Of a stretch of DNA of 64,000 bases, positions 1-64,000 are shown one piece after another. The notes under the pieces are model-generated. The model had not been told where the DNA came from and searched no databases. It saw only the letters and a program-made list of their open reading frames with translations. Origin of the DNA: Acidimicrobiaceae bacterium (GTDB lineage Bacteria > Actinomycetota > Acidimicrobiia > Acidimicrobiales > Ilumatobacteraceae); assembly GCA_947446815.1 (NCBI GenBank), contig CANFGT010000011.1, positions 1 through 64,000 on the forward strand, written 5' to 3'. Every line of letters starts with the position of its first letter. Within the stretch, counting starts at the first letter, position 1. The translations under genes and the position numbers were made by a program.

Positions 1-2022
1 GAGGTGCTGAACAAAGGTGCGATCAATTTTGACGCACTGGATAGGAAACTTTTGTAGGAGAGACAAAGAGCTGTAACCGGTTCCAAAGTCGTCCACTGCG
101 ATACGTACGCCAAGGGAGTTCAGTCTTCGTAATGCGGACAGCGCTTGGGTGGTCTCGGTGATCATGACCGACTCGGTGACTTCAAGCCACAATTGCTCGG
201 CTGGTATTCCCGAGTCTGCGAGTGCTTCGCTAACGATTGTGACAAATTGTGGATCATGAAGTTGACGGGGCGAGACGTTGACGCTCATAGTTGTGTTCGC
301 AGAGACAACCTCGGTATCAATCCATTGTCGTAACTGTGTGAGCGCATCATTGAGTGCCCATGAGCCGAGCGGGACGATGGTGCCAGTCTCTTCAGCAATG
401 GGAATGAAATCTGATGGTGGCACGATGTCGCCATTCCCTCTGTCCCAACGCATGAGGGCTTCGAACCCAACAACAATTCCGAGTTCAACATCGATAATTG
501 GCTGATGAACAAGGTGAAGTTCGTGACGCTCAAGCGCGCGATAAAGCGCAGTTTCGACATCCAGTCGTTTTGAGACTTTCTCCAGCATGGTGTCATCAAA
601 GAGGGCGATGCAGTTTCTTCCGGCTGCTTTTGCACGGTACATAGCGGTATCTGCATGGCGCATGAGATCATCCGCGTTTAGTTCGATTCCTTTAGGCGCA
701 TGTGCCACCCCAATGCTCGCGGTGACAAACATGTCTCCCTCTGAGGTGGAGATGGGTTCATGAAAAGCATCCAGAACTTTCTCTGCCAACAAAACCGATT
801 GAGTAGGACTTTCTGTCGTTGGATCTAAAACGACGAATTCATCTCCTGCGATGCGCGCAACTGTTGCGTGCTCGGGAACTGCAGCGATGAGACGACTAGC
901 AACATGCATCAGCACGTTGTCGCCAATTGAATGGCCGAGCGAGTCATTGATGTTTTTAAAACGATCGACATCAATGAAAAGAACTGTTGGTTGACGAGAG
1001 GTTCTCCACGATTGTTGAACAGCAGCCTCAATGTGTTCCAACATCAAAATTCTGTTGGGAAGACCTGTGAGCGAGTCGGTGAGAGCGTTGCGCACCAAAT
1101 GTTCTTGAGTGCGCGCGTTCGTCCGGACGGATTGAATCACTCGCACCATGACAGCAATTGCGAGAATGGAAACTGAAATTGTTCGAACGACTCTGTCTTG
1201 AGTGTTGTATGGATCGGTCGTTGCAAGCACGACGATGGGAACTATGAGCGCTGTTGTCGTAGTAACAAGTCGTGTCATCAACGGAGGAGAAGTGCGAGAC
1301 GATCCGGCGGTGAAAATGTTGTGGATAGTCGGGTGTAAAAATCCAGCTGCAACAAAACCGCAGGTGACGAGGAATGGAGTCGTATAGGTGGTCTCAGAAA
1401 TGGCGAAATCATGTCGGAACGAAATTGCTCGCATGACGATTCCGATGAGCCCGAGAAATACCGCCAACCCTAAGAAGCCCACAGATGGGGTGGGGGCGGT
1501 ATCAGAGAACATGAGTGTTGCCAATAAGAAAAGAACGACCATTGACGCACCCAATGTCAATGCGCGAAGAATTGTGAGCGTCGAGCCCGTTGATTCCTGA
1601 ATGGAGGGCTGAACGAGTACAACCCAAATAAGTACCCATGCGCCCATGCCAACGATGACAGCATCGGCCAAAACACTTCTGGCTCGATTTCCGAGCCGCT
1701 GTCGAACAAAAAAGATCAATCCGATAACAAGGGCAAGTTGGGACGCCAGTACGAGGGCCTCGATAGTCGAGGGACGTGACTGTGTGGTCGCCAATTGGAG
1801 GGCTAGTCCGAGAAACGCGAGCGACATGAGAGAAGTGGCGATGAGGCTCTTTGGTGGCTTGTGGGCAATCGTCCCGCCAAGAATGCCGAAGACAGCGACT
1901 GATAGTGCAATGGCTGCGGAAGGGGAGTTGATGTGGTGGGAAGTAATCCCGTGAAGACACGCCAAGGCCAGTCCTGCAAGCGCTGCCAACCAAGAAGAGG
2001 TTGCTAATGCCCTACGTGCCAC
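1..2022 (-). CDS. Membrane-anchored GGDEF-EAL cyclic-di-GMP signalling protein (3' end cut by window edge)
   Basis: The reading frame is open from a GTG at 2022 (GAGG about 10 bases upstream) to the window edge. About 674 residues are visible and the C-terminus is missing. Residues 1-290 hold several hydrophobic segments and look like a multi-helix membrane sensor. A GGDEF domain follows (about 300-465) with FIDVDRFKNIND and an AGDEF signature near residue 391; the A/G variant is tolerated in active cyclases. An EAL domain starts near 480, with FEALMRW near 520 and DDFGTGYSSL close to the edge. No RxxD inhibitory site is seen just before AGDEF. Synthesis and/or breakdown of c-di-GMP is inferred; which activity dominates cannot be told. 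It stands alone, divergent from phoH. Confidence 0.9.
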   Translation of the reverse strand, partial: MARRALATSSWLAALAGLALACLHGITSHHINSPSAAIALSVAVFGILGGTIAHKPPKSLIATSLMSLAFLGLALQLATTQSRPSTIEALVLASQLALVIGLIFFVRQRLGNRARSVLADAVIVGMGAWVLIWVVLVQPSIQESTGSTLTILRALTLGASMVVLFLLATLMFSDTAPTPSVGFLGLAVFLGLIGIVMRAISFRHDFAISETTYTTPFLVTCGFVAAGFLHPTIHNIFTAGSSRTSPPLMTRLVTTTTALIVPIVVLATTDPYNTQDRVVRTISVSILAIAVMVRVIQSVRTNARTQEHLVRNALTDSLTGLPNRILMLEHIEAAVQQSWRTSRQPTVLFIDVDRFKNINDSLGHSIGDNVLMHVASRLIAAVPEHATVARIAGDEFVVLDPTTESPTQSVLLAEKVLDAFHEPISTSEGDMFVTASIGVAHAPKGIELNADDLMRHADTAMYRAKAAGRNCIALFDDTMLEKVSKRLDVETALYRALERHELHLVHQPIIDVELGIVVGFEALMRWDRGNGDIVPPSDFIPIAEETGTIVPLGSWALNDALTQLRQWIDTEVVSANTTMSVNVSPRQLHDPQFVTIVSEALADSGIPAEQLWLEVTESVMITETTQALSALRRLNSLGVRIAVDDFGTGYSSLSLLQKFPIQCVKIDRTFVQHL

Positions 2023-2141
2023 AAGAACCTCATTCCGGTCAATAGTGACCGCCCAATACGAACAGTTATGACGGTACTACGGCTTGTTTCGTGGGCGGGG
2101 GAATCTCCCGCTTGATACCTGCGTTAGTAGGCTGACCTCAA

Positions 2142-3134
2142 ATGTCAACAGTTGCGCCCACAATCACGGTCGTAGTTCCCGGATCCCATCTCATGGCCGA
2201 ACTACTTGGTCAACGCGACGAACTCTTGCGCAGAGTGGAAGAAGGCTTCCCTGACGTTTCTGTCGTCGTGCGTGGAAACGAAATCAATTGTGTTGGACCC
2301 CGTGCTCATCAAGTGGGCAAGCTTTTTGAAGAAATGGTTCTCCTTCTGCAGCGCGGAGAAAAACTTGATCAGTCTGTGATGGACCGCAGCATTGTGATGG
2401 TGCGTGCCGAGCAGCGTCCGAGCACAATTTTGACAGATGACATTCTGAAAGGCTCGAGAGGTCGCATGGTGCGACCGAAGACTGCTGGTCAGAAGCGTTA
2501 CGTCGATGCTATTCGCAACAACACCATTACTTTCGGTATTGGCCCTGCCGGAACGGGCAAGAGTTGGCTTGCGGTTGCGATGGCCGTACAAGCACTTCAC
2601 GCGCGTCAGGTGCAGCGCATTGTTTTGACGCGACCCGCTGTAGAAGCTGGCGAACGTTTGGGTTTCCTTCCCGGCGATCTCATGGCAAAGATTGATCCGT
2701 ACTTACGACCTCTTTATGACGCGTTGTACGACATGGTGGATACAGAAGCTGCGCAGAAACTTATTGAGCGCCAAACCATTGAAGTTGCCCCATTGGCCTT
2801 TATGCGTGGTCGCACATTGAACAACTCGTTCATTATTTTGGACGAAGCGCAGAACACGACTCCTGAGCAGATGAAAATGTTTCTCACTCGAATTGGTTTT
2901 GGGTCAAAAGTGGTTGTCACGGGTGATATTTCTCAAATTGATGTTCCCGATGGTCGTAGCGGTCTCGTCGGACTTGAGAAGAAGCTTGGAGCAATTGATT
3001 CTCTTGAGTTTGTTCGGATGGACGGATCCGACGTTGTACGACATCGAATTGTCGCCGACATCGTTGCTGCTTACGAAAAGTTCACTTCATCTTCGGAAGA
3101 GTCTCGACCTCGAAAGAATTCACGTCGTGAGTGA
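2142..3134 (+). CDS. phoH: PhoH family ATPase
   Basis: This 330-residue protein has the PhoH P-loop GPAGTGKSW at about residues 134-142 and a Walker B segment FIILDEAQN near 228. An N-terminal KH-like region lies before the ATPase. PhoH/PhoL proteins are NTPases thought to act on RNA. The gene is commonly found directly upstream of ybeY, as here, which suggests a role in ribosome or RNA maturation. The ATG at 2142 has only weak Shine-Dalgarno pairing. The ybeY start at 3127 lies inside the last codons of this gene, so the two are probably translationally coupled. Confidence 0.95.
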   Translation: MSTVAPTITVVVPGSHLMAELLGQRDELLRRVEEGFPDVSVVVRGNEINCVGPRAHQVGKLFEEMVLLLQRGEKLDQSVMDRSIVMVRAEQRPSTILTDDILKGSRGRMVRPKTAGQKRYVDAIRNNTITFGIGPAGTGKSWLAVAMAVQALHARQVQRIVLTRPAVEAGERLGFLPGDLMAKIDPYLRPLYDALYDMVDTEAAQKLIERQTIEVAPLAFMRGRTLNNSFIILDEAQNTTPEQMKMFLTRIGFGSKVVVTGDISQIDVPDGRSGLVGLEKKLGAIDSLEFVRMDGSDVVRHRIVADIVAAYEKFTSSSEESRPRKNSRRE

Positions 3135-3720
3135 ATCTCGTCCGAAACTAAATGCACCCAAGCGTGCCGGCGGTGATGGAGTGCCTGAAGTCTTTTGCTC
3201 CGATGAACAAGAAGCGATTGTGATTGACCTTGATCGTTGGCGTCGCTTAGCAATTGCCACCTTGCAATCACAAGGTGTTCGCGGTGCGTGTGAATTGTCA
3301 CTGTTCTTCGTTGACGAAGAAACTATTGCTGACCTCAATGCAGAACATATGGGCAAAGTGGGCCCTACGGATGTGTTGGCTTTTCCTCTAGATGGAGTGG
3401 AAGTAGCGGAAACACAAGGACCTGGTGCTTTAAGCCGAGGACCTGCGCGTCCGCACCCTGACCATGACGACATGCCAACGTTATTGGGCGACGTTTTGGT
3501 GTGTCCCGCCGTTGCTGTGCGTCAGGCACCATCGCATGCAGGCAACACGGATGACGAACTCGCATTGCTTGTGGTGCACGGATGTCTCCATGTGTTGGGT
3601 TATGACCACGACACAGAGGATGCCCTTGCAGAGATGCGCGCCATAGAAGTTGCTGTTCTTTCACAGCATCATTGGTTCGGACCGGTGCCCGAAGGTTTTC
3701 GACAAGGACATGACGAATGA
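3127..3720 (+). CDS. ybeY: Endoribonuclease YbeY (rRNA maturation factor)
   Basis: The metal-binding signature of the UPF0054/YbeY family, H-x3-H-x5-H, is present as HGCLHVLGYDH, followed by an acidic residue. YbeY is a zinc-dependent endoribonuclease in 16S rRNA 3' end processing and ribosome quality control. The frame stays open far upstream inside phoH, but the GTG at 3127, eight bases before the phoH stop, gives a normal 197-residue protein beginning VSESRPKLN. A central segment (about residues 90-115) is longer and Pro/His-richer than in most family members. The stop overlaps the next start by four bases (ATGA). Confidence 0.93.
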   Translation: MSESRPKLNAPKRAGGDGVPEVFCSDEQEAIVIDLDRWRRLAIATLQSQGVRGACELSLFFVDEETIADLNAEHMGKVGPTDVLAFPLDGVEVAETQGPGALSRGPARPHPDHDDMPTLLGDVLVCPAVAVRQAPSHAGNTDDELALLVVHGCLHVLGYDHDTEDALAEMRAIEVAVLSQHHWFGPVPEGFRQGHDE

Positions 3721-5000
3721 TTGCAAATAGCCCGACCTCAGCAGATTGGTGGATGCTTGTAGCCATTGGAGTGCTGCTCCTATTCCTGATTGTCTTTTCC
3801 ATTGCTGAGATGGGGCTTTCCCGAATGTCGAAGCCGAAAGCGCAGGCGTTAGCCGACTCTGACGTGAAGGGTGGCAAATCCCTTTTGTTACTTGTCAGGA
3901 ATCCAGAGCGCTGGGTCAACCCCTTGCTGTTGTCCGTCAATGTCTGTCAGACGGTGCAAGCGACCTTGACCGGAGTTGTTGCTGGGCGGTTATTTGGTCC
4001 AGCGGGAGTGGTCATCGGTGTGCTGCTGAACGTTGTGGTGTTTTTTGTTTTTGCCGAAGCCGTACCGAAGACATATGCAGTGATTCACTCAGATCGCGCA
4101 GCTCTCTCCACTGCTCCTCTGATTTCCGCACTGGCAAAGTTTTGGCCGTTACGCAAGATGTCTGCGGCGCTGATCGGTCTGACGAATGTTGTGGTGAAAG
4201 GAAAGGGTCTTGAGCAAGGCCCCTTCATTGGCGAGCAGGAATTCTTAGGAATTGTGGAAGCAGCCGCCGAAGAAGAAATCATCGAACATGAAGAGCGGGA
4301 ACTCATCGAATCAATCATTGAATTTGGTGACACAGTTGTACGCGAAATCATGCGTCCTCGGCCCGACATTGTTCATGTAGACGCTGGAACTACCGTCGAT
4401 GCTGCCCTTGATGAAGCCTTCGAACACGGCGTGAGTCGTCTGCCTGTGATGCACGAAGATGAAGAAGGAAATCAGGATGTTCTCGGAGTCGCCTACACCA
4501 AAGATTTGATGATTCGTAGTCGTGCTGGTGGTGGGGCTGAATTGGTGGACTCTCTTGTGCGCCCCGCTGTCGTGATACCTGAGTCGAAATCAGTGGCGAA
4601 ATTGATGCGCGAGATGCAGCGTGATCATTTCCACATGGCAATTGTTGCCGATGAATACGGAAGTATCGCCGGTCTCGTGACCTTGGAAGATTGTCTCGAA
4701 GAGCTTGTTGGCGAAATTGTCGATGAACATGACGATGAAGTTGCCATGATTCGTCAACTTCCCAATGGTGTTTCGTTAGTCGATGCAGGACTTTCGATAT
4801 CGGAATTCAATGACCACTTCAAGGTGTCGCTCGATGATGAAGAGTTCGACACTGTGGGTGGTTTTATGTTCGGTGCTTTTGAACATGTTCCCACAGTTGG
4901 TGAATCCATCGATGTTGATGGTTGGAAGATAGCTGCGGAAGTAATTGAAGGTCGTCGTATTACAACAGTACGAGTGACGCCAATCGTCCCACTTGACTAA
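3717..5000 (+). CDS. CNNM-domain membrane protein with CBS pair and CorC domain (hemolysin family)
   Basis: The 427-residue protein starts with an N-terminal DUF21/CNNM transmembrane region (about residues 10-150, three or four hydrophobic segments). Two CBS domains follow (about 200-330, containing [11 protein letters not shown] and [16 protein letters not shown]). A C-terminal CorC/transporter-associated domain ends the protein (about 345-420). Such proteins are linked to Mg2+/Co2+ homeostasis; the old name hemolysin is historical. The phoH-ybeY-CNNM order is common in bacteria. Its ATG overlaps the ybeY stop, and its own stop overlaps the convergent menE stop by four bases. Confidence 0.92.
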
Positions 5001-6106
5001 ATAGCTTGCGCAATCAGCTCGGCGCGTTTCGGTTTACCCAATGCGGTTCGCGGTATTTCATCAACAATGAATACTGCTTTGGGTGCGCAATGTGCTGGCA
5101 GCAATTGCTTGACATGATCGCGAACTTCGTCCAGAGAGAGCGAACCACCCGTGAGCACAATCCAAGCGGTGACCAATTGGCCCCATTCAGGATTGCTGAC
5201 ACCTGCAACGCAGACATCTTCTACTGCTGGTAAAACTCGAATTGCGTCCTCGACAGAATCGGGCCAGACATTTTCACCCCCGGTGATGATGAGGTCGCCT
5301 TCGCGCCCCTCAACCGTGAGAACTCCATTATGGAACGTGCCGATGTCTCCCGTGCGGAGCCAACCGTCGCTGTCAATGGGGGATGTACCGTCCCGATATC
5401 CGCGTAAAAGCATGGGAGCGCGTACATAGATAATCGAATTGCGGATTTCTATTTCAACCCCATCCAGTGGCAGTCCGTTGTAGACGACACCACTCCCTGT
5501 CTCGGTCATGCCATATGTCGTCACGCAATTGGACGGACGATCCTCGGGCGGCTTCGATCCGCCGAGAACAATGGTGCGAAATATCTGCGGGTCAACACGA
5601 TGAAGTGCAGTTCCAACGAGTGAAACCAGTGTTGCTCCTGCTTGAGCGGCACTGTTGTAACCATCAGGTGTGAACCCAGGCTGAGCGATCACAGGTGTAT
5701 CCATCACAATGGACCGAAGGATCACGCTGAGGCCACCCACATGTGATGGCGGAAGACATGCGAGCCATTTGTCGTCTGTGGAAACCGCGAGTCGACTACT
5801 CGTTGCCATTGCGCTCGCGGTGACGGCCTGGTGGGTGAGAACTACGGCTTTTGGATTTCCGGTGGTGCCACTGGTTGCGACAACAACTGCGTCACCAATT
5901 TCAATGGGGCGTCCTTTGATGGAGGTGTCGCCATCGATAGTCGCGACAACAGTGGGGGAGACTGCTGAGAGGACAAGAGATCGTGCGGGAGCAGGCAATC
6001 GTTGGTCAAGAGGGAAGATGGCGTCCCCCGCATCCCAGGCTTGACGGATGCGGTCGACCATCTGTGGGCCGCATGGCATATCCAGGCAGATGAGCTCGTT
6101 CACCAT
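4997..6106 (-). CDS. menE: o-Succinylbenzoate-CoA ligase
   Basis: This is an ANL-superfamily adenylate-forming enzyme of 369 residues. It has the P-loop VATSGTTGNPK near residue 93, the adenylation motif TYGMTETGSG near 220 and a conserved RTGDIG segment near 275. MenE activates o-succinylbenzoate with ATP and CoA in menaquinone synthesis. The short length matches actinobacterial MenE rather than the roughly 500-residue acyl-CoA synthetases, and the gene lies among menA, menH, menD, menF and menG. Its ATG is 31 bases from the divergent menA start. Confidence 0.88.
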   Translation of the reverse strand: MVNELICLDMPCGPQMVDRIRQAWDAGDAIFPLDQRLPAPARSLVLSAVSPTVVATIDGDTSIKGRPIEIGDAVVVATSGTTGNPKAVVLTHQAVTASAMATSSRLAVSTDDKWLACLPPSHVGGLSVILRSIVMDTPVIAQPGFTPDGYNSAAQAGATLVSLVGTALHRVDPQIFRTIVLGGSKPPEDRPSNCVTTYGMTETGSGVVYNGLPLDGVEIEIRNSIIYVRAPMLLRGYRDGTSPIDSDGWLRTGDIGTFHNGVLTVEGREGDLIITGGENVWPDSVEDAIRVLPAVEDVCVAGVSNPEWGQLVTAWIVLTGGSLSLDEVRDHVKQLLPAHCAPKAVFIVDEIPRTALGKPKRAELIAQAI

Positions 6107-6137
6107 TTCAGGCTATGGGAGGTGCGACACTTGACCA

Positions 6138-7040
6138 ATGAATAACGAGATGCCTGCAACAAATTTGGGATGGAAAAAGTGGCTTCTTGGGGCTCGACCA
6201 CGCACCTTGCCTGCCGCTGTGGTGCCAGTTCTCGTCGGCGCCGCTTGTGCATCCGCGGATTCTCCGGTGTGGTGGAGGGTGTCGCTTGCCATGGTGGTGA
6301 GTCTCGCATTGCAGGTGGGCGTGAATTACGCGAATGACTATTCCGATGGCATCAAAGGAACAGATGCAGTACGAGTGGGCCCCTTGCGGCTCGTGGGTTC
6401 TGGTGCGGCATCGGCGTCATCAGTGAAGCGAGCGGCTTTTGTTGCATTCGGTGTGGCAGCGGTTGCTGGTTTGTCTCTTGCGTTGGTGACGACGCTTTGG
6501 CTGGTTGCTGTGGGTGTTGCTGCAATTATTGCGGCCTGGACATATACAGGTGGACCACGTCCATACGGTTATGCAGGACTCGGCGAAGTGTTCGTGTTCG
6601 TCTTCTTCGGGTTGGTCGCCACAGTGGGTACCCAATATGTGGTCAGTGAACATTTCAGTTCCACAGGCTGGATTGCGAGCGTTGTAGTTGGTTGTTATGC
6701 ATGTGCATTGTTGGTGGTCAATAACTTGCGCGACATTCCAGGCGATACGGAGGCCGATAAGCGAACTCTGGCAGTCAAGCTGGGTGATGCCCGCACGCGT
6801 CAGTTCTTTGCGTTATTGATTGTTGTCGCAGCGGCGGGAATCATCGGCGTTGGTCTGCAGACACAGCCATATGCAATGTTCGGTTTGGTCGGTGTCATTG
6901 CCACTCGTCCAGCGCTCAATGACATTGCTCGTGGTGCCAAGGGCAGAGATCTCATCCCGGTCCTAGGAGCAGTGGGACGTGCTCAAATGATTCTGGCTGC
7001 AACCTTCACTATCGGATTAGCGATTGCTCTGCACGCGTAG
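6138..7040 (+). CDS. menA: 1,4-Dihydroxy-2-naphthoate polyprenyltransferase
   Basis: This 300-residue UbiA-family membrane protein has about eight or nine hydrophobic helices. The first aspartate-rich motif reads NYANDYSDGIKGTD and is followed by VRVGPLRLVGSG, typical of MenA. The second motif, RDIPGDTEADKRT, lies near residue 197. The enzyme attaches a polyprenyl chain to dihydroxynaphthoate in the membrane, giving demethylmenaquinone. The start at 6138 is chosen by position; an in-frame ATG also occurs at 6150. The 3' end overlaps the convergent menH gene by 24 bases. Confidence 0.95.
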   Translation: MNNEMPATNLGWKKWLLGARPRTLPAAVVPVLVGAACASADSPVWWRVSLAMVVSLALQVGVNYANDYSDGIKGTDAVRVGPLRLVGSGAASASSVKRAAFVAFGVAAVAGLSLALVTTLWLVAVGVAAIIAAWTYTGGPRPYGYAGLGEVFVFVFFGLVATVGTQYVVSEHFSSTGWIASVVVGCYACALLVVNNLRDIPGDTEADKRTLAVKLGDARTRQFFALLIVVAAAGIIGVGLQTQPYAMFGLVGVIATRPALNDIARGAKGRDLIPVLGAVGRAQMILAATFTIGLAIALHA

Positions 7041-7775
7041 AAGCCAATCCTGGAGCACTGTCGCAAAGGTGTTGACATCTTCGAGGTGACACGTGTGGCC
7101 AACTCCTTGCATGATGTGAAGTTCGCTTTGTGGAAGAAGTGATTTCATTCGCATAGCGATATCAGTGAATTTCTGATCTTGTATTCCAGCAATCAGCAAC
7201 ACGGGTAGCTTCAGTTCTCTCAGGCTTTCCCATAACGGGTCCTGTGTGCCTGTTCCGGCGTAGCGAAGTGAGTCGCTCAGGCCCTGAATGGTGTTCGAGC
7301 ACCGTGAGGGGGTATCTGCCAATTCGGGCGACAATCCGCTGAACATTGGATTGGATAACCATTCATCAATGAACAATGGGACGCCGATGTCTTCGACGTG
7401 TTCCGCTAAGGATGCATCTGATTCGCGACGCTCTGCTCGATCGTTGGCATCATCGATTCCTGCTGTGCCACTGATGAGAACGAGTGCTGTCACTTTTTCC
7501 GGATGTTGCAGTGCCGCGTGGAGAGCAACGCGGGCACCCATCGAATAGCCGACGAGCACTCCTTGATACATCGTTTCTGCAACGTCGCTACCGGCTTCCA
7601 CCAATGTTCTTTGCCCATCGGGTGACTCTCCATGACCGGGTGCATCAATCGTTGTGTATCTGAAACTGTTGGTAAGTGTCTGTATGACGGGCAGCCAAGA
7701 TTCTTTGGTTTGGGTGAAGCCATGTAGAAAAGCAACGTCCGGACCTGATCCATACGTGGTGTGCGCAAGTTTCAC
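7017..7775 (-). CDS. menH: Alpha/beta hydrolase, probable SHCHC synthase MenH
   Basis: The 252-residue alpha/beta hydrolase has LHGFTQTKESW near residue 18 (oxyanion region typical of MenH), the nucleophile elbow GYSMGAR near 78 and a late histidine GVGHTCHLE near 227. MenH removes pyruvate from SEPHCHC to give SHCHC in menaquinone synthesis. The men context supports this over a generic hydrolase, though the family is hard to separate by motif alone. Its GTG start overlaps the stop of the upstream DsbA-type gene (GTGA), indicating one transcript. Confidence 0.8.
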   Translation of the reverse strand: MKLAHTTYGSGPDVAFLHGFTQTKESWLPVIQTLTNSFRYTTIDAPGHGESPDGQRTLVEAGSDVAETMYQGVLVGYSMGARVALHAALQHPEKVTALVLISGTAGIDDANDRAERRESDASLAEHVEDIGVPLFIDEWLSNPMFSGLSPELADTPSRCSNTIQGLSDSLRYAGTGTQDPLWESLRELKLPVLLIAGIQDQKFTDIAMRMKSLLPQSELHIMQGVGHTCHLEDVNTFATVLQDWLLRVQSNR

Positions 7776-8440
7776 AATGCGAGGATGCGCTCGAGAACCT
7801 TGACGAATACATCGGTCTCTTGTGCACCTGGGATGAAATATTTGTCGTCAATGAAAAAAGCGGGAACACCGGTGACTTCACGCGCATATGCACCCTCGAT
7901 ATCGGCCTGCACTGCATCAATGCCTCCGCCTGCGTTGAGCCAATTTTCGAGAGCATGCGCATCGTGACCCATTGCAGCTGCGCGAGCAACGACTGTCTCC
8001 AGTTGTCCGACGTCAAGACCTTCGGTGAAATAAGCCGAGAGAAGATATTCTTTGAATGCGACTTGAGCTTCGGCTCCATGTTGTTCAAGTACCCAGTGCA
8101 AAGCTCGGTGACACAGGATGGTGTTGGCGCGCAATGCGATGTCCATATTGAACGTGATGTCATCGCCAGCGGCGACGGAAGTGACATGTTGGAGAATCTG
8201 TTCGGCGCGCTCTCTGCCTCCGAATTTCTTGGCATAGGCATCAATGACGGGTGTGGGGGAGCCAACAGGGGCTGTGGGGTCCAATTGGTATGCCTTGAAG
8301 ACAATCTCAATAGGCTCTGTGACACCCTTCTCCCGCAGTTGGGCAACGGCATTGTCAAAACGGCGCTTTCCTATAAAGCACCATGGGCACACAACGTCGG
8401 ACCAGATTTCTACGCGCACAAGTGCAACGATAGGTGACAT
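7772..8440 (-). CDS. DsbA family oxidoreductase (FrnE-like)
   Basis: The protein opens with VRVEIWSDVVCPWCFIGKRR, the DsbA/FrnE thioredoxin-fold signature with a CPWC redox pair. The helical insertion and the C-terminal GVPAFFIDDKYFIPGAQ with its cis-proline follow. These proteins are cytoplasmic thiol-disulfide enzymes related to 2-hydroxychromene-2-carboxylate isomerases; the substrate is unknown. The ATG at 8440 gives 222 residues, and a GTG at 8419 would begin nearer the usual family N-terminus. The ATG shares the tetranucleotide CATG with the divergent menD start. It is translationally linked to menH. Confidence 0.88.
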   Translation of the reverse strand: MSPIVALVRVEIWSDVVCPWCFIGKRRFDNAVAQLREKGVTEPIEIVFKAYQLDPTAPVGSPTPVIDAYAKKFGGRERAEQILQHVTSVAAGDDITFNMDIALRANTILCHRALHWVLEQHGAEAQVAFKEYLLSAYFTEGLDVGQLETVVARAAAMGHDAHALENWLNAGGGIDAVQADIEGAYAREVTGVPAFFIDDKYFIPGAQETDVFVKVLERILAL

Positions 8441-10124
8441 GAGTTCTATTGGCGACACCGCTTCAACATTCTGTGCCACTTTGGTGGACGAATGGGTCCA
8501 TTCGGGGGTTCGCCATGCCGTGGTCGCACCAGGTAGTCGGTCCACTTCGCTGGCCGTTGCACTTGCTGCTCGTTCAGAGATTCAGGTCCATCTGTTCCAC
8601 GATGAGCGCAGTGCCTCGTTTGCAGCAGTTGGCATCGGTTTGGCGAACAAGACTCCTGCGGTGCTGCTGTGTACCTCAGGGACTGCCGCCGCTCATTTTC
8701 ATGGCGCAGTCGTCGAGGCACATCAGAGCAATGTGCCGATGATCGTCTGCACAGCTGATCGCCCACCTGAACTTCGCGATGTGGGTGCGCCTCAGACGAT
8801 TGACCAGTCACACCTCTTTGGCTCTGCTGTTCGGTGGTTTCATGACCCAGGCGTTCCGTCGATGGATGCAGCATCCTCTTGGCGTTCATTGGGTGCACGT
8901 GCCTATGCCGCAGCGATGGGTTCGCGTCCGGGGCCGGTCCATCTCAACTTGCCGTTCCGTGAACCACTTCTGGGTTCTGTTCTGGAGTTGCCTTCTCGTA
9001 TCTCCAGTGGACAATCCCGACAGATTCGTACCCAGGCAGTCTCCGAAGACGACGTCTTAGATCTGTATGAAGCAATTGCTGGAAAGCGTGGCGTCATCCT
9101 TGCGGGGCGCGGTAGCACTCCAGAGGTGTTGACATTGGCAAAGGCATTGGGCTGGCCGGTGTTCGCTGATGCTCGCAGCGATGTGCGCATCTGTGATGAA
9201 AACGTTGTGATCGCCTTCGACCCAATTCTTCGGTCGGCAGCATTCGCAAACTCCCATTACCCAGAGGTTGTGCTTCGCGTGGGGGAACCAGCAGCTTCAA
9301 AGGTGACGGCACAGTGGCTGTCTCGTAGCGGTGCGCTTGTTGTTCAACTGCTAGACACAGACATGGTGATCGACCCGGATCATTCGGTTTCATTGACATT
9401 GGTCGGTGACGTTTCCAAAACATCGTCAGTTTTGTTGTCGATGGTGAATAGTCCCGTCGCTGGATGGATCTCGGATTGGACTGCCGCCGAGACAGCTGCG
9501 CAAAAGGCGATTGGCGAATGGACATCACACAACTGGTCGGAGCCATCAAACGCTCGTGTTGTGACATCTCTCATTGCTGAAGGTTGCAATCTTGTGGTCT
9601 CGTCTTCGATGCCCATTCGTGATGTGGAATGGTTTGGCTCAGTGACACCTCATGCGCAGGTGTATTCAAACCGAGGAACAAACGGCATCGATGGCGTCGT
9701 GAGTACCGCTATCGGTGTCGCGCTTGGCTCGGGTGTTGAAACAACTTTGTTGATTGGCGACGTTGCATGTCTTCATGACACCAACGGTTTATGGGCACTT
9801 ATGCAACGTCATGTGAATTTAAAGATTGTTGTTACCAATAACGATGGCGGAAGTATCTTTTCGTTCTTGCCTCAGGCAACCCAGGTTGACAACGAAACGT
9901 TTGAACTGTTGTACGGAACGCCTCATGGTGTCTCGTTTGAGCATTTGGCTGCGGCGCACGGAATTCCATTCCGACGTGCCACTCAATCCGACTCGTTGCG
10001 AGATGCGCTCGCCCATGACGGCATCGTCCTGATTGAGGTTCCATTTGATCGTTCGATGAACGTGTCTCAACATGATGCGTTGAACGCTTCGGTTGTTGAA
10101 GCGGTGGAGTCAGCTACGGCCTAA
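8439..10124 (+). CDS. menD: 2-Succinyl-5-enolpyruvyl-6-hydroxy-3-cyclohexene-1-carboxylate synthase
   Basis: The 561-residue ThDP-dependent enzyme has the MenD N-terminal signature VVAPGSRSTSLAVALA followed by HDERSASFAAVG. A ThDP-binding region lies near residues 410-450 (IDGVVSTAIG, then LLIGDVACLHD, then VVTNNDGGSIFS). It adds a succinic semialdehyde-ThDP unit, derived from 2-oxoglutarate, to isochorismate. The frame is open further upstream, antisense to dsbA, but the ATG at 8439 has an AGGTG ribosome site six bases before it and gives the normal N-terminus. The end overlaps the convergent menF by 11 bases. Confidence 0.96.
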   Translation: MSSIGDTASTFCATLVDEWVHSGVRHAVVAPGSRSTSLAVALAARSEIQVHLFHDERSASFAAVGIGLANKTPAVLLCTSGTAAAHFHGAVVEAHQSNVPMIVCTADRPPELRDVGAPQTIDQSHLFGSAVRWFHDPGVPSMDAASSWRSLGARAYAAAMGSRPGPVHLNLPFREPLLGSVLELPSRISSGQSRQIRTQAVSEDDVLDLYEAIAGKRGVILAGRGSTPEVLTLAKALGWPVFADARSDVRICDENVVIAFDPILRSAAFANSHYPEVVLRVGEPAASKVTAQWLSRSGALVVQLLDTDMVIDPDHSVSLTLVGDVSKTSSVLLSMVNSPVAGWISDWTAAETAAQKAIGEWTSHNWSEPSNARVVTSLIAEGCNLVVSSSMPIRDVEWFGSVTPHAQVYSNRGTNGIDGVVSTAIGVALGSGVETTLLIGDVACLHDTNGLWALMQRHVNLKIVVTNNDGGSIFSFLPQATQVDNETFELLYGTPHGVSFEHLAAAHGIPFRRATQSDSLRDALAHDGIVLIEVPFDRSMNVSQHDALNASVVEAVESATA

Positions 10125-11340
10125 CGATCGCCGACAACATGGCCTGAAATTTGGCCTGAGTTTCTGCGAGTTCGGCATACGGGTTGCTTTCGGCGACGAT
10201 GCCGCCACCGGCAAAGAGGCGAGCAGTGCGTCGATCCTCTGAGAGTTCTGCACAACGAATGGTGACAGCAAATGTTCCGTTGCCATCGGCATCCATCCAG
10301 CCAATTGCGCCACCGTAGTTGCCGCGTTCCATTGGTTCATTGGCTGTGATGAAAGATATTGCATCAGCGGATGGAAAGCCGCCAAGAGCCGGTGTCGGAC
10401 AAAGCTCTTTCACCAGGGTCATCACATGCGCTGTTGGTTCAGTGAGCGCGCCTTCGATGTAGGTCCCGAGATGTTGAACATTTGCAACGGTCACAATTGA
10501 TGGCTCAGCTTCCCAGTCCAAATATGAACAGTGCGCCAGAAGAGTGTCGTGCACCATGTCGACAACCACCCGATGTTCGATTTGATTCTTTGTGCTTGCC
10601 ACCAATTCATTGGCGAGTTCTCGGTCTGTTTCGGGATCTCCCGTACGCGGTGTGGTGCCGGCTAGAGGACGACTGCGAACGTCTCGCCCGTCTACTTCAA
10701 CCAGCAATTCAGGAGTGGCACCAATCATGTTCCCAATACAGAACCTGTAGCTACTGCCAAATGATGCACGGAGTCGTAACAAAACGCTATGTACGTCGAT
10801 GGGTTCGTCTGCATGTACTTCAATGTCGCGGGCAATGACCGCCTTTTTCAGTTGACCACCGCGAACAGCATCGCGTGCGAGAGTAACTGCATCGAGATAG
10901 CGACCAATAGGCGTGCGCGCTCCGACGCGAAACGAATTACTCGAGGGCCGAGGAGGTCGAGCAGTTGTGGCAAACGTGATTGCTTGATGAATTGCGTCGT
11001 CGTTCACGTCGAGTTCTGTATCGCCAACAAGTGTCAAAGTATGTGAACCATCTTTGCGCTTCGCAAAGGTCGCAGAAGCGACGACAAAGTGCGCTGGTTG
11101 ATGAGGAAGAAACGGGATTGTTCCAAAAGCGATAGGACCAATGTTCGAAATGTCTGCAGCAGTCGCGTTTCCGCTGTGCTGGGACTCTTGCAAGGCTTGA
11201 CGCATTTCGAGATCAGGCGCGGTGTGGGCAATTCCTTGGCCAGCGAAACCCACCCCATCGCGAACAAAGAGAAAACCATCTCCTCCACACACATTGTTGA
11301 GGTCAAAAGGAGCGTCGACCAGAACGGTGCGGTGAATCAT
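10114..11340 (-). CDS. menF: Isochorismate synthase
   Basis: A chorismate-binding enzyme of 408 residues. The C-terminal domain carries LVKELCPTPALGGFPS, the segment MERGNYGGAIGW and a final FAGGGIVAESNPYAELAET. These are typical of isochorismate/salicylate/anthranilate synthases with the isochorismate-type arrangement. It converts chorismate to isochorismate, the first committed step of menaquinone synthesis. The context (menD convergent, menG immediately upstream with an ATGA overlap) argues for MenF rather than a siderophore enzyme. Confidence 0.92.
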   Translation of the reverse strand: MIHRTVLVDAPFDLNNVCGGDGFLFVRDGVGFAGQGIAHTAPDLEMRQALQESQHSGNATAADISNIGPIAFGTIPFLPHQPAHFVVASATFAKRKDGSHTLTLVGDTELDVNDDAIHQAITFATTARPPRPSSNSFRVGARTPIGRYLDAVTLARDAVRGGQLKKAVIARDIEVHADEPIDVHSVLLRLRASFGSSYRFCIGNMIGATPELLVEVDGRDVRSRPLAGTTPRTGDPETDRELANELVASTKNQIEHRVVVDMVHDTLLAHCSYLDWEAEPSIVTVANVQHLGTYIEGALTEPTAHVMTLVKELCPTPALGGFPSADAISFITANEPMERGNYGGAIGWMDADGNGTFAVTIRCAELSEDRRTARLFAGGGIVAESNPYAELAETQAKFQAMLSAIVRP

Positions 11341-12062
11341 GGGTTTCGGGTTCCGACCATCAACTGAGTCAGACCACCCGACAGCTGCGTGTGTTTCGCA
11401 TCTGCGAATCCTGCGTCCTTCAGCATCTTTTCCATCACTGTGCGGTCGGGGAGGTACACGATGCTTTTCGGCAGATATCGATATGCCGGACCATCGCTCA
11501 GGAGCGCTCCGATTTTCGGAACAATTTTTCCGAAGTAGATGTTGTTGCCAAACCGAATGATGGGATTATGAGGCACGCCGACGTCGAGGAGGGAAATGCG
11601 GCCACCAGGTCGGATGACTCGTGCGCATTCTTGAAAAAACTCGTTGAGATCGACAAGGTTGCGCAGCGCAAACCCACACATGATTCCGTCGACAGAATGG
11701 TCGGGAACAGGCAACCGAAGGATGTCGGCTTGGGCAAGAGGCGCACCGCTGCGATCGTTTGCAAGCATGCCGTAGGACAAGTCCATCGCAATCGGCTGCA
11801 ATCCAGCTTTGCGTAGGTCGATGCAGAGGTCTCCGGTTCCGGCGGCAAGGTCAAGAACGCGTGATCCAGCAGGCAGTCGTAAGTCGCGAACCGCGCGACG
11901 GCGCCAGCGCGTGTCGAGACGAAATGTCATCACACGATTCACGAGGTCGTATCGGGGGGCGATTGCATCAAACATGCTGCGCACCATGCGGGCTTTGTCT
12001 TCGCCCTGAGGGAGTTCATTGGTGTCCCATGTGGGCTTATTGGAGGGCTCAGACGATGTCAC
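11337..12062 (-). CDS. menG: Demethylmenaquinone methyltransferase (UbiE/MenG)
   Basis: The 241-residue class I SAM methyltransferase has motif I VLDLAAGTGDLCIDL near residue 65, the UbiE signature YDLVNRVMTFRLDTRWRR near 40 and RVIRPGGRISLLDVG near 155. It performs the last step, methylation of demethylmenaquinone. It is the first gene of a two-gene minus-strand unit with menF (4-base overlap). Its start faces the acyl-CoA dehydrogenase gene across a 106-base gap. Confidence 0.95.
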   Translation of the reverse strand: MTSSEPSNKPTWDTNELPQGEDKARMVRSMFDAIAPRYDLVNRVMTFRLDTRWRRRAVRDLRLPAGSRVLDLAAGTGDLCIDLRKAGLQPIAMDLSYGMLANDRSGAPLAQADILRLPVPDHSVDGIMCGFALRNLVDLNEFFQECARVIRPGGRISLLDVGVPHNPIIRFGNNIYFGKIVPKIGALLSDGPAYRYLPKSIVYLPDRTVMEKMLKDAGFADAKHTQLSGGLTQLMVGTRNP

Positions 12063-12168
12063 AAGGTCAGGCTAAGCGTTCTCTGACGGCTCTCCGACAA
12101 CTTGACTCGCTGTCTTTGGTCACGAAGCACAAGAATGGGGTCTTCGAGTATCTACAGGGGGATGCCAA

Positions 12169-13407
12169 ATGATCGATTTCACACTTGCTCCAGAGCATGA
12201 AGCCGTACGTCAGAAAGTACGTGACTTTGTCGACAACGTCATCAAGCCAGCGATGGAACCATATGGCCACCGGGACAATATGGCCCCTGAGATGCACAGC
12301 GCATATGTCAAGGATCTCATTGAGCTACGGCACAAGGCTGTTGAAGCAGGTCTTTGGCTGCCTCACATGCCGAAGGAAGTAGGCGGAATGGGCCTTGGGC
12401 ACGTCGCTTTGGCGATGGTGCAAGCAGAGGCCGCTAAGACTCGAGTGGGACCGTGGGTGTTCAACTGCAATGCACCTGACGAAGGCAATATGCACACCCT
12501 CCACCATTGGGCAACAGATGAGCAAAAAGAGAAGTATCTCAAGCCACTGTTGAAGGGAACCTCATCGTCTTGCTTCGCGATGACAGAGCCAGAAGTTGCC
12601 GGCTCGGACCCCACGCTCATCCAGACTCACGCCATCAAGGATGGTGACGAATGGATTATTAACGGACACAAGTGGTTTATCTCTGGCGCCCGTCGTGCAA
12701 AGTTTGCAATTCTTATTGCTCGCACGGAAATGGATGTCCCTCCAGGTTCGCGTGGTGCGAACACAGCGTTCCTCATTGATCTGCCGACAAAGGGCTGGAA
12801 TGACGTTCGTGAAGTGGAGACCATGCATGGCTCCACCGGTCACTCAGAGATCGTGATTGAGGATTTGCGAGTTCATGATTCGCAGATTCTTGGCGGTCGT
12901 GGCAATGGCCATCGCTTGGGTCAGTATCGACTTGGGCCTGCACGTCTCGCACACTGCATGCGCTGGGTGGCGCAAGCAGAAACTGCACTCGACATGATGG
13001 TTGACCGTTCGTTGAATCGGTACTCGCATGGTTCATTACTTGCAGAGAAGCAAGGTGTTCAGTGGATGATTGCGGATAGTGCAATGGAGCTGTACCAGTG
13101 CAAGTTGATGATTCTGCATGCCGCGTACAAGATTGATAAGGGCGAAGACTTCCGAACAGAAGTTTCAATGGCAAAGCACTTCGTTGCCAACAGTCTGAAC
13201 CGAATCATTGACCGTGCGATTCAAGTGCATGGTGCTTTGGGTTACTCAACAGACACGCCATTGGCAAGCATGATGCAAAATGCCCGATGGGCGCGTTTTG
13301 CAGATGGTGCTGACGAAATTCACCAAATGCGTATTGCTGAGAACACCATCAAGGCGTACACAGACAATGGCACCACACGTAAGGCAACAGGCGACTTACC
13401 TCTATAA
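12169..13407 (+). CDS. Acyl-CoA dehydrogenase
   Basis: The 412-residue flavoenzyme has the usual acyl-CoA dehydrogenase layout: helical N-terminus, middle beta domain with CFAMTEPEVAGSDPT and INGHKWFISGA, and C-terminal helical domain with QVHGALGYSTDTPL. The ending resembles ACAD10/11-type proteins more than short-chain SCAD. The substrate is unknown. A strong ribosome site (AGGGGG) precedes the ATG at 12169. It faces a convergent acyl-CoA synthetase gene, so both may serve the same lipid catabolic route. Confidence 0.9.
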   Translation: MIDFTLAPEHEAVRQKVRDFVDNVIKPAMEPYGHRDNMAPEMHSAYVKDLIELRHKAVEAGLWLPHMPKEVGGMGLGHVALAMVQAEAAKTRVGPWVFNCNAPDEGNMHTLHHWATDEQKEKYLKPLLKGTSSSCFAMTEPEVAGSDPTLIQTHAIKDGDEWIINGHKWFISGARRAKFAILIARTEMDVPPGSRGANTAFLIDLPTKGWNDVREVETMHGSTGHSEIVIEDLRVHDSQILGGRGNGHRLGQYRLGPARLAHCMRWVAQAETALDMMVDRSLNRYSHGSLLAEKQGVQWMIADSAMELYQCKLMILHAAYKIDKGEDFRTEVSMAKHFVANSLNRIIDRAIQVHGALGYSTDTPLASMMQNARWARFADGADEIHQMRIAENTIKAYTDNGTTRKATGDLPL

Positions 13408-13417
13408 GAGATGGTCC

Positions 13418-15058
13418 TTACTTCTGGGCGTCGATAGCGATTTGTTTCGCCCAGCGATAGTCGGCTTTGCCGGCAGGTGAGCGGACAATACTGTCCACGA
13501 ACACAATCTCTTTCGGAAGCTTGTATCGCGCGATGTGGTTTTCTGCCTCGGTAAGAATTGAAGAAACATCCTGTGTGCGACCGTCTTTGAGGCGGACCAC
13601 TGCAACAACTTCGTTTCCCCAACGTTCGCTCGGACGTCCGGTGACAACACAGTCGTACACGTCGGCATGGAACTTGACAGCGGCTTCCACCTCTTCGGCA
13701 AAGATTTTCTCTCCACCAGAGTTGATGGTCACAGAGTCGCGTCCGTGCAATTCGATCACCAGATCAGAGGTCAGGCGGGCACGGTCTCCGGGTACGACGT
13801 AGCGAACACCCTGCACAACTGGATATGTCTTTTTGGTCTTTGCTTCATCGTTGAGATAACCCAGAGCAAGACGACCGCTCTTGGCTAGCCAGCCAAGTTC
13901 TTCATGGCCTGGTTCGAGAACTTCTGAAAGATCTTCAGAGAGGATGTGATTCTGCGGAGCAAGGGGGAATGTTCCGGTGCCTGCTGATGTGCCTGCGCTG
14001 ACTTGAGAGAGTTGTCCGCCTGCTTCTGAGGATCCGAGTCCGTCCACCATCATGATCCAAGGCAAATGTTCAAGGAATTCTTGTTTGAGGTTTGATGACA
14101 GTGCTGCGCCTCCGGAGAGAATTGATGCAAGTGACTTCAGATCGCGAGTGTTGTTGGCTAGTCCATCGAGAAGTGGCCGACCGAATGCATCGCCGACAAT
14201 GAGCAGGAAAGTTGCCTTCTCTTTTTCGACGAGACCCCAGATGTCGTCGGCATCGAGGCGATCGGGTTGCGATTGCACGATGACTGTTCCACCGGAGAGC
14301 CACGTACGCATGGCGATCCAGTGGCTAGCGCCGTGCATAAACGGAGGACTGGTCAACGCACGAAGTGCTCCATTTGCTTCTCCCAAGAATTCATCAATGG
14401 TGCGAGCTGTCTTTGAACCGCCGAAACACTCGACGACTGCATCGGCATTACGCCATAAAACACCTTTGGGCATACCAGTGGTTCCACCGGTGTACAAGAT
14501 GTAGAGGTCATCTCCGCTGTAACCCGCAGCTGGTTTGTCGGTTGATGACTGCGCAAGTGCATCCTCGTACCAAATTGCACCCTCGAGAAGTTCATTGCCG
14601 CTGTCATCGGGTACCTGGATGATGACGCGCAGGTTGGGAAGATTTTCGCGTACTTCTGCAAGCAAGGGCGCGAAACGAGACTGGACGACGCAAGCAGCCG
14701 CATTGGAATCGTTGAGGAGATACTGAAGTTCTTCGGCTACGTATCGGTAGTTGACGTTAAATGGCGCAACTCGGGCTTTCCATGAGCCCAACATGCATTC
14801 GAGATATTCGTTGCCGTTGTGCAAGTAGATGGCGAGATGATCTTGTCCAGAGCGCCAACCGTCAATGTCGGCTCGTTCTGTGTGACACCCAAGTCCTTGT
14901 GAGGCCAGGTAATTGGCTAATTGTCGGGTGCGAAGGTTGATGTCCTGCCACGTCAGGCGCTTGTCGCGAAAGATAAGGCATTCCTGGTTGGGTCGTGTTT
15001 CGGCGATGGCCTCAAGAATCTCTGCGATTCCGATTACTGCGGGTGGGAACTCGGACAT
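13418..15058 (-). CDS. AMP-dependent acyl-CoA synthetase/ligase (FadD-like)
   Basis: An adenylate-forming enzyme of 546 residues with the P-loop LYTGGTTGMPKGV near residue 190. A C-terminal domain contains INSGGEKIFAEEVE, VTGRPSERWGNEVVAVV and the SPAGKADYRWAK end with the catalytic lysine. Length and ending match the actinobacterial FadD family that activates fatty or other lipophilic acids with CoA. The exact substrate cannot be read from the sequence. Its ATG is 35 bases from the divergent LLM oxidoreductase start, so the two genes may share a control region. Confidence 0.88.
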   Translation of the reverse strand: MSEFPPAVIGIAEILEAIAETRPNQECLIFRDKRLTWQDINLRTRQLANYLASQGLGCHTERADIDGWRSGQDHLAIYLHNGNEYLECMLGSWKARVAPFNVNYRYVAEELQYLLNDSNAAACVVQSRFAPLLAEVRENLPNLRVIIQVPDDSGNELLEGAIWYEDALAQSSTDKPAAGYSGDDLYILYTGGTTGMPKGVLWRNADAVVECFGGSKTARTIDEFLGEANGALRALTSPPFMHGASHWIAMRTWLSGGTVIVQSQPDRLDADDIWGLVEKEKATFLLIVGDAFGRPLLDGLANNTRDLKSLASILSGGAALSSNLKQEFLEHLPWIMMVDGLGSSEAGGQLSQVSAGTSAGTGTFPLAPQNHILSEDLSEVLEPGHEELGWLAKSGRLALGYLNDEAKTKKTYPVVQGVRYVVPGDRARLTSDLVIELHGRDSVTINSGGEKIFAEEVEAAVKFHADVYDCVVTGRPSERWGNEVVAVVRLKDGRTQDVSSILTEAENHIARYKLPKEIVFVDSIVRSPAGKADYRWAKQIAIDAQK

Positions 15059-15093
15059 TTATGAACGATAACCTCGCCAACGAAGGAGGGACG

Positions 15094-16068
15094 ATGTCGA
15101 ACAACCCGCACTCACCGATCTTTGGAGTTTTCATCCCACAAGGCTGGAAGATGGAACTTGCTGGCATTGAAGGTGCCGAAGCGAAGTGGAACAAGTCCGT
15201 AGAGATTGCCGTTCTTGCCGAGGAACTTGGTTTTGACTCTGTGTGGGTCTACGACCACTTTCATAACGTCCCAAAGCCTGCACAAGAAGCTGTCTTTGAA
15301 TGTTGGACGACGATGGCCGCAATCTCGCAGCGCACGTCCCGTATTCGCCTTGGGCAGATGGTGGGTTGTAACGGATACCGCAATCCTGGATTGCTGGCCA
15401 AGATCACGTCCACACTCGACGTCATTTCCGGTGGCCGTCTCGACTGGGGCATCGGTGCTGGTTGGTACGAGAACGAATTTAAGGGTTATGGCTATGAGTT
15501 TCCGAAGCCATCCGATCGAATTGGCATGTTGAAAGAGACGATTGAAATCGTGAAGTCGATGTGGACCCAAGCAGAGACCACATATGACGGCAAGTATTAC
15601 AAGATGTCTCGTGCACAGTGCGACCCGAAGCCCTTGCAGCAACCAACTCCTCCGGTGTGGATTGGCGGAGGCGGTGAACAGCTGACATTGCGCGTCGTGG
15701 CACAACATGCTGACGTTTCAAACTTTGGTAGTTCTCTGGAAGAGTTCAGCCGCAAGCGAGTGATTTTGCAGGAACACTGCAAAGTGGTCGGGCGAGATGA
15801 ATCAACAATCCGCAAGACCATCTCTAGCGAAGTCTTTATTCGCGAAAATGAAAAGGACCTACTAGACGTTGTACCCCGCAATGCATGGGGACTCTCGCCA
15901 GAGGAATGGCGCGAGAAGGCCCTTGTCGGAACACCAGAACAGGTCAGCGAAAAGATTCAGAAATATCTCGACGCTGGATGCACAGGTTTTATTCCTTGGT
16001 GCCCGGACTACCCAAACACCGAAACAATTGAGCTCTTCGCGAAGAAAGTTATTCCTAACTTTCGCTAG
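15094..16068 (+). CDS. LLM-class (probably F420-dependent) oxidoreductase
   Basis: This 324-residue luciferase-like TIM-barrel protein shows LGFDSVWVYDHFHNVP near residue 45, RIRLGQMVGCNGYRNPGLLAKI near 85 and GRLDWGIGAGWYENEF near 115. These fit the F420-binding subgroup with an actinobacterial pattern. The substrate is unknown. The upstream frame is open, but the ATG at 15094 is preceded by a near-perfect AAGGAGG, which fixes the start. It is divergent from the acyl-CoA synthetase. Confidence 0.88.
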   Translation: MSNNPHSPIFGVFIPQGWKMELAGIEGAEAKWNKSVEIAVLAEELGFDSVWVYDHFHNVPKPAQEAVFECWTTMAAISQRTSRIRLGQMVGCNGYRNPGLLAKITSTLDVISGGRLDWGIGAGWYENEFKGYGYEFPKPSDRIGMLKETIEIVKSMWTQAETTYDGKYYKMSRAQCDPKPLQQPTPPVWIGGGGEQLTLRVVAQHADVSNFGSSLEEFSRKRVILQEHCKVVGRDESTIRKTISSEVFIRENEKDLLDVVPRNAWGLSPEEWREKALVGTPEQVSEKIQKYLDAGCTGFIPWCPDYPNTETIELFAKKVIPNFR

Positions 16069-16098
16069 GGAATGCCAATAGCGCGATGTGCGCAGGGA

Positions 16099-16560
16099 TC
16101 AGGCTGAGTAGTAGCGGAAGATAACTTCAGCAATGCACGATGGCTTTGCAGCGCCTTCAACTTCAAAAGTTGTCTCAAGGGTGACCTGAGCGCCACCGCT
16201 GATGTCATCAACTGCAAGTACTTTGACTCCAGCGCGAAGCTTGGAGCCCACTGGTACTGGCGACATAAAACGAACTTTGTTGGCACCGTAATTAACTCCC
16301 ATTGCGATTCCGCCAACGGAAAAGACCTGCGGGAGAAGTACTGGGCCAAGCGACAAGGTCAGGTAGCCGTGCGCGATGGGACCGCCAAACGGAGACTGAG
16401 CCTTTGCTCGCTCTGGATCGGTATGAATCCACTGCTGGTCGCCAGTTGCGTCGGCAAACAGCTGCACTCGCGCCTGGTCAATCTCAAGATATTCGGAATA
16501 ACCGATGTGTTCGCCCACGAGGGCCTTGAGTGCTGCGAGGTTTTCGATGTGACGTGCCAT
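16099..16560 (-). CDS. MaoC-like (R)-specific enoyl-CoA hydratase
   Basis: A single hot-dog domain of 153 residues with the hydratase motif FADATGDQQWIHTDPERA near residue 32 (catalytic Asp and His five residues apart), then FGGPIAHGYLTLSL. This is the NodN/MaoC dehydratase type that hydrates trans-2-enoyl-CoA. It fits the surrounding acyl-CoA genes. It is convergent with the LLM gene, 30 bases apart. Confidence 0.88.
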   Translation of the reverse strand: MARHIENLAALKALVGEHIGYSEYLEIDQARVQLFADATGDQQWIHTDPERAKAQSPFGGPIAHGYLTLSLGPVLLPQVFSVGGIAMGVNYGANKVRFMSPVPVGSKLRAGVKVLAVDDISGGAQVTLETTFEVEGAAKPSCIAEVIFRYYSA

Positions 16561-16595
16561 TCCTTCAGTGTGGCACAGCCTGCGGCGTCAGACGG

Positions 16596-17051
16596 TTAAC
16601 GGAGCCAGTTCTTGGCGTAGTTCCGACTCATGGGGTGAAGTAGAAGTGCGGCTAAAGCAGCTTCAAACATGAAATTGACAAAGGTGGAACCGATGACGAT
16701 GTCTTGGACTGTCATCTGCGATGCCCAGAGATCCTTCTCAAGGACTTTCCACATGAGACGAAGTATGAAAGGGGAAAAGGCGGCAGCGAGAGCGACGTAC
16801 CAGCCGATTTTCTTTCCGTTGGCAATGAGAAAACCTCCAACTGGAAATGCCAAAACAAAAAGAAGCGCAACGATCGACATGATTCCACCGTTCCAACGCC
16901 ACGCGCCGTACACCTCGTTCTTGTCTAGATAGTGGAGAAAGTTGAATACGCCATCGATGTACAGGAGCCATGTTGCGATCGCGATTGTTTGTGGCTGCAT
17001 ACGGTCGAACCACTTGCGGAAGTCGAGTTGAGAGAACGCATTATTTGACAT
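16596..17051 (-). CDS. Hypothetical membrane protein
   Basis: The family is not recognised. Counting from the ATG at 17051 the protein has 151 residues and four hydrophobic stretches (about 22-40, 55-80, 85-105 and 120-140), separated by short loops, with a basic C-terminal tail SRNYAKNWLR. The frame also offers a start at 17090, which would add 13 residues without a clear ribosome site. The start lies 60 bases from the divergent era start. Integral membrane location is inferred from hydrophobicity only. Confidence 0.65.
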   Translation of the reverse strand: MSNNAFSQLDFRKWFDRMQPQTIAIATWLLYIDGVFNFLHYLDKNEVYGAWRWNGGIMSIVALLFVLAFPVGGFLIANGKKIGWYVALAAAFSPFILRLMWKVLEKDLWASQMTVQDIVIGSTFVNFMFEAALAALLLHPMSRNYAKNWLR

Positions 17052-17110
17052 CTCGTAAGTGTTGCATCTCATGCGAGGCAGGGGAGCCATTTACAACTAC
17101 CCTGTGAGAT

Positions 17111-17950
17111 GTGCGGAGCGGTTTTGTGACCTTTGTGGGTCGTCCAAATGTTGGTAAGTCAACTTTGCTGAACGCCATTTGTGGTCAGAAGATTTCCATC
17201 GTCTCCAACAAACCGCAAACCACTCGTACGCGCATCCGTGGAGTTCACCATGGTGAAGACTCCCAAATCGTTTTTGTGGATACTCCCGGCATTCATAAGC
17301 CAGTGACTGCACTTGGCGAGCGGGTGAACGCAACTGCATTAGAGAGCGCGAACGATGTTGATGTGGTGTGTCTCCTTATTGACGCATGTAAACCATTTGG
17401 CCGTGGTGATCAATGGGTCGCAGACCACATTGATGTTCGAAATGCTTTCGTCATTGTGAATAAGTCAGATCGCGCAACACGTGAACAAATGATTTCGCAA
17501 TTGCAAGCGACGTCGGTTTTGGAAGCGGCTGAATATTTTCCGGTGTCCGCCAGAACAGGTGAAGGTGTTCCTGAACTTCTGAAGGCGTTGTTGGCAAAGA
17601 TGCCAGAGGGTCCTGCGTACTATCCGCCAGAAATGATCTCCGATACTGAAGAGGCCCAATGGGTGGCCGAGTTGGTTCGAGAGCAGTTGCTTGCGGTCCT
17701 GAAGGATGAGCTTCCGTATTCTGTGGCGACACGCGTGACCGAATGGGAATGGCCGAAAGTCCGGTGCGAAATCCTCGTGGAGCGGGAGAGCCAAAAAGGC
17801 ATGGTTATCGGCAAAGGTGGCGAGTTACTGAAGTCCGTTGGGCAGAATGTGCGTGCTCAAATGCCACCTGGTGCATACATTGAATTGCATGTCGTTGTAG
17901 AAAAAGACTGGCAACAACGCCCTGATCGTCTGGAACGACTGGGTTACTAA
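17111..17950 (+). CDS. era: GTPase Era
   Basis: This 279-residue protein has the G domain motifs GRPNVGKSTLL (G1, residue 10), DTPG (G3) and NKSD (G4), and a C-terminal KH domain with VIGKGGELLKSVG near 238. Era binds 16S rRNA and assists 30S maturation. The GTG at 17111 gives the standard short N-terminus before G1; no alternative in-frame start lies close upstream. The stop overlaps the convergent dinG stop by four bases. Confidence 0.97.
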   Translation: MRSGFVTFVGRPNVGKSTLLNAICGQKISIVSNKPQTTRTRIRGVHHGEDSQIVFVDTPGIHKPVTALGERVNATALESANDVDVVCLLIDACKPFGRGDQWVADHIDVRNAFVIVNKSDRATREQMISQLQATSVLEAAEYFPVSARTGEGVPELLKALLAKMPEGPAYYPPEMISDTEEAQWVAELVREQLLAVLKDELPYSVATRVTEWEWPKVRCEILVERESQKGMVIGKGGELLKSVGQNVRAQMPPGAYIELHVVVEKDWQQRPDRLERLGY

Positions 17951-19842
17951 TCCTCTTGCGTGATGTCGCGCAAGAACTGCTCAACTTCGTGTCGTTCACG
18001 TGTTTTGTGCATCGGCGGCAAAGCGTTGATGAGTGACCATTTGTATTTTGCTGTTGCGAGACGATTGTCAAGAACTGCGACGACTCCACGATCCATCTCT
18101 GTTCGGATCAATCGCCCGGCTGCCTGAGCTAAGGAGGTCGCCGCAATAGGAATATCGATCAAGCCGAAAGACTTTTCGCGACCCACTGCTTCTCGACGTG
18201 CTTGCAGTAATGGATCTGTCGGCGTGGGAAACGGGAGTTTGTCGAGCACAACAAGAGACAACGTGCGGCCGGGAAAATCGACTCCTTGGAAGAACCCTTG
18301 CGAAGCAAAAATACACGTGCTCTCATTCTCGTTGAACATATCGATCATCGTTTGGCGCGGATAATCCTTCGGTCCGAGAATGGTGAACGGCACACGTTCT
18401 CGCATTTCGTCAATTGCGGCATACAGCGCAGCATTGCTTGTAAAAAGAGCAAGCGTGCGACCGCCCGCGGCTGTCATTAACGCTTCGAGCTCGTCATATA
18501 GGAATTCTTTGTATTCCGAAGACTTCACATCGGGGAATAATGGCGAGCAATACAGGATGGAGTTCTTTTCGTAATCGAAAGGACTTTCAACTGTCAGAAC
18601 TTCGGTTCCTTCGAGAGGAAGGCCCACGCGTTCTGGCATCGATGAGGGAACGGTCGCACTTGTTAAGACGGCCGTGTGGTCATTCCAAACGTTTTTAGAA
18701 AGCACTTCTCCGATGTGGAGAGGGGTGATGCGCAAGATGGGGCGCTCTTGCGTTCCTTCGACGTATGCGACGTATCCCTCAAAGGTGCCGAGCGCAATAT
18801 CGAGGCTTTCGGTGAGGCGAGTACCTTGTGTTTGGGCACGATAAATGCGCTGTTGGGTTGCTTCGTTGTCGGTCTTAAGTTCACGAAGTTCATTGATCAA
18901 GGTAGAGATTTCAATGCGGATGAGTGCCAAAGTGTCGGTAATGAGAGACGGTAGAGGGCGCTGGAATCTGTCTCCTACGTGTGGAGAAATGGCTCCGGAT
19001 AAATGAAGACCGTGTTCTTCGAGGCGATTCGTCAAGTTTGGATCGGCAATGACTTTGCGCACGGCAGAAGCAAAAGAAGACACACGACCGTTAGTGAGTT
19101 GAATGCCAACTGCATCTGAGAGGGATGACTCGAGCTGATGCGCCTCATCAAAAATGACGATCTTGTGCTCAGGAAGAATATTTCCGCTACTAGCAATATG
19201 GGCGCCGTAGAGAGCGATATTGACAACGACAACATTGGCTGTGCTGGCTGCATCTCTTGCACGTTCTGCAAAACATGAAGTGCCGACGGGACATTTGCTC
19301 TTGCCCGGGCATTCATCGATGCCAACGCTGACAGCTTGTTTTGCGCGGTCTGATGGAATGCGTGAAAGCTCTTCGAAGTCGCCCGTTTTCGTTTTCTTGG
19401 CCCACTTCACCAATTCATCGATTTCTTTGGTGACGCGGTCAGAAGTTTCTTCAAACTCAAGTTGAGCTGTTTTATCTGCGCGTTCGTTGACCCTTTGTAG
19501 ACAGACGTAATTGCTGCGACCTTTGACAACCGCCCACGTGAAATCGATGCCCAAATGCTTCTTCAGGAGCGGAAGGTCGTTGGTGTTGAGTTGGTCTTGC
19601 AATGCCTTCGTGGCGGTAGCTACGACTGCCGTCTCGCCAGAAAGAATTGCGGGCACGAGATAGCCGAGAGATTTTCCCGTTCCTGTTCCGGCCTGCACGA
19701 TGATGGAGCGACCGGATGCGAGGGATTCAGCAATGGCATGCGACATATCAATTTGCCCTTGGCGTTCCTCGGAACCTTCAAATGCGGAAGTGACTTGTCG
19801 GAGTGCGTCAATGGCTTCTTTGCCAGCGATGGAACCGCTCAT
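17947..19842 (-). CDS. dinG: DinG-type ATP-dependent DNA helicase (XPD-like)
   Basis: A 631-residue superfamily 2 helicase. Walker A is AGTGTGKSLGYLVP near residue 56. An iron-sulfur domain has cysteines in NYVCLQR and CPGKSKCPVGTSC. The DEAH box IFDEAHQLE lies near 230, and C-terminal helicase motifs include FASQGFFQGVDFPG and QAAGRLIRTEMDRG. These 5'-to-3' helicases resolve D-loops, R-loops or quadruplexes. The absence of an N-terminal exonuclease domain separates it from Firmicute DinG. Its ATG overlaps the uppS stop (ATGA). Confidence 0.93.
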   Translation of the reverse strand: MSGSIAGKEAIDALRQVTSAFEGSEERQGQIDMSHAIAESLASGRSIIVQAGTGTGKSLGYLVPAILSGETAVVATATKALQDQLNTNDLPLLKKHLGIDFTWAVVKGRSNYVCLQRVNERADKTAQLEFEETSDRVTKEIDELVKWAKKTKTGDFEELSRIPSDRAKQAVSVGIDECPGKSKCPVGTSCFAERARDAASTANVVVVNIALYGAHIASSGNILPEHKIVIFDEAHQLESSLSDAVGIQLTNGRVSSFASAVRKVIADPNLTNRLEEHGLHLSGAISPHVGDRFQRPLPSLITDTLALIRIEISTLINELRELKTDNEATQQRIYRAQTQGTRLTESLDIALGTFEGYVAYVEGTQERPILRITPLHIGEVLSKNVWNDHTAVLTSATVPSSMPERVGLPLEGTEVLTVESPFDYEKNSILYCSPLFPDVKSSEYKEFLYDELEALMTAAGGRTLALFTSNAALYAAIDEMRERVPFTILGPKDYPRQTMIDMFNENESTCIFASQGFFQGVDFPGRTLSLVVLDKLPFPTPTDPLLQARREAVGREKSFGLIDIPIAATSLAQAAGRLIRTEMDRGVVAVLDNRLATAKYKWSLINALPPMHKTRERHEVEQFLRDITQED

Positions 19843-20528
19843 GTGTGTGTTGGTCCGTTCAGGGTTGCAAGGGCTTCGTCTAGTTCGCGCTGATCAAAAT
19901 CAGGCCACGGACGTTCTGTAAAAAAGATGTGTGCGCCTTTGATTTGCCACAGCAAAAAATTAGAGATGCGCGCTTCTCCGGAGGTGCGAACAAGAAGGTC
20001 AACAGAAGGCAACGATGGGTCGTACAGGTTTTCCTGAATGGAGCGAGGGCTGACAGGTCCAGCTTTCATTGCGTGACGCGATGCCCGCACCAGTTCTGCG
20101 CGGCTTCCATAATCAAAAGCGATGGTGACAGACAGGCCAGTGTTGTTGCTTGTGTCTGAGATGGCCTTTTTGATTGCCTTTTGGACAACAACTGGGGTAC
20201 GCGCGCCTTTTTCTTCGAAAGGACGACCGATCCAGCGTGTGCGAGCGTTATTTCGGTTCATCTCATCTGTACGGGCGAACAACTTGCGATGGAGAGCCAA
20301 AATGTGGCGAACCTCTGTGCGGGGACGTACCCAGTTCTCAGTGGAAAATCCAAAGGCGGTGAGCCAACCTAAATGGCGATCTGATGCGGCGCGGACAACT
20401 CCTGCAAGTGCCTCTTCTCCGGCTGTGTGACCCTCTGTTCGGGGCAACCCCCGCCTGCGGGCCCATCGACCATTGCCGTCCATAATGCACGCCACGTGAA
20501 GAGGTGCAGGTGCGGCGCTATCGGACAT
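19839..20528 (-). CDS. uppS: Cis-prenyltransferase (undecaprenyl/decaprenyl diphosphate synthase), catalytic-type subunit without RxG tail
   Basis: The 229-residue protein keeps the catalytic core of cis-prenyltransferases: MDGNGRWARRRG at residues 16-27 (catalytic Asp17), FSTENWVRP near 61, and RTSGEARISNFLLWQ near 185 with the two diphosphate-binding arginines. The usual C-terminal block ending RERRFGG is absent; the protein ends WPDFDQRELDEALATLNG plus four residues. In the preceding interface segment the family's AYxELYF reads KGAHIFF. Known homodimeric bacterial enzymes need the RxG tail, so this subunit probably depends on a partner; the divergent neighbour at 20607 carries the missing parts. 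Confidence 0.93.
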   Translation of the reverse strand: MSDSAAPAPLHVACIMDGNGRWARRRGLPRTEGHTAGEEALAGVVRAASDRHLGWLTAFGFSTENWVRPRTEVRHILALHRKLFARTDEMNRNNARTRWIGRPFEEKGARTPVVVQKAIKKAISDTSNNTGLSVTIAFDYGSRAELVRASRHAMKAGPVSPRSIQENLYDPSLPSVDLLVRTSGEARISNFLLWQIKGAHIFFTERPWPDFDQRELDEALATLNGPTHT

Positions 20529-20606
20529 AGTGGCAACACCCTAGTAAGGAGAGGTGTCGCAGTAGATGCAAGCCACTGGGGTGGGTGAGCGTGGGAGAAT
20601 AGATGG

Positions 20607-21227
20607 ATGCCTGGTTCGTCGTCTCCTCAATCAAATGGTTTGGACCATGTTGTGGTGGTCGGAGGCACGCCAGCGCAATGGCTTGATATGTCGCCAGCGG
20701 ATTGGGCTGCACGCCTTGTGGCCTTAGCAAAAGGTGCCGCAGTAGAGAATGCGCATTGGGTGACTCTGCTGCCACATCATGGAGCTGAATTCACCGCAGA
20801 AGAGCGATCTGAGTACAACGTTCTGATGTCGCAGATTCCGTCAATTTCTAAAGTGTCGGCCTCTCATGGCGATCGATTCTTGTGGCAAGGCTTTAATGGC
20901 CCACGTGTGATTATCGATCCCGTGGCAGATGGGCATATGCGATTCGCTGCAACAGTGGAAGGTCTGCGCACCAAGGGCTTGGCTCCGGAATTGGTTGACG
21001 AAGATGTTCTCTCCGATGCCATTCTCTTTCCTGCGGATCAGGAACCGGACCTTGTCGTCGTCTTGGGCCCTGCCAATCTGATTCCCGACTCAATGGTGTG
21101 GGAGCTGGCGTACAGCGAATTGGTCTTTATTGATTTGGGGTGGACTGAGTTTGTTGCAAGCCATCTCGAGCTAGCGATAGATGACTTCAACCGTCGTCAT
21201 CGTCGATTCGGTGGTCTCGACTCGTGA
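20607..21227 (+). CDS. Degenerate cis-prenyltransferase paralogue, putative non-catalytic (NgBR-like) partner of UppS
   Basis: At first sight this is a hypothetical protein of 206 residues. Its C-terminal 60 residues follow UppS closely: PDLVVVLGPANLIPDSMVWE replaces the catalytic PDLLVRTSGExRISNFLLWQ, then AYSELVFIDLGW and a final RRHRRFGGLDS. At the N-terminus HVVVVGGTPAQW stands where HVAIIMDGNGRW would be. Catalytic Asp and both arginines are therefore lost, while the interface AYSEL and the RxG tail (residues 200-202) are kept. This mirrors eukaryotic NgBR/Nus1. The ATG at 20607 has GGGAG about ten bases upstream. The gene is divergent from uppS and overlaps recO by four bases. Partnership is inferred. 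Confidence 0.75.
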   Translation: MPGSSSPQSNGLDHVVVVGGTPAQWLDMSPADWAARLVALAKGAAVENAHWVTLLPHHGAEFTAEERSEYNVLMSQIPSISKVSASHGDRFLWQGFNGPRVIIDPVADGHMRFAATVEGLRTKGLAPELVDEDVLSDAILFPADQEPDLVVVLGPANLIPDSMVWELAYSELVFIDLGWTEFVASHLELAIDDFNRRHRRFGGLDS

Positions 21228-21943
21228 GTGTCTATCGCGACAATGCAGTGGTGTTGGGGTCGTACAAGTTTGGTGAAGCAGATCGAGTTGTTGTTTTGTT
21301 GACGGAACAGCACGGAAAGATTCGAGCCGTCGCCAAAGGTGTTCGCAAGACAAAGTCGTCGATTGGTGCGCGTCTTGAGCCGATGAGTCATGTTGACATT
21401 TCGTTGCGAAGCGGTCGGGAGCTTGACACAGTCGACCAAGTGAAATTGATTCATGCACATCAACGATTACGTGATGACTTTGATCGACTTCGCCAGGGTT
21501 TGTCGATGATTGAAGCGATGAACAAGATCACGCCAGATCGTGAGCCTGTGCAGCATCTCTACGAGCTGTTATCTCGTGCGCTGCATGCTCTCGATGAGCG
21601 GCCCGCACCACTGATGCTTGCATCATTTTTCTGGCGGTTGATTTCCATCGAAGGCAACACCCCTCAATTGGACGCATGTGTTGCCTGCGGGGAGCCAGGG
21701 GAATTGGTGTCCTTTGATGTGTTGGAGGGCGGTGCACATTGTGGTTCGTGCCGTTCGGGAGTGCCGATATCGGCCCAGGCGCTATCGATCATGCGGCTGA
21801 TCCTCGGAGGAAGGATGAATGAGGCGCTAGCAATGCCAGAGTCCATGGCGACGAATGAGGTCAATCATCTCGCGATGGAAGCGATGGAGTCTCATCTTGA
21901 ACGTCGTCTCAGAAGCCTCGGCGTGTTCGACCGCCACTTGTAG
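21224..21943 (+). CDS. recO: DNA repair protein RecO
   Basis: The 239-residue protein begins with the RecO OB-fold (YRDNAVVLGSYKFGEADRVVVLLTEQHG) followed by VAKGVRKTKSSIGARLEP. A C-terminal zinc-binding helical domain has CVACG near residue 150 and HCGSCRSG near 170. RecO loads RecA on SSB-coated DNA with RecR. The GTG start overlaps the stop of the cis-prenyltransferase-like gene (GTGA). Actinobacteria often keep era, recO, uppS and glyS together, as here. Confidence 0.95.
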   Translation: MSVYRDNAVVLGSYKFGEADRVVVLLTEQHGKIRAVAKGVRKTKSSIGARLEPMSHVDISLRSGRELDTVDQVKLIHAHQRLRDDFDRLRQGLSMIEAMNKITPDREPVQHLYELLSRALHALDERPAPLMLASFFWRLISIEGNTPQLDACVACGEPGELVSFDVLEGGAHCGSCRSGVPISAQALSIMRLILGGRMNEALAMPESMATNEVNHLAMEAMESHLERRLRSLGVFDRHL

Positions 21944-21955
21944 GCTTGTCCTTCT

Positions 21956-23263
21956 ATGCCAGCCAAAGACCTCGACCAGATCGTTAATCTGTGCAAGCGC
22001 AGAGGATTCGTGTATCCAAGCGCTGAGATCTACGGCGGGTTTCGCTCGTCGTACGACTACGGCCCCTTGGGCTCTCTCATGTTGCGCAACGTCAAGGAAT
22101 CCTGGATTCGCACCATGGTGCAGCAGCGCGATGACACTGTTCTTATCGATGCAGCAATTCTTGGACCCCCACAGGTTTTCGAGGCTTCTGGGCACCTTGC
22201 GAATTTCTCGGACCCATTGGTCGACTGCACAGTGTGTAATCGCCGTTTCCGTGAAGATCACATCGAAGAGCGCGATTGTCCTCAAGGCAAGAAAGGCTGC
22301 GAGTTCACTGAATCTCGTGCTTTCAATTTGATGTTTAAGACAACGGCCGGACCTGTTGAAGGTTCGGGTGCTGATGTTTATATGCGTCCTGAAACAGCAC
22401 AGGGCATGTTCGTCAACTTTGCGAATGTATTGCAAACCAGTCGTAAGCGTCCGCCATTTGGTATTGCACAAGTCGGAAAGAGTTTCCGTAACGAAATCAC
22501 TCCTGGCAACTTCATCTTCCGTACACGCGAGTTTGAACAGATGGAAATGGAATTCTTTGTTCCACCTGCAGAGGGTCCAAAGTGGTACGAGTACTGGTGT
22601 CAAGCACGTCTTGATTGGTACGTCGAATTGGGTATCCCGCGAGAGATGTTGCGGATTCGCCCACACGATGCCGATGAATTGTCTCACTATTCAGCCGGTA
22701 CAAGCGACGTTGAGTTCATGTTCCCATGGGGTTGGGGAGAGCTTGAAGGAATTGCCCAGCGCACCGACTTTGACCTCACGCAACATGCCAACGCATCAGG
22801 TCAAAAGTTGGACTTCTTCGATCAGGCAACCAATGAGCGTTACATCCCGTATGTCATCGAGCCTGCCGCTGGCGCGAACCGCACGATGGCTGCTTTCTTG
22901 CTAGCCGCTTATGACGAAGACGTAGTGAATGAGGAAGCACGCACGGTGTTGCGATTGCATCCGCGTTTGGCTCCGTACAAAGTTGCTGTGCTTCCGTTGT
23001 CGAAGAAAGACACATTGTCTCCATTGGCTCGTGAGATTTACGGCAAATTGTCGCAGCGTTACATGTGCGATTACGACGAGACCCAAGCCATTGGCCGTCG
23101 TTACCGCCGTCAAGATGAAATTGGTACGCCATTGTGCGTCACCGTGGACTTTGATTCGCTGGAAGACAACGCTGTCACGATTCGTCATCGTGACTCCACC
23201 GAACAGGTGCGTGTGCCGATTGCAGAACTTCTGGACAACGTTTCCAATATTCTCGGCTTCTAG
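21956..23263 (+). CDS. glyS: Glycyl-tRNA synthetase (homodimeric type)
   Basis: This class II synthetase has 435 residues. Motif 2 is FRNEITPGNFIFRTREFEQMEMEFF (split as FRNEITPG and FRTREFEQMEME), and motif 3 ends GAANRTMAAFLLAA. A C-terminal anticodon-binding domain begins near LHPRLAPYKVAVLPLSKK. It is the eukaryote/archaea-like alpha2 GlyRS used by Actinobacteria rather than the alpha2beta2 type. The ATG at 21956 lies 13 bases after recO, suggesting cotranscription. Confidence 0.96.
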   Translation: MPAKDLDQIVNLCKRRGFVYPSAEIYGGFRSSYDYGPLGSLMLRNVKESWIRTMVQQRDDTVLIDAAILGPPQVFEASGHLANFSDPLVDCTVCNRRFREDHIEERDCPQGKKGCEFTESRAFNLMFKTTAGPVEGSGADVYMRPETAQGMFVNFANVLQTSRKRPPFGIAQVGKSFRNEITPGNFIFRTREFEQMEMEFFVPPAEGPKWYEYWCQARLDWYVELGIPREMLRIRPHDADELSHYSAGTSDVEFMFPWGWGELEGIAQRTDFDLTQHANASGQKLDFFDQATNERYIPYVIEPAAGANRTMAAFLLAAYDEDVVNEEARTVLRLHPRLAPYKVAVLPLSKKDTLSPLAREIYGKLSQRYMCDYDETQAIGRRYRRQDEIGTPLCVTVDFDSLEDNAVTIRHRDSTEQVRVPIAELLDNVSNILGF

Positions 23264-23328
23264 GGCTTTGGCTCGGCGGTGTAGTTTGAGTGAGTCGTCG
23301 TTTGGCGACGCAGACAGAGGAGTCCATC

Positions 23329-23634
23329 ATGAGCCAAGTAGTCGCAGTAGTGAAGTTGCCAGCAGCACCAGGCAAGGGCAAGGAATTGGCAGAGGCCATG
23401 AAGTTCGCTCTTGAGAATGTGAAGTCTGAAGAAGCGACGCGTTTGTACATCTTGCATGTTGATATGGCAAACGAAGATGTGTTGTGGATGTACGAGATGT
23501 ACGACAACCAAGCAGCGATGGACGCACACTTAGGATCAGACTGGTTCAAGGAACTTGGTGCCAAAGTCGGTGGTCTCGTCGGTGGAGCACCTGAGTTCAA
23601 CATGATGACGCCTCTCGGCGGTAAGGGTCTCTAA
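23329..23634 (+). CDS. Small ABM-fold monooxygenase-like protein
   Basis: A protein of 101 residues beginning MSQVVAVVKLPAAPGKGKE. The alternating pattern VAVVKLPAAPGKGKELAEAM, then YILHVDMANEDVLWMYEMY and a helix before DWFKELG, matches the antibiotic-biosynthesis-monooxygenase (ABM) ferredoxin-like fold. The function of such stand-alone proteins (quinol oxidation, haem degradation or stress) is not fixed. The ATG at 23329 follows AGAGGAG, so the 13 upstream in-frame residues are rejected. Confidence 0.75.
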   Translation: MSQVVAVVKLPAAPGKGKELAEAMKFALENVKSEEATRLYILHVDMANEDVLWMYEMYDNQAAMDAHLGSDWFKELGAKVGGLVGGAPEFNMMTPLGGKGL

Positions 23635-23661
23635 TCCTTCGGGATTGGTTCATCGTTTCAG

Positions 23662-24441
23662 ATGACCGCTACGTATCTCGACAAAATTCTCGATCAACAT
23701 CGAGAGCGTGCATCCAAAGATGTTCGGTCTCTCGGGTCGCTGACAGATGCAGCGTTGGCGTGCGCTCCACCTCGGGGATTCGCAACGGCGATTACAGCAA
23801 CGCCCCATCTTGCGGTTATAGCAGAAATAAAGCGGAGGTCCCCCTCGAAGGGCGACCTCAATGCTCTTCTTGACCCAGAGGTGATGGCGCAGAGTTACCA
23901 ATCTGGTGGTGCGTCGTGTTTATCCGTACTCACCGATGTGGATCATTTCGGTGGCTCTGTAGCGGACCTTCAATCCGCTCGTGCGGCATGTTCTCTTCCG
24001 GTGATTCGCAAGGATTTCACAGTGGATGCACGTGATGTGTGTGATGCCCGCATCATGGGTGCCGATTGTGTGTTGTTGATTGCAGCTGCACTTACTGCTT
24101 CGGAACTTTTTGAATTCCTGGCACTCGCCCGGCGTATCGATATTGATGCTTTGGTTGAAGTACATGATGAGGTCGAACTAGCAGTTGCTCTGGACGCTGG
24201 TGCCACTTTGGTGGGGGTCAACCAGCGAGACCTGGTGACCTTTCAAGTGGACCAAGAACGTGCTGTTCGCATGGGCTCGCTTATCCCGTCGCATTTGGTC
24301 AAGATTGCCGAATCTGGCGTGAGGGGCCGTGAAGACGCATTGGCATTGCGAGCCGCGGGATATGACGCAGTGTTAGTCGGTGAGCATTTGGTGACGTCCT
24401 CGAACCCATCTCAGGCACTGACCGACCTCTGCGTTGATTAA
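23662..24441 (+). CDS. trpC: Indole-3-glycerol-phosphate synthase
   Basis: This 259-residue TIM barrel has the family signature VIAEIKRRSPSKG near residue 52, VIRKDFTVDARDV near 114, GVNQRDLVTFQVD near 192 and ESGVRGREDA near 214. It closes the indole ring from CdRP in tryptophan synthesis. It heads the trpC-trpF-trpB-trpA run; trpE and trpD are not in the window. Confidence 0.96.
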   Translation: MTATYLDKILDQHRERASKDVRSLGSLTDAALACAPPRGFATAITATPHLAVIAEIKRRSPSKGDLNALLDPEVMAQSYQSGGASCLSVLTDVDHFGGSVADLQSARAACSLPVIRKDFTVDARDVCDARIMGADCVLLIAAALTASELFEFLALARRIDIDALVEVHDEVELAVALDAGATLVGVNQRDLVTFQVDQERAVRMGSLIPSHLVKIAESGVRGREDALALRAAGYDAVLVGEHLVTSSNPSQALTDLCVD

Positions 24442-24453
24442 TAGCCATCTGTA

Positions 24454-24472
24454 GGTGCCCCAAGGGGCTACC
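24454..24472 (+). promoter_or_regulatory. Hairpin in the trpC-trpF gap covering a possible ribosome site
   Basis: The 41-base gap contains GGTGCCC, a CAAG loop and GGGCTACC: seven base pairs with one bulged T, ending 11 bases before the trpF ATG. The only SD-like sequence before trpF, AAGGGG, lies in the loop and 3' arm. The hairpin could lower trpF translation or be a weak terminator; only two or three Ts follow it. Confidence 0.35.
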
Positions 24473-24482
24473 GTTTCATTCA

Positions 24483-25136
24483 ATGTTCGTGAAAATTTGT
24501 GGAATCACGAACGAGGACGATGCGCTCTTGGCCGTTGCTCTCGGGGCTGACGCATTGGGATTTGTTTTCGCGCCTTCTGTTCGACAGATTGCCGCACAGA
24601 AGGTGTACGACATCACTCGTCGCCTCCCACCAGAAATCTTGACCGTTGGCGTGTTTCGAGATGAGCATCCAAAGCGAGTGATCGAAATGACGCAATCGGC
24701 GGGACTTCGGGCAGCGCAATTGCATGGTCACGAAAGCCCTGATGATGTTTCTCAGGTGGCTCAACACATTCGAACGGTCATTAAGGCTGTCACTGCAGGG
24801 ACAGTTGATGCATCACGCGCAGATATTTTCGGTACCTCCATGGTGCTTGTTGATGCACCTGCCCCTGGCTCGGGGAAAATGTTTGACTGGAGCCTGGCGG
24901 GGGAGATTCCTGAGGGTCTCAATGTGATCTTGGCGGGTGGCCTGACTGCAGAAAACGTCGTCTCGGGCATCCAACAAGTGCGACCTTTTGGGGTCGATGT
25001 GAGCAGCGGGGTCGAATCTTCACCGGGCCGCAAGGACCCCCTCTTGATGAAGAGATTCATTGAAGCGGCTCGATCTGTCCCCTCGGGCGATTACGACGGG
25101 GGAGACAAAACTCCGTATGACTGGATGCACGAGTAA
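24483..25136 (+). CDS. trpF: Phosphoribosylanthranilate isomerase
   Basis: A TrpF TIM barrel of 217 residues. It begins MFVKICGITNEDDA with the catalytic cysteine at residue 6, has GFVFAPSVRQI near 27, QLHGHES near 80 and a phosphate-binding end VDVSSGVESSPGRKD near 173. It performs the Amadori step before TrpC. Unlike Mycobacterium and Streptomyces, which use a bifunctional PriA for this step, a dedicated trpF is present here. Confidence 0.95.
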   Translation: MFVKICGITNEDDALLAVALGADALGFVFAPSVRQIAAQKVYDITRRLPPEILTVGVFRDEHPKRVIEMTQSAGLRAAQLHGHESPDDVSQVAQHIRTVIKAVTAGTVDASRADIFGTSMVLVDAPAPGSGKMFDWSLAGEIPEGLNVILAGGLTAENVVSGIQQVRPFGVDVSSGVESSPGRKDPLLMKRFIEAARSVPSGDYDGGDKTPYDWMHE

Positions 25137-25190
25137 GAGTCACTTCCAATCAGTGATGGGTTTGCGTTCATTTCGTGGTGGAATCTAGGT

Positions 25191-26354
25191 ATGAGCATCA
25201 TGGTGACCCCCGGTGCCGACGGTCGCTTCGGCGAATTCGGCGGTCGATTCGTTCCAGAGACATTGATTCCAGCGTGTCAAGAATTGGAAGTCGCGTTTGT
25301 TGATGCTTGGGCCGATCCATCATTTCGCAAAGAACTTGATGATGTTCTCCATGAATATGCAGGACGCCCGAGCAACATTACGGAATGTCACAATCTCAGT
25401 GACCAGTTAGGCATTCGCCTCATATTGAAGCGCGAAGATTTGAATCACACCGGTTCACACAAGATCAACAATGTGATTGGCCAGACTCTTTTGGCAAAGC
25501 GCATGGGCAAGAAGCGGATCGTTGCTGAAACCGGAGCCGGCCAACATGGCGTTGCCTCTGCCACTGCAGCTGCGCTCATGGGTCTTGAATGCAAGGTGTA
25601 TATGGGTGCCGTTGACGTAGCTCGTCAGGAACTCAACGTATTCCGCATGAAGTTGTTGGGTTCTGAAGTTGAAGCAGTGACGTCGGGTAGCCAAACGCTC
25701 AAAGATGCAGTCAACGAAGCAATGCGGGATTGGGTAGCAACCGTCGAGAGCACGCATTACTGCCTTGGCTCCGTCATGGGTCCCCACCCGTATCCGTTTA
25801 TGGTTCGCCAGTTCCATCGCGTGATCGGTGACGAGGCCTACGTTCAGTGCAATGACCTTCTTGGAACCACGCCCGATTTTGTGGTTGCCTGCGTTGGTGG
25901 CGGTTCTAACGCCATGGGTATTTTCTCTGGTTTCGTGGACAGTCCAGCGCGTTTGATTGGTGTCGAGCCAGCTGGTGGTGCAGCTGTTGGACGTGGTCAG
26001 CCAGGTGTCGTGCACGGTATGAAGAGCTATCTCATGCAAGACGAGCACGGACAAGTGGCGGAAGCACACAGCATCTCCGCTGGCCTTGATTACCCCGGAG
26101 TTGGGCCTGAGCATTCGTATCTTGCATCCATCGGACGGTCGGAGTATCCGACTGTGACCGATGATGAAGTCATTAGTGCATTTCAAGTGATGTCTCGTGC
26201 GGAGGGAATTATTCCTGCTCTCGAGTGTGCACATGCGATGGCTTGGATCATTCGTGAAGCTCCGAAAATGCAGGGCAAGACTGTTCTCATGAATTTGTCG
26301 GGTCGTGGCGATAAAGACGTGGGCCAGATGATGAACATCTTGGGCGGCGTGTAG
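25191..26354 (+). CDS. trpB: Tryptophan synthase beta chain
   Basis: The 387-residue PLP enzyme has RFGEFGGRFVPETL near the N-terminus, the PLP-lysine site LNHTGSHKINN near residue 90, AETGAGQHGVA near 115 and the phosphate loop GGGSNAMG near 237. It condenses indole with serine. The stop TAG and the GTG of trpA share one base (TAGTG), so the subunits are tightly coupled. Confidence 0.98.
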   Translation: MSIMVTPGADGRFGEFGGRFVPETLIPACQELEVAFVDAWADPSFRKELDDVLHEYAGRPSNITECHNLSDQLGIRLILKREDLNHTGSHKINNVIGQTLLAKRMGKKRIVAETGAGQHGVASATAAALMGLECKVYMGAVDVARQELNVFRMKLLGSEVEAVTSGSQTLKDAVNEAMRDWVATVESTHYCLGSVMGPHPYPFMVRQFHRVIGDEAYVQCNDLLGTTPDFVVACVGGGSNAMGIFSGFVDSPARLIGVEPAGGAAVGRGQPGVVHGMKSYLMQDEHGQVAEAHSISAGLDYPGVGPEHSYLASIGRSEYPTVTDDEVISAFQVMSRAEGIIPALECAHAMAWIIREAPKMQGKTVLMNLSGRGDKDVGQMMNILGGV

Positions 26355-27133
26355 TGAGTGGTCGTTTAGAGACTGCTCTTCGCGCCCGAATCGATGCAGG
26401 TGGAAAATGTCTTGTCCCGTACATCACTGGTGGCTATCCAGGGTGGGTGGAATCTATTCGTGCATGTGCAGCCAACGGCGCTGATGCTGTTGAAATCGGA
26501 ATTCCATTTTCTGACCCAGTGATGGATGGTCCGATCATTCAGCAAGCATCGCAAGTGTCGTTAGATGCTGGGACTACTCCCATTTCGATTCTTCATGAAG
26601 TGCGAACACTTGATGTGGGAATCCCTTTGGCTGTCATGTGTTACTACAACACCGTTTTTCATGCAGGCGAGAAACGTTTCGCATCTGACCTTGCAGCCGC
26701 TGGCATCTCCGCAGCAATTGTTCCAGACCTTCCGTTGGAGGAGTCCGGCCCATGGACTGCTGCAGCTGATGAAGCGGGAATTGAAACTGTGATGCTTGCA
26801 GCACCGACGGCACCTGACGAGCGCCTCCCACGAATAACAGAACGTGCACGCGGATTTGTGTATTCAGTAGGGCTTCTCGGTGTGACGGGTGAACGTTCAT
26901 CATTGGCAGGCACTGCAACTGCGCTTGCGGCGCGTGTGAAGAACGTGACCACGAAGCCGGTGTTGGTGGGTGTGGGTGTTTCCAACGCCGAGCAGGCTGT
27001 GGAAGCAAGCCGTGTGGCTGATGGAGTCATCATGGGTGCTTCTGTTGTTCGTCGAATGATTGAGGGCGGTCCCGACGCAGTTGGCGCGTACATCCGAGAA
27101 GTACGCGAAGCTCTCGACACTGCACAGTGGTGA
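26354..27133 (+). CDS. trpA: Tryptophan synthase alpha chain
   Basis: The 259-residue TIM barrel has the catalytic Glu/Asp region VEIGIPFSDPVMDGP near residues 46-60 and LLGVTGERSSL near 175. It cleaves indole-3-glycerol phosphate and channels indole to TrpB. The GTG start overlaps the trpB stop by one base. Confidence 0.97.
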   Translation: MSGRLETALRARIDAGGKCLVPYITGGYPGWVESIRACAANGADAVEIGIPFSDPVMDGPIIQQASQVSLDAGTTPISILHEVRTLDVGIPLAVMCYYNTVFHAGEKRFASDLAAAGISAAIVPDLPLEESGPWTAAADEAGIETVMLAAPTAPDERLPRITERARGFVYSVGLLGVTGERSSLAGTATALAARVKNVTTKPVLVGVGVSNAEQAVEASRVADGVIMGASVVRRMIEGGPDAVGAYIREVREALDTAQW

Positions 27134-27134
27134 G

Positions 27135-27452
27135 ATGAGTATCTTCGGCGAGGGGAAGTGCGAACTGTGTGAAGCTGCTCGCATGTCCGAATGGTTTTAC
27201 GAAGACGAGGAATGTTGGATTGCTGAATGTGAATCGTGTGCGGTGCCCATGGTGGTCTGGCGTGAGCATGATGCGAACCCAACCGATGAGTTAAAGATTC
27301 GGCTCCATGAAAAACTTGCCTCGGTTGTCAAAGAGTTTTTCGACTTTGAGATGCGAATTGACGACAACATGCGCACTATCCCAGACCACTATCACGCTCA
27401 TGCGCGGCCCAAAGGCGGCTTCTACGGGTACGGCATGCGCCGTACGAAGTAA
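27135..27452 (+). CDS. Small HIT-like protein with extra CxxC pair
   Basis: A 105-residue protein starting one base after the trpA stop (TGAGATG). It has CELC near the N-terminus, YEDEECWIAECESC and VPMVVWREHDANPTDE. Near the C-terminus is IPDHYHAHARP, whose H-x-H-x-H pattern resembles the nucleotide-binding histidine triad of HIT proteins. The order CxxC, YED, a V-x-R-H strand and the triad follows ordinary HIT domains, but the centre is shortened and a second CxxC is added. A zinc-stabilised HIT-like hydrolase is an inference; no known protein was matched with certainty. Confidence 0.6.
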   Translation: MSIFGEGKCELCEAARMSEWFYEDEECWIAECESCAVPMVVWREHDANPTDELKIRLHEKLASVVKEFFDFEMRIDDNMRTIPDHYHAHARPKGGFYGYGMRRTK

Positions 27453-27461
27453 TATTTTGGG

Positions 27462-27911
27462 ATGTTGAAGCAAGGTTCAAAAGCACCCAAAATTGAGTTG
27501 CTTGATCAAAATGGTAAGCCCTGGTCGCTTGCCACTCAGGGCAAGAAGAAAATCCTTGTGTATTTCTACCCAAAGGCAGATACTCCTGGGTGCACAACGC
27601 AGTCATGTGGTCTTCGCGACATTAAAGATGAGATTGGTCGTACTGCGATCATCGGCATCAGTCCGGACAAGTTTGAAAAGCAAAAAAAGTTTGACGACAA
27701 GTATGAACTTGGATTTCCGCTACTTGCAGACACCGAACACAAAGTTGCTGAAGCTTTCAAAGTCTGGAAAGAGAAGTCAATGTACGGACGGAAATACATG
27801 GGCATTGAACGGTCCGCTTTCTTAATTCAAGAGGGTGTCGTACTTGAGGCGTGGTACAAAATTTCGCCTGCCGACACCCCGAAGAATCTTTTGAAGGCAC
27901 TCGGCAAATGA
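27462..27911 (+). CDS. bcp: Thioredoxin-dependent peroxiredoxin (Bcp/PrxQ)
   Basis: This 149-residue AhpC/TSA-fold protein has the PrxQ active site YPKADTPGCTTQSCGLRD near residue 38. The peroxidatic cysteine sits in PGCT and the second cysteine five residues later. Later motifs include GISPDKFEKQKKF and ERSAFLIQEGVV. It reduces peroxides with thioredoxin. Its stop overlaps the next start (ATGA). Confidence 0.94.
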   Translation: MLKQGSKAPKIELLDQNGKPWSLATQGKKKILVYFYPKADTPGCTTQSCGLRDIKDEIGRTAIIGISPDKFEKQKKFDDKYELGFPLLADTEHKVAEAFKVWKEKSMYGRKYMGIERSAFLIQEGVVLEAWYKISPADTPKNLLKALGK

Positions 27912-28336
27912 GTTCCTTCCCTCTCCCCATCGATGTTTTGCCGCATCGTTCGCCGTTTCTTTTCATTGACCGCATTAGCGAATTAGAGCCTGGTGTCAGA
28001 GCAGTGGGGCATTGGAAATTGAGTGGAGACGAATGGTTTTTCCCGGGTCATTTTCCAGGTCGACCCACATTGCCAGGTGTTCTCATGTGTGAGGCGATTG
28101 CGCAACTGGGTGCCTACGCGCTTTTGGTGAAGCCGGAGTTCTCCACAAAATTGCCTCTCTTCGGAGGTATTGATGGTGCACGATTCCGTCGCCAGGTTGT
28201 CCCAGGTGATGAATTGGAACTGCAGGCGGAATTGGGTCGCATTAGCGCTCGCGCCGGTAAGGGATCAGGGCGCGCATTGGTCAATGGTGAAGTTGCCTGC
28301 GAACTGGACCTGATGTTTGTTTTCGCTGATCGCTAA
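27908..28336 (+). CDS. FabZ-like 3-hydroxyacyl-ACP dehydratase
   Basis: A 142-residue hot-dog protein with DVLPHRSPFLFIDRI near residue 8 and the active-site stretch HFPGRPTLPGVLMCEAIAQLG near 48, including the catalytic His and Glu of FabZ. It would dehydrate 3-hydroxyacyl-ACP. It is close to, but on the opposite strand from, the fab operon. The ATG at 27908 overlaps the bcp stop, which decides the start; the frame runs further upstream inside bcp. Confidence 0.85.
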   Translation: MSSFPLPIDVLPHRSPFLFIDRISELEPGVRAVGHWKLSGDEWFFPGHFPGRPTLPGVLMCEAIAQLGAYALLVKPEFSTKLPLFGGIDGARFRRQVVPGDELELQAELGRISARAGKGSGRALVNGEVACELDLMFVFADR

Positions 28337-28377
28337 ATCTTTGGATTCTGCGACTCGAGCGTGATTACTCTGCCGAT

Positions 28378-28944
28378 ATGACTTGGATACGTTCGCAGAT
28401 TCCGCGTCGGATTGTGGAAGATGATTTAGAACTGCGTTGTTACGAGTTAACAGACGCCTATGCGCTATCTGATGCCGTGGCAACAAGTCTTCTTGAATTG
28501 GAACCGTGGATGCCGTGGGCGAATTTTGAGCCACTGTCTTTGGAAGAGCGCGCTGAATTGATTGAGAACTGGCGCCGGGACTGGGACAAGGGTCTCGAAT
28601 TTGTTATGGGAATTTTCCGACACGGCCATCTCGTTGGTAGTTCTGGTTTTCATCTTCGCGGTGAAGTCGGTCAACTAGAAATCGGTTACTGGGTGAAATC
28701 AGAGTCCGTAGGTGAGGGGATTGCCACTCGTAGTTCTTGCACTCTGCTGGAAACTGCTTTCAATTTGCCAGAGGTAGAAGAAGTACACATTCTCCATGAC
28801 AAGGCCAATGTGAAGTCACGTCGTGTGCCTGAAAAACTGGGTTTCGAATTACTTCTCGAGCAAGAACGTGCGCCACAAACATCTGGAGATTCTGGAATCG
28901 CGTGTCTCTGGTCGATGACTAGAGACAGATGGGCAATGCTCTAA
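28378..28944 (+). CDS. GNAT family N-acetyltransferase (RimJ/RimL type)
   Basis: The 188-residue protein has the GNAT fold in the RimJ/RimL style: LELRCYELTDAYALSDAV at the start, VGSSGFHLRGEVGQLEIGYWV in the centre and NVKSRRVPEKLGFELLLEQ near residue 145. It probably acetylates a protein N-terminus or a small amine. The substrate is not determined. Its end overlaps the convergent fabF stop by four bases. Confidence 0.85.
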   Translation: MTWIRSQIPRRIVEDDLELRCYELTDAYALSDAVATSLLELEPWMPWANFEPLSLEERAELIENWRRDWDKGLEFVMGIFRHGHLVGSSGFHLRGEVGQLEIGYWVKSESVGEGIATRSSCTLLETAFNLPEVEEVHILHDKANVKSRRVPEKLGFELLLEQERAPQTSGDSGIACLWSMTRDRWAML

Positions 28945-30125
28945 GAGGCTGGAGCGATGATGATGGAGCCGTTGTGGCCACCAAAACCAAAGTTGTTGGA
29001 GATGGTGGGTCCAGGAGTCCAATCGCGACCCTCTCCGATAACAAGGTCGATGCTCATCGCAGGGTCCAGCACTGTTGTACCCGCCGTTGGAGGGATGATC
29101 TTGTGTTCAAAGGACAGCAAAACTTGAGCCGCTTCGAGTGCACCTGCTGCACCTAACGCATGGCCAGTGACGCCTTTACCGCTAGTGACAGCAACAGACT
29201 TTGCCCCAAACACGTCTGTGACAGCCTGAGCCTCTGCTGAATCGTTGAGGGGAGTGGAAGTTCCGTGAGCATTAACGAGGACGATGTCTGTGGCAGCCAA
29301 GCCGGCATCGTCCAATGCAAGGTGCATGCACTTGATGGCGCCGGTGCCGCCTGGTGCAGGAGCAGTGATGTGATGTGCATCAGCGTTGCTGCCCGAGCCG
29401 AGGATCTCTCCCAAAATCTTCGCACCACGAGCAACTGCAAGGTCATAGCGTTCGAGAATGAAGACAGCAGCGCCTTCGCCCATGACGAAACCATTTCGGC
29501 GTTCATCAAACGGCATTGATTCACCTGTTGACGAGAGTGCCGTCATATTGCCAAAGCCTGCAAGAGATGTTGCGGTCGCCGCGCATTCGGAACCACCAGA
29601 TGCCACTGCATCACAACGACCCCAAGCGATGAGTCGTGCTGCGTAGCCCAAGGCATGTGTGCCGGCGGCGCAAGCGGTGCAGATTGTTTCATTAGGTCCC
29701 TGTAGCCCGTAGCGCATTGAAATTGCTGCACCCGAAGCGTTGGCCATCATCATGGGAACAAGGAAAGGGGAGACTCTGCGCTCGCCTTTGTCGAGACGAA
29801 TGAGTATTTGCTCTTCCAGCGTGTGAAGTCCACCAATACCCGTCGCAAAGATTGTTCCGAAACGGGATGGATCGACGCCGATGTCTCCGGCCTGGCTGAA
29901 AGCCTCTGCGGCCGCTGCTAGAGCAAGTTGTTCGACACGGTCTGCTCGACGTGCGTCTTTCGGGCTATCGAAGAATGGAAGAGGATCCCAGTCATCAATC
30001 GTGAGAGACGTCGTGCCATTTATTCCAGGACCAAAGAGTCCCTTCCAATAGTTCTCTTTACCGTGGCCGCAAGGGGCAACGACTCCAAGACCAGTAATAG
30101 CAACGCGATGTCCAACACCATTCAT
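28941..30125 (-). CDS. fabF: 3-Oxoacyl-ACP synthase II
   Basis: This 394-residue thiolase-fold condensing enzyme has the active cysteine in ICTACAAGTHALG near residue 150 and histidines in VNAHGTSTPLND and TGHALGAAG, completing the Cys-His-His triad of FabF. It elongates acyl-ACP with malonyl-ACP. It is the last gene of the minus-strand fab operon, 18 bases after acpP. Confidence 0.96.
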   Translation of the reverse strand: MNGVGHRVAITGLGVVAPCGHGKENYWKGLFGPGINGTTSLTIDDWDPLPFFDSPKDARRADRVEQLALAAAAEAFSQAGDIGVDPSRFGTIFATGIGGLHTLEEQILIRLDKGERRVSPFLVPMMMANASGAAISMRYGLQGPNETICTACAAGTHALGYAARLIAWGRCDAVASGGSECAATATSLAGFGNMTALSSTGESMPFDERRNGFVMGEGAAVFILERYDLAVARGAKILGEILGSGSNADAHHITAPAPGGTGAIKCMHLALDDAGLAATDIVLVNAHGTSTPLNDSAEAQAVTDVFGAKSVAVTSGKGVTGHALGAAGALEAAQVLLSFEHKIIPPTAGTTVLDPAMSIDLVIGEGRDWTPGPTISNNFGFGGHNGSIIIAPAS

Positions 30126-30143
30126 GACTGGGAACAGTTCTAT

Positions 30144-30380
30144 TTAGAGCTTGCCGGAAATGATTGCGAACGCCTGACCAACTGTCTTGACGTCTGCGAG
30201 TTCCTCTTCAGGAACTTCAATGCCGAACTCTTCTTCAAGAGCCATGACAAGTTCCACCACATCGAGTGAGTCTGCATCAAGGTCGTCGGCAAAACTTGCC
30301 TCCATGGTGACCTTTGCTGCGTCGACCGAGAGTGTCTCTACTGCACACTTGACGAAGCGATCAAAATTTTCGTTGCTCAT
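30144..30380 (-). CDS. acpP: Acyl carrier protein
   Basis: A 78-residue acidic protein with the phosphopantetheine attachment serine in [20 protein letters not shown] near residue 36. It carries growing acyl chains for FabD, FabH, FabG and FabF encoded around it. A strong AAGGAGAA ribosome site precedes the ATG, fitting its need for high expression, and a 66-base gap separates it from fabG. Confidence 0.98.
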
Positions 30381-30446
30381 AATTTTCTCCTTGAGTTGTC
30401 ATCTATTTTCGCACAGTACCCATGCGGAAGGCGTTCTTTGGCTGGA

Positions 30447-31151
30447 TTAGTGACCCATGCCCAAACCGCCATCCACAGGGATGACGGCGCCGGTGATGTA
30501 TCCACCGTCTGAACTAGCAAGGAAAGCGACAACACCAGCAATTTCGTCTGGAGTTGCCATCCGTTGCAGGGGCACTGCTGACGTCAGTTCCTTGAGGCGA
30601 TCTTCGCCGAGTGCTGCTGTCATGTCTGTCTCAACTGGCCCGGGTGCAACAACGTTCACAGTGATGCTGCGTGAACCAAGTTCGCGTGCAAGTGAGCGGG
30701 AAAAACCAACGAGACCGGCTTTTGATGCAGCGTAGTTTGCTTGACCTGCAGAGCCGAGTAGACCAACAACAGAAGACATCAAAATAATGCGTCCTTTGCG
30801 AGCCTTGAGCATTCCTTGAGTCGCTCGCTTCACCACACGGAATGATGCGGTGAGATTCGCGTCAATGACAGAAGCAAAATCTGTTTCGCTCATGCGCAGT
30901 AGAAGTGTGTCTTTTGTGATGCCAGCATTGGATACAAGAATCTCAACAGGACCGAAATGTTCCTCAACCGCTTTAAAGGCTGCATCAACCTGTGCTGTAT
31001 CGGTGACGTCGCATTTCACGCCAAAGAATTCAGATGGTGGCGGCGACGAGTTGTATGTGACCGCAACTTTGTCTCCAAGGGCAGCGAAACGTTGCGCGCA
31101 TGCAAGACCTATTCCGCGTGAACCACCCGTAATGAGAACGACTCTGCTCAT
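30447..31151 (-). CDS. fabG: 3-Oxoacyl-ACP reductase
   Basis: A short-chain dehydrogenase of 234 residues with the NADP-binding GGSRGIGLACAQ near residue 8, NAG near 80, the catalytic Ser in MSSVVGLLGSAG and YAASK near 145. It reduces 3-oxoacyl-ACP in fatty-acid synthesis. The ATG at 31151 overlaps the fabH stop (ATGA), so the four residues upstream in frame are not taken. Confidence 0.95.
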   Translation of the reverse strand: MSRVVLITGGSRGIGLACAQRFAALGDKVAVTYNSSPPPSEFFGVKCDVTDTAQVDAAFKAVEEHFGPVEILVSNAGITKDTLLLRMSETDFASVIDANLTASFRVVKRATQGMLKARKGRIILMSSVVGLLGSAGQANYAASKAGLVGFSRSLARELGSRSITVNVVAPGPVETDMTAALGEDRLKELTSAVPLQRMATPDEIAGVVAFLASSDGGYITGAVIPVDGGLGMGH

Positions 31152-32098
31152 TCGGCACCCCATTCAAGAATCGCGCTAGCAGCGGTCATTCCAGCACCGA
31201 AACCTACGAGCATGACAAGGTCGCCTTGCTTGGGCCTGGTCTGGTTGAACTCGCCAAACAGTGCCAATGGAATGGAAGCCGATGATGTGTTGCCGGTCTC
31301 GTGGATGACAACTGATGCACGATCCATGGAGATACCCAGGCGATCACATGCCGCGCTGATGATGCGAATATTGGCTTGGTGGGGAACAATGACATTGATC
31401 TGATCTGCTGTGACTCCAGCGTGGGTCATTGATTTTTGTGCGCTATCGACCATGATGCGAACGGCGCGACGGAAAACTTCTTTTCCGTCCATGTGCAGGG
31501 TTTCGCCAATATTGGCGTACAAAATTTCTTCAGCAGATCCATCGGCGTCGAGGTCCCATCCGAGCAGTTGACCTGGACCTGATGTTGCTTCCAATACGGC
31601 AGCGCCGGAACCATCAGCAAAAAGAATTGCCGTATTGCGATCAGTCCAGTCAGTGATTCGACGAAGTGTGTCTGTGCCGATGAGCAAGACCTTTTCTGCT
31701 CCCATTGCGATGAGACCGTGAGCATTAACAAGTCCGTACACAAAGCCTGAGCAGGCAGCGTTGATGTCGAAAGCTCCACATCGAAGCCCTAATGCATTCT
31801 GCACCGTTGCCGATGTTGCAGGAACAGTGCGATCTGGTGTGGTGGTTGCGAGAACAAGCGCGTCGATCGACGTGGGGTCAATGCCTGCCATCTTTAATGC
31901 CGCACCGCCACTAATAATGCTGAGCTCGGCTGTGCTACCGCCAATATGTCGACGGTGAATGCCAGTACGTTCGCGTACCCATTCATCGCTTGTATCGATC
32001 GCCTTGGCAAGATCTTCGTTGGTGACGGTCTCGTGACCAAGGGCGGTACCCCAGCCAGTGAATCGTGCACCGCGAACGTTGTTTGGAATCTTTGGCAT
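31148..32098 (-). CDS. fabH: 3-Oxoacyl-ACP synthase III
   Basis: The 316-residue enzyme has the FabH triad: Cys116 in FDINAACSGFVYGL, His in IVPHQANIRI near 240 and Asn in ETGNTSSASIP near 270. RERTGIHRRHIGG lies near the N-terminus. It starts chains by condensing acetyl-CoA or a branched acyl-CoA with malonyl-ACP. It is placed second in the operon, 15 bases after fabD. Confidence 0.96.
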   Translation of the reverse strand: MPKIPNNVRGARFTGWGTALGHETVTNEDLAKAIDTSDEWVRERTGIHRRHIGGSTAELSIISGGAALKMAGIDPTSIDALVLATTTPDRTVPATSATVQNALGLRCGAFDINAACSGFVYGLVNAHGLIAMGAEKVLLIGTDTLRRITDWTDRNTAILFADGSGAAVLEATSGPGQLLGWDLDADGSAEEILYANIGETLHMDGKEVFRRAVRIMVDSAQKSMTHAGVTADQINVIVPHQANIRIISAACDRLGISMDRASVVIHETGNTSSASIPLALFGEFNQTRPKQGDLVMLVGFGAGMTAASAILEWGAE

Positions 32099-32113
32099 GG
32101 GTTCCTTCGTGTT

Positions 32114-33289
32114 TTACAGCGAACGCAACCAGGCGATGGGTTGATGTGTAGTCACTCGCTCGCCCTCGACTGCGATGAAATTTTGAATAACCCCAGCAAA
32201 CGGGGAGCGCACTTCAGTGTCTCCCACGTGGCCGATTACTCGTCCGACTCCAATTGTCGAATCAATGCCCACAGTTGCATCAGGGCTGAAAACGCCTGCA
32301 GCAGGGCTCACAACAAGACGCTCCACTGCGAAGAGATGTTCGCCTTCTAATTGGGCTGCCCCAACGGGAGACGATGCGTTCACCCATTCGATGAGTTTGT
32401 CGAGTTCTTCTGGGGTGGCAACAGAAATTGTCCGTGCGTTTTCCACGGTGCGCTTTGCCATGCCTGTTAGGACACCTCCAGGACCGAGTTCTACGAAACC
32501 GCTGACTCCGAGCTCGCTCATGGTGAGCAAACAATGCTTCCATCGCACAGGGCTCGACAACTGTGCAGATAAAAGAGAGGACCATTCTTCGCCCGATGAG
32601 TGTGCAATTGCGTCAACATTCGAAATCACAGGTACTTCAACATCGCGCGGTGATGCCAGTGCAATTGCAGTGCGAAGACGTTCACGCGCTGCGGTCATGA
32701 ACGGCGTATGGAAAGCACCCGATACTTGGAGCGGCATAATCTTTTTTGCGCCAAGTTCTTTTGCATGTTCTCCTGCTGAGGCAACGCCAGCGGGTGAGCC
32801 TGCAATCACCACTTGTCCTGGTGCATTGAAATTCGCTACCCACACCTCTGCATCTGCACGCCGACAGGCAACCTCGACGAGATCGTCATCAAGCCCGAGC
32901 ACTGCTGCCATGGTGCCAGGAGACGCGGAGCCAGCTTCATGCATGGCATCGGCGCGCTCGACAACGAGCCTCACTCCATCTTCAAAAGAAAGAGCACCGG
33001 TGGCGGTCAACGCTGTGTATTCACCCAGGCTGTGGCCAGCGCAGAAACTTGGCACGATGCCCAGTCGCTCGACTGCATCCAACACCATGAGAGACGATAC
33101 GAAAGTGGTGAGTTGTGCGTTGCGAGTGTCTTTGAGTTCGTCCGCATCTGAATCAAGAAGGAGCGCACCGACATCACGACCTGCAACATCTGACGCCTCA
33201 TCGACTAATTCCCAGCTTTCATGTCCCACCCAAGGGCGACCCATTCCGGGTCTCTGGGAGCCTTGTCCTGGGAAAGTGAACGCAAGCAT
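32114..33289 (-). CDS. fabD: Malonyl-CoA:ACP transacylase with C-terminal biotinyl/lipoyl-like domain
   Basis: Residues 1-305 are a complete FabD: FTFPGQGSQRPGMG, nucleophile GHSLGEYTAL near 87, FNAPGQVVIAGS near 155 and the histidine in VSGAFHTPFM near 193. FabD loads malonyl onto ACP. About 80 extra residues follow. From EHLFAVERLVVSPAAG to FAGVIQNFIAVEGERVTTHQ and PIAWL they look like a biotinyl/lipoyl (hammerhead) fold. The turn where biotin carriers have the modified lysine (EAMKM) is shortened to GHVGDTEV and has no lysine, so the domain is unlikely to be biotinylated. It is the first gene of the operon. Confidence 0.92.
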   Translation of the reverse strand: MLAFTFPGQGSQRPGMGRPWVGHESWELVDEASDVAGRDVGALLLDSDADELKDTRNAQLTTFVSSLMVLDAVERLGIVPSFCAGHSLGEYTALTATGALSFEDGVRLVVERADAMHEAGSASPGTMAAVLGLDDDLVEVACRRADAEVWVANFNAPGQVVIAGSPAGVASAGEHAKELGAKKIMPLQVSGAFHTPFMTAARERLRTAIALASPRDVEVPVISNVDAIAHSSGEEWSSLLSAQLSSPVRWKHCLLTMSELGVSGFVELGPGGVLTGMAKRTVENARTISVATPEELDKLIEWVNASSPVGAAQLEGEHLFAVERLVVSPAAGVFSPDATVGIDSTIGVGRVIGHVGDTEVRSPFAGVIQNFIAVEGERVTTHQPIAWLRSL

Positions 33290-33381
33290 GGTGTCAAAAA
33301 CCTTAGACGGGGTAGGGAGGGCAAGACTGTTACCACTTAGTAGGTCACGACGGAACTTCGCCGATACGCTCTACAGCCCTG

Positions 33382-33464
33382 GCCCGAGTGGCGGAATGGC
33401 AGACGCGACGGACTCAAAATCCGTTGTCCGGAAGGGCGTGTGGGTTCGAGTCCCACCTCGGGCA
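33382..33464 (+). tRNA. tRNA-Leu (anticodon CAA)
   Basis: A type II tRNA folds here. The acceptor GCCCGAG pairs with CTCGGGC, the anticodon stem ACGGA pairs with TCCGT around the loop CTCAAAA (anticodon CAA, codon UUG), and there is a long variable arm and a T loop TTCGAGT. The discriminator is A33464; the next bases are CCC, so CCA is not encoded. It lies between the divergent fab operon and the small coiled-coil gene. Confidence 0.96.
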
Positions 33465-33490
33465 CCCAGGTGATTCATACACTTGCTCCT

Positions 33491-33781
33491 ATGGGTCAAC
33501 GACTACTTCACAGGCGATTGTCTTCGGCCTCTGCCCGTTTGAAGGAATTACGCACTGAATTGCGTGTCGTCGAAGACCAAATGGTCCAGCTTGTTGATGA
33601 TGCGGACGAGCTCTCACTGCGGGCCTTGGTCTCAGAGACTCCGGCAGCTGACCACGAATACAGGGAAGCGAAGAAGCATGCGGACACGATTCAGCGCCAT
33701 CACGCCAATCTTGTGCGTGAAATTGCCGAAATCGACCAGAAAATCAACGAACTCCTTGACCGCATGAAAGACTCCTTGTAA
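33491..33781 (+). CDS. Small coiled-coil protein of unknown function
   Basis: The family is not recognised. The 96-residue product is highly charged, with Glu/Lys/Arg heptad-like spacing from about residue 8 to the end (for example ARLKELRTELRVVEDQMVQL and REIAEIDQKINELLDRMKDS), broken by a short Pro-containing hinge near residue 50. A two-helix coiled coil is likely. The start is the ATG at 33491; a longer frame would run into the tRNA. The stop TAA shares a base with the ATG of the ANTAR regulator (TAATG), so it is probably translated together with that regulator. Confidence 0.75.
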   Translation: MGQRLLHRRLSSASARLKELRTELRVVEDQMVQLVDDADELSLRALVSETPAADHEYREAKKHADTIQRHHANLVREIAEIDQKINELLDRMKDSL

Positions 33782-34359
33782 TGAGTATTCGCGTCGTGAT
33801 TGCAGAGGATGAGGCAATCATCCGTCTTGACCTCAAGGAGACCCTCGAAGAAGAGGGTTACATCGTTGTTGGTGAAACTGGTCGCGGAGATAAAGCCGTC
33901 GATTTAGTTCGTGAGCACCGTCCTGACCTAGCAATTCTTGATATCAAAATGCCGGGGATGGATGGGCTGGAGGCTGCGCGCCACATCACAAAAGATCGCA
34001 TTTGTGGCGTGCTTGTTCTCACGGCGTTTAGTCAGCGTGAAGTTATTGAAGAAGCGCGTGATGCAGGTGCGCTTGCTTATTTGGTCAAGCCTTTTCAAAA
34101 GAGCGATCTCATTCCGGCTATTGAAGTAGCAATCGGACGTTTCCGCGAAATGCAAACTCTGAACGGTGAAGTGGAATTGCTGGGTGAGCAATTAGAGGCT
34201 CGTAAGTCGATTGACCGAGCCAAGGGCATCTTGATTGACCAATTCAAGATGACAGAAGCAGATTCTTATGGGTTCATCCAGCGTGGAGCAATGAACCACC
34301 GCACCACAATGAAGGCCGTTGCCGACATGGTGGTTTCTGGCGAACTTCGCCCTGAATAG
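33781..34359 (+). CDS. Response regulator with ANTAR RNA-binding domain (PdtaR type)
   Basis: The 192-residue protein has a receiver domain (VVIAEDEAIIRLDL with the acidic pocket, phosphoacceptor Asp in LAILDIKMPG near residue 58, Lys in YLVKPFQ near 102). A C-terminal ANTAR domain follows (RKSIDRAKGILIDQFKMTEA then SYGFIQRGAMNHRTTMKAVA). ANTAR regulators bind dual hairpins in RNA leaders and act by antitermination. Position directly before polA and rpsA matches Mycobacterium pdtaR (Rv1626). The cognate histidine kinase is not in the window. Confidence 0.92.
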   Translation: MSIRVVIAEDEAIIRLDLKETLEEEGYIVVGETGRGDKAVDLVREHRPDLAILDIKMPGMDGLEAARHITKDRICGVLVLTAFSQREVIEEARDAGALAYLVKPFQKSDLIPAIEVAIGRFREMQTLNGEVELLGEQLEARKSIDRAKGILIDQFKMTEADSYGFIQRGAMNHRTTMKAVADMVVSGELRPE

Positions 34360-34372
34360 ATAGGGGATAGCC

Positions 34373-37057
34373 ATGTTGTTGATGGCTCTTGACGGCAACT
34401 CTCTTGCGTACCGTGCGTTCTTTGCTTTGCCTGACGACATGACGAACGCAAGTGGACAAGTCACAAACTCGGTCTATGGCTTCACGACGATGTTGTTGAC
34501 GCTTATTAAGGATCACAAACCCGATGGCATCGCGGTTGTCTTTGACCGTCCCGAACCAACTTTTCGCCACGAAGCGATTGCGGAATACAAAGCACAACGC
34601 GAGAAGGCTCCTGAAATTCTTATTTCTCAGCTTGGCATCATTCGTGAGTTACTCAACGCAATGGGAATCCGATGGTTTGAACTCGCTGGGTTTGAAGGTG
34701 ATGACATCATCGCAACGTTGGCGACTCATGCAAATGACCAGGGTCATGACATCATCATCGTGACGGGCGATCGCGACAGCTACCAATTAGTGCAAGATCC
34801 TCATGTGCGTGTGTTGTACAACAAGCGTGGAGTAAGCGACTACGCCTTATATGACGAAGCTGGAATTTTGGAGCGCACGGGTGTAACACCGGCTCAATAC
34901 GCGGATTATGCAGCGTTGCGTGGAGACCCGAGCGACAACCTGGATGGCATTCCTGGTGTTGGTGAAAAGACTGCTGCAAAGCTGATCAATCAATACGGAA
35001 ATATTCACGACGTTGTTGCCGCGGCAGAGGCACAAACGCCAAAGTTAAAGGCCGGTTTGCTGGAACATGGCGAGCGCGTTATCCGTAACGCCGCAATCAT
35101 GGTGTTGAAGCGTGACGTCCCTATCGAAGTTGATCTCAACGCCCTCGCACCAAATCCCGATATTGGTGCGACGCTCAAGATGTTTGAGTTCCTTGAATTC
35201 AAAAATATGCCGAAACGTTTCAATGATGCAGTGACAACTAATGGTTGGTCGACACGTGGAGACGTTGTCGAAGTGCCCGCCGATGATCGTCCCGCTGTGA
35301 ATATCGTTCTTCATGAAGTGGACGTGCTGGACTCCGAGGCAAAAGCTCTTGCGGCTTTGTCCTCGTTAGTCGAATTAACTTTGGTTGCTCAATTTGCAGC
35401 AGAGCCTGGCCGTTCCGTTGTCGAAGGCATCGCAGTCGTACTAGACGCATCGCGCGGTTCTGTTGGTTATTTGCCTCGTGAAGTTGTGCTGTCTCCGAAA
35501 ATCTCCGCCATGCTTTCCTCGGCCCCTGCTGTTGTGATGCACGATGCCAAAAGCGTGATGCGTTCCTTGCTGGATGATGGGATTGATATCAAGTCGCTTC
35601 GTATGGATACTTCGATCGCTGCGTATCTCATCGACCCTTCACGTTCTAGTTATTCGCTCGTCGATGTTGCGTTGTCGCATCTCGGCTCTGCACCTGCTGC
35701 TGGAGTTGCGTCGGACGGACAATTTGACTTCGGCGGGCAAACAAGCGACGACAATGTGAGGGCAACCGCAGAGGCTGCTTTGTTTGTTTCTGCGCTGAAG
35801 CCCGTCTTGACCGCCAAATTGCAAGAAATTGCCAACACGAGTTTGTACAACGACATGGAGAATCCATTGGTTCATGTTCTGGCAAAGATGGAACATGTAG
35901 GAGTGGGAGTTGACCGGCTCGCGTTGGAATCCATCCGCAATCGTCTCGCTGATGAGACGGCAACGTTGACCACACAATTACGTGACATTGCTGGACGCGA
36001 ATTCAATCTGAATTCGCCAACTCAACTTCGAGAGATTCTGTACACCGACCACGGACTAACACCGGGCAAGAAGACGAAGACGGGGTACAGCACAGACGCG
36101 GCAACTCTCGAGAAACTTCATGACGAATGGCCAGAGTTCATTGGGCCATTGCTGCGGTATCGGGAGATTGAAAAGTTGCGCTCTACCTATGGTGAGGGTC
36201 TGATCAACGAAATTGCTGCAGATGGACGTATTCATGCCACGTTCAATCAAACCGTGGCGCGTACTGGTCGTCTGAGTAGCGATAAGCCAAACCTGCACAA
36301 CATTCCCGTCCGTAGCGATGAAGGTCGGGTATTTCGCACAGCATTTGTTGCGCCGAAGGGATGGTCACTTCTCGTGGCCGACTACAACCAAATTGAACTC
36401 CGCTGTATCGCCCATCTAGCTAATGACCCCGGTTTGGTCAGTGCATTTACAGCAGGGGAGGACATTCACCGGTCCACTGCCGCACGAGTTTTTGGTGTGC
36501 AGCCAGAGGACGTCACTCATGATCAACGTTCAAAAGCGAAGATGGTTTCGTACGGACTCGCCTACGGAATGGAGGCGTACGGGTTGAGCCAACGTCTTGC
36601 TATTTCTGTCGGCGAAGCTTCAGGAATTCTCGATGCTTATTTCGAAGCGTTTCCTAACGTGAAGCAATACATGGACGATGCAATTCATCAGGCTCGTCAG
36701 GTGGGATACACCGAAACCTTGTTTGGTCGTCGCCGCCATATCGAAGAACTAATGAGTGACAATTTCCGAGTGCGTCAAGCTGGCGAGCGGCAAGCAATGA
36801 ACGCCGCCATCCAGGGATTGGCTGCAGATATTTTCAAGATTGCACTGGTCCGAATAGACAAGGCTCTGACAAAAGCCAAAGTGCAAGCGCGAGTGGTTTT
36901 GCAAGTGCATGACGAAGTCATCGTTGAAGTGCCTGACGACGAAAAGGACATTGTCGGTCCGCTCGTCTTAGACATTATGAAAGCGGCTGCAGATTTGAAT
37001 GTTCCACTTGAAGTGAATGCTGCATGGGGTCCGACATGGGCCGACGCAAAAGGATAA
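34373..37057 (+). CDS. polA: DNA polymerase I
   Basis: The 894-residue protein has a 5' nuclease domain (residues 1-290: LMALDGNSLAYRAFFAL, FEGDDIIATLA, GDPSDNLDGIPGVGEKTA). A central 3'-5' exonuclease-like domain and a polymerase domain follow. Polymerase motif A is LLVADYNQIELR, motif B RSKAKMVSYGLAYGMEAYG and motif C QVHDEVIVEV. In the exonuclease region the DxE metal-binding pair is replaced (VAQFAAE), so proofreading is probably absent, as in mycobacterial and Taq Pol I. It is 13 bases downstream of the ANTAR regulator. Confidence 0.97.
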   Translation: MLLMALDGNSLAYRAFFALPDDMTNASGQVTNSVYGFTTMLLTLIKDHKPDGIAVVFDRPEPTFRHEAIAEYKAQREKAPEILISQLGIIRELLNAMGIRWFELAGFEGDDIIATLATHANDQGHDIIIVTGDRDSYQLVQDPHVRVLYNKRGVSDYALYDEAGILERTGVTPAQYADYAALRGDPSDNLDGIPGVGEKTAAKLINQYGNIHDVVAAAEAQTPKLKAGLLEHGERVIRNAAIMVLKRDVPIEVDLNALAPNPDIGATLKMFEFLEFKNMPKRFNDAVTTNGWSTRGDVVEVPADDRPAVNIVLHEVDVLDSEAKALAALSSLVELTLVAQFAAEPGRSVVEGIAVVLDASRGSVGYLPREVVLSPKISAMLSSAPAVVMHDAKSVMRSLLDDGIDIKSLRMDTSIAAYLIDPSRSSYSLVDVALSHLGSAPAAGVASDGQFDFGGQTSDDNVRATAEAALFVSALKPVLTAKLQEIANTSLYNDMENPLVHVLAKMEHVGVGVDRLALESIRNRLADETATLTTQLRDIAGREFNLNSPTQLREILYTDHGLTPGKKTKTGYSTDAATLEKLHDEWPEFIGPLLRYREIEKLRSTYGEGLINEIAADGRIHATFNQTVARTGRLSSDKPNLHNIPVRSDEGRVFRTAFVAPKGWSLLVADYNQIELRCIAHLANDPGLVSAFTAGEDIHRSTAARVFGVQPEDVTHDQRSKAKMVSYGLAYGMEAYGLSQRLAISVGEASGILDAYFEAFPNVKQYMDDAIHQARQVGYTETLFGRRRHIEELMSDNFRVRQAGERQAMNAAIQGLAADIFKIALVRIDKALTKAKVQARVVLQVHDEVIVEVPDDEKDIVGPLVLDIMKAAADLNVPLEVNAAWGPTWADAKG

Positions 37058-37063
37058 AAGCGA

Positions 37064-37795
37064 GTGGCTGACCACTGGTTTGAACCCATTGCCGATCACA
37101 TGGGCGCTGCGTACCTGCGGTACACATTCACCTTAGGGACAGCGCAAGAGATTGATCATGTGGTCAGCGAGTTGGGGTTAGAGCCCGGAATGCGCGTGCT
37201 GGATGTCGGGTGTGGTCCAGGTCGTCACGCATATGAATTGGCCCGACGAGGCATCTCTGTCCATGGGATAGATATCAGCCAGACCTTTGTTGACGTTGCT
37301 GAGAAGGAGGCGCCAGCGGGTGCCACGTTCCAGCGGATGGATGCTCGAGCAATGCCGTTTGAAGCGGAGTTCGACGCCGTTATCTGTTTATGTCAAGGGG
37401 CATTCGGGATGATGACCGTCAACGGACATGACAGTGATGTTTTGAAAGGAATCTCACGGGCATTGAGGCCTGGTGGTGGCCTCGCGATGTCGGCTTTCAA
37501 CGCTTATTTCGCTGTGAAATACCATGAGAAGGCAACTTTTGATGCGGATGCAGGGGTATCCCATGAAAAAACAGAAGTGAAGGACCAGACAGGAAAATCG
37601 AAAGAGGTCGACCTGTGGACGGGTTGCTACACGCCTCGCGAGTTGCGGCTGTTGCTCTCAGGGGTCGATTTGGAAGTGAAGAGCATTTCTAGTGTTGAGC
37701 CCGGTGCGTACGGAAACGCAGTGCCGTCCATGGAAAGTCCTGAATTTCTGGTGATAGCGTTTGCAACGCCCATCCAACGGTTGGGTACCCGCTAG
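37064..37795 (+). CDS. Class I SAM-dependent methyltransferase
   Basis: The 243-residue protein has motif I VLDVGCGPGRHAYELARRG near residue 45, an acidic residue after strand 2 (VHGIDIS) and a motif 4-like VICLCQGAFGMM. The substrate is unknown. It starts with GTG six bases after the polA stop and belongs to the same transcription unit. Its stop codon lies inside a 14-base perfect palindrome. Confidence 0.85.
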   Translation: MADHWFEPIADHMGAAYLRYTFTLGTAQEIDHVVSELGLEPGMRVLDVGCGPGRHAYELARRGISVHGIDISQTFVDVAEKEAPAGATFQRMDARAMPFEAEFDAVICLCQGAFGMMTVNGHDSDVLKGISRALRPGGGLAMSAFNAYFAVKYHEKATFDADAGVSHEKTEVKDQTGKSKEVDLWTGCYTPRELRLLLSGVDLEVKSISSVEPGAYGNAVPSMESPEFLVIAFATPIQRLGTR

Positions 37796-37800
37796 CGGGT
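37787..37800. repeat. 14-base perfect palindrome before rpsA
   Basis: ACCCGCTAGCGGGT is fully self-complementary and contains the TAG stop of the preceding methyltransferase. It has no loop and no T-run, so it is not a standard terminator. It could be a protein-binding site or part of the rpsA leader structure. Confidence 0.5.
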
Positions 37801-37868
37801 TCCATCGATATACCTATCCATTTCGAAAGACCAATTCCTTGTCCGACGCAACACTTACTTCCGCCCCT

Positions 37869-39146
37869 ATGGGAACCTTCGACGCGGAAGGCAACTACAC
37901 ACCTCGTCAGATCACAGAACGTGATCTCCCCACCACCTTCGCTGATGCCATTGAAGGCACCATGGTGGAACTCAAAGACGGTCAGCTTGTTACAGGCACC
38001 GTCGTCAAGATTGATCGCGATGGAGTGTTGCTGGAATTTGGTTACAAAACCGAAGGCGTGATTCCTACACGTGAACTCGCCATCAAAAATGATGTTGACC
38101 CACACACAGTTGTGAAGCTCGGCGAAAAAGTCGAAGCGCTTGTTCTTACTCTTGAAGACAAGGAAGGACGCCTCGTTCTTTCAAAGAAGCGTGCCCAGTA
38201 TGAAAAGGCTTGGGGCGAAATCGAAAAGAAGAAGGAAAACGACGGCGTTGTTCACGGAACCGTCATTGAAGTTGTCAAGGGTGGCCTCATCGTTGACATC
38301 GGACTTCGCGGATTCCTTCCTGCTTCTCTTGTTGAACTCCGCCGCGTGCGTGACCTTCAGCCGTACATCGGTCAGACAATCGACGCGAAGATCATCGAGC
38401 TCGACCGCAACCGCAACAACGTTGTGTTGTCACGTCGTGCATTCCTCGAAGAGAACCAGAAGGAAACGCGCGACGATTTCCTCAACAACCTCAAGTCTGG
38501 CGAAATCCGCCACGGAAAGATTTCTTCGGTTGTCGCCTTCGGTGCATTCGTGGATCTCGGTGGAATGGACGGACTCATTCACGTGTCCGAGCTCTCTTGG
38601 AAGCATGTTGAGCATCCATCACAGGTTGTTCAGATTGGTGACGAAGTCACCGTTCAGGTTCTCGATGTTGACTTCAGCCGCGAGCGCATCAGCCTCTCGT
38701 TGAAGGCCACACAGCAAGACCCATGGCAAGAGTTTGCCGGCAGCCACGAAGTTGGCCAGTTGGTCTATGGCCGCGTGACAAAGCTTGTTCCTTTCGGTGC
38801 ATTCGTCCAGGTGGGCGACGGAATCGAAGGTCTCGTACACATCTCCGAAATGTCAGCTCACCACGTCGAGTCGGCAGAGCAAGTTGTGACACCAGGTGAA
38901 GAACTCTGGGTCAAGATCATTGATCTCGACCTTGCACGTCGTCGTATCTCGATCTCCATCAAGCAGGCAGCTGAGGGTGGCGAACTCGCCGCTGAGTACC
39001 AGGGCCAGTTCGAAGTTGACGAGCACGGCAACTGGGTCGGTGGCGATGACACCGAGCGCGAAGCTGCATGGGCTGAGTACTACAAGGAATACGGTCAGCC
39101 AGGCGAAGAGGGTGCAACTCCTGCACCTGAAGCTGAGCAGGCCTAA
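37869..39146 (+). CDS. rpsA: 30S ribosomal protein S1
   Basis: Counting from the ATG at 37869 the product has 425 residues with four S1 RNA-binding domains. Examples are VKIDRDGVLLEFGYKTEGVI, VVKGGLIVDIGLRGFLPASL, VAFGAFVDLGGMDGLIHVSE and LVPFGAFVQVGDGIEGLVHI. An acidic Glu-rich tail ends the protein. S1 recruits mRNA to the ribosome. The start is uncertain: a TTG at 37839 is also in frame and neither has a good ribosome site. The four-domain length is usual for Actinobacteria, against six in E. coli. Confidence 0.95.
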   Translation: MGTFDAEGNYTPRQITERDLPTTFADAIEGTMVELKDGQLVTGTVVKIDRDGVLLEFGYKTEGVIPTRELAIKNDVDPHTVVKLGEKVEALVLTLEDKEGRLVLSKKRAQYEKAWGEIEKKKENDGVVHGTVIEVVKGGLIVDIGLRGFLPASLVELRRVRDLQPYIGQTIDAKIIELDRNRNNVVLSRRAFLEENQKETRDDFLNNLKSGEIRHGKISSVVAFGAFVDLGGMDGLIHVSELSWKHVEHPSQVVQIGDEVTVQVLDVDFSRERISLSLKATQQDPWQEFAGSHEVGQLVYGRVTKLVPFGAFVQVGDGIEGLVHISEMSAHHVESAEQVVTPGEELWVKIIDLDLARRRISISIKQAAEGGELAAEYQGQFEVDEHGNWVGGDDTEREAAWAEYYKEYGQPGEEGATPAPEAEQA

Positions 39147-39160
39147 GTCTTTCTCACGCC

Positions 39161-39811
39161 ATGATCCTGATCGGTCTCACCGGTGGGATTGGCTCTGGCA
39201 AATCCACCGTTTCGTCTTTGTTGGCGAAACATGGTGCGGTCATTATCGACGCTGACGCCATCACGCGTGAGCTACAGGCTCCTGGAGCCCCTTTGCTCAC
39301 GGTGTTAGCCGAGCGTTTCGGCGCCCATATTCTTGATACTGAAGGCGGCCTCATTCGTGAGGAACTCGCAAAGATTGCATTTAGTGACCCTGACGCTCTG
39401 AAGGATCTCAACAAGATTGTGCATCCGGCAGTAGCGAAAGAGATGGACCGTCGTATGACTGAGGTGCGAGATACGGACAAGGTTGTGGTCTTGGATATCC
39501 CATTGTTGGCCGAAAATCCACGGAAGGGCTTGTGCGGGGTCGTTGTTGTTGATGTTCCTGTTGATGTTGCAGTGTCGCGTTTAACTGAATTCCGCGGAAT
39601 GAAGGAAGACGATGCCCGTTCACGAATTGCAAAGCAGGCGTCTCGTGAGGAGCGTCTGAAGATTGCTGATCAGGTGATTGATAACTCTGGGGACTTGTCT
39701 ACTTTGTCGACGCAAGTCGACGCGGTGTGGGCGTGGGCTGCGCAATTGCCGCCTGCTGTCCACGATGCGGGTTCCCGTGAGGGTGACGAATCTGCGACTG
39801 ACAAGTCCTGA
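39161..39811 (+). CDS. coaE: Dephospho-CoA kinase
   Basis: The 216-residue P-loop kinase has [17 protein letters not shown] at residue 5, [13 protein letters not shown] near 30 and [10 protein letters not shown] near 108. It phosphorylates dephospho-CoA, the last step of CoA synthesis. It lies 14 bases after rpsA; rpsA-coaE-uvrB is a conserved actinobacterial order. The mycobacterial C-terminal GrpB-like extension is absent. Confidence 0.95.
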
Positions 39812-39837
39812 CTCTTCCTGTCGGTACCATTCATTCC

Positions 39838-41859
39838 ATGCCGGCCTTTGAAGTTGTCTCACAGTTTCAACCCGCTGGCGACCAGCCAACGGCTATTGCC
39901 GAATTAAGTGCGGGCATTGAAGCCGGTGAGCGCTTCCAAACTCTGTTGGGTATTACCGGGTCGGGTAAGTCTGCAACCATTGCATGGACAATCGAGAAGA
40001 CGCAGAGGGCAACACTGATCCTCGCTCCGAACAAGAGTCTCGCTGCACAGCTTGCATCGGAGATGAAAGAGTTCTTTCCGAATAACCGTGTTGAGTTCTT
40101 CGTTAGTTATTACGACTACTACCAGCCAGAGGCGTACATCCCGTCCAGCGATACGTACATTGAGAAAGACTCCTCAATTAACGAAGAGATCGATCGATTG
40201 CGCCACTCTGCCACGGCAGCGCTGTTAACACGCAATGACACCATTGTTGTGGCCAGTGTTTCTTGCATTTACGGAATGGGTGACCCTGCGGAATATCGGG
40301 GACAGTTGTTGGAGTTGCATATGGGGGTTGACTACGACCAGCGCAGCATTCTGCGTCGTCTTGTAGAGCTTCAATACGATCGCAACGACATGACTTTAGG
40401 CCGTGGCAATTTCCGCGTGCGTGGTGACACGGTGGAAATTCACCCGAGGTATGAAGAGAATGTTCTTCGTGTCGAGATGTTTGGTGACACGGTCGACAGG
40501 ATCACTCTTATTGATGTCCTCACCGGAGAGACTCTGCAAGAACTGAATGAAGTCGTGGTATTTCCCGCCACTCACTACGTAGCGGGTGATGAGCGTTTGC
40601 GTAAGGCTGTGTCGGGTATTGAGTTGGAGCTGCAGCAACAGCTTGCCCTCTTTGAATCGCAAGGCAAGTTACTCGAGGCTCAGCGTCTTCGTATGCGAAC
40701 GCAGTACGACCTTGAGATGATCCAAGAGATGGGATATTGCAATGGCATTGAGAATTACTCAATGCATATTGACGGTCGCCAGCCAGGAGAGCCCCCATTC
40801 ACACTCCTTGATTATTTCCCTCAAGATTTCTTGTTGATCATTGACGAGAGTCATGTGGCCGTCCCTCAATTGCATGCGCAATATGCAGGGGACCGCAGTC
40901 GTAAAGACACTTTGGTAGAGCATGGGTTCCGTCTGCCGAGCGCTCGTGATAACCGTCCATTGAAGTTTGAAGAAACTATTGAGCGCATTAATCAAGGCAT
41001 TTTCATGTCGGCAACTCCCGCCGCATTTGAGCTCAAACACAGCACAAAGATTGTTGAACAAATTGTGCGACCGACAGGTCTTGTCGACCCTGAAGTAATT
41101 GTGCGTCCAACAAAGGGACAGATTGACGACATCATCGAAATGGTGCGTGGGCGTGTCGACATCGGTGATCGTGTGCTCATCACCACCCTGACCAAAAAGA
41201 TGGCAGAAGACCTCACTGACTATTTGCTGGAACAGGGCCTGAATGTTCGCTATCTGCATAGCAACATCGACACGTTGCAGCGCATCGAAATTTTGCGCGG
41301 CCTTCGTCTCGGCGAGTTCGATGTCCTCGTGGGCATCAATCTTTTGCGTGAAGGTCTAGACCTCCCTGAAGTGTCTCTGGTCGCAATTTTGGATGCCGAC
41401 AAAGAAGGGTTCCTGCGTAGCGAGACGTCTCTCATTCAGATGATTGGACGTGCTGCTCGAAATGTTGCGGGTCAGGTCGTGATGTATGCCGACAAGATCA
41501 CACCGTCGATGGAGCGGGCAATCGGAGAGACAAAGCGCCGTCGTGAAACGCAGATTGCGTACAACTTGGAACACGGCATCAATCCACAAACGATTCGTAA
41601 GGCTGTGGGGGACATCTTGTCGGTGATTACCGGCAGCGACGGAACTGCTCCGGTGCCTGGCAAGGGCCAGCGACGTAACCGCGAGCGCGACAAGGTGAAA
41701 GCTGAGATCAAAACACTGCCTCAGCAGGAATTGCAGAGGCTCATTCAGACTCTGGAAGATGAGATGAATGAAGCGGCAGTTGACCTCAAATTTGAGTATG
41801 CCGCACGTCTCAGAGACGAAATCCATGACTTGCGTCGGGAACTTCGTGACGCCAAGTAG
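39838..41859 (+). CDS. uvrB: UvrABC system protein B
   Basis: The 673-residue helicase-like damage verifier has Walker [15 protein letters not shown] near residue 37, the beta-hairpin [14 protein letters not shown] near 90, a DESH box IIDESHV near 340 and QMIGRAARN near 540. A C-terminal UVR motif that binds UvrC ends the protein ([19 protein letters not shown]). It acts with the uvrA and uvrC genes that follow directly. Confidence 0.98.
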
Positions 41860-41879
41860 CAACTAGGTAACCTCGGTAC

Positions 41880-44855
41880 GTGGCTGAGAAAATAATCGTC
41901 CGCGGTGCCCGCGAACACAATCTAAAGAACATCAGTCTTGAGTTGCCTCGCGACAAACTCATTGTGTTCACCGGACTTTCCGGAAGCGGAAAAAGTTCGC
42001 TCGCCTTCGACACCATTTATGCAGAGGGACAACGTCGATACGTTGAAAGCTTGTCCGCCTATGCGCGTCAGTTCCTTGGCCAGATGGATAAGCCTGATGT
42101 TGATGTCATCGAGGGTCTGAGCCCCGCCATCTCTATTGATCAAAAGTCAGCTTCTCGTAACCCGCGTTCAACTGTTGGAACGATTACAGAGATCTATGAC
42201 TATTTGCGATTGCTGTATGCGCGCATTGGCGTTCAGCATTGTCCAGATGACGGAACCAAACTGCAACGTCAAACTCCATCGCAAATTGTTGATCGCATCA
42301 TGAAGTTTGAAGAAGGAACTCGCTTCCAGGTCTTGGCTCCAGTTGTGCGAGGTCGTAAAGGCGAATACGACACGCTTCTTGCTGACCTTGCTGGTCAAGG
42401 TTTTGTGCGTGCACGCATTGACGGTGAAGTGCGAGACATCGCTGAGTTCTTGGCATCGGGTGAAAAATTGGCTCGATATGAGAATCACTCCATTGACATC
42501 GTCGTGGACCGTCTTGTTCGCCGTGATGACATTGACCGTCGTCTAACAGACTCTTTGGAGACTGCTCTCAAGCTTGCAGACGGAGTTGCTGGTGTGGAGC
42601 TCGTCGGCAAAGAGGGCGAGGAGAGCGAGACACTTACCTTCAGTCAACATCTGGCTTGTCCGAAATGTGATGCAAGTTTTGATGAGCCGGCACCCCGTAA
42701 CTTCTCTTTCAACTCTCCTTATGGAGCGTGTGAGAACTGTGACGGCTTGGGTACGAAATTTGAAGTTGATCCCGAATTAGTGATTCCAGATCCTTCGATG
42801 AGTCTTCGTGATGGGGCTTTAGCTCCGTGGCGCAGTGCACACACTCAATACTTCCATCGCATGCTGGTCGCATTGGCTGAACAAGAAGAGATCGATATTG
42901 ATAAGCCTTGGTCCAAGGTGCCTGCAAAACATCAGAAACTTGTTTTGCACGGCAAGGCCGGCGCTATGCAGGTGAAGTATCGCAACCGTTTTGGTAAGAC
43001 AAGACAGTTCAGTACGTCTTATGAAGGTGTAATCCCATGGATTAAGCGCCGCCATGTAGATGCTGAAAGCGACTGGACTCGCGAACAGTTCGAGACCTAC
43101 ATGCGTGAAGTGCCGTGCCCGGTCTGTGAAGGGGCTCGTCTCAAGCCCAGTTCACTTGCTGTCACAGTGAATGACAAGCACATTTCTGCAGTGTGTGACA
43201 TGTCGATTGGGGAATCATCTTCGTTTCTTTCTGGGTTGACCCTTAGCGATCGTGACGCAATGATTGCCGAGCGCATTACAAAAGAAATTAATGCCCGCCT
43301 TGGATTCTTGTTGGACGTTGGACTCGATTACCTCACTTTGTCGCGATCAGCTGGCACATTGGCTGGAGGTGAAGCGCAACGTATTCGACTTGCCAGTCAG
43401 ATTGGTTCTGGTCTTGTGGGTACTTTGTACGTGTTGGACGAACCGAGCATCGGTCTTCACCAACGTGATAACCGTCGCCTCATTGAAACATTGATCCGTT
43501 TGCGTGATCTTGGCAACACCGTGATTGTTGTTGAGCATGATGAGGAAACGATCAAAGAAAGTGACTGGATCGTCGACATCGGCCCGGGAGCTGGTGAACA
43601 TGGTGGTGAAGTTGTCTACAGCGGACCTGTTCCGGGAATTTCTAAAGCGAAGGATTCCATAACTGGTCGCTACTTGACTGGGAAAGCATCGATTGCTGTG
43701 CCTGAGGTTCGCCGTGCTCCAAACGGAGAAGTCATCACTATTCGAGGTGCGCGAGAACACAATTTGCAAGACCTTGATGTTGAGGTGCCGTTGGGATGCT
43801 TTGTTGCAGTGACGGGTGTGTCCGGCAGTGGCAAGAGCACTTTGATTCGTGACATTTTGTTGCCAGCGATGATGCAACGCATCTACAAGAGCAAGATGGC
43901 GCCCGGAAAACATCGCACGGTCGAGGGTATTGATGCGATCGACAAGGTGATTGACATGGACCAGTCACCGATTGGTCGTACTCCTCGTTCTAATCCCGCC
44001 ACATACACGGGAGTCTTCGACTCGATCCGTAAATTGTTTGCGGCGGCACCGGAATCAAAAGTTCGCGGTTATCAGCCAGGTCGTTTCAGTTTCAACGTGG
44101 CAGGCGGTCGTTGCGAGGCGTGTTCAGGTGACGGAACAATCAAGATTGAAATGCATTTCTTGCCCGATGTTTATGTGCCATGTGAAGTGTGCAAGGGCAA
44201 TCGTTATAACCGTGACACTTTGGAGATTTCTTTCAAGGGTAAGAACATTGCTGAAGTTCTCAATATGCCTATCTCTGAGGCCCTTGAATTCTTCTCAAAC
44301 CAACCATCTATCGCACGACATATGCAGACGTTGGTGGACGTTGGGCTTGGCTATGTTCGCCTCGGGCAATCCGCGCCGACGTTGTCTGGCGGTGAGGCAC
44401 AGCGCGTGAAACTTGCGAGCGAATTGGCGAAACGCTCCACGGGACACACCATGTATTTGTTAGATGAGCCGACGACGGGTCTGCACTTCGAAGATGTTCG
44501 CCGCCTGTTGACTGTGTTGTCTCGCTTGGTGGATCAAGGAAACACGGTTCTTGTGATTGAGCACAATCTTGATGTCATTAAGACTGCTGACTGGCTTATT
44601 GATATGGGTCCTGAAGGCGGCAATGGAGGCGGAACCATCGTGGGTACGGGTACCCCCGAAGAAATTGCCAGTATCGGTGAAAGCCATACCGGTCGCTACT
44701 TGGCTCCTCTGTTGGGAATGGCTGAGCCGAAAATGTCTTCGACCGCAAAAAAGGTCTCAGCCAAGAAGGGTGCAACAAAGAGGGCTGCCGCTACGAAGCC
44801 TGCGCCCAAGAAGAAGCCTGCCGTCTCAAAAACTCCGGTGAAGCCGAAGAAATAA
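41880..44855 (+). CDS. uvrA: UvrABC system protein A with basic C-terminal tail
   Basis: The protein has 991 residues. Two ABC ATPase modules carry Walker A sequences [15 protein letters not shown] and [14 protein letters not shown] and signature motifs [12 protein letters not shown] and [12 protein letters not shown]. Zinc modules contain [12 protein letters not shown] and CEACSGDG with CEVCKG. UvrA scans DNA for lesions. After the normal end ([13 protein letters not shown]) about 45 residues rich in Lys, Ala, Pro and Thr are added, resembling histone H1-like tails. The start is GTG at 41880. Confidence 0.97.
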
Positions 44856-44857
44856 CA

Positions 44858-46732
44858 ATGACTGTGCAGCGTCCACCAGCTGGAACGATTCCGATTACTC
44901 CCGGTTCGTATCAGTTCAAGGACGAATACGGCCGAGTCATTTATGTGGGCAAGGCATCAAACCTTCGTCAGCGGCTTTCTAACTATTTTCAAGACCCTGC
45001 TCAGTTGCATCCTCGAACCGCTGCGATGGTGCACGCTGCACATTCGGTGGAATGGATTGAAGTACGAAACGAAGTGGAAGCGCTCATTCTCGAGTACTCG
45101 CTGATTAAACAGCACCACCCACGTTTCAACGTACGTCTTCGTGATGACAAGAGTTATCCATTTCTCGCTGTCACCGTTGACGAGGAGTATCCGCGAGCTG
45201 TCGTCATGCGGGGCACCAAACGTAAAGGCACTAGATATTTCGGTCCGTATCCACATGCGTGGGCGATTCGTGAGACGCTGGATCTTCTCCTCCGTACTTT
45301 CCCTATTCGCACATGCAGCCAAGGAAAGTTCAATCAACACCAACGACTCGGTCGCCCGTGTCTGTTGTTTCATATTGAAAAGTGCAGTGGACCCTGTGTA
45401 GGCGAAGTGCAGCCAGAGGTATATGCCGACCATGTTGCGCAGTTGATCTCATTTCTTGATGGTGAAACTGATGCTGTTGTGGATGGACTTCAGCGCGAGA
45501 TGCAGGAAGCATCTACAGCTCTTGAGTTTGAAAAGGCAGCCCGATTGCGTGATCGCCTTGGTGGAGTACAGCGAGCCATTGAGAAGCAACAAATGGTGGG
45601 CGAGCGTGATGAGGACCTCGATATTATTGGTATTGCTGATGATGAGTTGGAGGCTGCTGTTCAGGTGTTCTTCGTGCGTAAAGGTCGCGTCGTTGGTCGC
45701 AAGGGATTCATCATGGACAAGGTGGAAGATCTCTCGCCTGGTGGCGTGATTGATCGTGTTCTTGAAGAGATGTACGGAGATCAGCCACCTTTGGGTATTC
45801 CCTCGCAGGTCTTGGTTCCGGTTGCGCCTGATGATGCAGACACTTATGCGGAATGGCTCCGACATATGAAGGGAAGCATCGTCCAGATTCGGGTTCCTCA
45901 ACGTGGTGATAAGCGCGAGCTTCATGAGACCGTGACTATCAACGCGCGTGAAGAATTCGTTCGCCATCGCATGCGTCGTGCTTCGGATCACAATTCCCGC
46001 AGTAGGGCGCTTTCGGAACTGCAGGATGCGCTTGGTCTCCCCGAGGCACCGCTCCGCATCGAGTGTTATGACATGGCCCATCTGCAGGGCACTGATTACG
46101 TGGGCTCGATGGTGGTGATGGAAGATGGCCTTCCGAACAAGCGGGAGTATCGACGTTTCAAAGTGAAAGATGTTCCAGGCAACGATGACTATGCCGCGAT
46201 GCGAGAAGTGTTGACACGTCGCCTCAGTGCCTATGTTGCAGAACGCGATCAACCGATTGCCGAGCGTGGTGAACGGCCGGGCAAATTTGCATATCCGCCG
46301 CAATTGCTTCTCGTGGATGGCGGCAAGGGCCAGCTCGGGGTTGCTATTGATGTCATCAACGAGCTCGGCCTCTCAGATGAGATACCAGTTGCTTCTCTGG
46401 CCAAACGTTTTGAAGAGGTGTATGTCCCTGGTCAGAGTGCGCCGATTCTTCTCGCCCGAGGTAGCGAGGCTCTCTTTATGTTGCAAAGAATTAGAGATGA
46501 GGCCCACAGATTTGCCAATACATTCCATCGGGAATTGCGTGGGAAGCGGATGGTGTCATCTTCTCTGGAGGGCATTGCAGGATTGGGTGATGTTCGTGCC
46601 AAACGTTTGGTGAAAGAGATGGGTGGGGTGAACGCAGTGAAGAAGGCAACTCTTGAGGACCTTGCAGTGCTGTCTTGGTTACCCGAGGCAGTTGCGCAAG
46701 CTATCTACCAACGCTTCCACCCCGAGACCTAG
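44858..46732 (+). CDS. uvrC: UvrABC system protein C
   Basis: The 624-residue excision nuclease has an N-terminal GIY-YIG domain (GSYQFKDEYGRVIYVGKASN), a cysteine-containing region (CSQGKFNQHQRLGRPCLLFH), a UVR motif near residue 208 (ALEFEKAARLRDRL) and the RNase H-like domain (RIECYDMAHLQGTDYVGSMV, LLLVDGGKGQL). Paired helix-hairpin-helix motifs close it (GIAGLGDVRAKRLVKEMGG). It follows uvrA by two bases, so the three excision subunits form one operon. Confidence 0.97.
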   Translation: MTVQRPPAGTIPITPGSYQFKDEYGRVIYVGKASNLRQRLSNYFQDPAQLHPRTAAMVHAAHSVEWIEVRNEVEALILEYSLIKQHHPRFNVRLRDDKSYPFLAVTVDEEYPRAVVMRGTKRKGTRYFGPYPHAWAIRETLDLLLRTFPIRTCSQGKFNQHQRLGRPCLLFHIEKCSGPCVGEVQPEVYADHVAQLISFLDGETDAVVDGLQREMQEASTALEFEKAARLRDRLGGVQRAIEKQQMVGERDEDLDIIGIADDELEAAVQVFFVRKGRVVGRKGFIMDKVEDLSPGGVIDRVLEEMYGDQPPLGIPSQVLVPVAPDDADTYAEWLRHMKGSIVQIRVPQRGDKRELHETVTINAREEFVRHRMRRASDHNSRSRALSELQDALGLPEAPLRIECYDMAHLQGTDYVGSMVVMEDGLPNKREYRRFKVKDVPGNDDYAAMREVLTRRLSAYVAERDQPIAERGERPGKFAYPPQLLLVDGGKGQLGVAIDVINELGLSDEIPVASLAKRFEEVYVPGQSAPILLARGSEALFMLQRIRDEAHRFANTFHRELRGKRMVSSSLEGIAGLGDVRAKRLVKEMGGVNAVKKATLEDLAVLSWLPEAVAQAIYQRFHPET

Positions 46733-46739
46733 TGTGGGC

Positions 46740-47468
46740 ATGATGTCGGATAATGGTCTTTGGGATGAACATGCACAGTGGTGGATCGATGGATTCACTG
46801 ACGGTGCCGATCCTGAATATGTCCAGCAAATTATCCCGTTAGCTCTTGAAGAATTAGCGGGAAAGAAAATCGTGCTTGACGTGGGATGTGGCGATGGTCA
46901 GATTGCCAGAGCGCTAGCGACTCAAGGCTCTGCAGTTCTGGGTATCGATCCAACGCAATTGCACATCGACATAGCCAACGAGCGTGGAGGCGGCCCCACA
47001 TATCTTTTGGGTTCCGCGACGTCTCTGCCCGTCGATGACGAATCCCAAGATGCCGTCGTTGCGTGTTTAGTCTTTGAGCACATCGATGCGGTCGACGCGG
47101 CCATCGCCGAAGTTGCCCGTGTTTTGAAGCCCGGCGGGCAATTCAGTTTCTTTCTCAACCATCCACTTCTTCAGACCCCTGGAAGCGGATGGATAGATGA
47201 CCACATCATTGATCCACCCGAGCAGTATTGGCGCATCGGTCCGTATCTGGTGGAGGCTGAATCCATTGAAGAGGTGGAACTAGGTGTGCATATTCGGTTT
47301 ATTCATCGTCCGTTGAGTCGGTACATCAACGCACTTATTTCAAATGGCTTGTTTCTGGAACGCATGCTTGAGCCTGCGCCTCCTCAGGGTTTTCTCGACC
47401 GCGCACCCGAATATCAACTTGCCCACACGGTTCCGCGGCTGCTCTATCTACGGACGGTGAAGCGATGA
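46740..47468 (+). CDS. Class I SAM-dependent methyltransferase
   Basis: The protein has 242 residues with motif I IVLDVGCGDGQIARALATQG near 45, LGSATSLPVDDESQDAVVAC near 90 and RVLKPGGQFSFFLNHP near 128. It is a Methyltransf_11-type enzyme of unknown substrate. Two consecutive ATG codons (46740, 46743) follow uvrC by seven bases; the longer frame inside uvrC is rejected. Its stop overlaps rapZ by four bases. Confidence 0.83.
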   Translation: MMSDNGLWDEHAQWWIDGFTDGADPEYVQQIIPLALEELAGKKIVLDVGCGDGQIARALATQGSAVLGIDPTQLHIDIANERGGGPTYLLGSATSLPVDDESQDAVVACLVFEHIDAVDAAIAEVARVLKPGGQFSFFLNHPLLQTPGSGWIDDHIIDPPEQYWRIGPYLVEAESIEEVELGVHIRFIHRPLSRYINALISNGLFLERMLEPAPPQGFLDRAPEYQLAHTVPRLLYLRTVKR

Positions 47469-48319
47469 CTGACATTTTGGTTGTGACGGGTCTTTCTGGG
47501 GCGGGTCGTTCTCAGGCTGCTGATGATCTAGAGGATCTTGGTTGGTTTGTTGTTGACAATCTGCCTGTTGTCTTGATTGACAAGGTCGTTGAGCTTTCCG
47601 GCGAAGCTGGCGGAGAGATTGTCAAACTGTGCCTGGTGGTCGGTAATGCTCGACATCAGACCGCGATTCTTGATGCGGTGAGGTCTTTGCGAGAGCAAGG
47701 TCACTCAGTGCGGATCCTTTTTCTCGAGGCTTCAACGCGTGAACTTGTGCGTAGGTATGACGCAACGCGACGTAAACATCCGATGAGTAATGGCGTGATG
47801 GGGCTGGAAGAAGTCATCGAATCCGAACGTATTGCAATCAACGGCGTTAAGGGTTTTGCGGACCTTGTTATCGACACAACAGGTCTGACAGTTCATAATT
47901 TGCGCAATCAACTTGTGCATCTTTTTGGTCCCGAAAATCCGGGGGACGCACTGCAGGTATCTGTGATGTCATTTGGCTTCAAACATGGAGTGCCAATCGA
48001 TGCAGACATGATCATGGATGTTCGCTTCCTTCCGAATCCGCATTGGGACGAAAATCTTCGACCTTTCAGTGGGTTGGACCAGAGCGTTCGAGATTTTGTG
48101 ATGGAACAAAAATTGAGTTCCGATTTCTTGGCACGACTTGACGATCTCTTGACTTTGGTTTTGCCGGCATATGTTCAGGAAGGCCGTAGTTACCTGACTA
48201 TTGGGGTCGGATGCACTGGCGGTCGGCACCGGTCTGTTGTCATGGTGGAAGAGGTCGCGAAACGTCTTTCTGCTGCAGGTTTTCACCCTCGAGTGACCCA
48301 TAGGGACATTAACTCCTGA
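47465..48319 (+). CDS. rapZ: RapZ/YvcJ family nucleotide-binding protein
   Basis: A 284-residue P-loop protein with VVTGLSGAGRSQAADDLEDLGW at the N-terminus, FVVDNLP near residue 31, FLEASTRELVRRYDATRRKHP near 82 and the C-terminal signature IGVGCTGGRHRSVVMVE near 248. RapZ proteins bind nucleotides, RNA or UDP-GlcNAc and control amino-sugar synthesis in E. coli; the role in Actinobacteria is less clear. In most Actinobacteria yvcK and whiA follow, but here gap comes next. Confidence 0.94.
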   Translation: MTDILVVTGLSGAGRSQAADDLEDLGWFVVDNLPVVLIDKVVELSGEAGGEIVKLCLVVGNARHQTAILDAVRSLREQGHSVRILFLEASTRELVRRYDATRRKHPMSNGVMGLEEVIESERIAINGVKGFADLVIDTTGLTVHNLRNQLVHLFGPENPGDALQVSVMSFGFKHGVPIDADMIMDVRFLPNPHWDENLRPFSGLDQSVRDFVMEQKLSSDFLARLDDLLTLVLPAYVQEGRSYLTIGVGCTGGRHRSVVMVEEVAKRLSAAGFHPRVTHRDINS

Positions 48320-48407
48320 CCAAATCCTGCCCCTAGAGTGCTGGCGAACTAGTCTCATCTTCGGCGCGGAGGGACCCTCTGTGCCTTCGCGAGCGAAAGG
48401 GACTGTC

Positions 48408-49406
48408 GTGACAGTACGTGTAGGTATCAATGGTTTTGGTCGTATTGGTCGTAACTTTTTCCGTGCGGTTGCAAGCCGTGGCGCAGATATTGAGATCGTC
48501 GCAGTTAACGACCTCGGGTCTTTGAAGACAATGGCTCACCTGTTGAAGTACGACTCAGTTCTCGGTGTACTTCCGAACGACATCAAGGCCGTTGACGGCG
48601 GAATCAGCATTGACGGAAAAGTCATCAAGGTTCTGGCAGAACGCGATCCGAAGGCTCTTCCATGGGGCGAACTTGGTGTTGACCTCGTCATTGAATCGAC
48701 TGGTATTTTCACTGATCGCGATAAGGCAGCGATGCACCTCGAAGCGGGAGCTCCACTGGTCATCGTTTCTGCGCCCTCAAACGGTGCTGATGCAACCATC
48801 GTGTTCGGTATCAACCACAACGATTTCGACAAGTCACAGCACAAGGTCATTTCCAATGCAAGCTGCACCACCAACTGTTTCGTGCCGATGGTGAAAGTCC
48901 TTGATGACGCTTTTGGTGTCGAGAATGGCTTGATGACGACTATTCACGCGTATACCGGCGACCAGTCGCTGGTTGACGGTCCACACAGCGACCTTCGTCG
49001 TGCCCGTGGTGCGGCTATCAATATTGTTCCAACATCGACAGGCGCTGCTCGTGCGACCAGCTTGGTCATGACTTCGATGAAGGGCAAGTTGGACGGAACC
49101 TCGCTGCGTGTTCCAGTTCCTACTGGTTCCATCACCGACTTTGTCGCAAACTTGAAGAAGCCTGCAACAGTCGAAGAGATCAATGCTGCCTATAAGGCTG
49201 CAGCTGAAGGACCATTGAAGGGCATCTTGGAATACACCGATGCGCCAATCGTCTCCAGCGACATCGTGACTAATCCACATTCATGTGTGTTCGATAGTGA
49301 CCTCACAATGGCGATGGGATCACTTGTAAAGGTTCTTGGCTGGTACGACAACGAGTGGGGTTACTCCAACCGTCTTGTTGACCTCACCCTTCACGTCGCT
49401 AAGTAG
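48408..49406 (+). CDS. gap: Glyceraldehyde-3-phosphate dehydrogenase
   Basis: The 332-residue enzyme has VRVGINGFGRIGRN at the start, the NAD-specific VNDLG near residue 33 and the catalytic cysteine in SNASCTTNCF near 150. Its end contains YDNEWGYSNRLVDL. The GTG at 48408, preceded by AAAGGGA, gives the standard N-terminus; an upstream GTG at 48381, also with a purine-rich site, would add nine residues. It is the first of three lower-glycolysis genes on one strand. Confidence 0.97.
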   Translation: MTVRVGINGFGRIGRNFFRAVASRGADIEIVAVNDLGSLKTMAHLLKYDSVLGVLPNDIKAVDGGISIDGKVIKVLAERDPKALPWGELGVDLVIESTGIFTDRDKAAMHLEAGAPLVIVSAPSNGADATIVFGINHNDFDKSQHKVISNASCTTNCFVPMVKVLDDAFGVENGLMTTIHAYTGDQSLVDGPHSDLRRARGAAINIVPTSTGAARATSLVMTSMKGKLDGTSLRVPVPTGSITDFVANLKKPATVEEINAAYKAAAEGPLKGILEYTDAPIVSSDIVTNPHSCVFDSDLTMAMGSLVKVLGWYDNEWGYSNRLVDLTLHVAK

Positions 49407-49415
49407 GCATCACAC

Positions 49416-50531
49416 ATGACACGAGTTCCGGTTCTCGAAGATCTGGGCGACGTCTCTGGCAAAAGAGTCCTTGTTCGTACAGACTTCAACGTGCCGATGG
49501 AAGGTCCTGATGATGCGCGCGTCATCAGCGACGATTTTCGTATTCGTGCGGCGCTTCCCACCATTGAGTGGTTGACTTCACGCGGAGCACACGTTGTGTG
49601 CGCAAGCCATCTCGGTCGTCCGAAGGGTGCTCCTGAGGCGAAGTATTCAATGGAGCCCATCCGCCGTCGTCTTGCCGAGCTCGCACCAGGGGTTGAACTA
49701 TTGGAAAATCTCCGTTTCAATCCGGGCGAGGAGTCCAACTCGCCGGAGTTTGTTGCTTTTTTAGTCAAGGGCATCGACCTTTATGTCAATGATGCTTTCG
49801 GTGCTGCTCATCGTGCTCATGCCAGCATCGTTGGTCCGCCGCGAACACTTCCTTCTGCAGCTGGTCGATTGCTCGAAAAAGAAGTGGAAGTGATGGGTCT
49901 TCTTCGGGATAATCCAAAACGACCTTTCGTCGCGGTGCTTGGTGGTGCGAAGGTGAGCGACAAACTCGGCGTCATCGAAGCGTTGCTGCAAGTTGTTGAT
50001 GCATTGGTGATCGGTGGGGGAATGTGCTTCACGTTCCTCGCAGCATTGGGTTATCCGGTGGGCGCTTCAATCTGTGAACTAGATCAGATTGCGACATGTC
50101 GCCGATTGCTTGATGCGGGCAAACCAATTTATTTGCCTGAGGATTTGGTGGGTCTTGACGCCAACGGAATTTTTGCGACTTTCGGTCAACGTCTCCCTGA
50201 GGGGGCTAAGGGGCTCGATATCGGTCCTGGGTCTGCTGCAGCTTTCTCGGACGTCATCATGGATGCTCGAACAGTCTTCTGGAATGGCCCGATGGGTATG
50301 TTCGAAGATGATCGTTTTGCAGCGGGTACACGGACCGTGGCTGAAGCGATGGCTGCCACTAAAGCGTTTACGGTTGTAGGTGGTGGCGATAGTGCTGCTG
50401 CTCTAGCGCAGTTCCGTCTCGATGATGAAGTCGATCATGTTTCAACCGGTGGCGGTGCCTCGTTAGAACTTCTTGAATTAGGCGACCTTCCTGGTCTTGC
50501 AGCTTTGAGAGGCGCTCCCAATGTCAAATAA
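49416..50531 (+). CDS. pgk: Phosphoglycerate kinase
   Basis: The 371-residue kinase has VLVRTDFNVPM near residue 18, SHLGRPKG near 63, the ADP-binding region LGGAKVSDKLGVIEALL near 175, FWNGPMGMFE near 285 and GGGDSAAAL near 322. At 371 residues it is about 20 shorter than typical, through compact loops rather than loss of a motif. The last 11 bases overlap the start of tpiA. Confidence 0.97.
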   Translation: MTRVPVLEDLGDVSGKRVLVRTDFNVPMEGPDDARVISDDFRIRAALPTIEWLTSRGAHVVCASHLGRPKGAPEAKYSMEPIRRRLAELAPGVELLENLRFNPGEESNSPEFVAFLVKGIDLYVNDAFGAAHRAHASIVGPPRTLPSAAGRLLEKEVEVMGLLRDNPKRPFVAVLGGAKVSDKLGVIEALLQVVDALVIGGGMCFTFLAALGYPVGASICELDQIATCRRLLDAGKPIYLPEDLVGLDANGIFATFGQRLPEGAKGLDIGPGSAAAFSDVIMDARTVFWNGPMGMFEDDRFAAGTRTVAEAMAATKAFTVVGGGDSAAALAQFRLDDEVDHVSTGGGASLELLELGDLPGLAALRGAPNVK

Positions 50532-51309
50532 CAAACGTCAACCAATTATCAGCGGAAACTGGAAGATGAATCTGAATCACTACGAAGCGATTCAGTGCAT
50601 TCAGAAAATGGCGTATCTCGTTGGTAAAGATGACTTTGACGCGGTGGACGTCAGTATTCACCCTCCATTCACTGATATCCGAAGTGTGCAAACTTTGTTC
50701 GAGGCTGATCACTTGCGTTTCATTCTTGGAGCACAAAATTGTCATGAAGATGACAAGGGTGCATTCACTGGTGAAGTTTCTCCGTTGTTCCTTGCAAAAC
50801 TCAATGTGCGATATGTGATTTGTGGTCACAGTGAACGTAGAGAAATTTTTGGCGAGACAGATGATGTAGTGCACAATAAGGTTCGAGCCATCCTTGCGAA
50901 CAAGATGATTCCGATCGTGTGTTGTGGCGAGACATTGGAAGAGCGCGAAGCAGGATCAACTTCCGAAAAGATTCTCGGTCAGGTTCGTTCTGCGTTAGGA
51001 AAATTGACGCCAGAGCAGGTTGCTTCGCTGGTGATTGCTTACGAGCCCATCTGGGCAATCGGTACCGGTAAGACCGCAACATCAGAAGATGCGCAGGAAG
51101 TCTGCGCGGCTATTCGCCGAGAGGTGGGAGTGCTCTTTGGTGCAGAGACGGCGCAGCAAGTGCGTATTCAATACGGCGGCTCTGTGAAGGCCGCAAATAT
51201 CGCTGAGTTGATGACACAACCCGATATTGACGGTGCACTTGTCGGCGGGGCAAGCCTTGACCCCGATGAATTCGCACGAATCATTCAGTATCGACTTCAT
51301 CAGGATTAA
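50521..51309 (+). CDS. tpiA: Triosephosphate isomerase
   Basis: The TIM barrel of 262 residues has GNWKMNLNHYEA near residue 11, ICGHSERREIFGETD near 99 (catalytic His), AYEPIWAIGTGKTA near 170 (catalytic Glu) and YGGSVKAAN near 220. The ATG lies within the end of pgk (11-base overlap in another frame), implying coupled translation. The next gene, an ABC permease, starts two bases later. Confidence 0.98.
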   Translation: MSNNKRQPIISGNWKMNLNHYEAIQCIQKMAYLVGKDDFDAVDVSIHPPFTDIRSVQTLFEADHLRFILGAQNCHEDDKGAFTGEVSPLFLAKLNVRYVICGHSERREIFGETDDVVHNKVRAILANKMIPIVCCGETLEEREAGSTSEKILGQVRSALGKLTPEQVASLVIAYEPIWAIGTGKTATSEDAQEVCAAIRREVGVLFGAETAQQVRIQYGGSVKAANIAELMTQPDIDGALVGGASLDPDEFARIIQYRLHQD

Positions 51310-51311
51310 TC

Positions 51312-52307
51312 ATGGGTACTGCGATGTCGTTAGACGAAGATCTCATAACAACATCGCAGCAGGTATCTGTCGAGAGCAAATCTCCTCGTGAATTAGCCAT
51401 CGCTCGATTCCAGCGAGATCGACTCGCAAAGTGGGCACTGTTCGTCATCGTGTTCTATTTAGTGGTTGCGATTTTTGCGCCCCTCATCTGTTCTCTATTG
51501 GGAATTAGCCCCTATGCATTGGATGGCAAGGCTCTGAACGACTTCGGATTGCCAAAGGGTTCGTTTGGAGGCATTAGTGGTGCTCATTGGTTAGGCGTTG
51601 AACCCGGAACAGGTCGCGACATCCTGGCGCGTTTGATTTATGGTGCGCGAATTTCAATGCTTGTCGGTTTTCTTGCCACCTTGGTCACGACTGCTATCGG
51701 TATCATCGTTGGTGTAGTTAGCGGCTACAAGCGTGGAATGGTTGATGCCGTGATTGGTCGTATCACGGATCTCACTTTGGCATTTCCATCGCTCTTGCTG
51801 ATGATCGCTCTGACTCGCCCCATCATTCAACGACTTGAATCTTTTGGGATCCCAGAAGGCAATACATCTCGTATTGTGTACATCATCCTGATCCTTGGGG
51901 TTTTCGGATGGGTCTACGTCGCTCGAATCGTGCGTGGCCAGACTCTCTCTCTTCGGGAGAGGGAATTTGTGGAGGCTGCACGAGCGAGCGGGGCTGGCAC
52001 TTGGCGGATTGTATTTAAAGAGCTCATGCCGAATTTGTGGGCCCCGGTCATTGTGACGGTGACATTGGCAATTCCGGGTTACGTGGCGACAGAATCCACT
52101 TTGTCTTTCCTGGGGCTAGGCATGTTGCCCCCCACAGCATCATGGGGCGCCATGTTGGGCGATTCGGTGCGTTATTACCGCGCTGACCCTACGTATCTCT
52201 TCATCCCCGGCATAGCTCTTATCGTTCTGGTGCTTGCTTTTAACGTGGTGGGAGATGCTGTTCGCGATGCTCTGGACCCCAAGGGCGACCGTCAAAACAT
52301 CGCCTAG
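51312..52307 (+). CDS. Peptide-type ABC transporter permease (DppC/OppC family)
   Basis: A 331-residue inner-membrane permease with five or six hydrophobic helices. After a cytoplasmic N-terminus there is the OppC-type segment HWLGVEPGTGRDILARLIYGAR. The ATPase-contact EAA loop reads EAARASGAGTWRIVFKELMP near residue 221. It is one of two permeases of a five-gene importer that runs to 57223. It is unusual that the C-type permease comes first, before the binding protein, and directly adjoins tpiA. Confidence 0.9.
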   Translation: MGTAMSLDEDLITTSQQVSVESKSPRELAIARFQRDRLAKWALFVIVFYLVVAIFAPLICSLLGISPYALDGKALNDFGLPKGSFGGISGAHWLGVEPGTGRDILARLIYGARISMLVGFLATLVTTAIGIIVGVVSGYKRGMVDAVIGRITDLTLAFPSLLLMIALTRPIIQRLESFGIPEGNTSRIVYIILILGVFGWVYVARIVRGQTLSLREREFVEAARASGAGTWRIVFKELMPNLWAPVIVTVTLAIPGYVATESTLSFLGLGMLPPTASWGAMLGDSVRYYRADPTYLFIPGIALIVLVLAFNVVGDAVRDALDPKGDRQNIA

Positions 52308-52392
52308 AGGCGCGGTACTTTTGTTCTGATACCCGTCAGTATCTACTACTGTTCATACCACTCAGTGTCCTTAGAACAGATCAGGAGAGACA

Positions 52393-54096
52393 ATGAAAAT
52401 GCGTCGGATTGGCGTTGCTGTCGGGTTCGTACTCGTTGCATCAACGCTCACAGCCTCATGTGGTGGTGGGTATGACAACACCATCAATATTTTGACTAAT
52501 GGTGAACAGATTGCTCACCTTGACCCGCAACGTAACTACACCGGAGACGATCTTGCATTCGCAGGTTCAACCATCCAACGTTCGTTAACTACATATAAGT
52601 TCCAAGCCGGAGATGCTGGTTCGGAGATCACTGGTGACCTTGCTACAGACACCGGCACTTCGAGCAATGGCGGCAAGGTGTGGGCGTTTACTTTGAAAGA
52701 CGGCCTCAAATATGAAGATGGAAGTGTAATTACTTGTGCAGATGTCGCCTACGGCGTATCGCGCAGTTTTGCAACAGACGTCATCACCGATGGTCCTAGC
52801 TATGCGATGACTTACCTCGACGTCAAGGGTGAATACCCTGGCCCGTACAAGGCAACTGCAGCCCAGCAGGCCGCATATGACAAAGCAGTGACATGTGATG
52901 GAAACACGATTACTTTCAATCTCAAGTCAACAGTTGCTGACTTCAACTACACAACGACTCTTCTTACCTTTAGCCCAGTACCAAAGGCGAAGGACACGGG
53001 TGAGAAGTACGACATGCACCCAATCTCTTCGGGTCCGTACAAGATTGAAAGCTACGAAGTGGGCAAGGCTCTTGTTCTCGTTCGTAACGACCAATGGGAT
53101 ATCGCGACCGATACCGAGCGCAAAGCGTATGCAGACAAGATCGTGTACCACTTTGGTCTCGAAGAATCTGCAATGGATGAGCGTTTAATCGCCGATTCAG
53201 GTCAGGACAAGACTGCGGTCACTGCAGGAATTCTTCCGGAGAGCCTCAAGACAGTGTTTGAAGGCGACAAGGCACTCGCGAAGCGTGCTGTGAACTATTA
53301 CGACCCATTTGTCGGCTATACAAATCTCAATGTGAAGAATTTGTCTTGCTTGGATGTTCGTAAGGCCATTTATTTGGCTCTAGACCGTGAGGCTCTGCGC
53401 AAAGCAGGCGGCGGTTCATACACGGGTGACTTTGCTGATGGATTCATTAAGCCACTGATGAAGATCGACTATAAAAAGCCAACTCAATTGGCGGGCTTAA
53501 ATGAAGATGGATCACCAAATGTTGAAGCCGCTAAGGCAGCCATGGCTGCAGCAGAAACCAAGTGCCCTGAAGTGGCAGCGCATGCCAAGGATGGTCTGAA
53601 GTTCTACTACCCAGATACCGAAATCTGGAAGAAGGCTTTGGCAATTTGGATTGACTCCATGGGCAAGGCGGGCATCAAGATCAAGCCAGAAGCTGTGGGC
53701 GACCCAGCTCAGTACTGGCCAACAGTCATGAACCCTGAAACCGACTACGACATTGTTCGTGGTGGTTGGGCTCCAGACTGGGCAAATGCATCAACCGTGA
53801 TTCCAGAACTGTTCACTACTGGTGGAGGATTCAACCTCACTCGTAATGCATCCGATCCTGATTACAAGACATTTGAGACCAAGGTCAATGATGCTCGCAA
53901 CACTCTCGATCGCACAGCACAGGGTGTGAAGTGGCAAGAACTCAATCAGTTTGTGGTTGATCGTCTGTGGGCATTGCCCGGAACCTTCACTCGCATGCAG
54001 AGCATGTGGGGCTCAAAAATTGAGAATTCATTCCAGTGGGGACCTTTCGGTGCCTTCTGCTACGGAAACCTCAAGGTTCAACTCGAGAAGAAGTAA
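52393..54096 (+). CDS. Extracellular solute-binding lipoprotein, family 5 (peptide/nickel type)
   Basis: The 567-residue protein has a lipoprotein signal peptide (basic start, hydrophobic core, lipobox LTASC with Cys23). The family 5 fold follows: LDPQRNYTGDD, FTLKDGLKYEDGSVITCADVAYGVSRS (read in two parts), HPISSGPYKIESYE and WAPDWANASTVIPELF. It would capture oligopeptides or similar ligands outside the membrane. AGGAGAG precedes the ATG. A strong hairpin follows the gene and may keep its dose above the rest of the transporter. Confidence 0.92.
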   Translation: MKMRRIGVAVGFVLVASTLTASCGGGYDNTINILTNGEQIAHLDPQRNYTGDDLAFAGSTIQRSLTTYKFQAGDAGSEITGDLATDTGTSSNGGKVWAFTLKDGLKYEDGSVITCADVAYGVSRSFATDVITDGPSYAMTYLDVKGEYPGPYKATAAQQAAYDKAVTCDGNTITFNLKSTVADFNYTTTLLTFSPVPKAKDTGEKYDMHPISSGPYKIESYEVGKALVLVRNDQWDIATDTERKAYADKIVYHFGLEESAMDERLIADSGQDKTAVTAGILPESLKTVFEGDKALAKRAVNYYDPFVGYTNLNVKNLSCLDVRKAIYLALDREALRKAGGGSYTGDFADGFIKPLMKIDYKKPTQLAGLNEDGSPNVEAAKAAMAAAETKCPEVAAHAKDGLKFYYPDTEIWKKALAIWIDSMGKAGIKIKPEAVGDPAQYWPTVMNPETDYDIVRGGWAPDWANASTVIPELFTTGGGFNLTRNASDPDYKTFETKVNDARNTLDRTAQGVKWQELNQFVVDRLWALPGTFTRMQSMWGSKIENSFQWGPFGAFCYGNLKVQLEKK

Positions 54097-54115
54097 TTCT
54101 TCTTTGGAAACGTGG

Positions 54116-54150
54116 AAAGGGGCGTCGGCTTTGTCGGCGCCCCTTTTCTC
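54116..54150 (+). terminator. Rho-independent terminator after the binding-protein gene
   Basis: AAAGGGGCG pairs with CGCCCCTTT around a 13-base loop (GTCGGC/TTT/GTCGG can also pair partly), followed by a T-rich run TTTTCTCTTGTT. It lies 20 bases after the stop of the binding-protein gene and 40 before the next permease. Partial read-through would give more binding protein than membrane components. Confidence 0.75.
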
Positions 54151-54189
54151 TTGTTCAATATTCGGTGTCTACAAATAGGAAAGGTCAAG

Positions 54190-55179
54190 ATGTTTTTATT
54201 CGTCGTTCGACGACTCTTCTTCGCAGTGCTGCTTCTTTTAGCGGTCTCAGTTGTGACCTATCTCTTGTTTTCGGCACTTCCTGTAGATCCCGCTGCGCTG
54301 ACCTGCGGTAAGAATTGCAAACCGGACATAATTGCGGCAAATAGGATTCGCCTCGGTTACGACAAATCAATCGTCGAGCAATACTGGCTCTTCCTCAAAG
54401 GGATATTTGTCGGTCGTGATTACGGAATGGGACAAGCTGCCTTTTCTTGTCCTGCTCCATCATTCGGATACTCATTTGCTCAACATGAATGCGTAACGAC
54501 GCTGATTGGGCGTACCTTCCCGGTTACCGCATATCTCTCTATCGGTGCGTTCATCATGTGGATGATTATTGGTGTTGGTAGCGGCGCGATTGCCGCTTTG
54601 AATAAGGGCAAGTGGCAGGACCGTTTAGCAAATGCATTTACTGCGGTGGGTGTGAGCCTTCCGACGTTCTATGTCGGTCTACTTGTCCTTTTCTCTGTTG
54701 TAATTTGGCTCGGTATTTTGCCGTTCCCTGATTATGTATCTCCGCTAGAAGATCCAATCAAATTCTTGAATGCAATGATTCTTCCTTGGCTCACGTTGGC
54801 CATTTTGTCCGCTGCGAGCTACACCCGTTTGACGCGAAACGGAATGCTTGAAGCGATGAATGAAGACTTTGTTCGTCTTGGTGTGGCGAAGGGTCTTTCA
54901 CGATCTGTGGTTCTTCGTAAGTACGTCATGCGTGCTGCAATGGTCCCGATTGTGACGATTGCTGGACTCGACTTTGCTTCTCTTTTGGGCGGAGCGATTA
55001 TTACCGAAAGTGTTTTCTCGCTTCCAGGTATGGGAAAGTTGGCCATCCGTTCGGTGGTGGAATCCGACTTGCCCGTACTCGTTGGCACCACGTTGGTGTC
55101 TGCGGTGTTTATTGTCCTAGCCAACGTGATCGTTGACATCATGTATGGCGTACTTGATCCACGAGTGAGGGTGAAGTGA
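54190..55179 (+). CDS. Peptide-type ABC transporter permease (DppB/OppB family)
   Basis: Counting from the ATG at 54190 the permease has 329 residues, beginning MFLFVVRRLFFAVLLLLAVS, the usual OppB first helix. The periplasmic stretch carries several cysteines (LTCGKNCKPD, AAFSCPAP), unusual for the family. The EAA-type loop RLGVAKGLSRSVVLRKYVMR is near residue 232, followed by GGAIITESVFSLPGMG. AGGAAAGG precedes the chosen ATG; 26 more in-frame residues upstream, inside the terminator region, are rejected. Confidence 0.92.
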   Translation: MFLFVVRRLFFAVLLLLAVSVVTYLLFSALPVDPAALTCGKNCKPDIIAANRIRLGYDKSIVEQYWLFLKGIFVGRDYGMGQAAFSCPAPSFGYSFAQHECVTTLIGRTFPVTAYLSIGAFIMWMIIGVGSGAIAALNKGKWQDRLANAFTAVGVSLPTFYVGLLVLFSVVIWLGILPFPDYVSPLEDPIKFLNAMILPWLTLAILSAASYTRLTRNGMLEAMNEDFVRLGVAKGLSRSVVLRKYVMRAAMVPIVTIAGLDFASLLGGAIITESVFSLPGMGKLAIRSVVESDLPVLVGTTLVSAVFIVLANVIVDIMYGVLDPRVRVK

Positions 55180-56204
55180 TGTCGTCGCAGAAGCCCGTGC
55201 TCATTGTGGAGAATCTGAGTGTTTCCTTCGCGACACCTGATGGCATCGTTCATGCAGTCAATGATCTTTCATTTGTGTTGCACGAGGGTGAGACACTCGG
55301 AATCGTGGGGGAGAGCGGCTCGGGAAAATCCGTTACGGCAGCTTCCTTGATGCGCCTTAACAATTCTGTGACAGCCACTTCTACAGGTCGAGTTGTCGTT
55401 GCTGGAGTCGATGTTTTGTCTGCAAGTGAAGCCGATGTCCGACGGCTCCGCGGTAGCGAAATCGCCATGGTGTTCCAAGACCCAATGTCAGCGTTGAACC
55501 CCTACTACACAGTGGGTTACCAAATCGCAGAAGCATATGAGGTTCATCATCCCGAGGCGTCCAAGGCACAGGTGAACGCGAAAGTTCTCGAGATGATGAC
55601 AAAGGTGGGCATCCCAAACCCTGCCCAGCGTGCCGATGAATATCCGCATCAATTCTCCGGAGGTATGCGTCAACGAATTGTGATTGCAATTGCATTAGTG
55701 AATGACCCCAAGATTCTGATTGCGGATGAACCAACAACTGCCCTCGACGTGACGGTGCAAGCACAGATTCTTGATCTCATGCTTGCGCTTCAGGTAGAAA
55801 ACGGAATGGCGATCCTGCTGATCACTCACGATTTGGGTGTGATTGCAGAAGTCGCTCGTGATGTTCTTGTGATGTATGCCGGTCGAGTCGTGGAAAAAGC
55901 CGATGTTGAAGACCTCTTTGAGATTCCAACGCATCCGTATTCATGGGGTCTGCTTGGAGCGGTAGCGAGTCTTGAGGTGAGCAGCCGCGGACACTTGAGG
56001 ACTATCGAGGGTACGCCGCCGTCGCTGTTGAATCTGCCCTCTGGATGTGCCTTTCATCCGCGTTGTTCTTTCGCATCGGAAAATGGTTCTCGTTGCACGA
56101 CAGAGACTCCGCTACTCGTACAAAAGGGTCCGAAGCATTCTTTCTCTGCTTGTCATTTGCCTGTCGAGAGAATTGTAGAAATTGGTCAGAAGGTGGGGAA
56201 CTGA
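55176..56204 (+). CDS. Peptide ABC transporter ATPase (OppD/DppD family)
   Basis: The 342-residue ATPase has Walker A GIVGESGSGKSVTAASLM near residue 41, signature FSGGMRQRIVIAIAL near 160, Walker B ILIADEPTTALDVTVQAQIL near 182 and the C-terminal oligopeptide extension with HPRCSFASENGSRCTTE. It pairs with the ATPase that follows. Its start overlaps the permease stop and its own TGA shares a base with the next ATG. Confidence 0.95.
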   Translation: MMSSQKPVLIVENLSVSFATPDGIVHAVNDLSFVLHEGETLGIVGESGSGKSVTAASLMRLNNSVTATSTGRVVVAGVDVLSASEADVRRLRGSEIAMVFQDPMSALNPYYTVGYQIAEAYEVHHPEASKAQVNAKVLEMMTKVGIPNPAQRADEYPHQFSGGMRQRIVIAIALVNDPKILIADEPTTALDVTVQAQILDLMLALQVENGMAILLITHDLGVIAEVARDVLVMYAGRVVEKADVEDLFEIPTHPYSWGLLGAVASLEVSSRGHLRTIEGTPPSLLNLPSGCAFHPRCSFASENGSRCTTETPLLVQKGPKHSFSACHLPVERIVEIGQKVGN

Positions 56205-57223
56205 TGTTCACTCCCATCGCGCTTGAGGCAAAGAATCTCGTCAAGTATTTCCCGACAGGACACCAAGGGTTACTTGGGCGTCCGACGAAAGAACTGAAAG
56301 CCGTTGACGGTGTTTCCTTTGTACTGCGCCAAGGTGAAACTTTGGGCATTGTCGGAGAGAGTGGGTGTGGCAAATCAACACTTGCTCGACTTATTACGCG
56401 CCTTCTTGATGCAACGTCGGGCGAAGTAATTCTTGATGGCAAAGACATCACATCTATCAAGGGCCGTGAACTCCGTGCGGTTCGACAGAAGTTGCAGATG
56501 ATATTTCAGGATCCGTATTCATCTCTGAATCCTCGTCACAGCGTTGGTCAAATAATCTCAGGTCCACTTGAAGTGCAAGGGATTATTCCCGATGGTGGAG
56601 TGAAGAAGCGCGTGCAAGAGATGATGGAGTTGGTCGGTCTCAACCCTGAGCACTACAACCGGTATCCACACGAATTCTCCGGTGGTCAGCGACAGAGAAT
56701 TGGAATCGCACGGTCACTCATTCTGAATCCAAGCATCATCATTGCTGATGAGCCAGTATCTGCTCTTGATGTTTCCATTCAAGCTCAAATTCTGAACTTG
56801 TTGGAAAAGTTGCAACAAGAGTTGGGTTTGTCCTTCGTGTTCATTGCGCATGACTTATCTGTCGTTCGGCACATTGCAGACCAGGTTGCAGTGATGTACT
56901 TGGGCAAGATCGTCGAGATGGGGCCATCGGCAGATGTTTATGCCTCGGCTCTTCATCCGTACACAACGGCTCTGCTCTCAGCAGTTCCTGTACCTAATCC
57001 CAAGATGAGGGGAGCCTCGGGCCGGATTCGCCTTGAGGGTGATGTTCCTTCTCCAGTAGACCCTCCTTCTGGCTGCCGTTTCCGAACCCGTTGTTGGAAG
57101 GCCACCGACCTTTGTGCCTTAGAGGAGCCTGCTCTGGCGGACGCTGGCGGTGGGCATTTGGTGGCCTGCCATCACCCCATGGAGGCATCTGAACGGGCTG
57201 GGAAGCCACATTCCGACAGATAG
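56204..57223 (+). CDS. Peptide ABC transporter ATPase (OppF/DppF family)
   Basis: Counting from the ATG at 56204 (TGATG junction) the protein has 339 residues. Walker A is GIVGESGCGKSTLARLI, the Q-loop region MIFQDPYSSLNPRHSVGQII, the signature FSGGQRQRIGIARSL and Walker B IIADEPVSALDVSIQAQILN. The C-terminal oligo_HPY extension contains CRFRTRCWKATDLC. The longer frame inside the preceding gene is rejected. It closes the importer operon just before secG. Confidence 0.95.
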   Translation: MFTPIALEAKNLVKYFPTGHQGLLGRPTKELKAVDGVSFVLRQGETLGIVGESGCGKSTLARLITRLLDATSGEVILDGKDITSIKGRELRAVRQKLQMIFQDPYSSLNPRHSVGQIISGPLEVQGIIPDGGVKKRVQEMMELVGLNPEHYNRYPHEFSGGQRQRIGIARSLILNPSIIIADEPVSALDVSIQAQILNLLEKLQQELGLSFVFIAHDLSVVRHIADQVAVMYLGKIVEMGPSADVYASALHPYTTALLSAVPVPNPKMRGASGRIRLEGDVPSPVDPPSGCRFRTRCWKATDLCALEEPALADAGGGHLVACHHPMEASERAGKPHSDR

Positions 57224-57234
57224 GCTTACCAACC

Positions 57235-57474
57235 GTGCGTACAGTCGTTCTTTACATCACCCTCGTGATCAATGTGGTCACAATGTTGTCCATGATTGTC
57301 GGCGTGCTCTTGCATAGCGGACAGGGTGGCGGTCTCTCCGACATGTTCGGTGGAGCAAGTGGCGCTGGCATTGGTTCAGCTGCTGCAGAAAAGAACTTGA
57401 ACCGTATTACCTCTGTGTTTGCGGCCATTTGGCTCTTCACAGTGATTGCTCTGGCCTTCTTGCTGAACAAGTAG
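57235..57474 (+). CDS. secG: Preprotein translocase subunit SecG
   Basis: The 79-residue protein has two transmembrane helices (about 5-25 and 55-76) separated by the conserved SecG loop LLHSGQGGGLSDMFGG. It supports the SecYEG channel. It starts with GTG 11 bases after the ATPase gene. In Actinobacteria secG normally follows tpiA; here the transporter operon sits between them. Confidence 0.95.
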   Translation: MRTVVLYITLVINVVTMLSMIVGVLLHSGQGGGLSDMFGGASGAGIGSAAAEKNLNRITSVFAAIWLFTVIALAFLLNK

Positions 57475-57517
57475 GAAGTTGGTTACGAGGGCAACCTTGC
57501 TAACCTTTATCTTCCAG

Positions 57518-57604
57518 GTCGAAGTGGCGAAATAGGCAGACGCACCAGTTTAAGGGACTGGCGCTCGTGAGGGCGTGGGGGTTCAAGTCCCCCCTTCGAC
57601 ACCA
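57518..57604 (+). tRNA. tRNA-Leu (anticodon AAG) with encoded CCA
   Basis: A type II tRNA: acceptor GTCGAAG pairs with CTTCGAC, anticodon stem CCAGT pairs with ACTGG around the loop TTAAGGG, and a long variable arm and T arm GGGGG/CCCCC follow. The anticodon reads A-A-G where the usual bacterial isoacceptor has GAG (loop TTGAGGG). Discriminator A57601 is followed by CCA 57602-57604, and the next base is the A of the pyk ATG. Confidence 0.93.
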
Positions 57605-58975
57605 ATGCGATTAACAAAGATTGTTGCCACTCTGGGGCCGGCATCGTTATCAGAATCGGGCATCCGTGATCTCGTAGCGGCCGGTGTTTCGGTCTTTCGT
57701 TTGAATTGTTCTCATCTGAGCACCGATGAACTGCCAAGGGCCATCACACTGGTGCGCGAGTCTGCCCCCATGGCCGGAATCATGGTTGATATCCAGGGCC
57801 CAAAACTTCGCTTTGCTCCCGAGTCAACCGAACTCACCGATGGTTCTTTGGTCGAGTTCTCTCTCGCTGACATCGGTATAGAGACAAATAGGGACCAAGG
57901 GTCTCGTGGCCTTGAAATTGGTCACCGTGTCCTCATGGATGATGGTCGAATCGAGACAATCGTTGAACACATTGATGGCGACAATTTTTCTCTGCGAGTC
58001 TCGAGTGGAGGTGTTTTGCAGCACGGTAAAGGAGTCAATCTTCCTGATACCGAAGTTCGAGGAAGTGTTCTGTCAACAAAAGATGTAGCCGATTTGAAGG
58101 TTGCAAGAAGTTTAGGAGTCGAGGTCGTTGCGATTTCTTTCGTGCAGACGCCAGCAGATGTTGTCTCAGTCCGAGAAATTGTCGGTGAAGATATTCTGGT
58201 GTTTGCAAAGATTGAACGTCCACAAGCTCTCGAACGCATTGATGAGATATGTGCGGTGAGCGACGGAGTGATGGCAGCGCGAGGTGATCTGGGAGTTGAG
58301 ACACCCTACGAGAGTGTTCCCGCTGCACAAAGTCGAATTGCGCTCAGCGCTTTACGACATGGGGTGGTGTCAATCTGCGCGACTGAAATGCTTGAATCAA
58401 TGACCACGTCGACTCGTCCGACCAGGGCAGAAGTCGCCGATATCAGTGGTGCTGTGAGAGATGGATTTGATGCGGTGATGTTGTCAGGCGAAACCGCAGT
58501 CGGGCTTCATCCATCCGAGACCGTGCGAGCGATGACTCGTATTTGCGAAGAAGCGGAGAAGCATGTTTCTCTTCCTAATTATTTTGCAGACGATAATCCA
58601 GTAGCCGCAGCAGTGACATCTGCTGCGAGTGCCCTTGCGAGAAGAATTTCAGCTGATCTCATTTTGTCGATCACTCTGACGGGATATTCCGCTCGGTTGT
58701 TGGCATCGTGCAGACCAGTGTGCCAGATTGTTGCCATCACGCCTAGGCCCGACAGGGCTCGTCAACTCAACATCAATAGAGGTGTGTACCCGCTTGTCGT
58801 GATGAGAGATGGGGATTTCACCTCTGCTGTGTCAAGCGCAATTCAACAAACCAAGCAGAGTGGTCTACTGCGAAAAGGTGACACAGTAGTCGTGTGTGCA
58901 TCGCGGCTTAATCCTCGATCTGACGCTGACACAATCCTACTGCATCGAGAACCAAATCAAATTGGGGCTTCGTAG
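57605..58975 (+). CDS. pyk: Pyruvate kinase
   Basis: The 456-residue protein has MRLTKIVATLGPAS at the start, FRLNCSH near residue 38, MVDIQGPKLRF near 60, FAKIERPQALERIDEI near 200, VMAARGDLGVE near 221 and MLSGETAVGLHP near 293. The motif usually read ATQMLESM is ATEMLESM here. It makes pyruvate and ATP from PEP. The ATG at 57605 directly follows the tRNA CCA, with no room for a ribosome site outside the tRNA; a GTG inside the tRNA (57575) is in frame but would add non-conserved residues. Confidence 0.94.
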   Translation: MRLTKIVATLGPASLSESGIRDLVAAGVSVFRLNCSHLSTDELPRAITLVRESAPMAGIMVDIQGPKLRFAPESTELTDGSLVEFSLADIGIETNRDQGSRGLEIGHRVLMDDGRIETIVEHIDGDNFSLRVSSGGVLQHGKGVNLPDTEVRGSVLSTKDVADLKVARSLGVEVVAISFVQTPADVVSVREIVGEDILVFAKIERPQALERIDEICAVSDGVMAARGDLGVETPYESVPAAQSRIALSALRHGVVSICATEMLESMTTSTRPTRAEVADISGAVRDGFDAVMLSGETAVGLHPSETVRAMTRICEEAEKHVSLPNYFADDNPVAAAVTSAASALARRISADLILSITLTGYSARLLASCRPVCQIVAITPRPDRARQLNINRGVYPLVVMRDGDFTSAVSSAIQQTKQSGLLRKGDTVVVCASRLNPRSDADTILLHREPNQIGAS

Positions 58976-58978
58976 CCT

Positions 58979-59000
58979 GATGCCTGGGTCACCTGGCATC
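58979..59000 (+). terminator. Hairpin just after the pyk stop
   Basis: GATGCC and GGCATC form six pairs; a T-T mismatch and two more pairs close a four-base loop GTCA. It starts three bases after the pyk stop. No T-run follows, so it may be an RNA 3' end or processing structure rather than a classical terminator. It contains an in-frame ATG (58980) and so favours the later start for the next gene. Confidence 0.4.
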
Positions 59001-59021
59001 AGGAATGGAGCAACCGACGCG

Positions 59022-60344
59022 ATGGCAGATAAGAGGGCTCAAACATCGCTCTTGATGCCGTGGTTTTGGCCTGTCATCGTTGGAACACTCATCCGAATCA
59101 CATTTGTTCTTGCGACAGCAACTCCTCCGATAGAGCGTCGTTTTGTCGCTGATCCATACGTCTATCTCAAGATGGCAACGTGGTCCATCCGGGGCCATTG
59201 GTTTTCAGGCTTCTATGGTCAGCCTTCTAACTATCTGTCGATTGGTTATCCATTTTTTATAGCCGTTTTGAGATACGCCAGTTTGAACTCTCTCAGTTCT
59301 TGGCAAAGTGCGATGATTCTTAACATCCTCGCTTCGATATTTCTGATGATTGGTGTGTCTTTGCTGGCCGCTCGAATTGCAGAATTGATTGGTTGGCAGC
59401 ATGAGAAGATTTCATTAGTGGCTGTAGCTGCTGGTTGGGTGATGGCTGTGTATCCGGATGCGGTGGTCGCAACCGGTCTAGTGATGTCGGAACTACTGGC
59501 CGCAACTTTTCTTGTCTGGTCGCTTGTTCTCGCTTCAAAAATGGTTTCGCTTGAACAGCACCGAATCCATCACTGGCTAGGGGCAGCTCTCGTGGCGGGT
59601 TTGTATGTTTTCATTCGTCCATCGGGTCTTTTGGTTCCGATTCTCATAGCGTTTGCGATATTTTTAAAGCGTCGCAGTATAGGGCTAACACTTCGTTACA
59701 TAGTCGTCTCATTGCTTCCGATGATTCCGATTTTCATTAACAATCTTCGGGTTGGCGCAGGACTGGGGATCACATCTGCGACTTGGCCCAATATCTGTGA
59801 TGGCGCGACTAACTCGCGGGGTGAGTTAACGAGGCGGGCCGTATGTCGAGCACCTCAAGTTGATGGCGTCAATATTCCTCGTGCCGAAATGTGGGATGTT
59901 CGAATTGCGCAGAAACAAGCACTGCATGATATTCATCATCATTTTCTGTTTTGGGTTTCACGTATGCCTGTTCGTTTGTTTCGATCGTTGTGGTCCGGTG
60001 GTTGGGCAACCCTCACCAGCGTTCACTGGGGGCAAAATATTTTCTGGTCGAGGAAAGTACTTTTTGCTTATCACGCATCAATGACAGCGTTCGTTGTGTT
60101 ACTTATTCTTGTGGCCGTCGGTGTCTGGTGTTTTATTCGAAGTCGTCACTTTCCCCTGTGGATGTTTCTTACTGTATTTATTGGGACACTGAGTGGGGTA
60201 ATCATCACGTTTGGACAAGCTCGTTTCGGCTGGCCGTTAACCGCAGTGATTTTTATTCCGTTTGCATCCATTGGAATTGTGTACATTCAGGACCCTGCAT
60301 TATGGCTGCGTGATGCGAGCTGTTCGTCGTCGAAAGTCAGCTAA
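59022..60344 (+). CDS. Multi-pass membrane protein, probable GT-C type glycosyltransferase
   Basis: Counting from the ATG at 59022 the protein has 440 residues with about nine or ten hydrophobic segments. An early acidic loop RRFVADPYVYLKMA precedes YLSIGYPFFIAVL, as in ArnT/PMT-like GT-C enzymes whose first loop carries catalytic acids. A long extracytoplasmic segment (about residues 255-320) contains CDGATNSRGELTRR. Transfer from a polyprenyl-phosphate sugar is inferred from topology and not proven. The ATG at 58980 is alternative. Its end overlaps the convergent hydrolase by eight bases. Confidence 0.65.
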   Translation: MADKRAQTSLLMPWFWPVIVGTLIRITFVLATATPPIERRFVADPYVYLKMATWSIRGHWFSGFYGQPSNYLSIGYPFFIAVLRYASLNSLSSWQSAMILNILASIFLMIGVSLLAARIAELIGWQHEKISLVAVAAGWVMAVYPDAVVATGLVMSELLAATFLVWSLVLASKMVSLEQHRIHHWLGAALVAGLYVFIRPSGLLVPILIAFAIFLKRRSIGLTLRYIVVSLLPMIPIFINNLRVGAGLGITSATWPNICDGATNSRGELTRRAVCRAPQVDGVNIPRAEMWDVRIAQKQALHDIHHHFLFWVSRMPVRLFRSLWSGGWATLTSVHWGQNIFWSRKVLFAYHASMTAFVVLLILVAVGVWCFIRSRHFPLWMFLTVFIGTLSGVIITFGQARFGWPLTAVIFIPFASIGIVYIQDPALWLRDASCSSSKVS

Positions 60345-61494
60345 GGCAGTTGTACAAAGCTTCGATTAATGCCTTGTTGCGAGGGTTCTGCCAACGCGGA
60401 CCCATCTGGTTCATTACGTAACCAAAACCAACTTTTGTGACGGGATCACAAAATCCGACAGAGCCGCCTGCACCAAAATGTCCGAAGGCTTTGGGGTTCG
60501 GACCAAAACCGCGCTCTGGGAGAGGTATTTGGAATCCGTGAGCGAAACGTGAGACACGTCCAAGCACGACATCATCACCACGCGACACCTCAGTAATCGC
60601 TTCATTGAGAACAGTTGTGGGAAGTATCTCGACATCAGCGAAGGAACCACCATGTGCAAGTGCTGTGTAGAGCGAAGCAACCCCACGAGCGCTTGCGTGC
60701 ATGTTCGTGCTTGGCATCTCCGCACTGCGCCATTCTGGGGAGTTGACAACACCAGCTCCGGAAAGGCCCGATGGGTTGTAATAGGTATTGAGTTGCATCA
60801 ATTGTTCATCGCTCATGCCTGCAGGTTCTTCCTCAGGCATGGGGTCGCCTGGCCATTCAAAGTCGGCCATTCGGGAATGTAACGAAGGGTCGGCGCCCAG
60901 AAAGATGTCTGCGTTGAGTGGGGTGGCGATATCTCGTGCAATTAGTTGCCCCACTGTGAGTCCCGTCGCACGACGAATCACTTCGCCCACAAGAAAACCA
61001 AATGTGTTCACGTGATACCCGTGTGCCATTCCTGGTTCCCACCAGGGCTTCTCGGATGCAAGCGCATCAGTCATAGTCGACCACTGCATCATTGAGCCGG
61101 GCGCAAGTCGATTGCGCACTGCAGGCAACCCTGCACGATGTCCGAGGAGGTCTCGGAAAGTGAGAACTTCCTTCCCGTGATGACCAAACTCTGGCCATAA
61201 AGAGGAAATCAATGTGTCATAGGTGATCTCACCTCGCGCAACACATTGTGCAGCAACAACGGCGGTGACGCCCTTGCCGACGGAGAATGCATTAACTAGT
61301 TGATTCTCATCCCAGGCTCTTGTCCGGGCTGGGTCTGCGAATCCGCCCCACAAATCGACAACTGTGCAACCAGAAACAGTGATGCAAACTGAGGCACCAA
61401 TTTCGGCGTGCTCGTTGAAGTTATTGAGAAAGGCTTGTCGAACAGGCTCGAAAGCCGAGTCAACAAAACCGTGCGCTAACGCGCTATTGCTCAG
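60337..61494 (-). CDS. Serine hydrolase of the beta-lactamase/esterase (class C-like) family, probable CTG start
   Basis: The protein has the SxxK motif FSVGKG (Ser71, Lys74), a YHVNTFG segment as the Tyr-x-Asn-like element and GHFGAGGSVGFCDP as the HxG-like element. These actinobacterial esterases cleave small esters. An ATG, GTG or TTG start is found only at 61353 (TTG), which would cut off the normal N-terminus LAHGFVDSAFEPVRQAF. The frame continues to a CTG at 61494, which overlaps the thiolase stop as CTGA with GAGAAG upstream. From there it is 385 residues, the family's usual length. Confidence 0.85.
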   Translation of the reverse strand: MSNSALAHGFVDSAFEPVRQAFLNNFNEHAEIGASVCITVSGCTVVDLWGGFADPARTRAWDENQLVNAFSVGKGVTAVVAAQCVARGEITYDTLISSLWPEFGHHGKEVLTFRDLLGHRAGLPAVRNRLAPGSMMQWSTMTDALASEKPWWEPGMAHGYHVNTFGFLVGEVIRRATGLTVGQLIARDIATPLNADIFLGADPSLHSRMADFEWPGDPMPEEEPAGMSDEQLMQLNTYYNPSGLSGAGVVNSPEWRSAEMPSTNMHASARGVASLYTALAHGGSFADVEILPTTVLNEAITEVSRGDDVVLGRVSRFAHGFQIPLPERGFGPNPKAFGHFGAGGSVGFCDPVTKVGFGYVMNQMGPRWQNPRNKALIEALYNCLS

Positions 61495-62696
61495 AGTGCC
61501 GACTTCTCAAGGATGTGAACGCCGCATGCAGAGCCCAATCCGATGACATGAGCAAGGCCGACCTTGGCGCCTTCAATCTGGCGTGGGCCTGCTTCACCGC
61601 GAAGGTGATGACACACTTCCCAAATGTTGGCGATGCCGGTCGCTGCGATGGGGTGACCCTTTGATTCAAGACCACCTGAGACGTTGACGGGCGTCTTGCC
61701 GTCGCGCCAGGTTGCACCGGAGTTAAAGAAATCAACCGCGCCGCCTTCTTCGCACAGCATGAGGTTGTCGTAGTGCACCAATTCAGCGGTGGCGAAGCAG
61801 TCATGCAGCTCAACCAAGTCGAGGTCGGAAGGGGAGACACCTGCCTGCTCATATGCCTGTGTAGCTGCAATACGGGTGAGGGTATTGACGTCAGGAAGAA
61901 CCTGGCATGCCTCTTGGTACGGATCGCTAGTGAGAATCGATGCCGACACCTTGATGGCACGACGCTGCTGCTCAAGAGAGAGTGTCTTCAACTTCTTGCC
62001 GCTGACGACGACAGCTGCTGCTGCACCATCACAGTTTGCGGAGCACATTGGACGTGTATTTGGGTACGCAATCATGATGTCATTCATGATCTCGTCAAGT
62101 GTCATGCGCTTGTTATATGCAGCGAGAGGATTCAGCGTGGAGTGAGCGTGGTTCTTCTCTGAAATCTTTGCGAAGAGTTCGAATGTTGCGCCGCCGTATT
62201 TGTGGCCGTACTCCATACCAACCTGAGCGAAAGTGCCAGGCATATTGTTGGTTCCGATCAATCCGTCCGTGTTGGCGACTGAGCCATAACGCCCCGTTGC
62301 CTTCCATTCTTTTCCTGCACCCTTTGGAGCTGAACTTGCTCCGAGCAAGCCAACGCCAGCAAGCTTTTCTACGCCGACTGCAAGACCCATGTCGCATTCG
62401 CCAGCCTTGATTGCCATGATGGCGGTACGGAGAGCGGTGGCACCCGTTGCGCATGCGTTCGAAACGTTGTACACGGGAATACCTGTTTGCCCGACCTGCT
62501 TTTGGATCTGCTGGCCGATGCCGCCCTGGCCCATGAGGCAACCTGCAGCCAAGATGCCCATGTCTTTCATGGTGACTCCGCCGTCGGCAAGTGCTGCCAT
62601 TACTGCTTCCGCAGCAAGGTCAACAGTGTCTCGGTCTGGATACTTACCAAACTTCGTCATGTATATGCCGAGGATGTAGATGTCGTCTGATGCCAT
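61491..62696 (-). CDS. Thiolase-family acetyltransferase (SCP2/lipid-transfer type)
   Basis: This 401-residue thiolase fold has the nucleophile Cys82 in YNVSNACATGATALR, a central VELHDCFATAELVHYD, the histidine in SKGHPIAATG and the end GLGSACGVHILEKSAL. The HDCF element and the pairing with an OB-fold protein point to the SCP2-thiolase/lipid-transfer group used in sterol or fatty-acid side-chain metabolism. The substrate is unknown. GGAGAA precedes the ATG. It is followed by the hydrolase (CTGA overlap). Confidence 0.9.
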   Translation of the reverse strand: MASDDIYILGIYMTKFGKYPDRDTVDLAAEAVMAALADGGVTMKDMGILAAGCLMGQGGIGQQIQKQVGQTGIPVYNVSNACATGATALRTAIMAIKAGECDMGLAVGVEKLAGVGLLGASSAPKGAGKEWKATGRYGSVANTDGLIGTNNMPGTFAQVGMEYGHKYGGATFELFAKISEKNHAHSTLNPLAAYNKRMTLDEIMNDIMIAYPNTRPMCSANCDGAAAAVVVSGKKLKTLSLEQQRRAIKVSASILTSDPYQEACQVLPDVNTLTRIAATQAYEQAGVSPSDLDLVELHDCFATAELVHYDNLMLCEEGGAVDFFNSGATWRDGKTPVNVSGGLESKGHPIAATGIANIWEVCHHLRGEAGPRQIEGAKVGLAHVIGLGSACGVHILEKSAL

Positions 62697-62726
62697 TGTG
62701 TTCTCCGTTATTACTTGTGTCGTTCT

Positions 62727-63125
62727 TTATGCGATGGGTTCGAAACCGAAGCCGATGGCTTCTGCTCCATTATCGTCGTTGCCGAGTGAATATGTGGCGA
62801 GCCGCACCTTCATACCGAGGGTGACCTTCTCAGGTGTTGGGTCGCAATTGATGACATTGCCGCGCACGCTTGTGCCTCCGCAATCAACAATCGCTGCAAC
62901 GAAAGGAACTGGCACGCCCGGGGCAGCGAAAGTCACGATGGTGAAGGAGCGAACTTCGCCTTCAGTTGCAATATCGACCTTCTTGAACTCCGTCGCGAAA
63001 CAAGATGCGCATGCATTGCGACGATCAAAATAACGGGCGCCACATGATGTGCACTCATTGGCCACGAGATGCGGCTGTGCACCCAATGCGAGGTAATCAA
63101 CCAGTGGTACTTGCGTTGTGGTCAT
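62727..63125 (-). CDS. Zn-ribbon/OB-fold protein (DUF35 family), thiolase partner
   Basis: The 132-residue protein has a rubredoxin-like zinc ribbon (CTSCGARYFDRRNACASC, residues 25-42) followed by an OB-fold (GEVRSFTIVTFAAPGVPVPF onwards). DUF35 proteins form complexes with SCP2-type thiolases, for example in actinobacterial steroid side-chain removal, and help position CoA substrates. It lies 30 bases upstream of the thiolase on the same strand, so a two-subunit enzyme is likely. Confidence 0.9.
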   Translation of the reverse strand: MTTTQVPLVDYLALGAQPHLVANECTSCGARYFDRRNACASCFATEFKKVDIATEGEVRSFTIVTFAAPGVPVPFVAAIVDCGGTSVRGNVINCDPTPEKVTLGMKVRLATYSLGNDDNGAEAIGFGFEPIA

Positions 63126-63228
63126 GGGGACTCCCGTCGAAACTGCGTCTCATCACCATAGGTCGTCACGGTGCCTAGATGTGAAGACGGACCCGCCGTT
63201 TGAGGCGATTTTGGGGTAGGAAATAGGG

Positions 63229-64000
63229 ATGGCACCAACGTGGAAGAACTGGGCTGGCAACGAAGTTGCACATCCCGTATCAATCGAGACTCCTCGGTCT
63301 GAGGACGAGCTGATTCGTATTGTTCGACAGGCAGCAGATCGTGGTGAAAAGGTCAAAGTTCCGGGATCTGGACACAGTTTTACCCCCGCCGCAGTGACAG
63401 ATGGACGCTTGGTCCGTATTGAAGCCCTGCAAGGCATTTATTCAATTGACCGAGACAAAATGGAAGTCCGGGTAGGCGCGGGCACGACCCTGAACAATCT
63501 CAATCGTCTCCTGGCGGCAGAAGGCCTAGCAATGGCCAACCTTGGTGACATTGCCTATCAGACAGTGGCCGGAGCGATTTCCACATCCACCCACGGGACG
63601 GGTGTTAAATTAACAGGCCTCGCAGCACAGGTCGTGGGAATGCGCCTTGTGGACGGGCATGGAAATGTATTGCAGTGTGATGCCACCCAGAACTCCGATG
63701 TTCTCGATTTCGCTCGTGTTTCTGTGGGTTCATTAGGAGCAATTTCTGAATGCACCATTCGGGTTGTCGATGCATTCCGATTACATGCCACAGAAGCACC
63801 AATGAAATTGGACGAGGTTCTGAACAACCTTGATGAACTTCGCGCTTCACACGATCACTTTGAATTCTTTTGGATTCCCCACACGAAGTGGGCGCTGACG
63901 AAACGCAATAATCGCACGTCCGAACCTTTGGACCCTCTACCAAAAATCAAAGGTTGGATAGAGACGACCTTCATGGAGAACTACGCCTTCGGAGCCTTGT
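63229..64000 (+). CDS. FAD-linked oxidoreductase of the aldono-lactone oxidase family (3' end cut by window edge)
   Basis: About 257 residues are visible. The FAD-binding PCMH fold begins near residue 15 with VPGSGHSFTPAA (His49, the covalent flavin site of this family). RVGAGTTLNNLNRLLAAEGL is near residue 84, then GAISTSTHGTG and LVDGHGNVLQC, and the C-terminal ALO domain starts with FEFFWIPHT. L-gulono- or D-arabinono-lactone oxidase-like activity is the family assignment; the actual substrate is unknown. AGGAAATAGGG precedes the ATG. Confidence 0.9.
   Translation, partial: MAPTWKNWAGNEVAHPVSIETPRSEDELIRIVRQAADRGEKVKVPGSGHSFTPAAVTDGRLVRIEALQGIYSIDRDKMEVRVGAGTTLNNLNRLLAAEGLAMANLGDIAYQTVAGAISTSTHGTGVKLTGLAAQVVGMRLVDGHGNVLQCDATQNSDVLDFARVSVGSLGAISECTIRVVDAFRLHATEAPMKLDEVLNNLDELRASHDHFEFFWIPHTKWALTKRNNRTSEPLDPLPKIKGWIETTFMENYAFGAL

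Follow-up and report, generated by a model that had tools for sequence, protein, structure and literature searches.

The window, i.e., the whole analyzed stretch of 64,000 nucleotides, carries a minus-strand operon with the gene order fabD-fabH-fabG-acpP-fabF, named according to NCBIfam models. Its first gene, fabD (32114–33289, stop codon at 32114–32116), is an open reading frame of 391 aa identified by TIGR00128. On the same strand, fabH is the next operon gene (31148–32098; TIGR00747, 302.4 bits versus a cut-off of 292.1), followed by fabG (30447–31163; NF009466, 249.2 bits versus 222), acpP, which encodes an acyl carrier protein of 78 aa (30144–30380; TIGR00517, 84.7 bits versus 70.45), and fabF (28941–30125; NF005589, 395.9 bits versus 387; the stricter TIGR03150 stays below its own cut-off). 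Two plus-strand features flank the operon: fabZ (27851–28336, named by NCBIfam) lies beyond it, and a tRNA-Leu (caa) at 33382–33466 is located just upstream of fabD.

Residues 1–305 of FabD (32375–33289) form the catalytic region, a malonyl-CoA:ACP transacylase recognized by PF00698 and by TIGR00128 (residues 1–284, 280.5 bits, curated cut-off 260.9); the mean pLDDT of the whole-protein model is 88. GHSLG at residues 85–89, which we take to be the FabD nucleophile motif, and H194, presumably the catalytic histidine, are both present and invariant in the FabD alignment. The complete catalytic domain is common to FabD proteins, but the C-terminal part is an addition: in all 26 solved relatives with E ≤ 1e-40 among the matches listed, the match ends at or before residue 303 and the tail lies outside the alignment. 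This tail consists of a linker (residues 306–321; 32327–32374), read as disordered at residues 308–321 due to pLDDT values below 50 in the AlphaFold2 model of whole FabD, and of a lysine-less biotinyl-fold domain (residues 322–391; 32117–32326), which we refer to as the module. A frameshift or mis-called stop codon was considered as the source of the tail and excluded, since the tail is in frame and the match runs into it in all 80 loci kept (best hits only) as well as in many genomes of the order; one of the 80, L067, is ended at residue 383 by its contig.

Fold of the C-terminal domain and its missing lysine

The assignment of the domain draws on profile matches, AlphaFold2 models, structure comparisons and a lysine count. 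In the model of whole FabD, residues 322–391 are all-beta with block pLDDT values of 80–95 except for the last residue, and the core blocks of the tail modeled alone reach 97–99. The top structural match of the tail model is 4hr7_G, the E. coli biotin carrier in complex with biotin carboxylase (Z 12.3, rmsd 0.9 over 67 residues), and Foldseek retrieves the Pyrococcus biotin carrier 5gua (E 5.6e-5). Thus, the first-pass annotation, which had placed a biotinyl-like domain behind a complete malonyl transferase, is borne out by a predicted barrel-sandwich hybrid following the TIGR00128 region. The efflux adaptor BesA comes close behind, with a Foldseek E-value of 1.5e-4 and a Z of 11.5 (rmsd 4.7 over 83 residues), less than one Z unit away. 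Since efflux adaptors are nearly equal in rank, the fold by itself does not single out biotin carriers.

The window's tail gives a half-match to Pfam Biotin_lipoyl (PF00364) of 15.2–15.4 bits, below the gathering cut-off of 22.1. Five of ten free-standing relatives scanned exceed this cut-off (23.7–26.9 bits), and PF00364 was matched at E ≤ 1 by 33 of 37 relatives. A profile built from 37 rows picks up solved biotin carriers (2d5d, 5.5e-6; 1bdo, 3.5e-4), aligned with a gap of four residues at their EAMKM turn. Ranked by whole-sequence E-value, the lipoyl protein 7b9k (5.7e-7) with its three individually weak repeats comes first. A lipoyl or adaptor origin instead of a biotinyl one was also considered; it is disfavored by the single-domain scores and by structure, as carboxylase carriers match better in both. 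Given the lipoyl protein in the top row and the close efflux adaptors, descent from one biotinyl/lipoyl subtype is unproven. When the window tail, 37 members and 10 free modules were scanned against Pfam and NCBIfam, no family model specific to the module came up, and weak matches were to HlyD, RnfC, YqeB and peptidase M23 types. As a side observation, 20 of the 37 modules match positions 162–212 of TIGR03309 (YqeB, a selenium-molybdenum maturation protein) at E ≤ 0.001, best 4.7e-8, which suggests that another barrel-sandwich domain may be present in this stretch of YqeB.

With the biotinyl domain of BCCP (PF00364) the module shares the barrel-sandwich fold and profile similarity; unlike BCCP, it does not carry the lysine to which biotin would be attached. 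When modules were aligned with four true carriers without any motif filter, a lysine at the biotin column was found in none of 208 (217 sequences in all; nine rows of fewer than 55 residues, most of them shortened at a stop, were left out), and a lysine within three columns of it in five of the 208. In FabD of the window the site falls into a beta-hairpin at residues 351–361 (32207–32239), the place of the AMKM lysine in biotin carriers, which is shorter here and lysine-free. The first-pass annotation had reported a short turn without lysine. The lack of lysine is general, but the shortness is not and goes mainly with fusion to FabD: a gap occupies the biotin column in 127 of 135 fused sequences (80 of the 135 being close relatives), versus none of 73 modules not fused to FabD, all of which keep a residue there, in 57 cases glycine. 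The tail therefore represents, in its modeled structure, a carrier fold without the biotin lysine. R378 and W387 occur without exception in 37 modules, fused as well as free, and are missing from all four true carriers aligned, suggesting a contact surface of the module's own. Some divergent members (L222, L234) do not retain these two residues.

Fused and free forms and their gene neighbors

The extension is widely conserved in relatives; a lack of conservation, like a fold other than the barrel-sandwich hybrid, would have spoken against the first-pass annotation. Using FabD as query, a match was obtained in 91 of 99 genomes of the order, and many of the strongest matches extend to residue 388–391. 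In the class, 115 of 296 genomes have a strong profile match (E below about 1e-8 to 1e-9); with a looser limit of E ≤ 1e-3 the number rises to 203, but these rows apparently include true biotin carboxylases (600-aa frames) and were not used. At the level of the phylum, 75 of 396 matched at E ≤ 1e-6, and 62 of these lie below 1e-8, 42 of them outside the class; the weaker phylum rows include true biotin carriers. Two candidates, L245 and L247, were rejected as true BCCPs with LKV/MKI lysines.

Many relatives encode the tail as an ORF of its own, approx. 86–101 codons long with the likely start picked by eye, right behind fabD; a GGAGG-type site and a start near or overlapping the fabD stop codon are frequent. 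Free modules are small genes (approx. 90 aa) in this class and in other actinomycetote classes, in the order fabD-module-fabH-fabG-acpP-fabF. Because the module is so often a separate gene, it looks like an independent protein that was joined to FabD in some lineages. According to one quick FabD tree, the free or fused state switched at least three times, by fusion or splitting, the fused groups being the window's large clade, family f64, family f104, and f121 with f138. Besides, three fab operons (L126, L130, L139) have a tail-less fabD and no module match in the locus, and two genomes with a fused FabD (G069, G015) also possess a second, tail-less fabD copy (L140 and L141, respectively). A divergent lysine-less module was further seen in G120 (L156) and G115 (L157) in an efp-nusB-pyrR neighborhood without fab or acc genes, which we read as aroQ-pepP-efp-nusB-phosphodiesterase-pyrR-pyrB-pyrC; accB-accC is found near efp in other bacteria.

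Gene neighbors were compiled for 136 module loci. The module is fused to FabD in 56 of them, separate and directly behind fabD in 68, and without fabD upstream in 12. Downstream, 121 loci continue with fabH, 7 with fabG and 2 with accD; 6 show no gene of those sought. Consequently, fabD (124/136) and fabH (121/136) are the commonest neighbors and accD is rarer. As the loci were picked by module presence, these shares describe contexts, not frequency, and a few genomes give two loci. The set leaves out L168, whose fused tail is real but was removed by a crude motif filter, four real-looking tails above the E-value cut-off (L237, L241, L244, L246), and the true BCCP of L245.

A connection to acetyl-CoA carboxylase (ACC) emerges at the far end of the operon and in a few rearranged loci. 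accD is located behind fabF in 21 of the 41 module loci having at least 300 bp of room. Separate modules account for 16 of these 21 and modules without fabD upstream for five; none of the seven fused loci with room has accD in this position. One fused locus outside this count, L244, does have accD behind fabF. In two of the 136 loci (L173, L231) the module directly precedes accD and no fab gene adjoins. The genome of L173, an assembly of 470 contigs with 5% contamination, has its fab operon on another contig (L250), and no module was seen between fabD and fabH there. Four loci without fabD upstream (L232, L238, L240, L248) show the order module-fabH-fabF-accD, with acpP seen in L238; in each of the three of these genomes that were looked up, fabD is on another contig. 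Carboxyl_trans (Pfam) was confirmed on the AccDs of L173, L231 and L254. Outside the class, accD is often not behind fabF (L215–L218, L220, L221, L224, L227, L228, L230, L242). In L155, a separate module lies between fabD and fabG, and no fabH was found in the locus.

AccD types and co-occurrence with the module

Many module genomes carry two large AccDs. The ACC epsilon family (PF13822) was found in 74 of 296 class genomes at E ≤ 0.01, 25 of them over the cut-off, and all 82 epsilon rows were compared with 150 AccDs among the matches listed (57 of the 82 have no listed AccD next to them). Within 300 bp, an epsilon gene accompanies 25 of the 46 AccDs with 45–48% identity to the AccD of L173 but none of the 104 with at least 49% identity, among the matches listed. 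When only genomes with any epsilon row are considered, the contrast is 25 of 26 versus 0 of 33, again among the matches listed; 16 of the 25 adjoining epsilon rows are above the PF13822 cut-off. A tree of 59 AccDs agrees with this division: a single branch with an SH-aLRT of 99 separates 19 fab-operon or module-paired AccDs (FAS-II type) from nine epsilon-paired ones. The genome of the window (G000) encodes a BC-BCCP protein of 587 aa (L259), an AccD of the FAS-II type (L254) and one of the epsilon group (L274), and PF13822 gave no match in this genome.

Further peculiarities were seen in these carboxyltransferases. The Carboxyl_trans match of two FAS-II-type AccDs, L254:3424–4887 (minus strand) and L173:4142–5602 (plus strand; the L173 AccD query began at 4280), starts at profile position 68–69; that of the other AccD of G000 (L274) starts from position 2 and that of L231 from position 10. 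Judging from sequence, the N-terminal stretch of FAS-II-type AccDs may be missing or changed, and such an altered N-terminus might bear on the choice of a small partner. G000 also encodes a 624 aa protein (L260:1086–2960, minus strand) with an N-terminal biotinyl domain containing MKM ahead of a carboxyltransferase domain, an order that appears unusual.

Using the AccD identity cut, the 296 class genomes comprise 98 with both module and FAS-II-type AccD, 17 with the module only, four with this AccD only and 177 with neither. In all four AccD-only genomes the fab operon is broken by contig ends (L255–L258). Re-examination of the module-only genomes recovered a FAS-II-type AccD in five more (G002, G011, G071 and G298, all four placed in the AccD tree, and G299, where it is partial; that of G011 sits on a long branch and its place is unsure), raising the number to 103 of 115 module-bearing genomes; this step was one-sided, as it covered module-bearing genomes only. 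Among the remaining 12, nine have an epsilon-group AccD (G031, G039, G081, G338, G113, G115, G118, G120, G205), and three (G097, G128, G283) are outside the AccD tree. Given these nine module-bearing genomes whose tree-placed AccD is of the epsilon group, a strict association of the module with a single AccD does not hold.

Divergence of the module appears to follow the AccD present. The median module score is 67.1 bits in the 12 genomes without an identified FAS-II-type AccD versus 105.2 bits in the other 103. Four fused tails from genomes without this AccD lie 5 to 13 identity points under the expectation from FabD divergence, compared to a standard deviation of 6.4 for the other 21 rows (4 versus 21 rows, p 0.002). 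In G058, which is nested within the fused clade, FabD lacks the tail and the best-matching AccD falls into the epsilon group. Of 25 tails compared, that of G011 has diverged most, and the FAS-II AccD of this genome sits on a very long branch. On the other hand, G046 has a FAS-II-type AccD, yet a tail-less fabD and no module match (a draft of 670 contigs, 88% complete). The co-occurrence statistics ignore relatedness and were made after the pattern had been seen. Co-occurrence is partly co-inheritance of the operon, and operon membership alone could cause it.

Possible function of the module

The first-pass annotation had proposed a docking or regulatory module for ACC. This proposal is partly supported: gene neighborhoods, the type of AccD and co-occurrence all point to ACC, and the link of the module to the enzyme is circumstantial. 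We see an even chance that the module is a pseudo-biotin-carrier accessory subunit, serving assembly or docking, of an ACC dedicated to fatty-acid synthesis, with coupling by proximity where it is fused to FabD. The module would contact ACC, most likely through the carboxyltransferase AccD (or AccA), and this contact would help assembly or activity of the enzyme. In many relatives it is a free protein of approx. 90 aa encoded within the fab operon. In the lineage of the window, the putatively disordered linker fuses it to FabD, so that the tail would keep bound ACC next to the transacylase that consumes malonyl-CoA. Since the module is a separate small gene in the same operon in relatives, the tail probably ties malonyl-CoA synthesis to the first step that draws on this product.

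A different role within fatty-acid synthesis has to be weighed against the accessory subunit. The module could be a scaffold or specificity factor within FAS-II, docking FabD to FabH or to ACP without any role in ACC, and accD would then be a neighbor merely by shared pathway. The predominance of fabD before, or fused with, the module and of fabH behind it fits such a scaffold, as does the persistence of fused tails in genomes whose AccD belongs to the epsilon group. However, the module pairs with accD in L173 and L231 where no fab genes adjoin, it stands between fabD and fabG in L155 in a locus where fabH was not found, and four loci (L232, L238, L240, L248) do without fabD upstream. Moreover, tail divergence follows the type of AccD, and the fold is that of a carboxylase carrier. 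We regard a pure FAS-II scaffold as rather unlikely. The lack of lysine in a fold equal to that of the true carrier would also suit a negative regulator, i.e., a pseudo-carrier that competes with the biotin domain of AccA for sites on the carboxylase or the carboxyltransferase and so throttles the synthesis of malonyl-CoA; the BADC proteins of plants, in which the AMKL motif is missing, were first suggested as inhibitors and later as assembly ‘glue’, according to excerpts of PMC11926652. Nevertheless, membership in a biosynthetic operon and fusion to FabD would fit a constitutive partner better, and most modules have residues that the aligned true carriers lack, which speaks against a plain mimic, so a throttling role seems quite improbable.

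Barrel-sandwich domains also occur in many non-biotin proteins. Together with the weak HlyD, RnfC, YqeB and peptidase M23 matches and the efflux adaptors that rank near in fold, this leaves room for a small-molecule sensor that would regulate FabD in response to an acyl group, CoA or a different ligand. Yet carboxylase carrier domains are the best structural and single-domain profile matches, and a sensor leaves both the free-standing genes and the AccD pattern unexplained; we give this explanation very little weight. It is scarcely credible that the module is a functionless, decaying relic of a biotin carrier. A sub-threshold Pfam score in the window and lower scores in some lineages would fit decay, but the module is conserved across orders and classes, is retained both free and fused, and is predicted to fold well.

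Returning to the accessory subunit of ACC, comparable proteins are known. BADC proteins of the plastid heteromeric ACC are described in excerpts of PMC11926652 as non-catalytic assembly or regulatory subunits without the AMKL motif and are called unique to the plant enzyme. Like the module, they are relatives of the biotin carrier without biotinylation motif and, as we propose for the module, tied to the ACC of fatty-acid synthesis (PMC11926652, in the same excerpts). Unlike BADC, the module family is bacterial, is encoded in FAS-II operons and is fused to FabD in several lineages. We claim neither special kinship with BADC proteins nor membership in their family. The second counterpart is the ACC epsilon subunit (AccE, PF13822), which resembles the proposed module as a small non-catalytic partner of the carboxyltransferase; in Thermobifida it associates with the carboxyltransferase and raises activity, as excerpts of PMC7835884 state. 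Unlike epsilon, none of ten free modules matched PF13822 at E ≤ 10, the family is absent among the matches listed for 37 module members (25 families), and epsilon genes in this class are found beside the other AccD group; membership is not claimed here either. Tentatively, and with more doubt than for an accessory role as such, a lysine-free carrier might have taken the place of epsilon in the FAS-II ACC of Actinomycetota, as a counterpart of BADC, and the fusion with FabD might form a complex for the hand-over of malonyl-CoA.

The literature was searched for precedents, with subscription papers mostly outside reach. Among the papers listed, we found no description of the module and no bacterial precedent, no FabD fused to a carrier domain and no report on FabD-ACC channelling. 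Searches for lysine-less biotinyl domains and for Acidimicrobiia in combination with FabD and ACC gave no results, those on the FAS-II operon in actinobacteria nothing on the module, and those on non-biotinylated BCCP-like proteins in bacteria listed plant work.

In fatty-acid synthesis, the committed step is the one catalyzed by ACC. A module that is sometimes free near accD and sometimes part of FabD offers a natural fusion by which a direct hand-over of malonyl-CoA from ACC to FabD becomes testable. If our reading is true, lysine-less accessory carriers, called plant-only in excerpts of PMC11926652, would extend to bacteria, and an overlooked small gene would be added to the FAS-II operon of many Actinomycetota.
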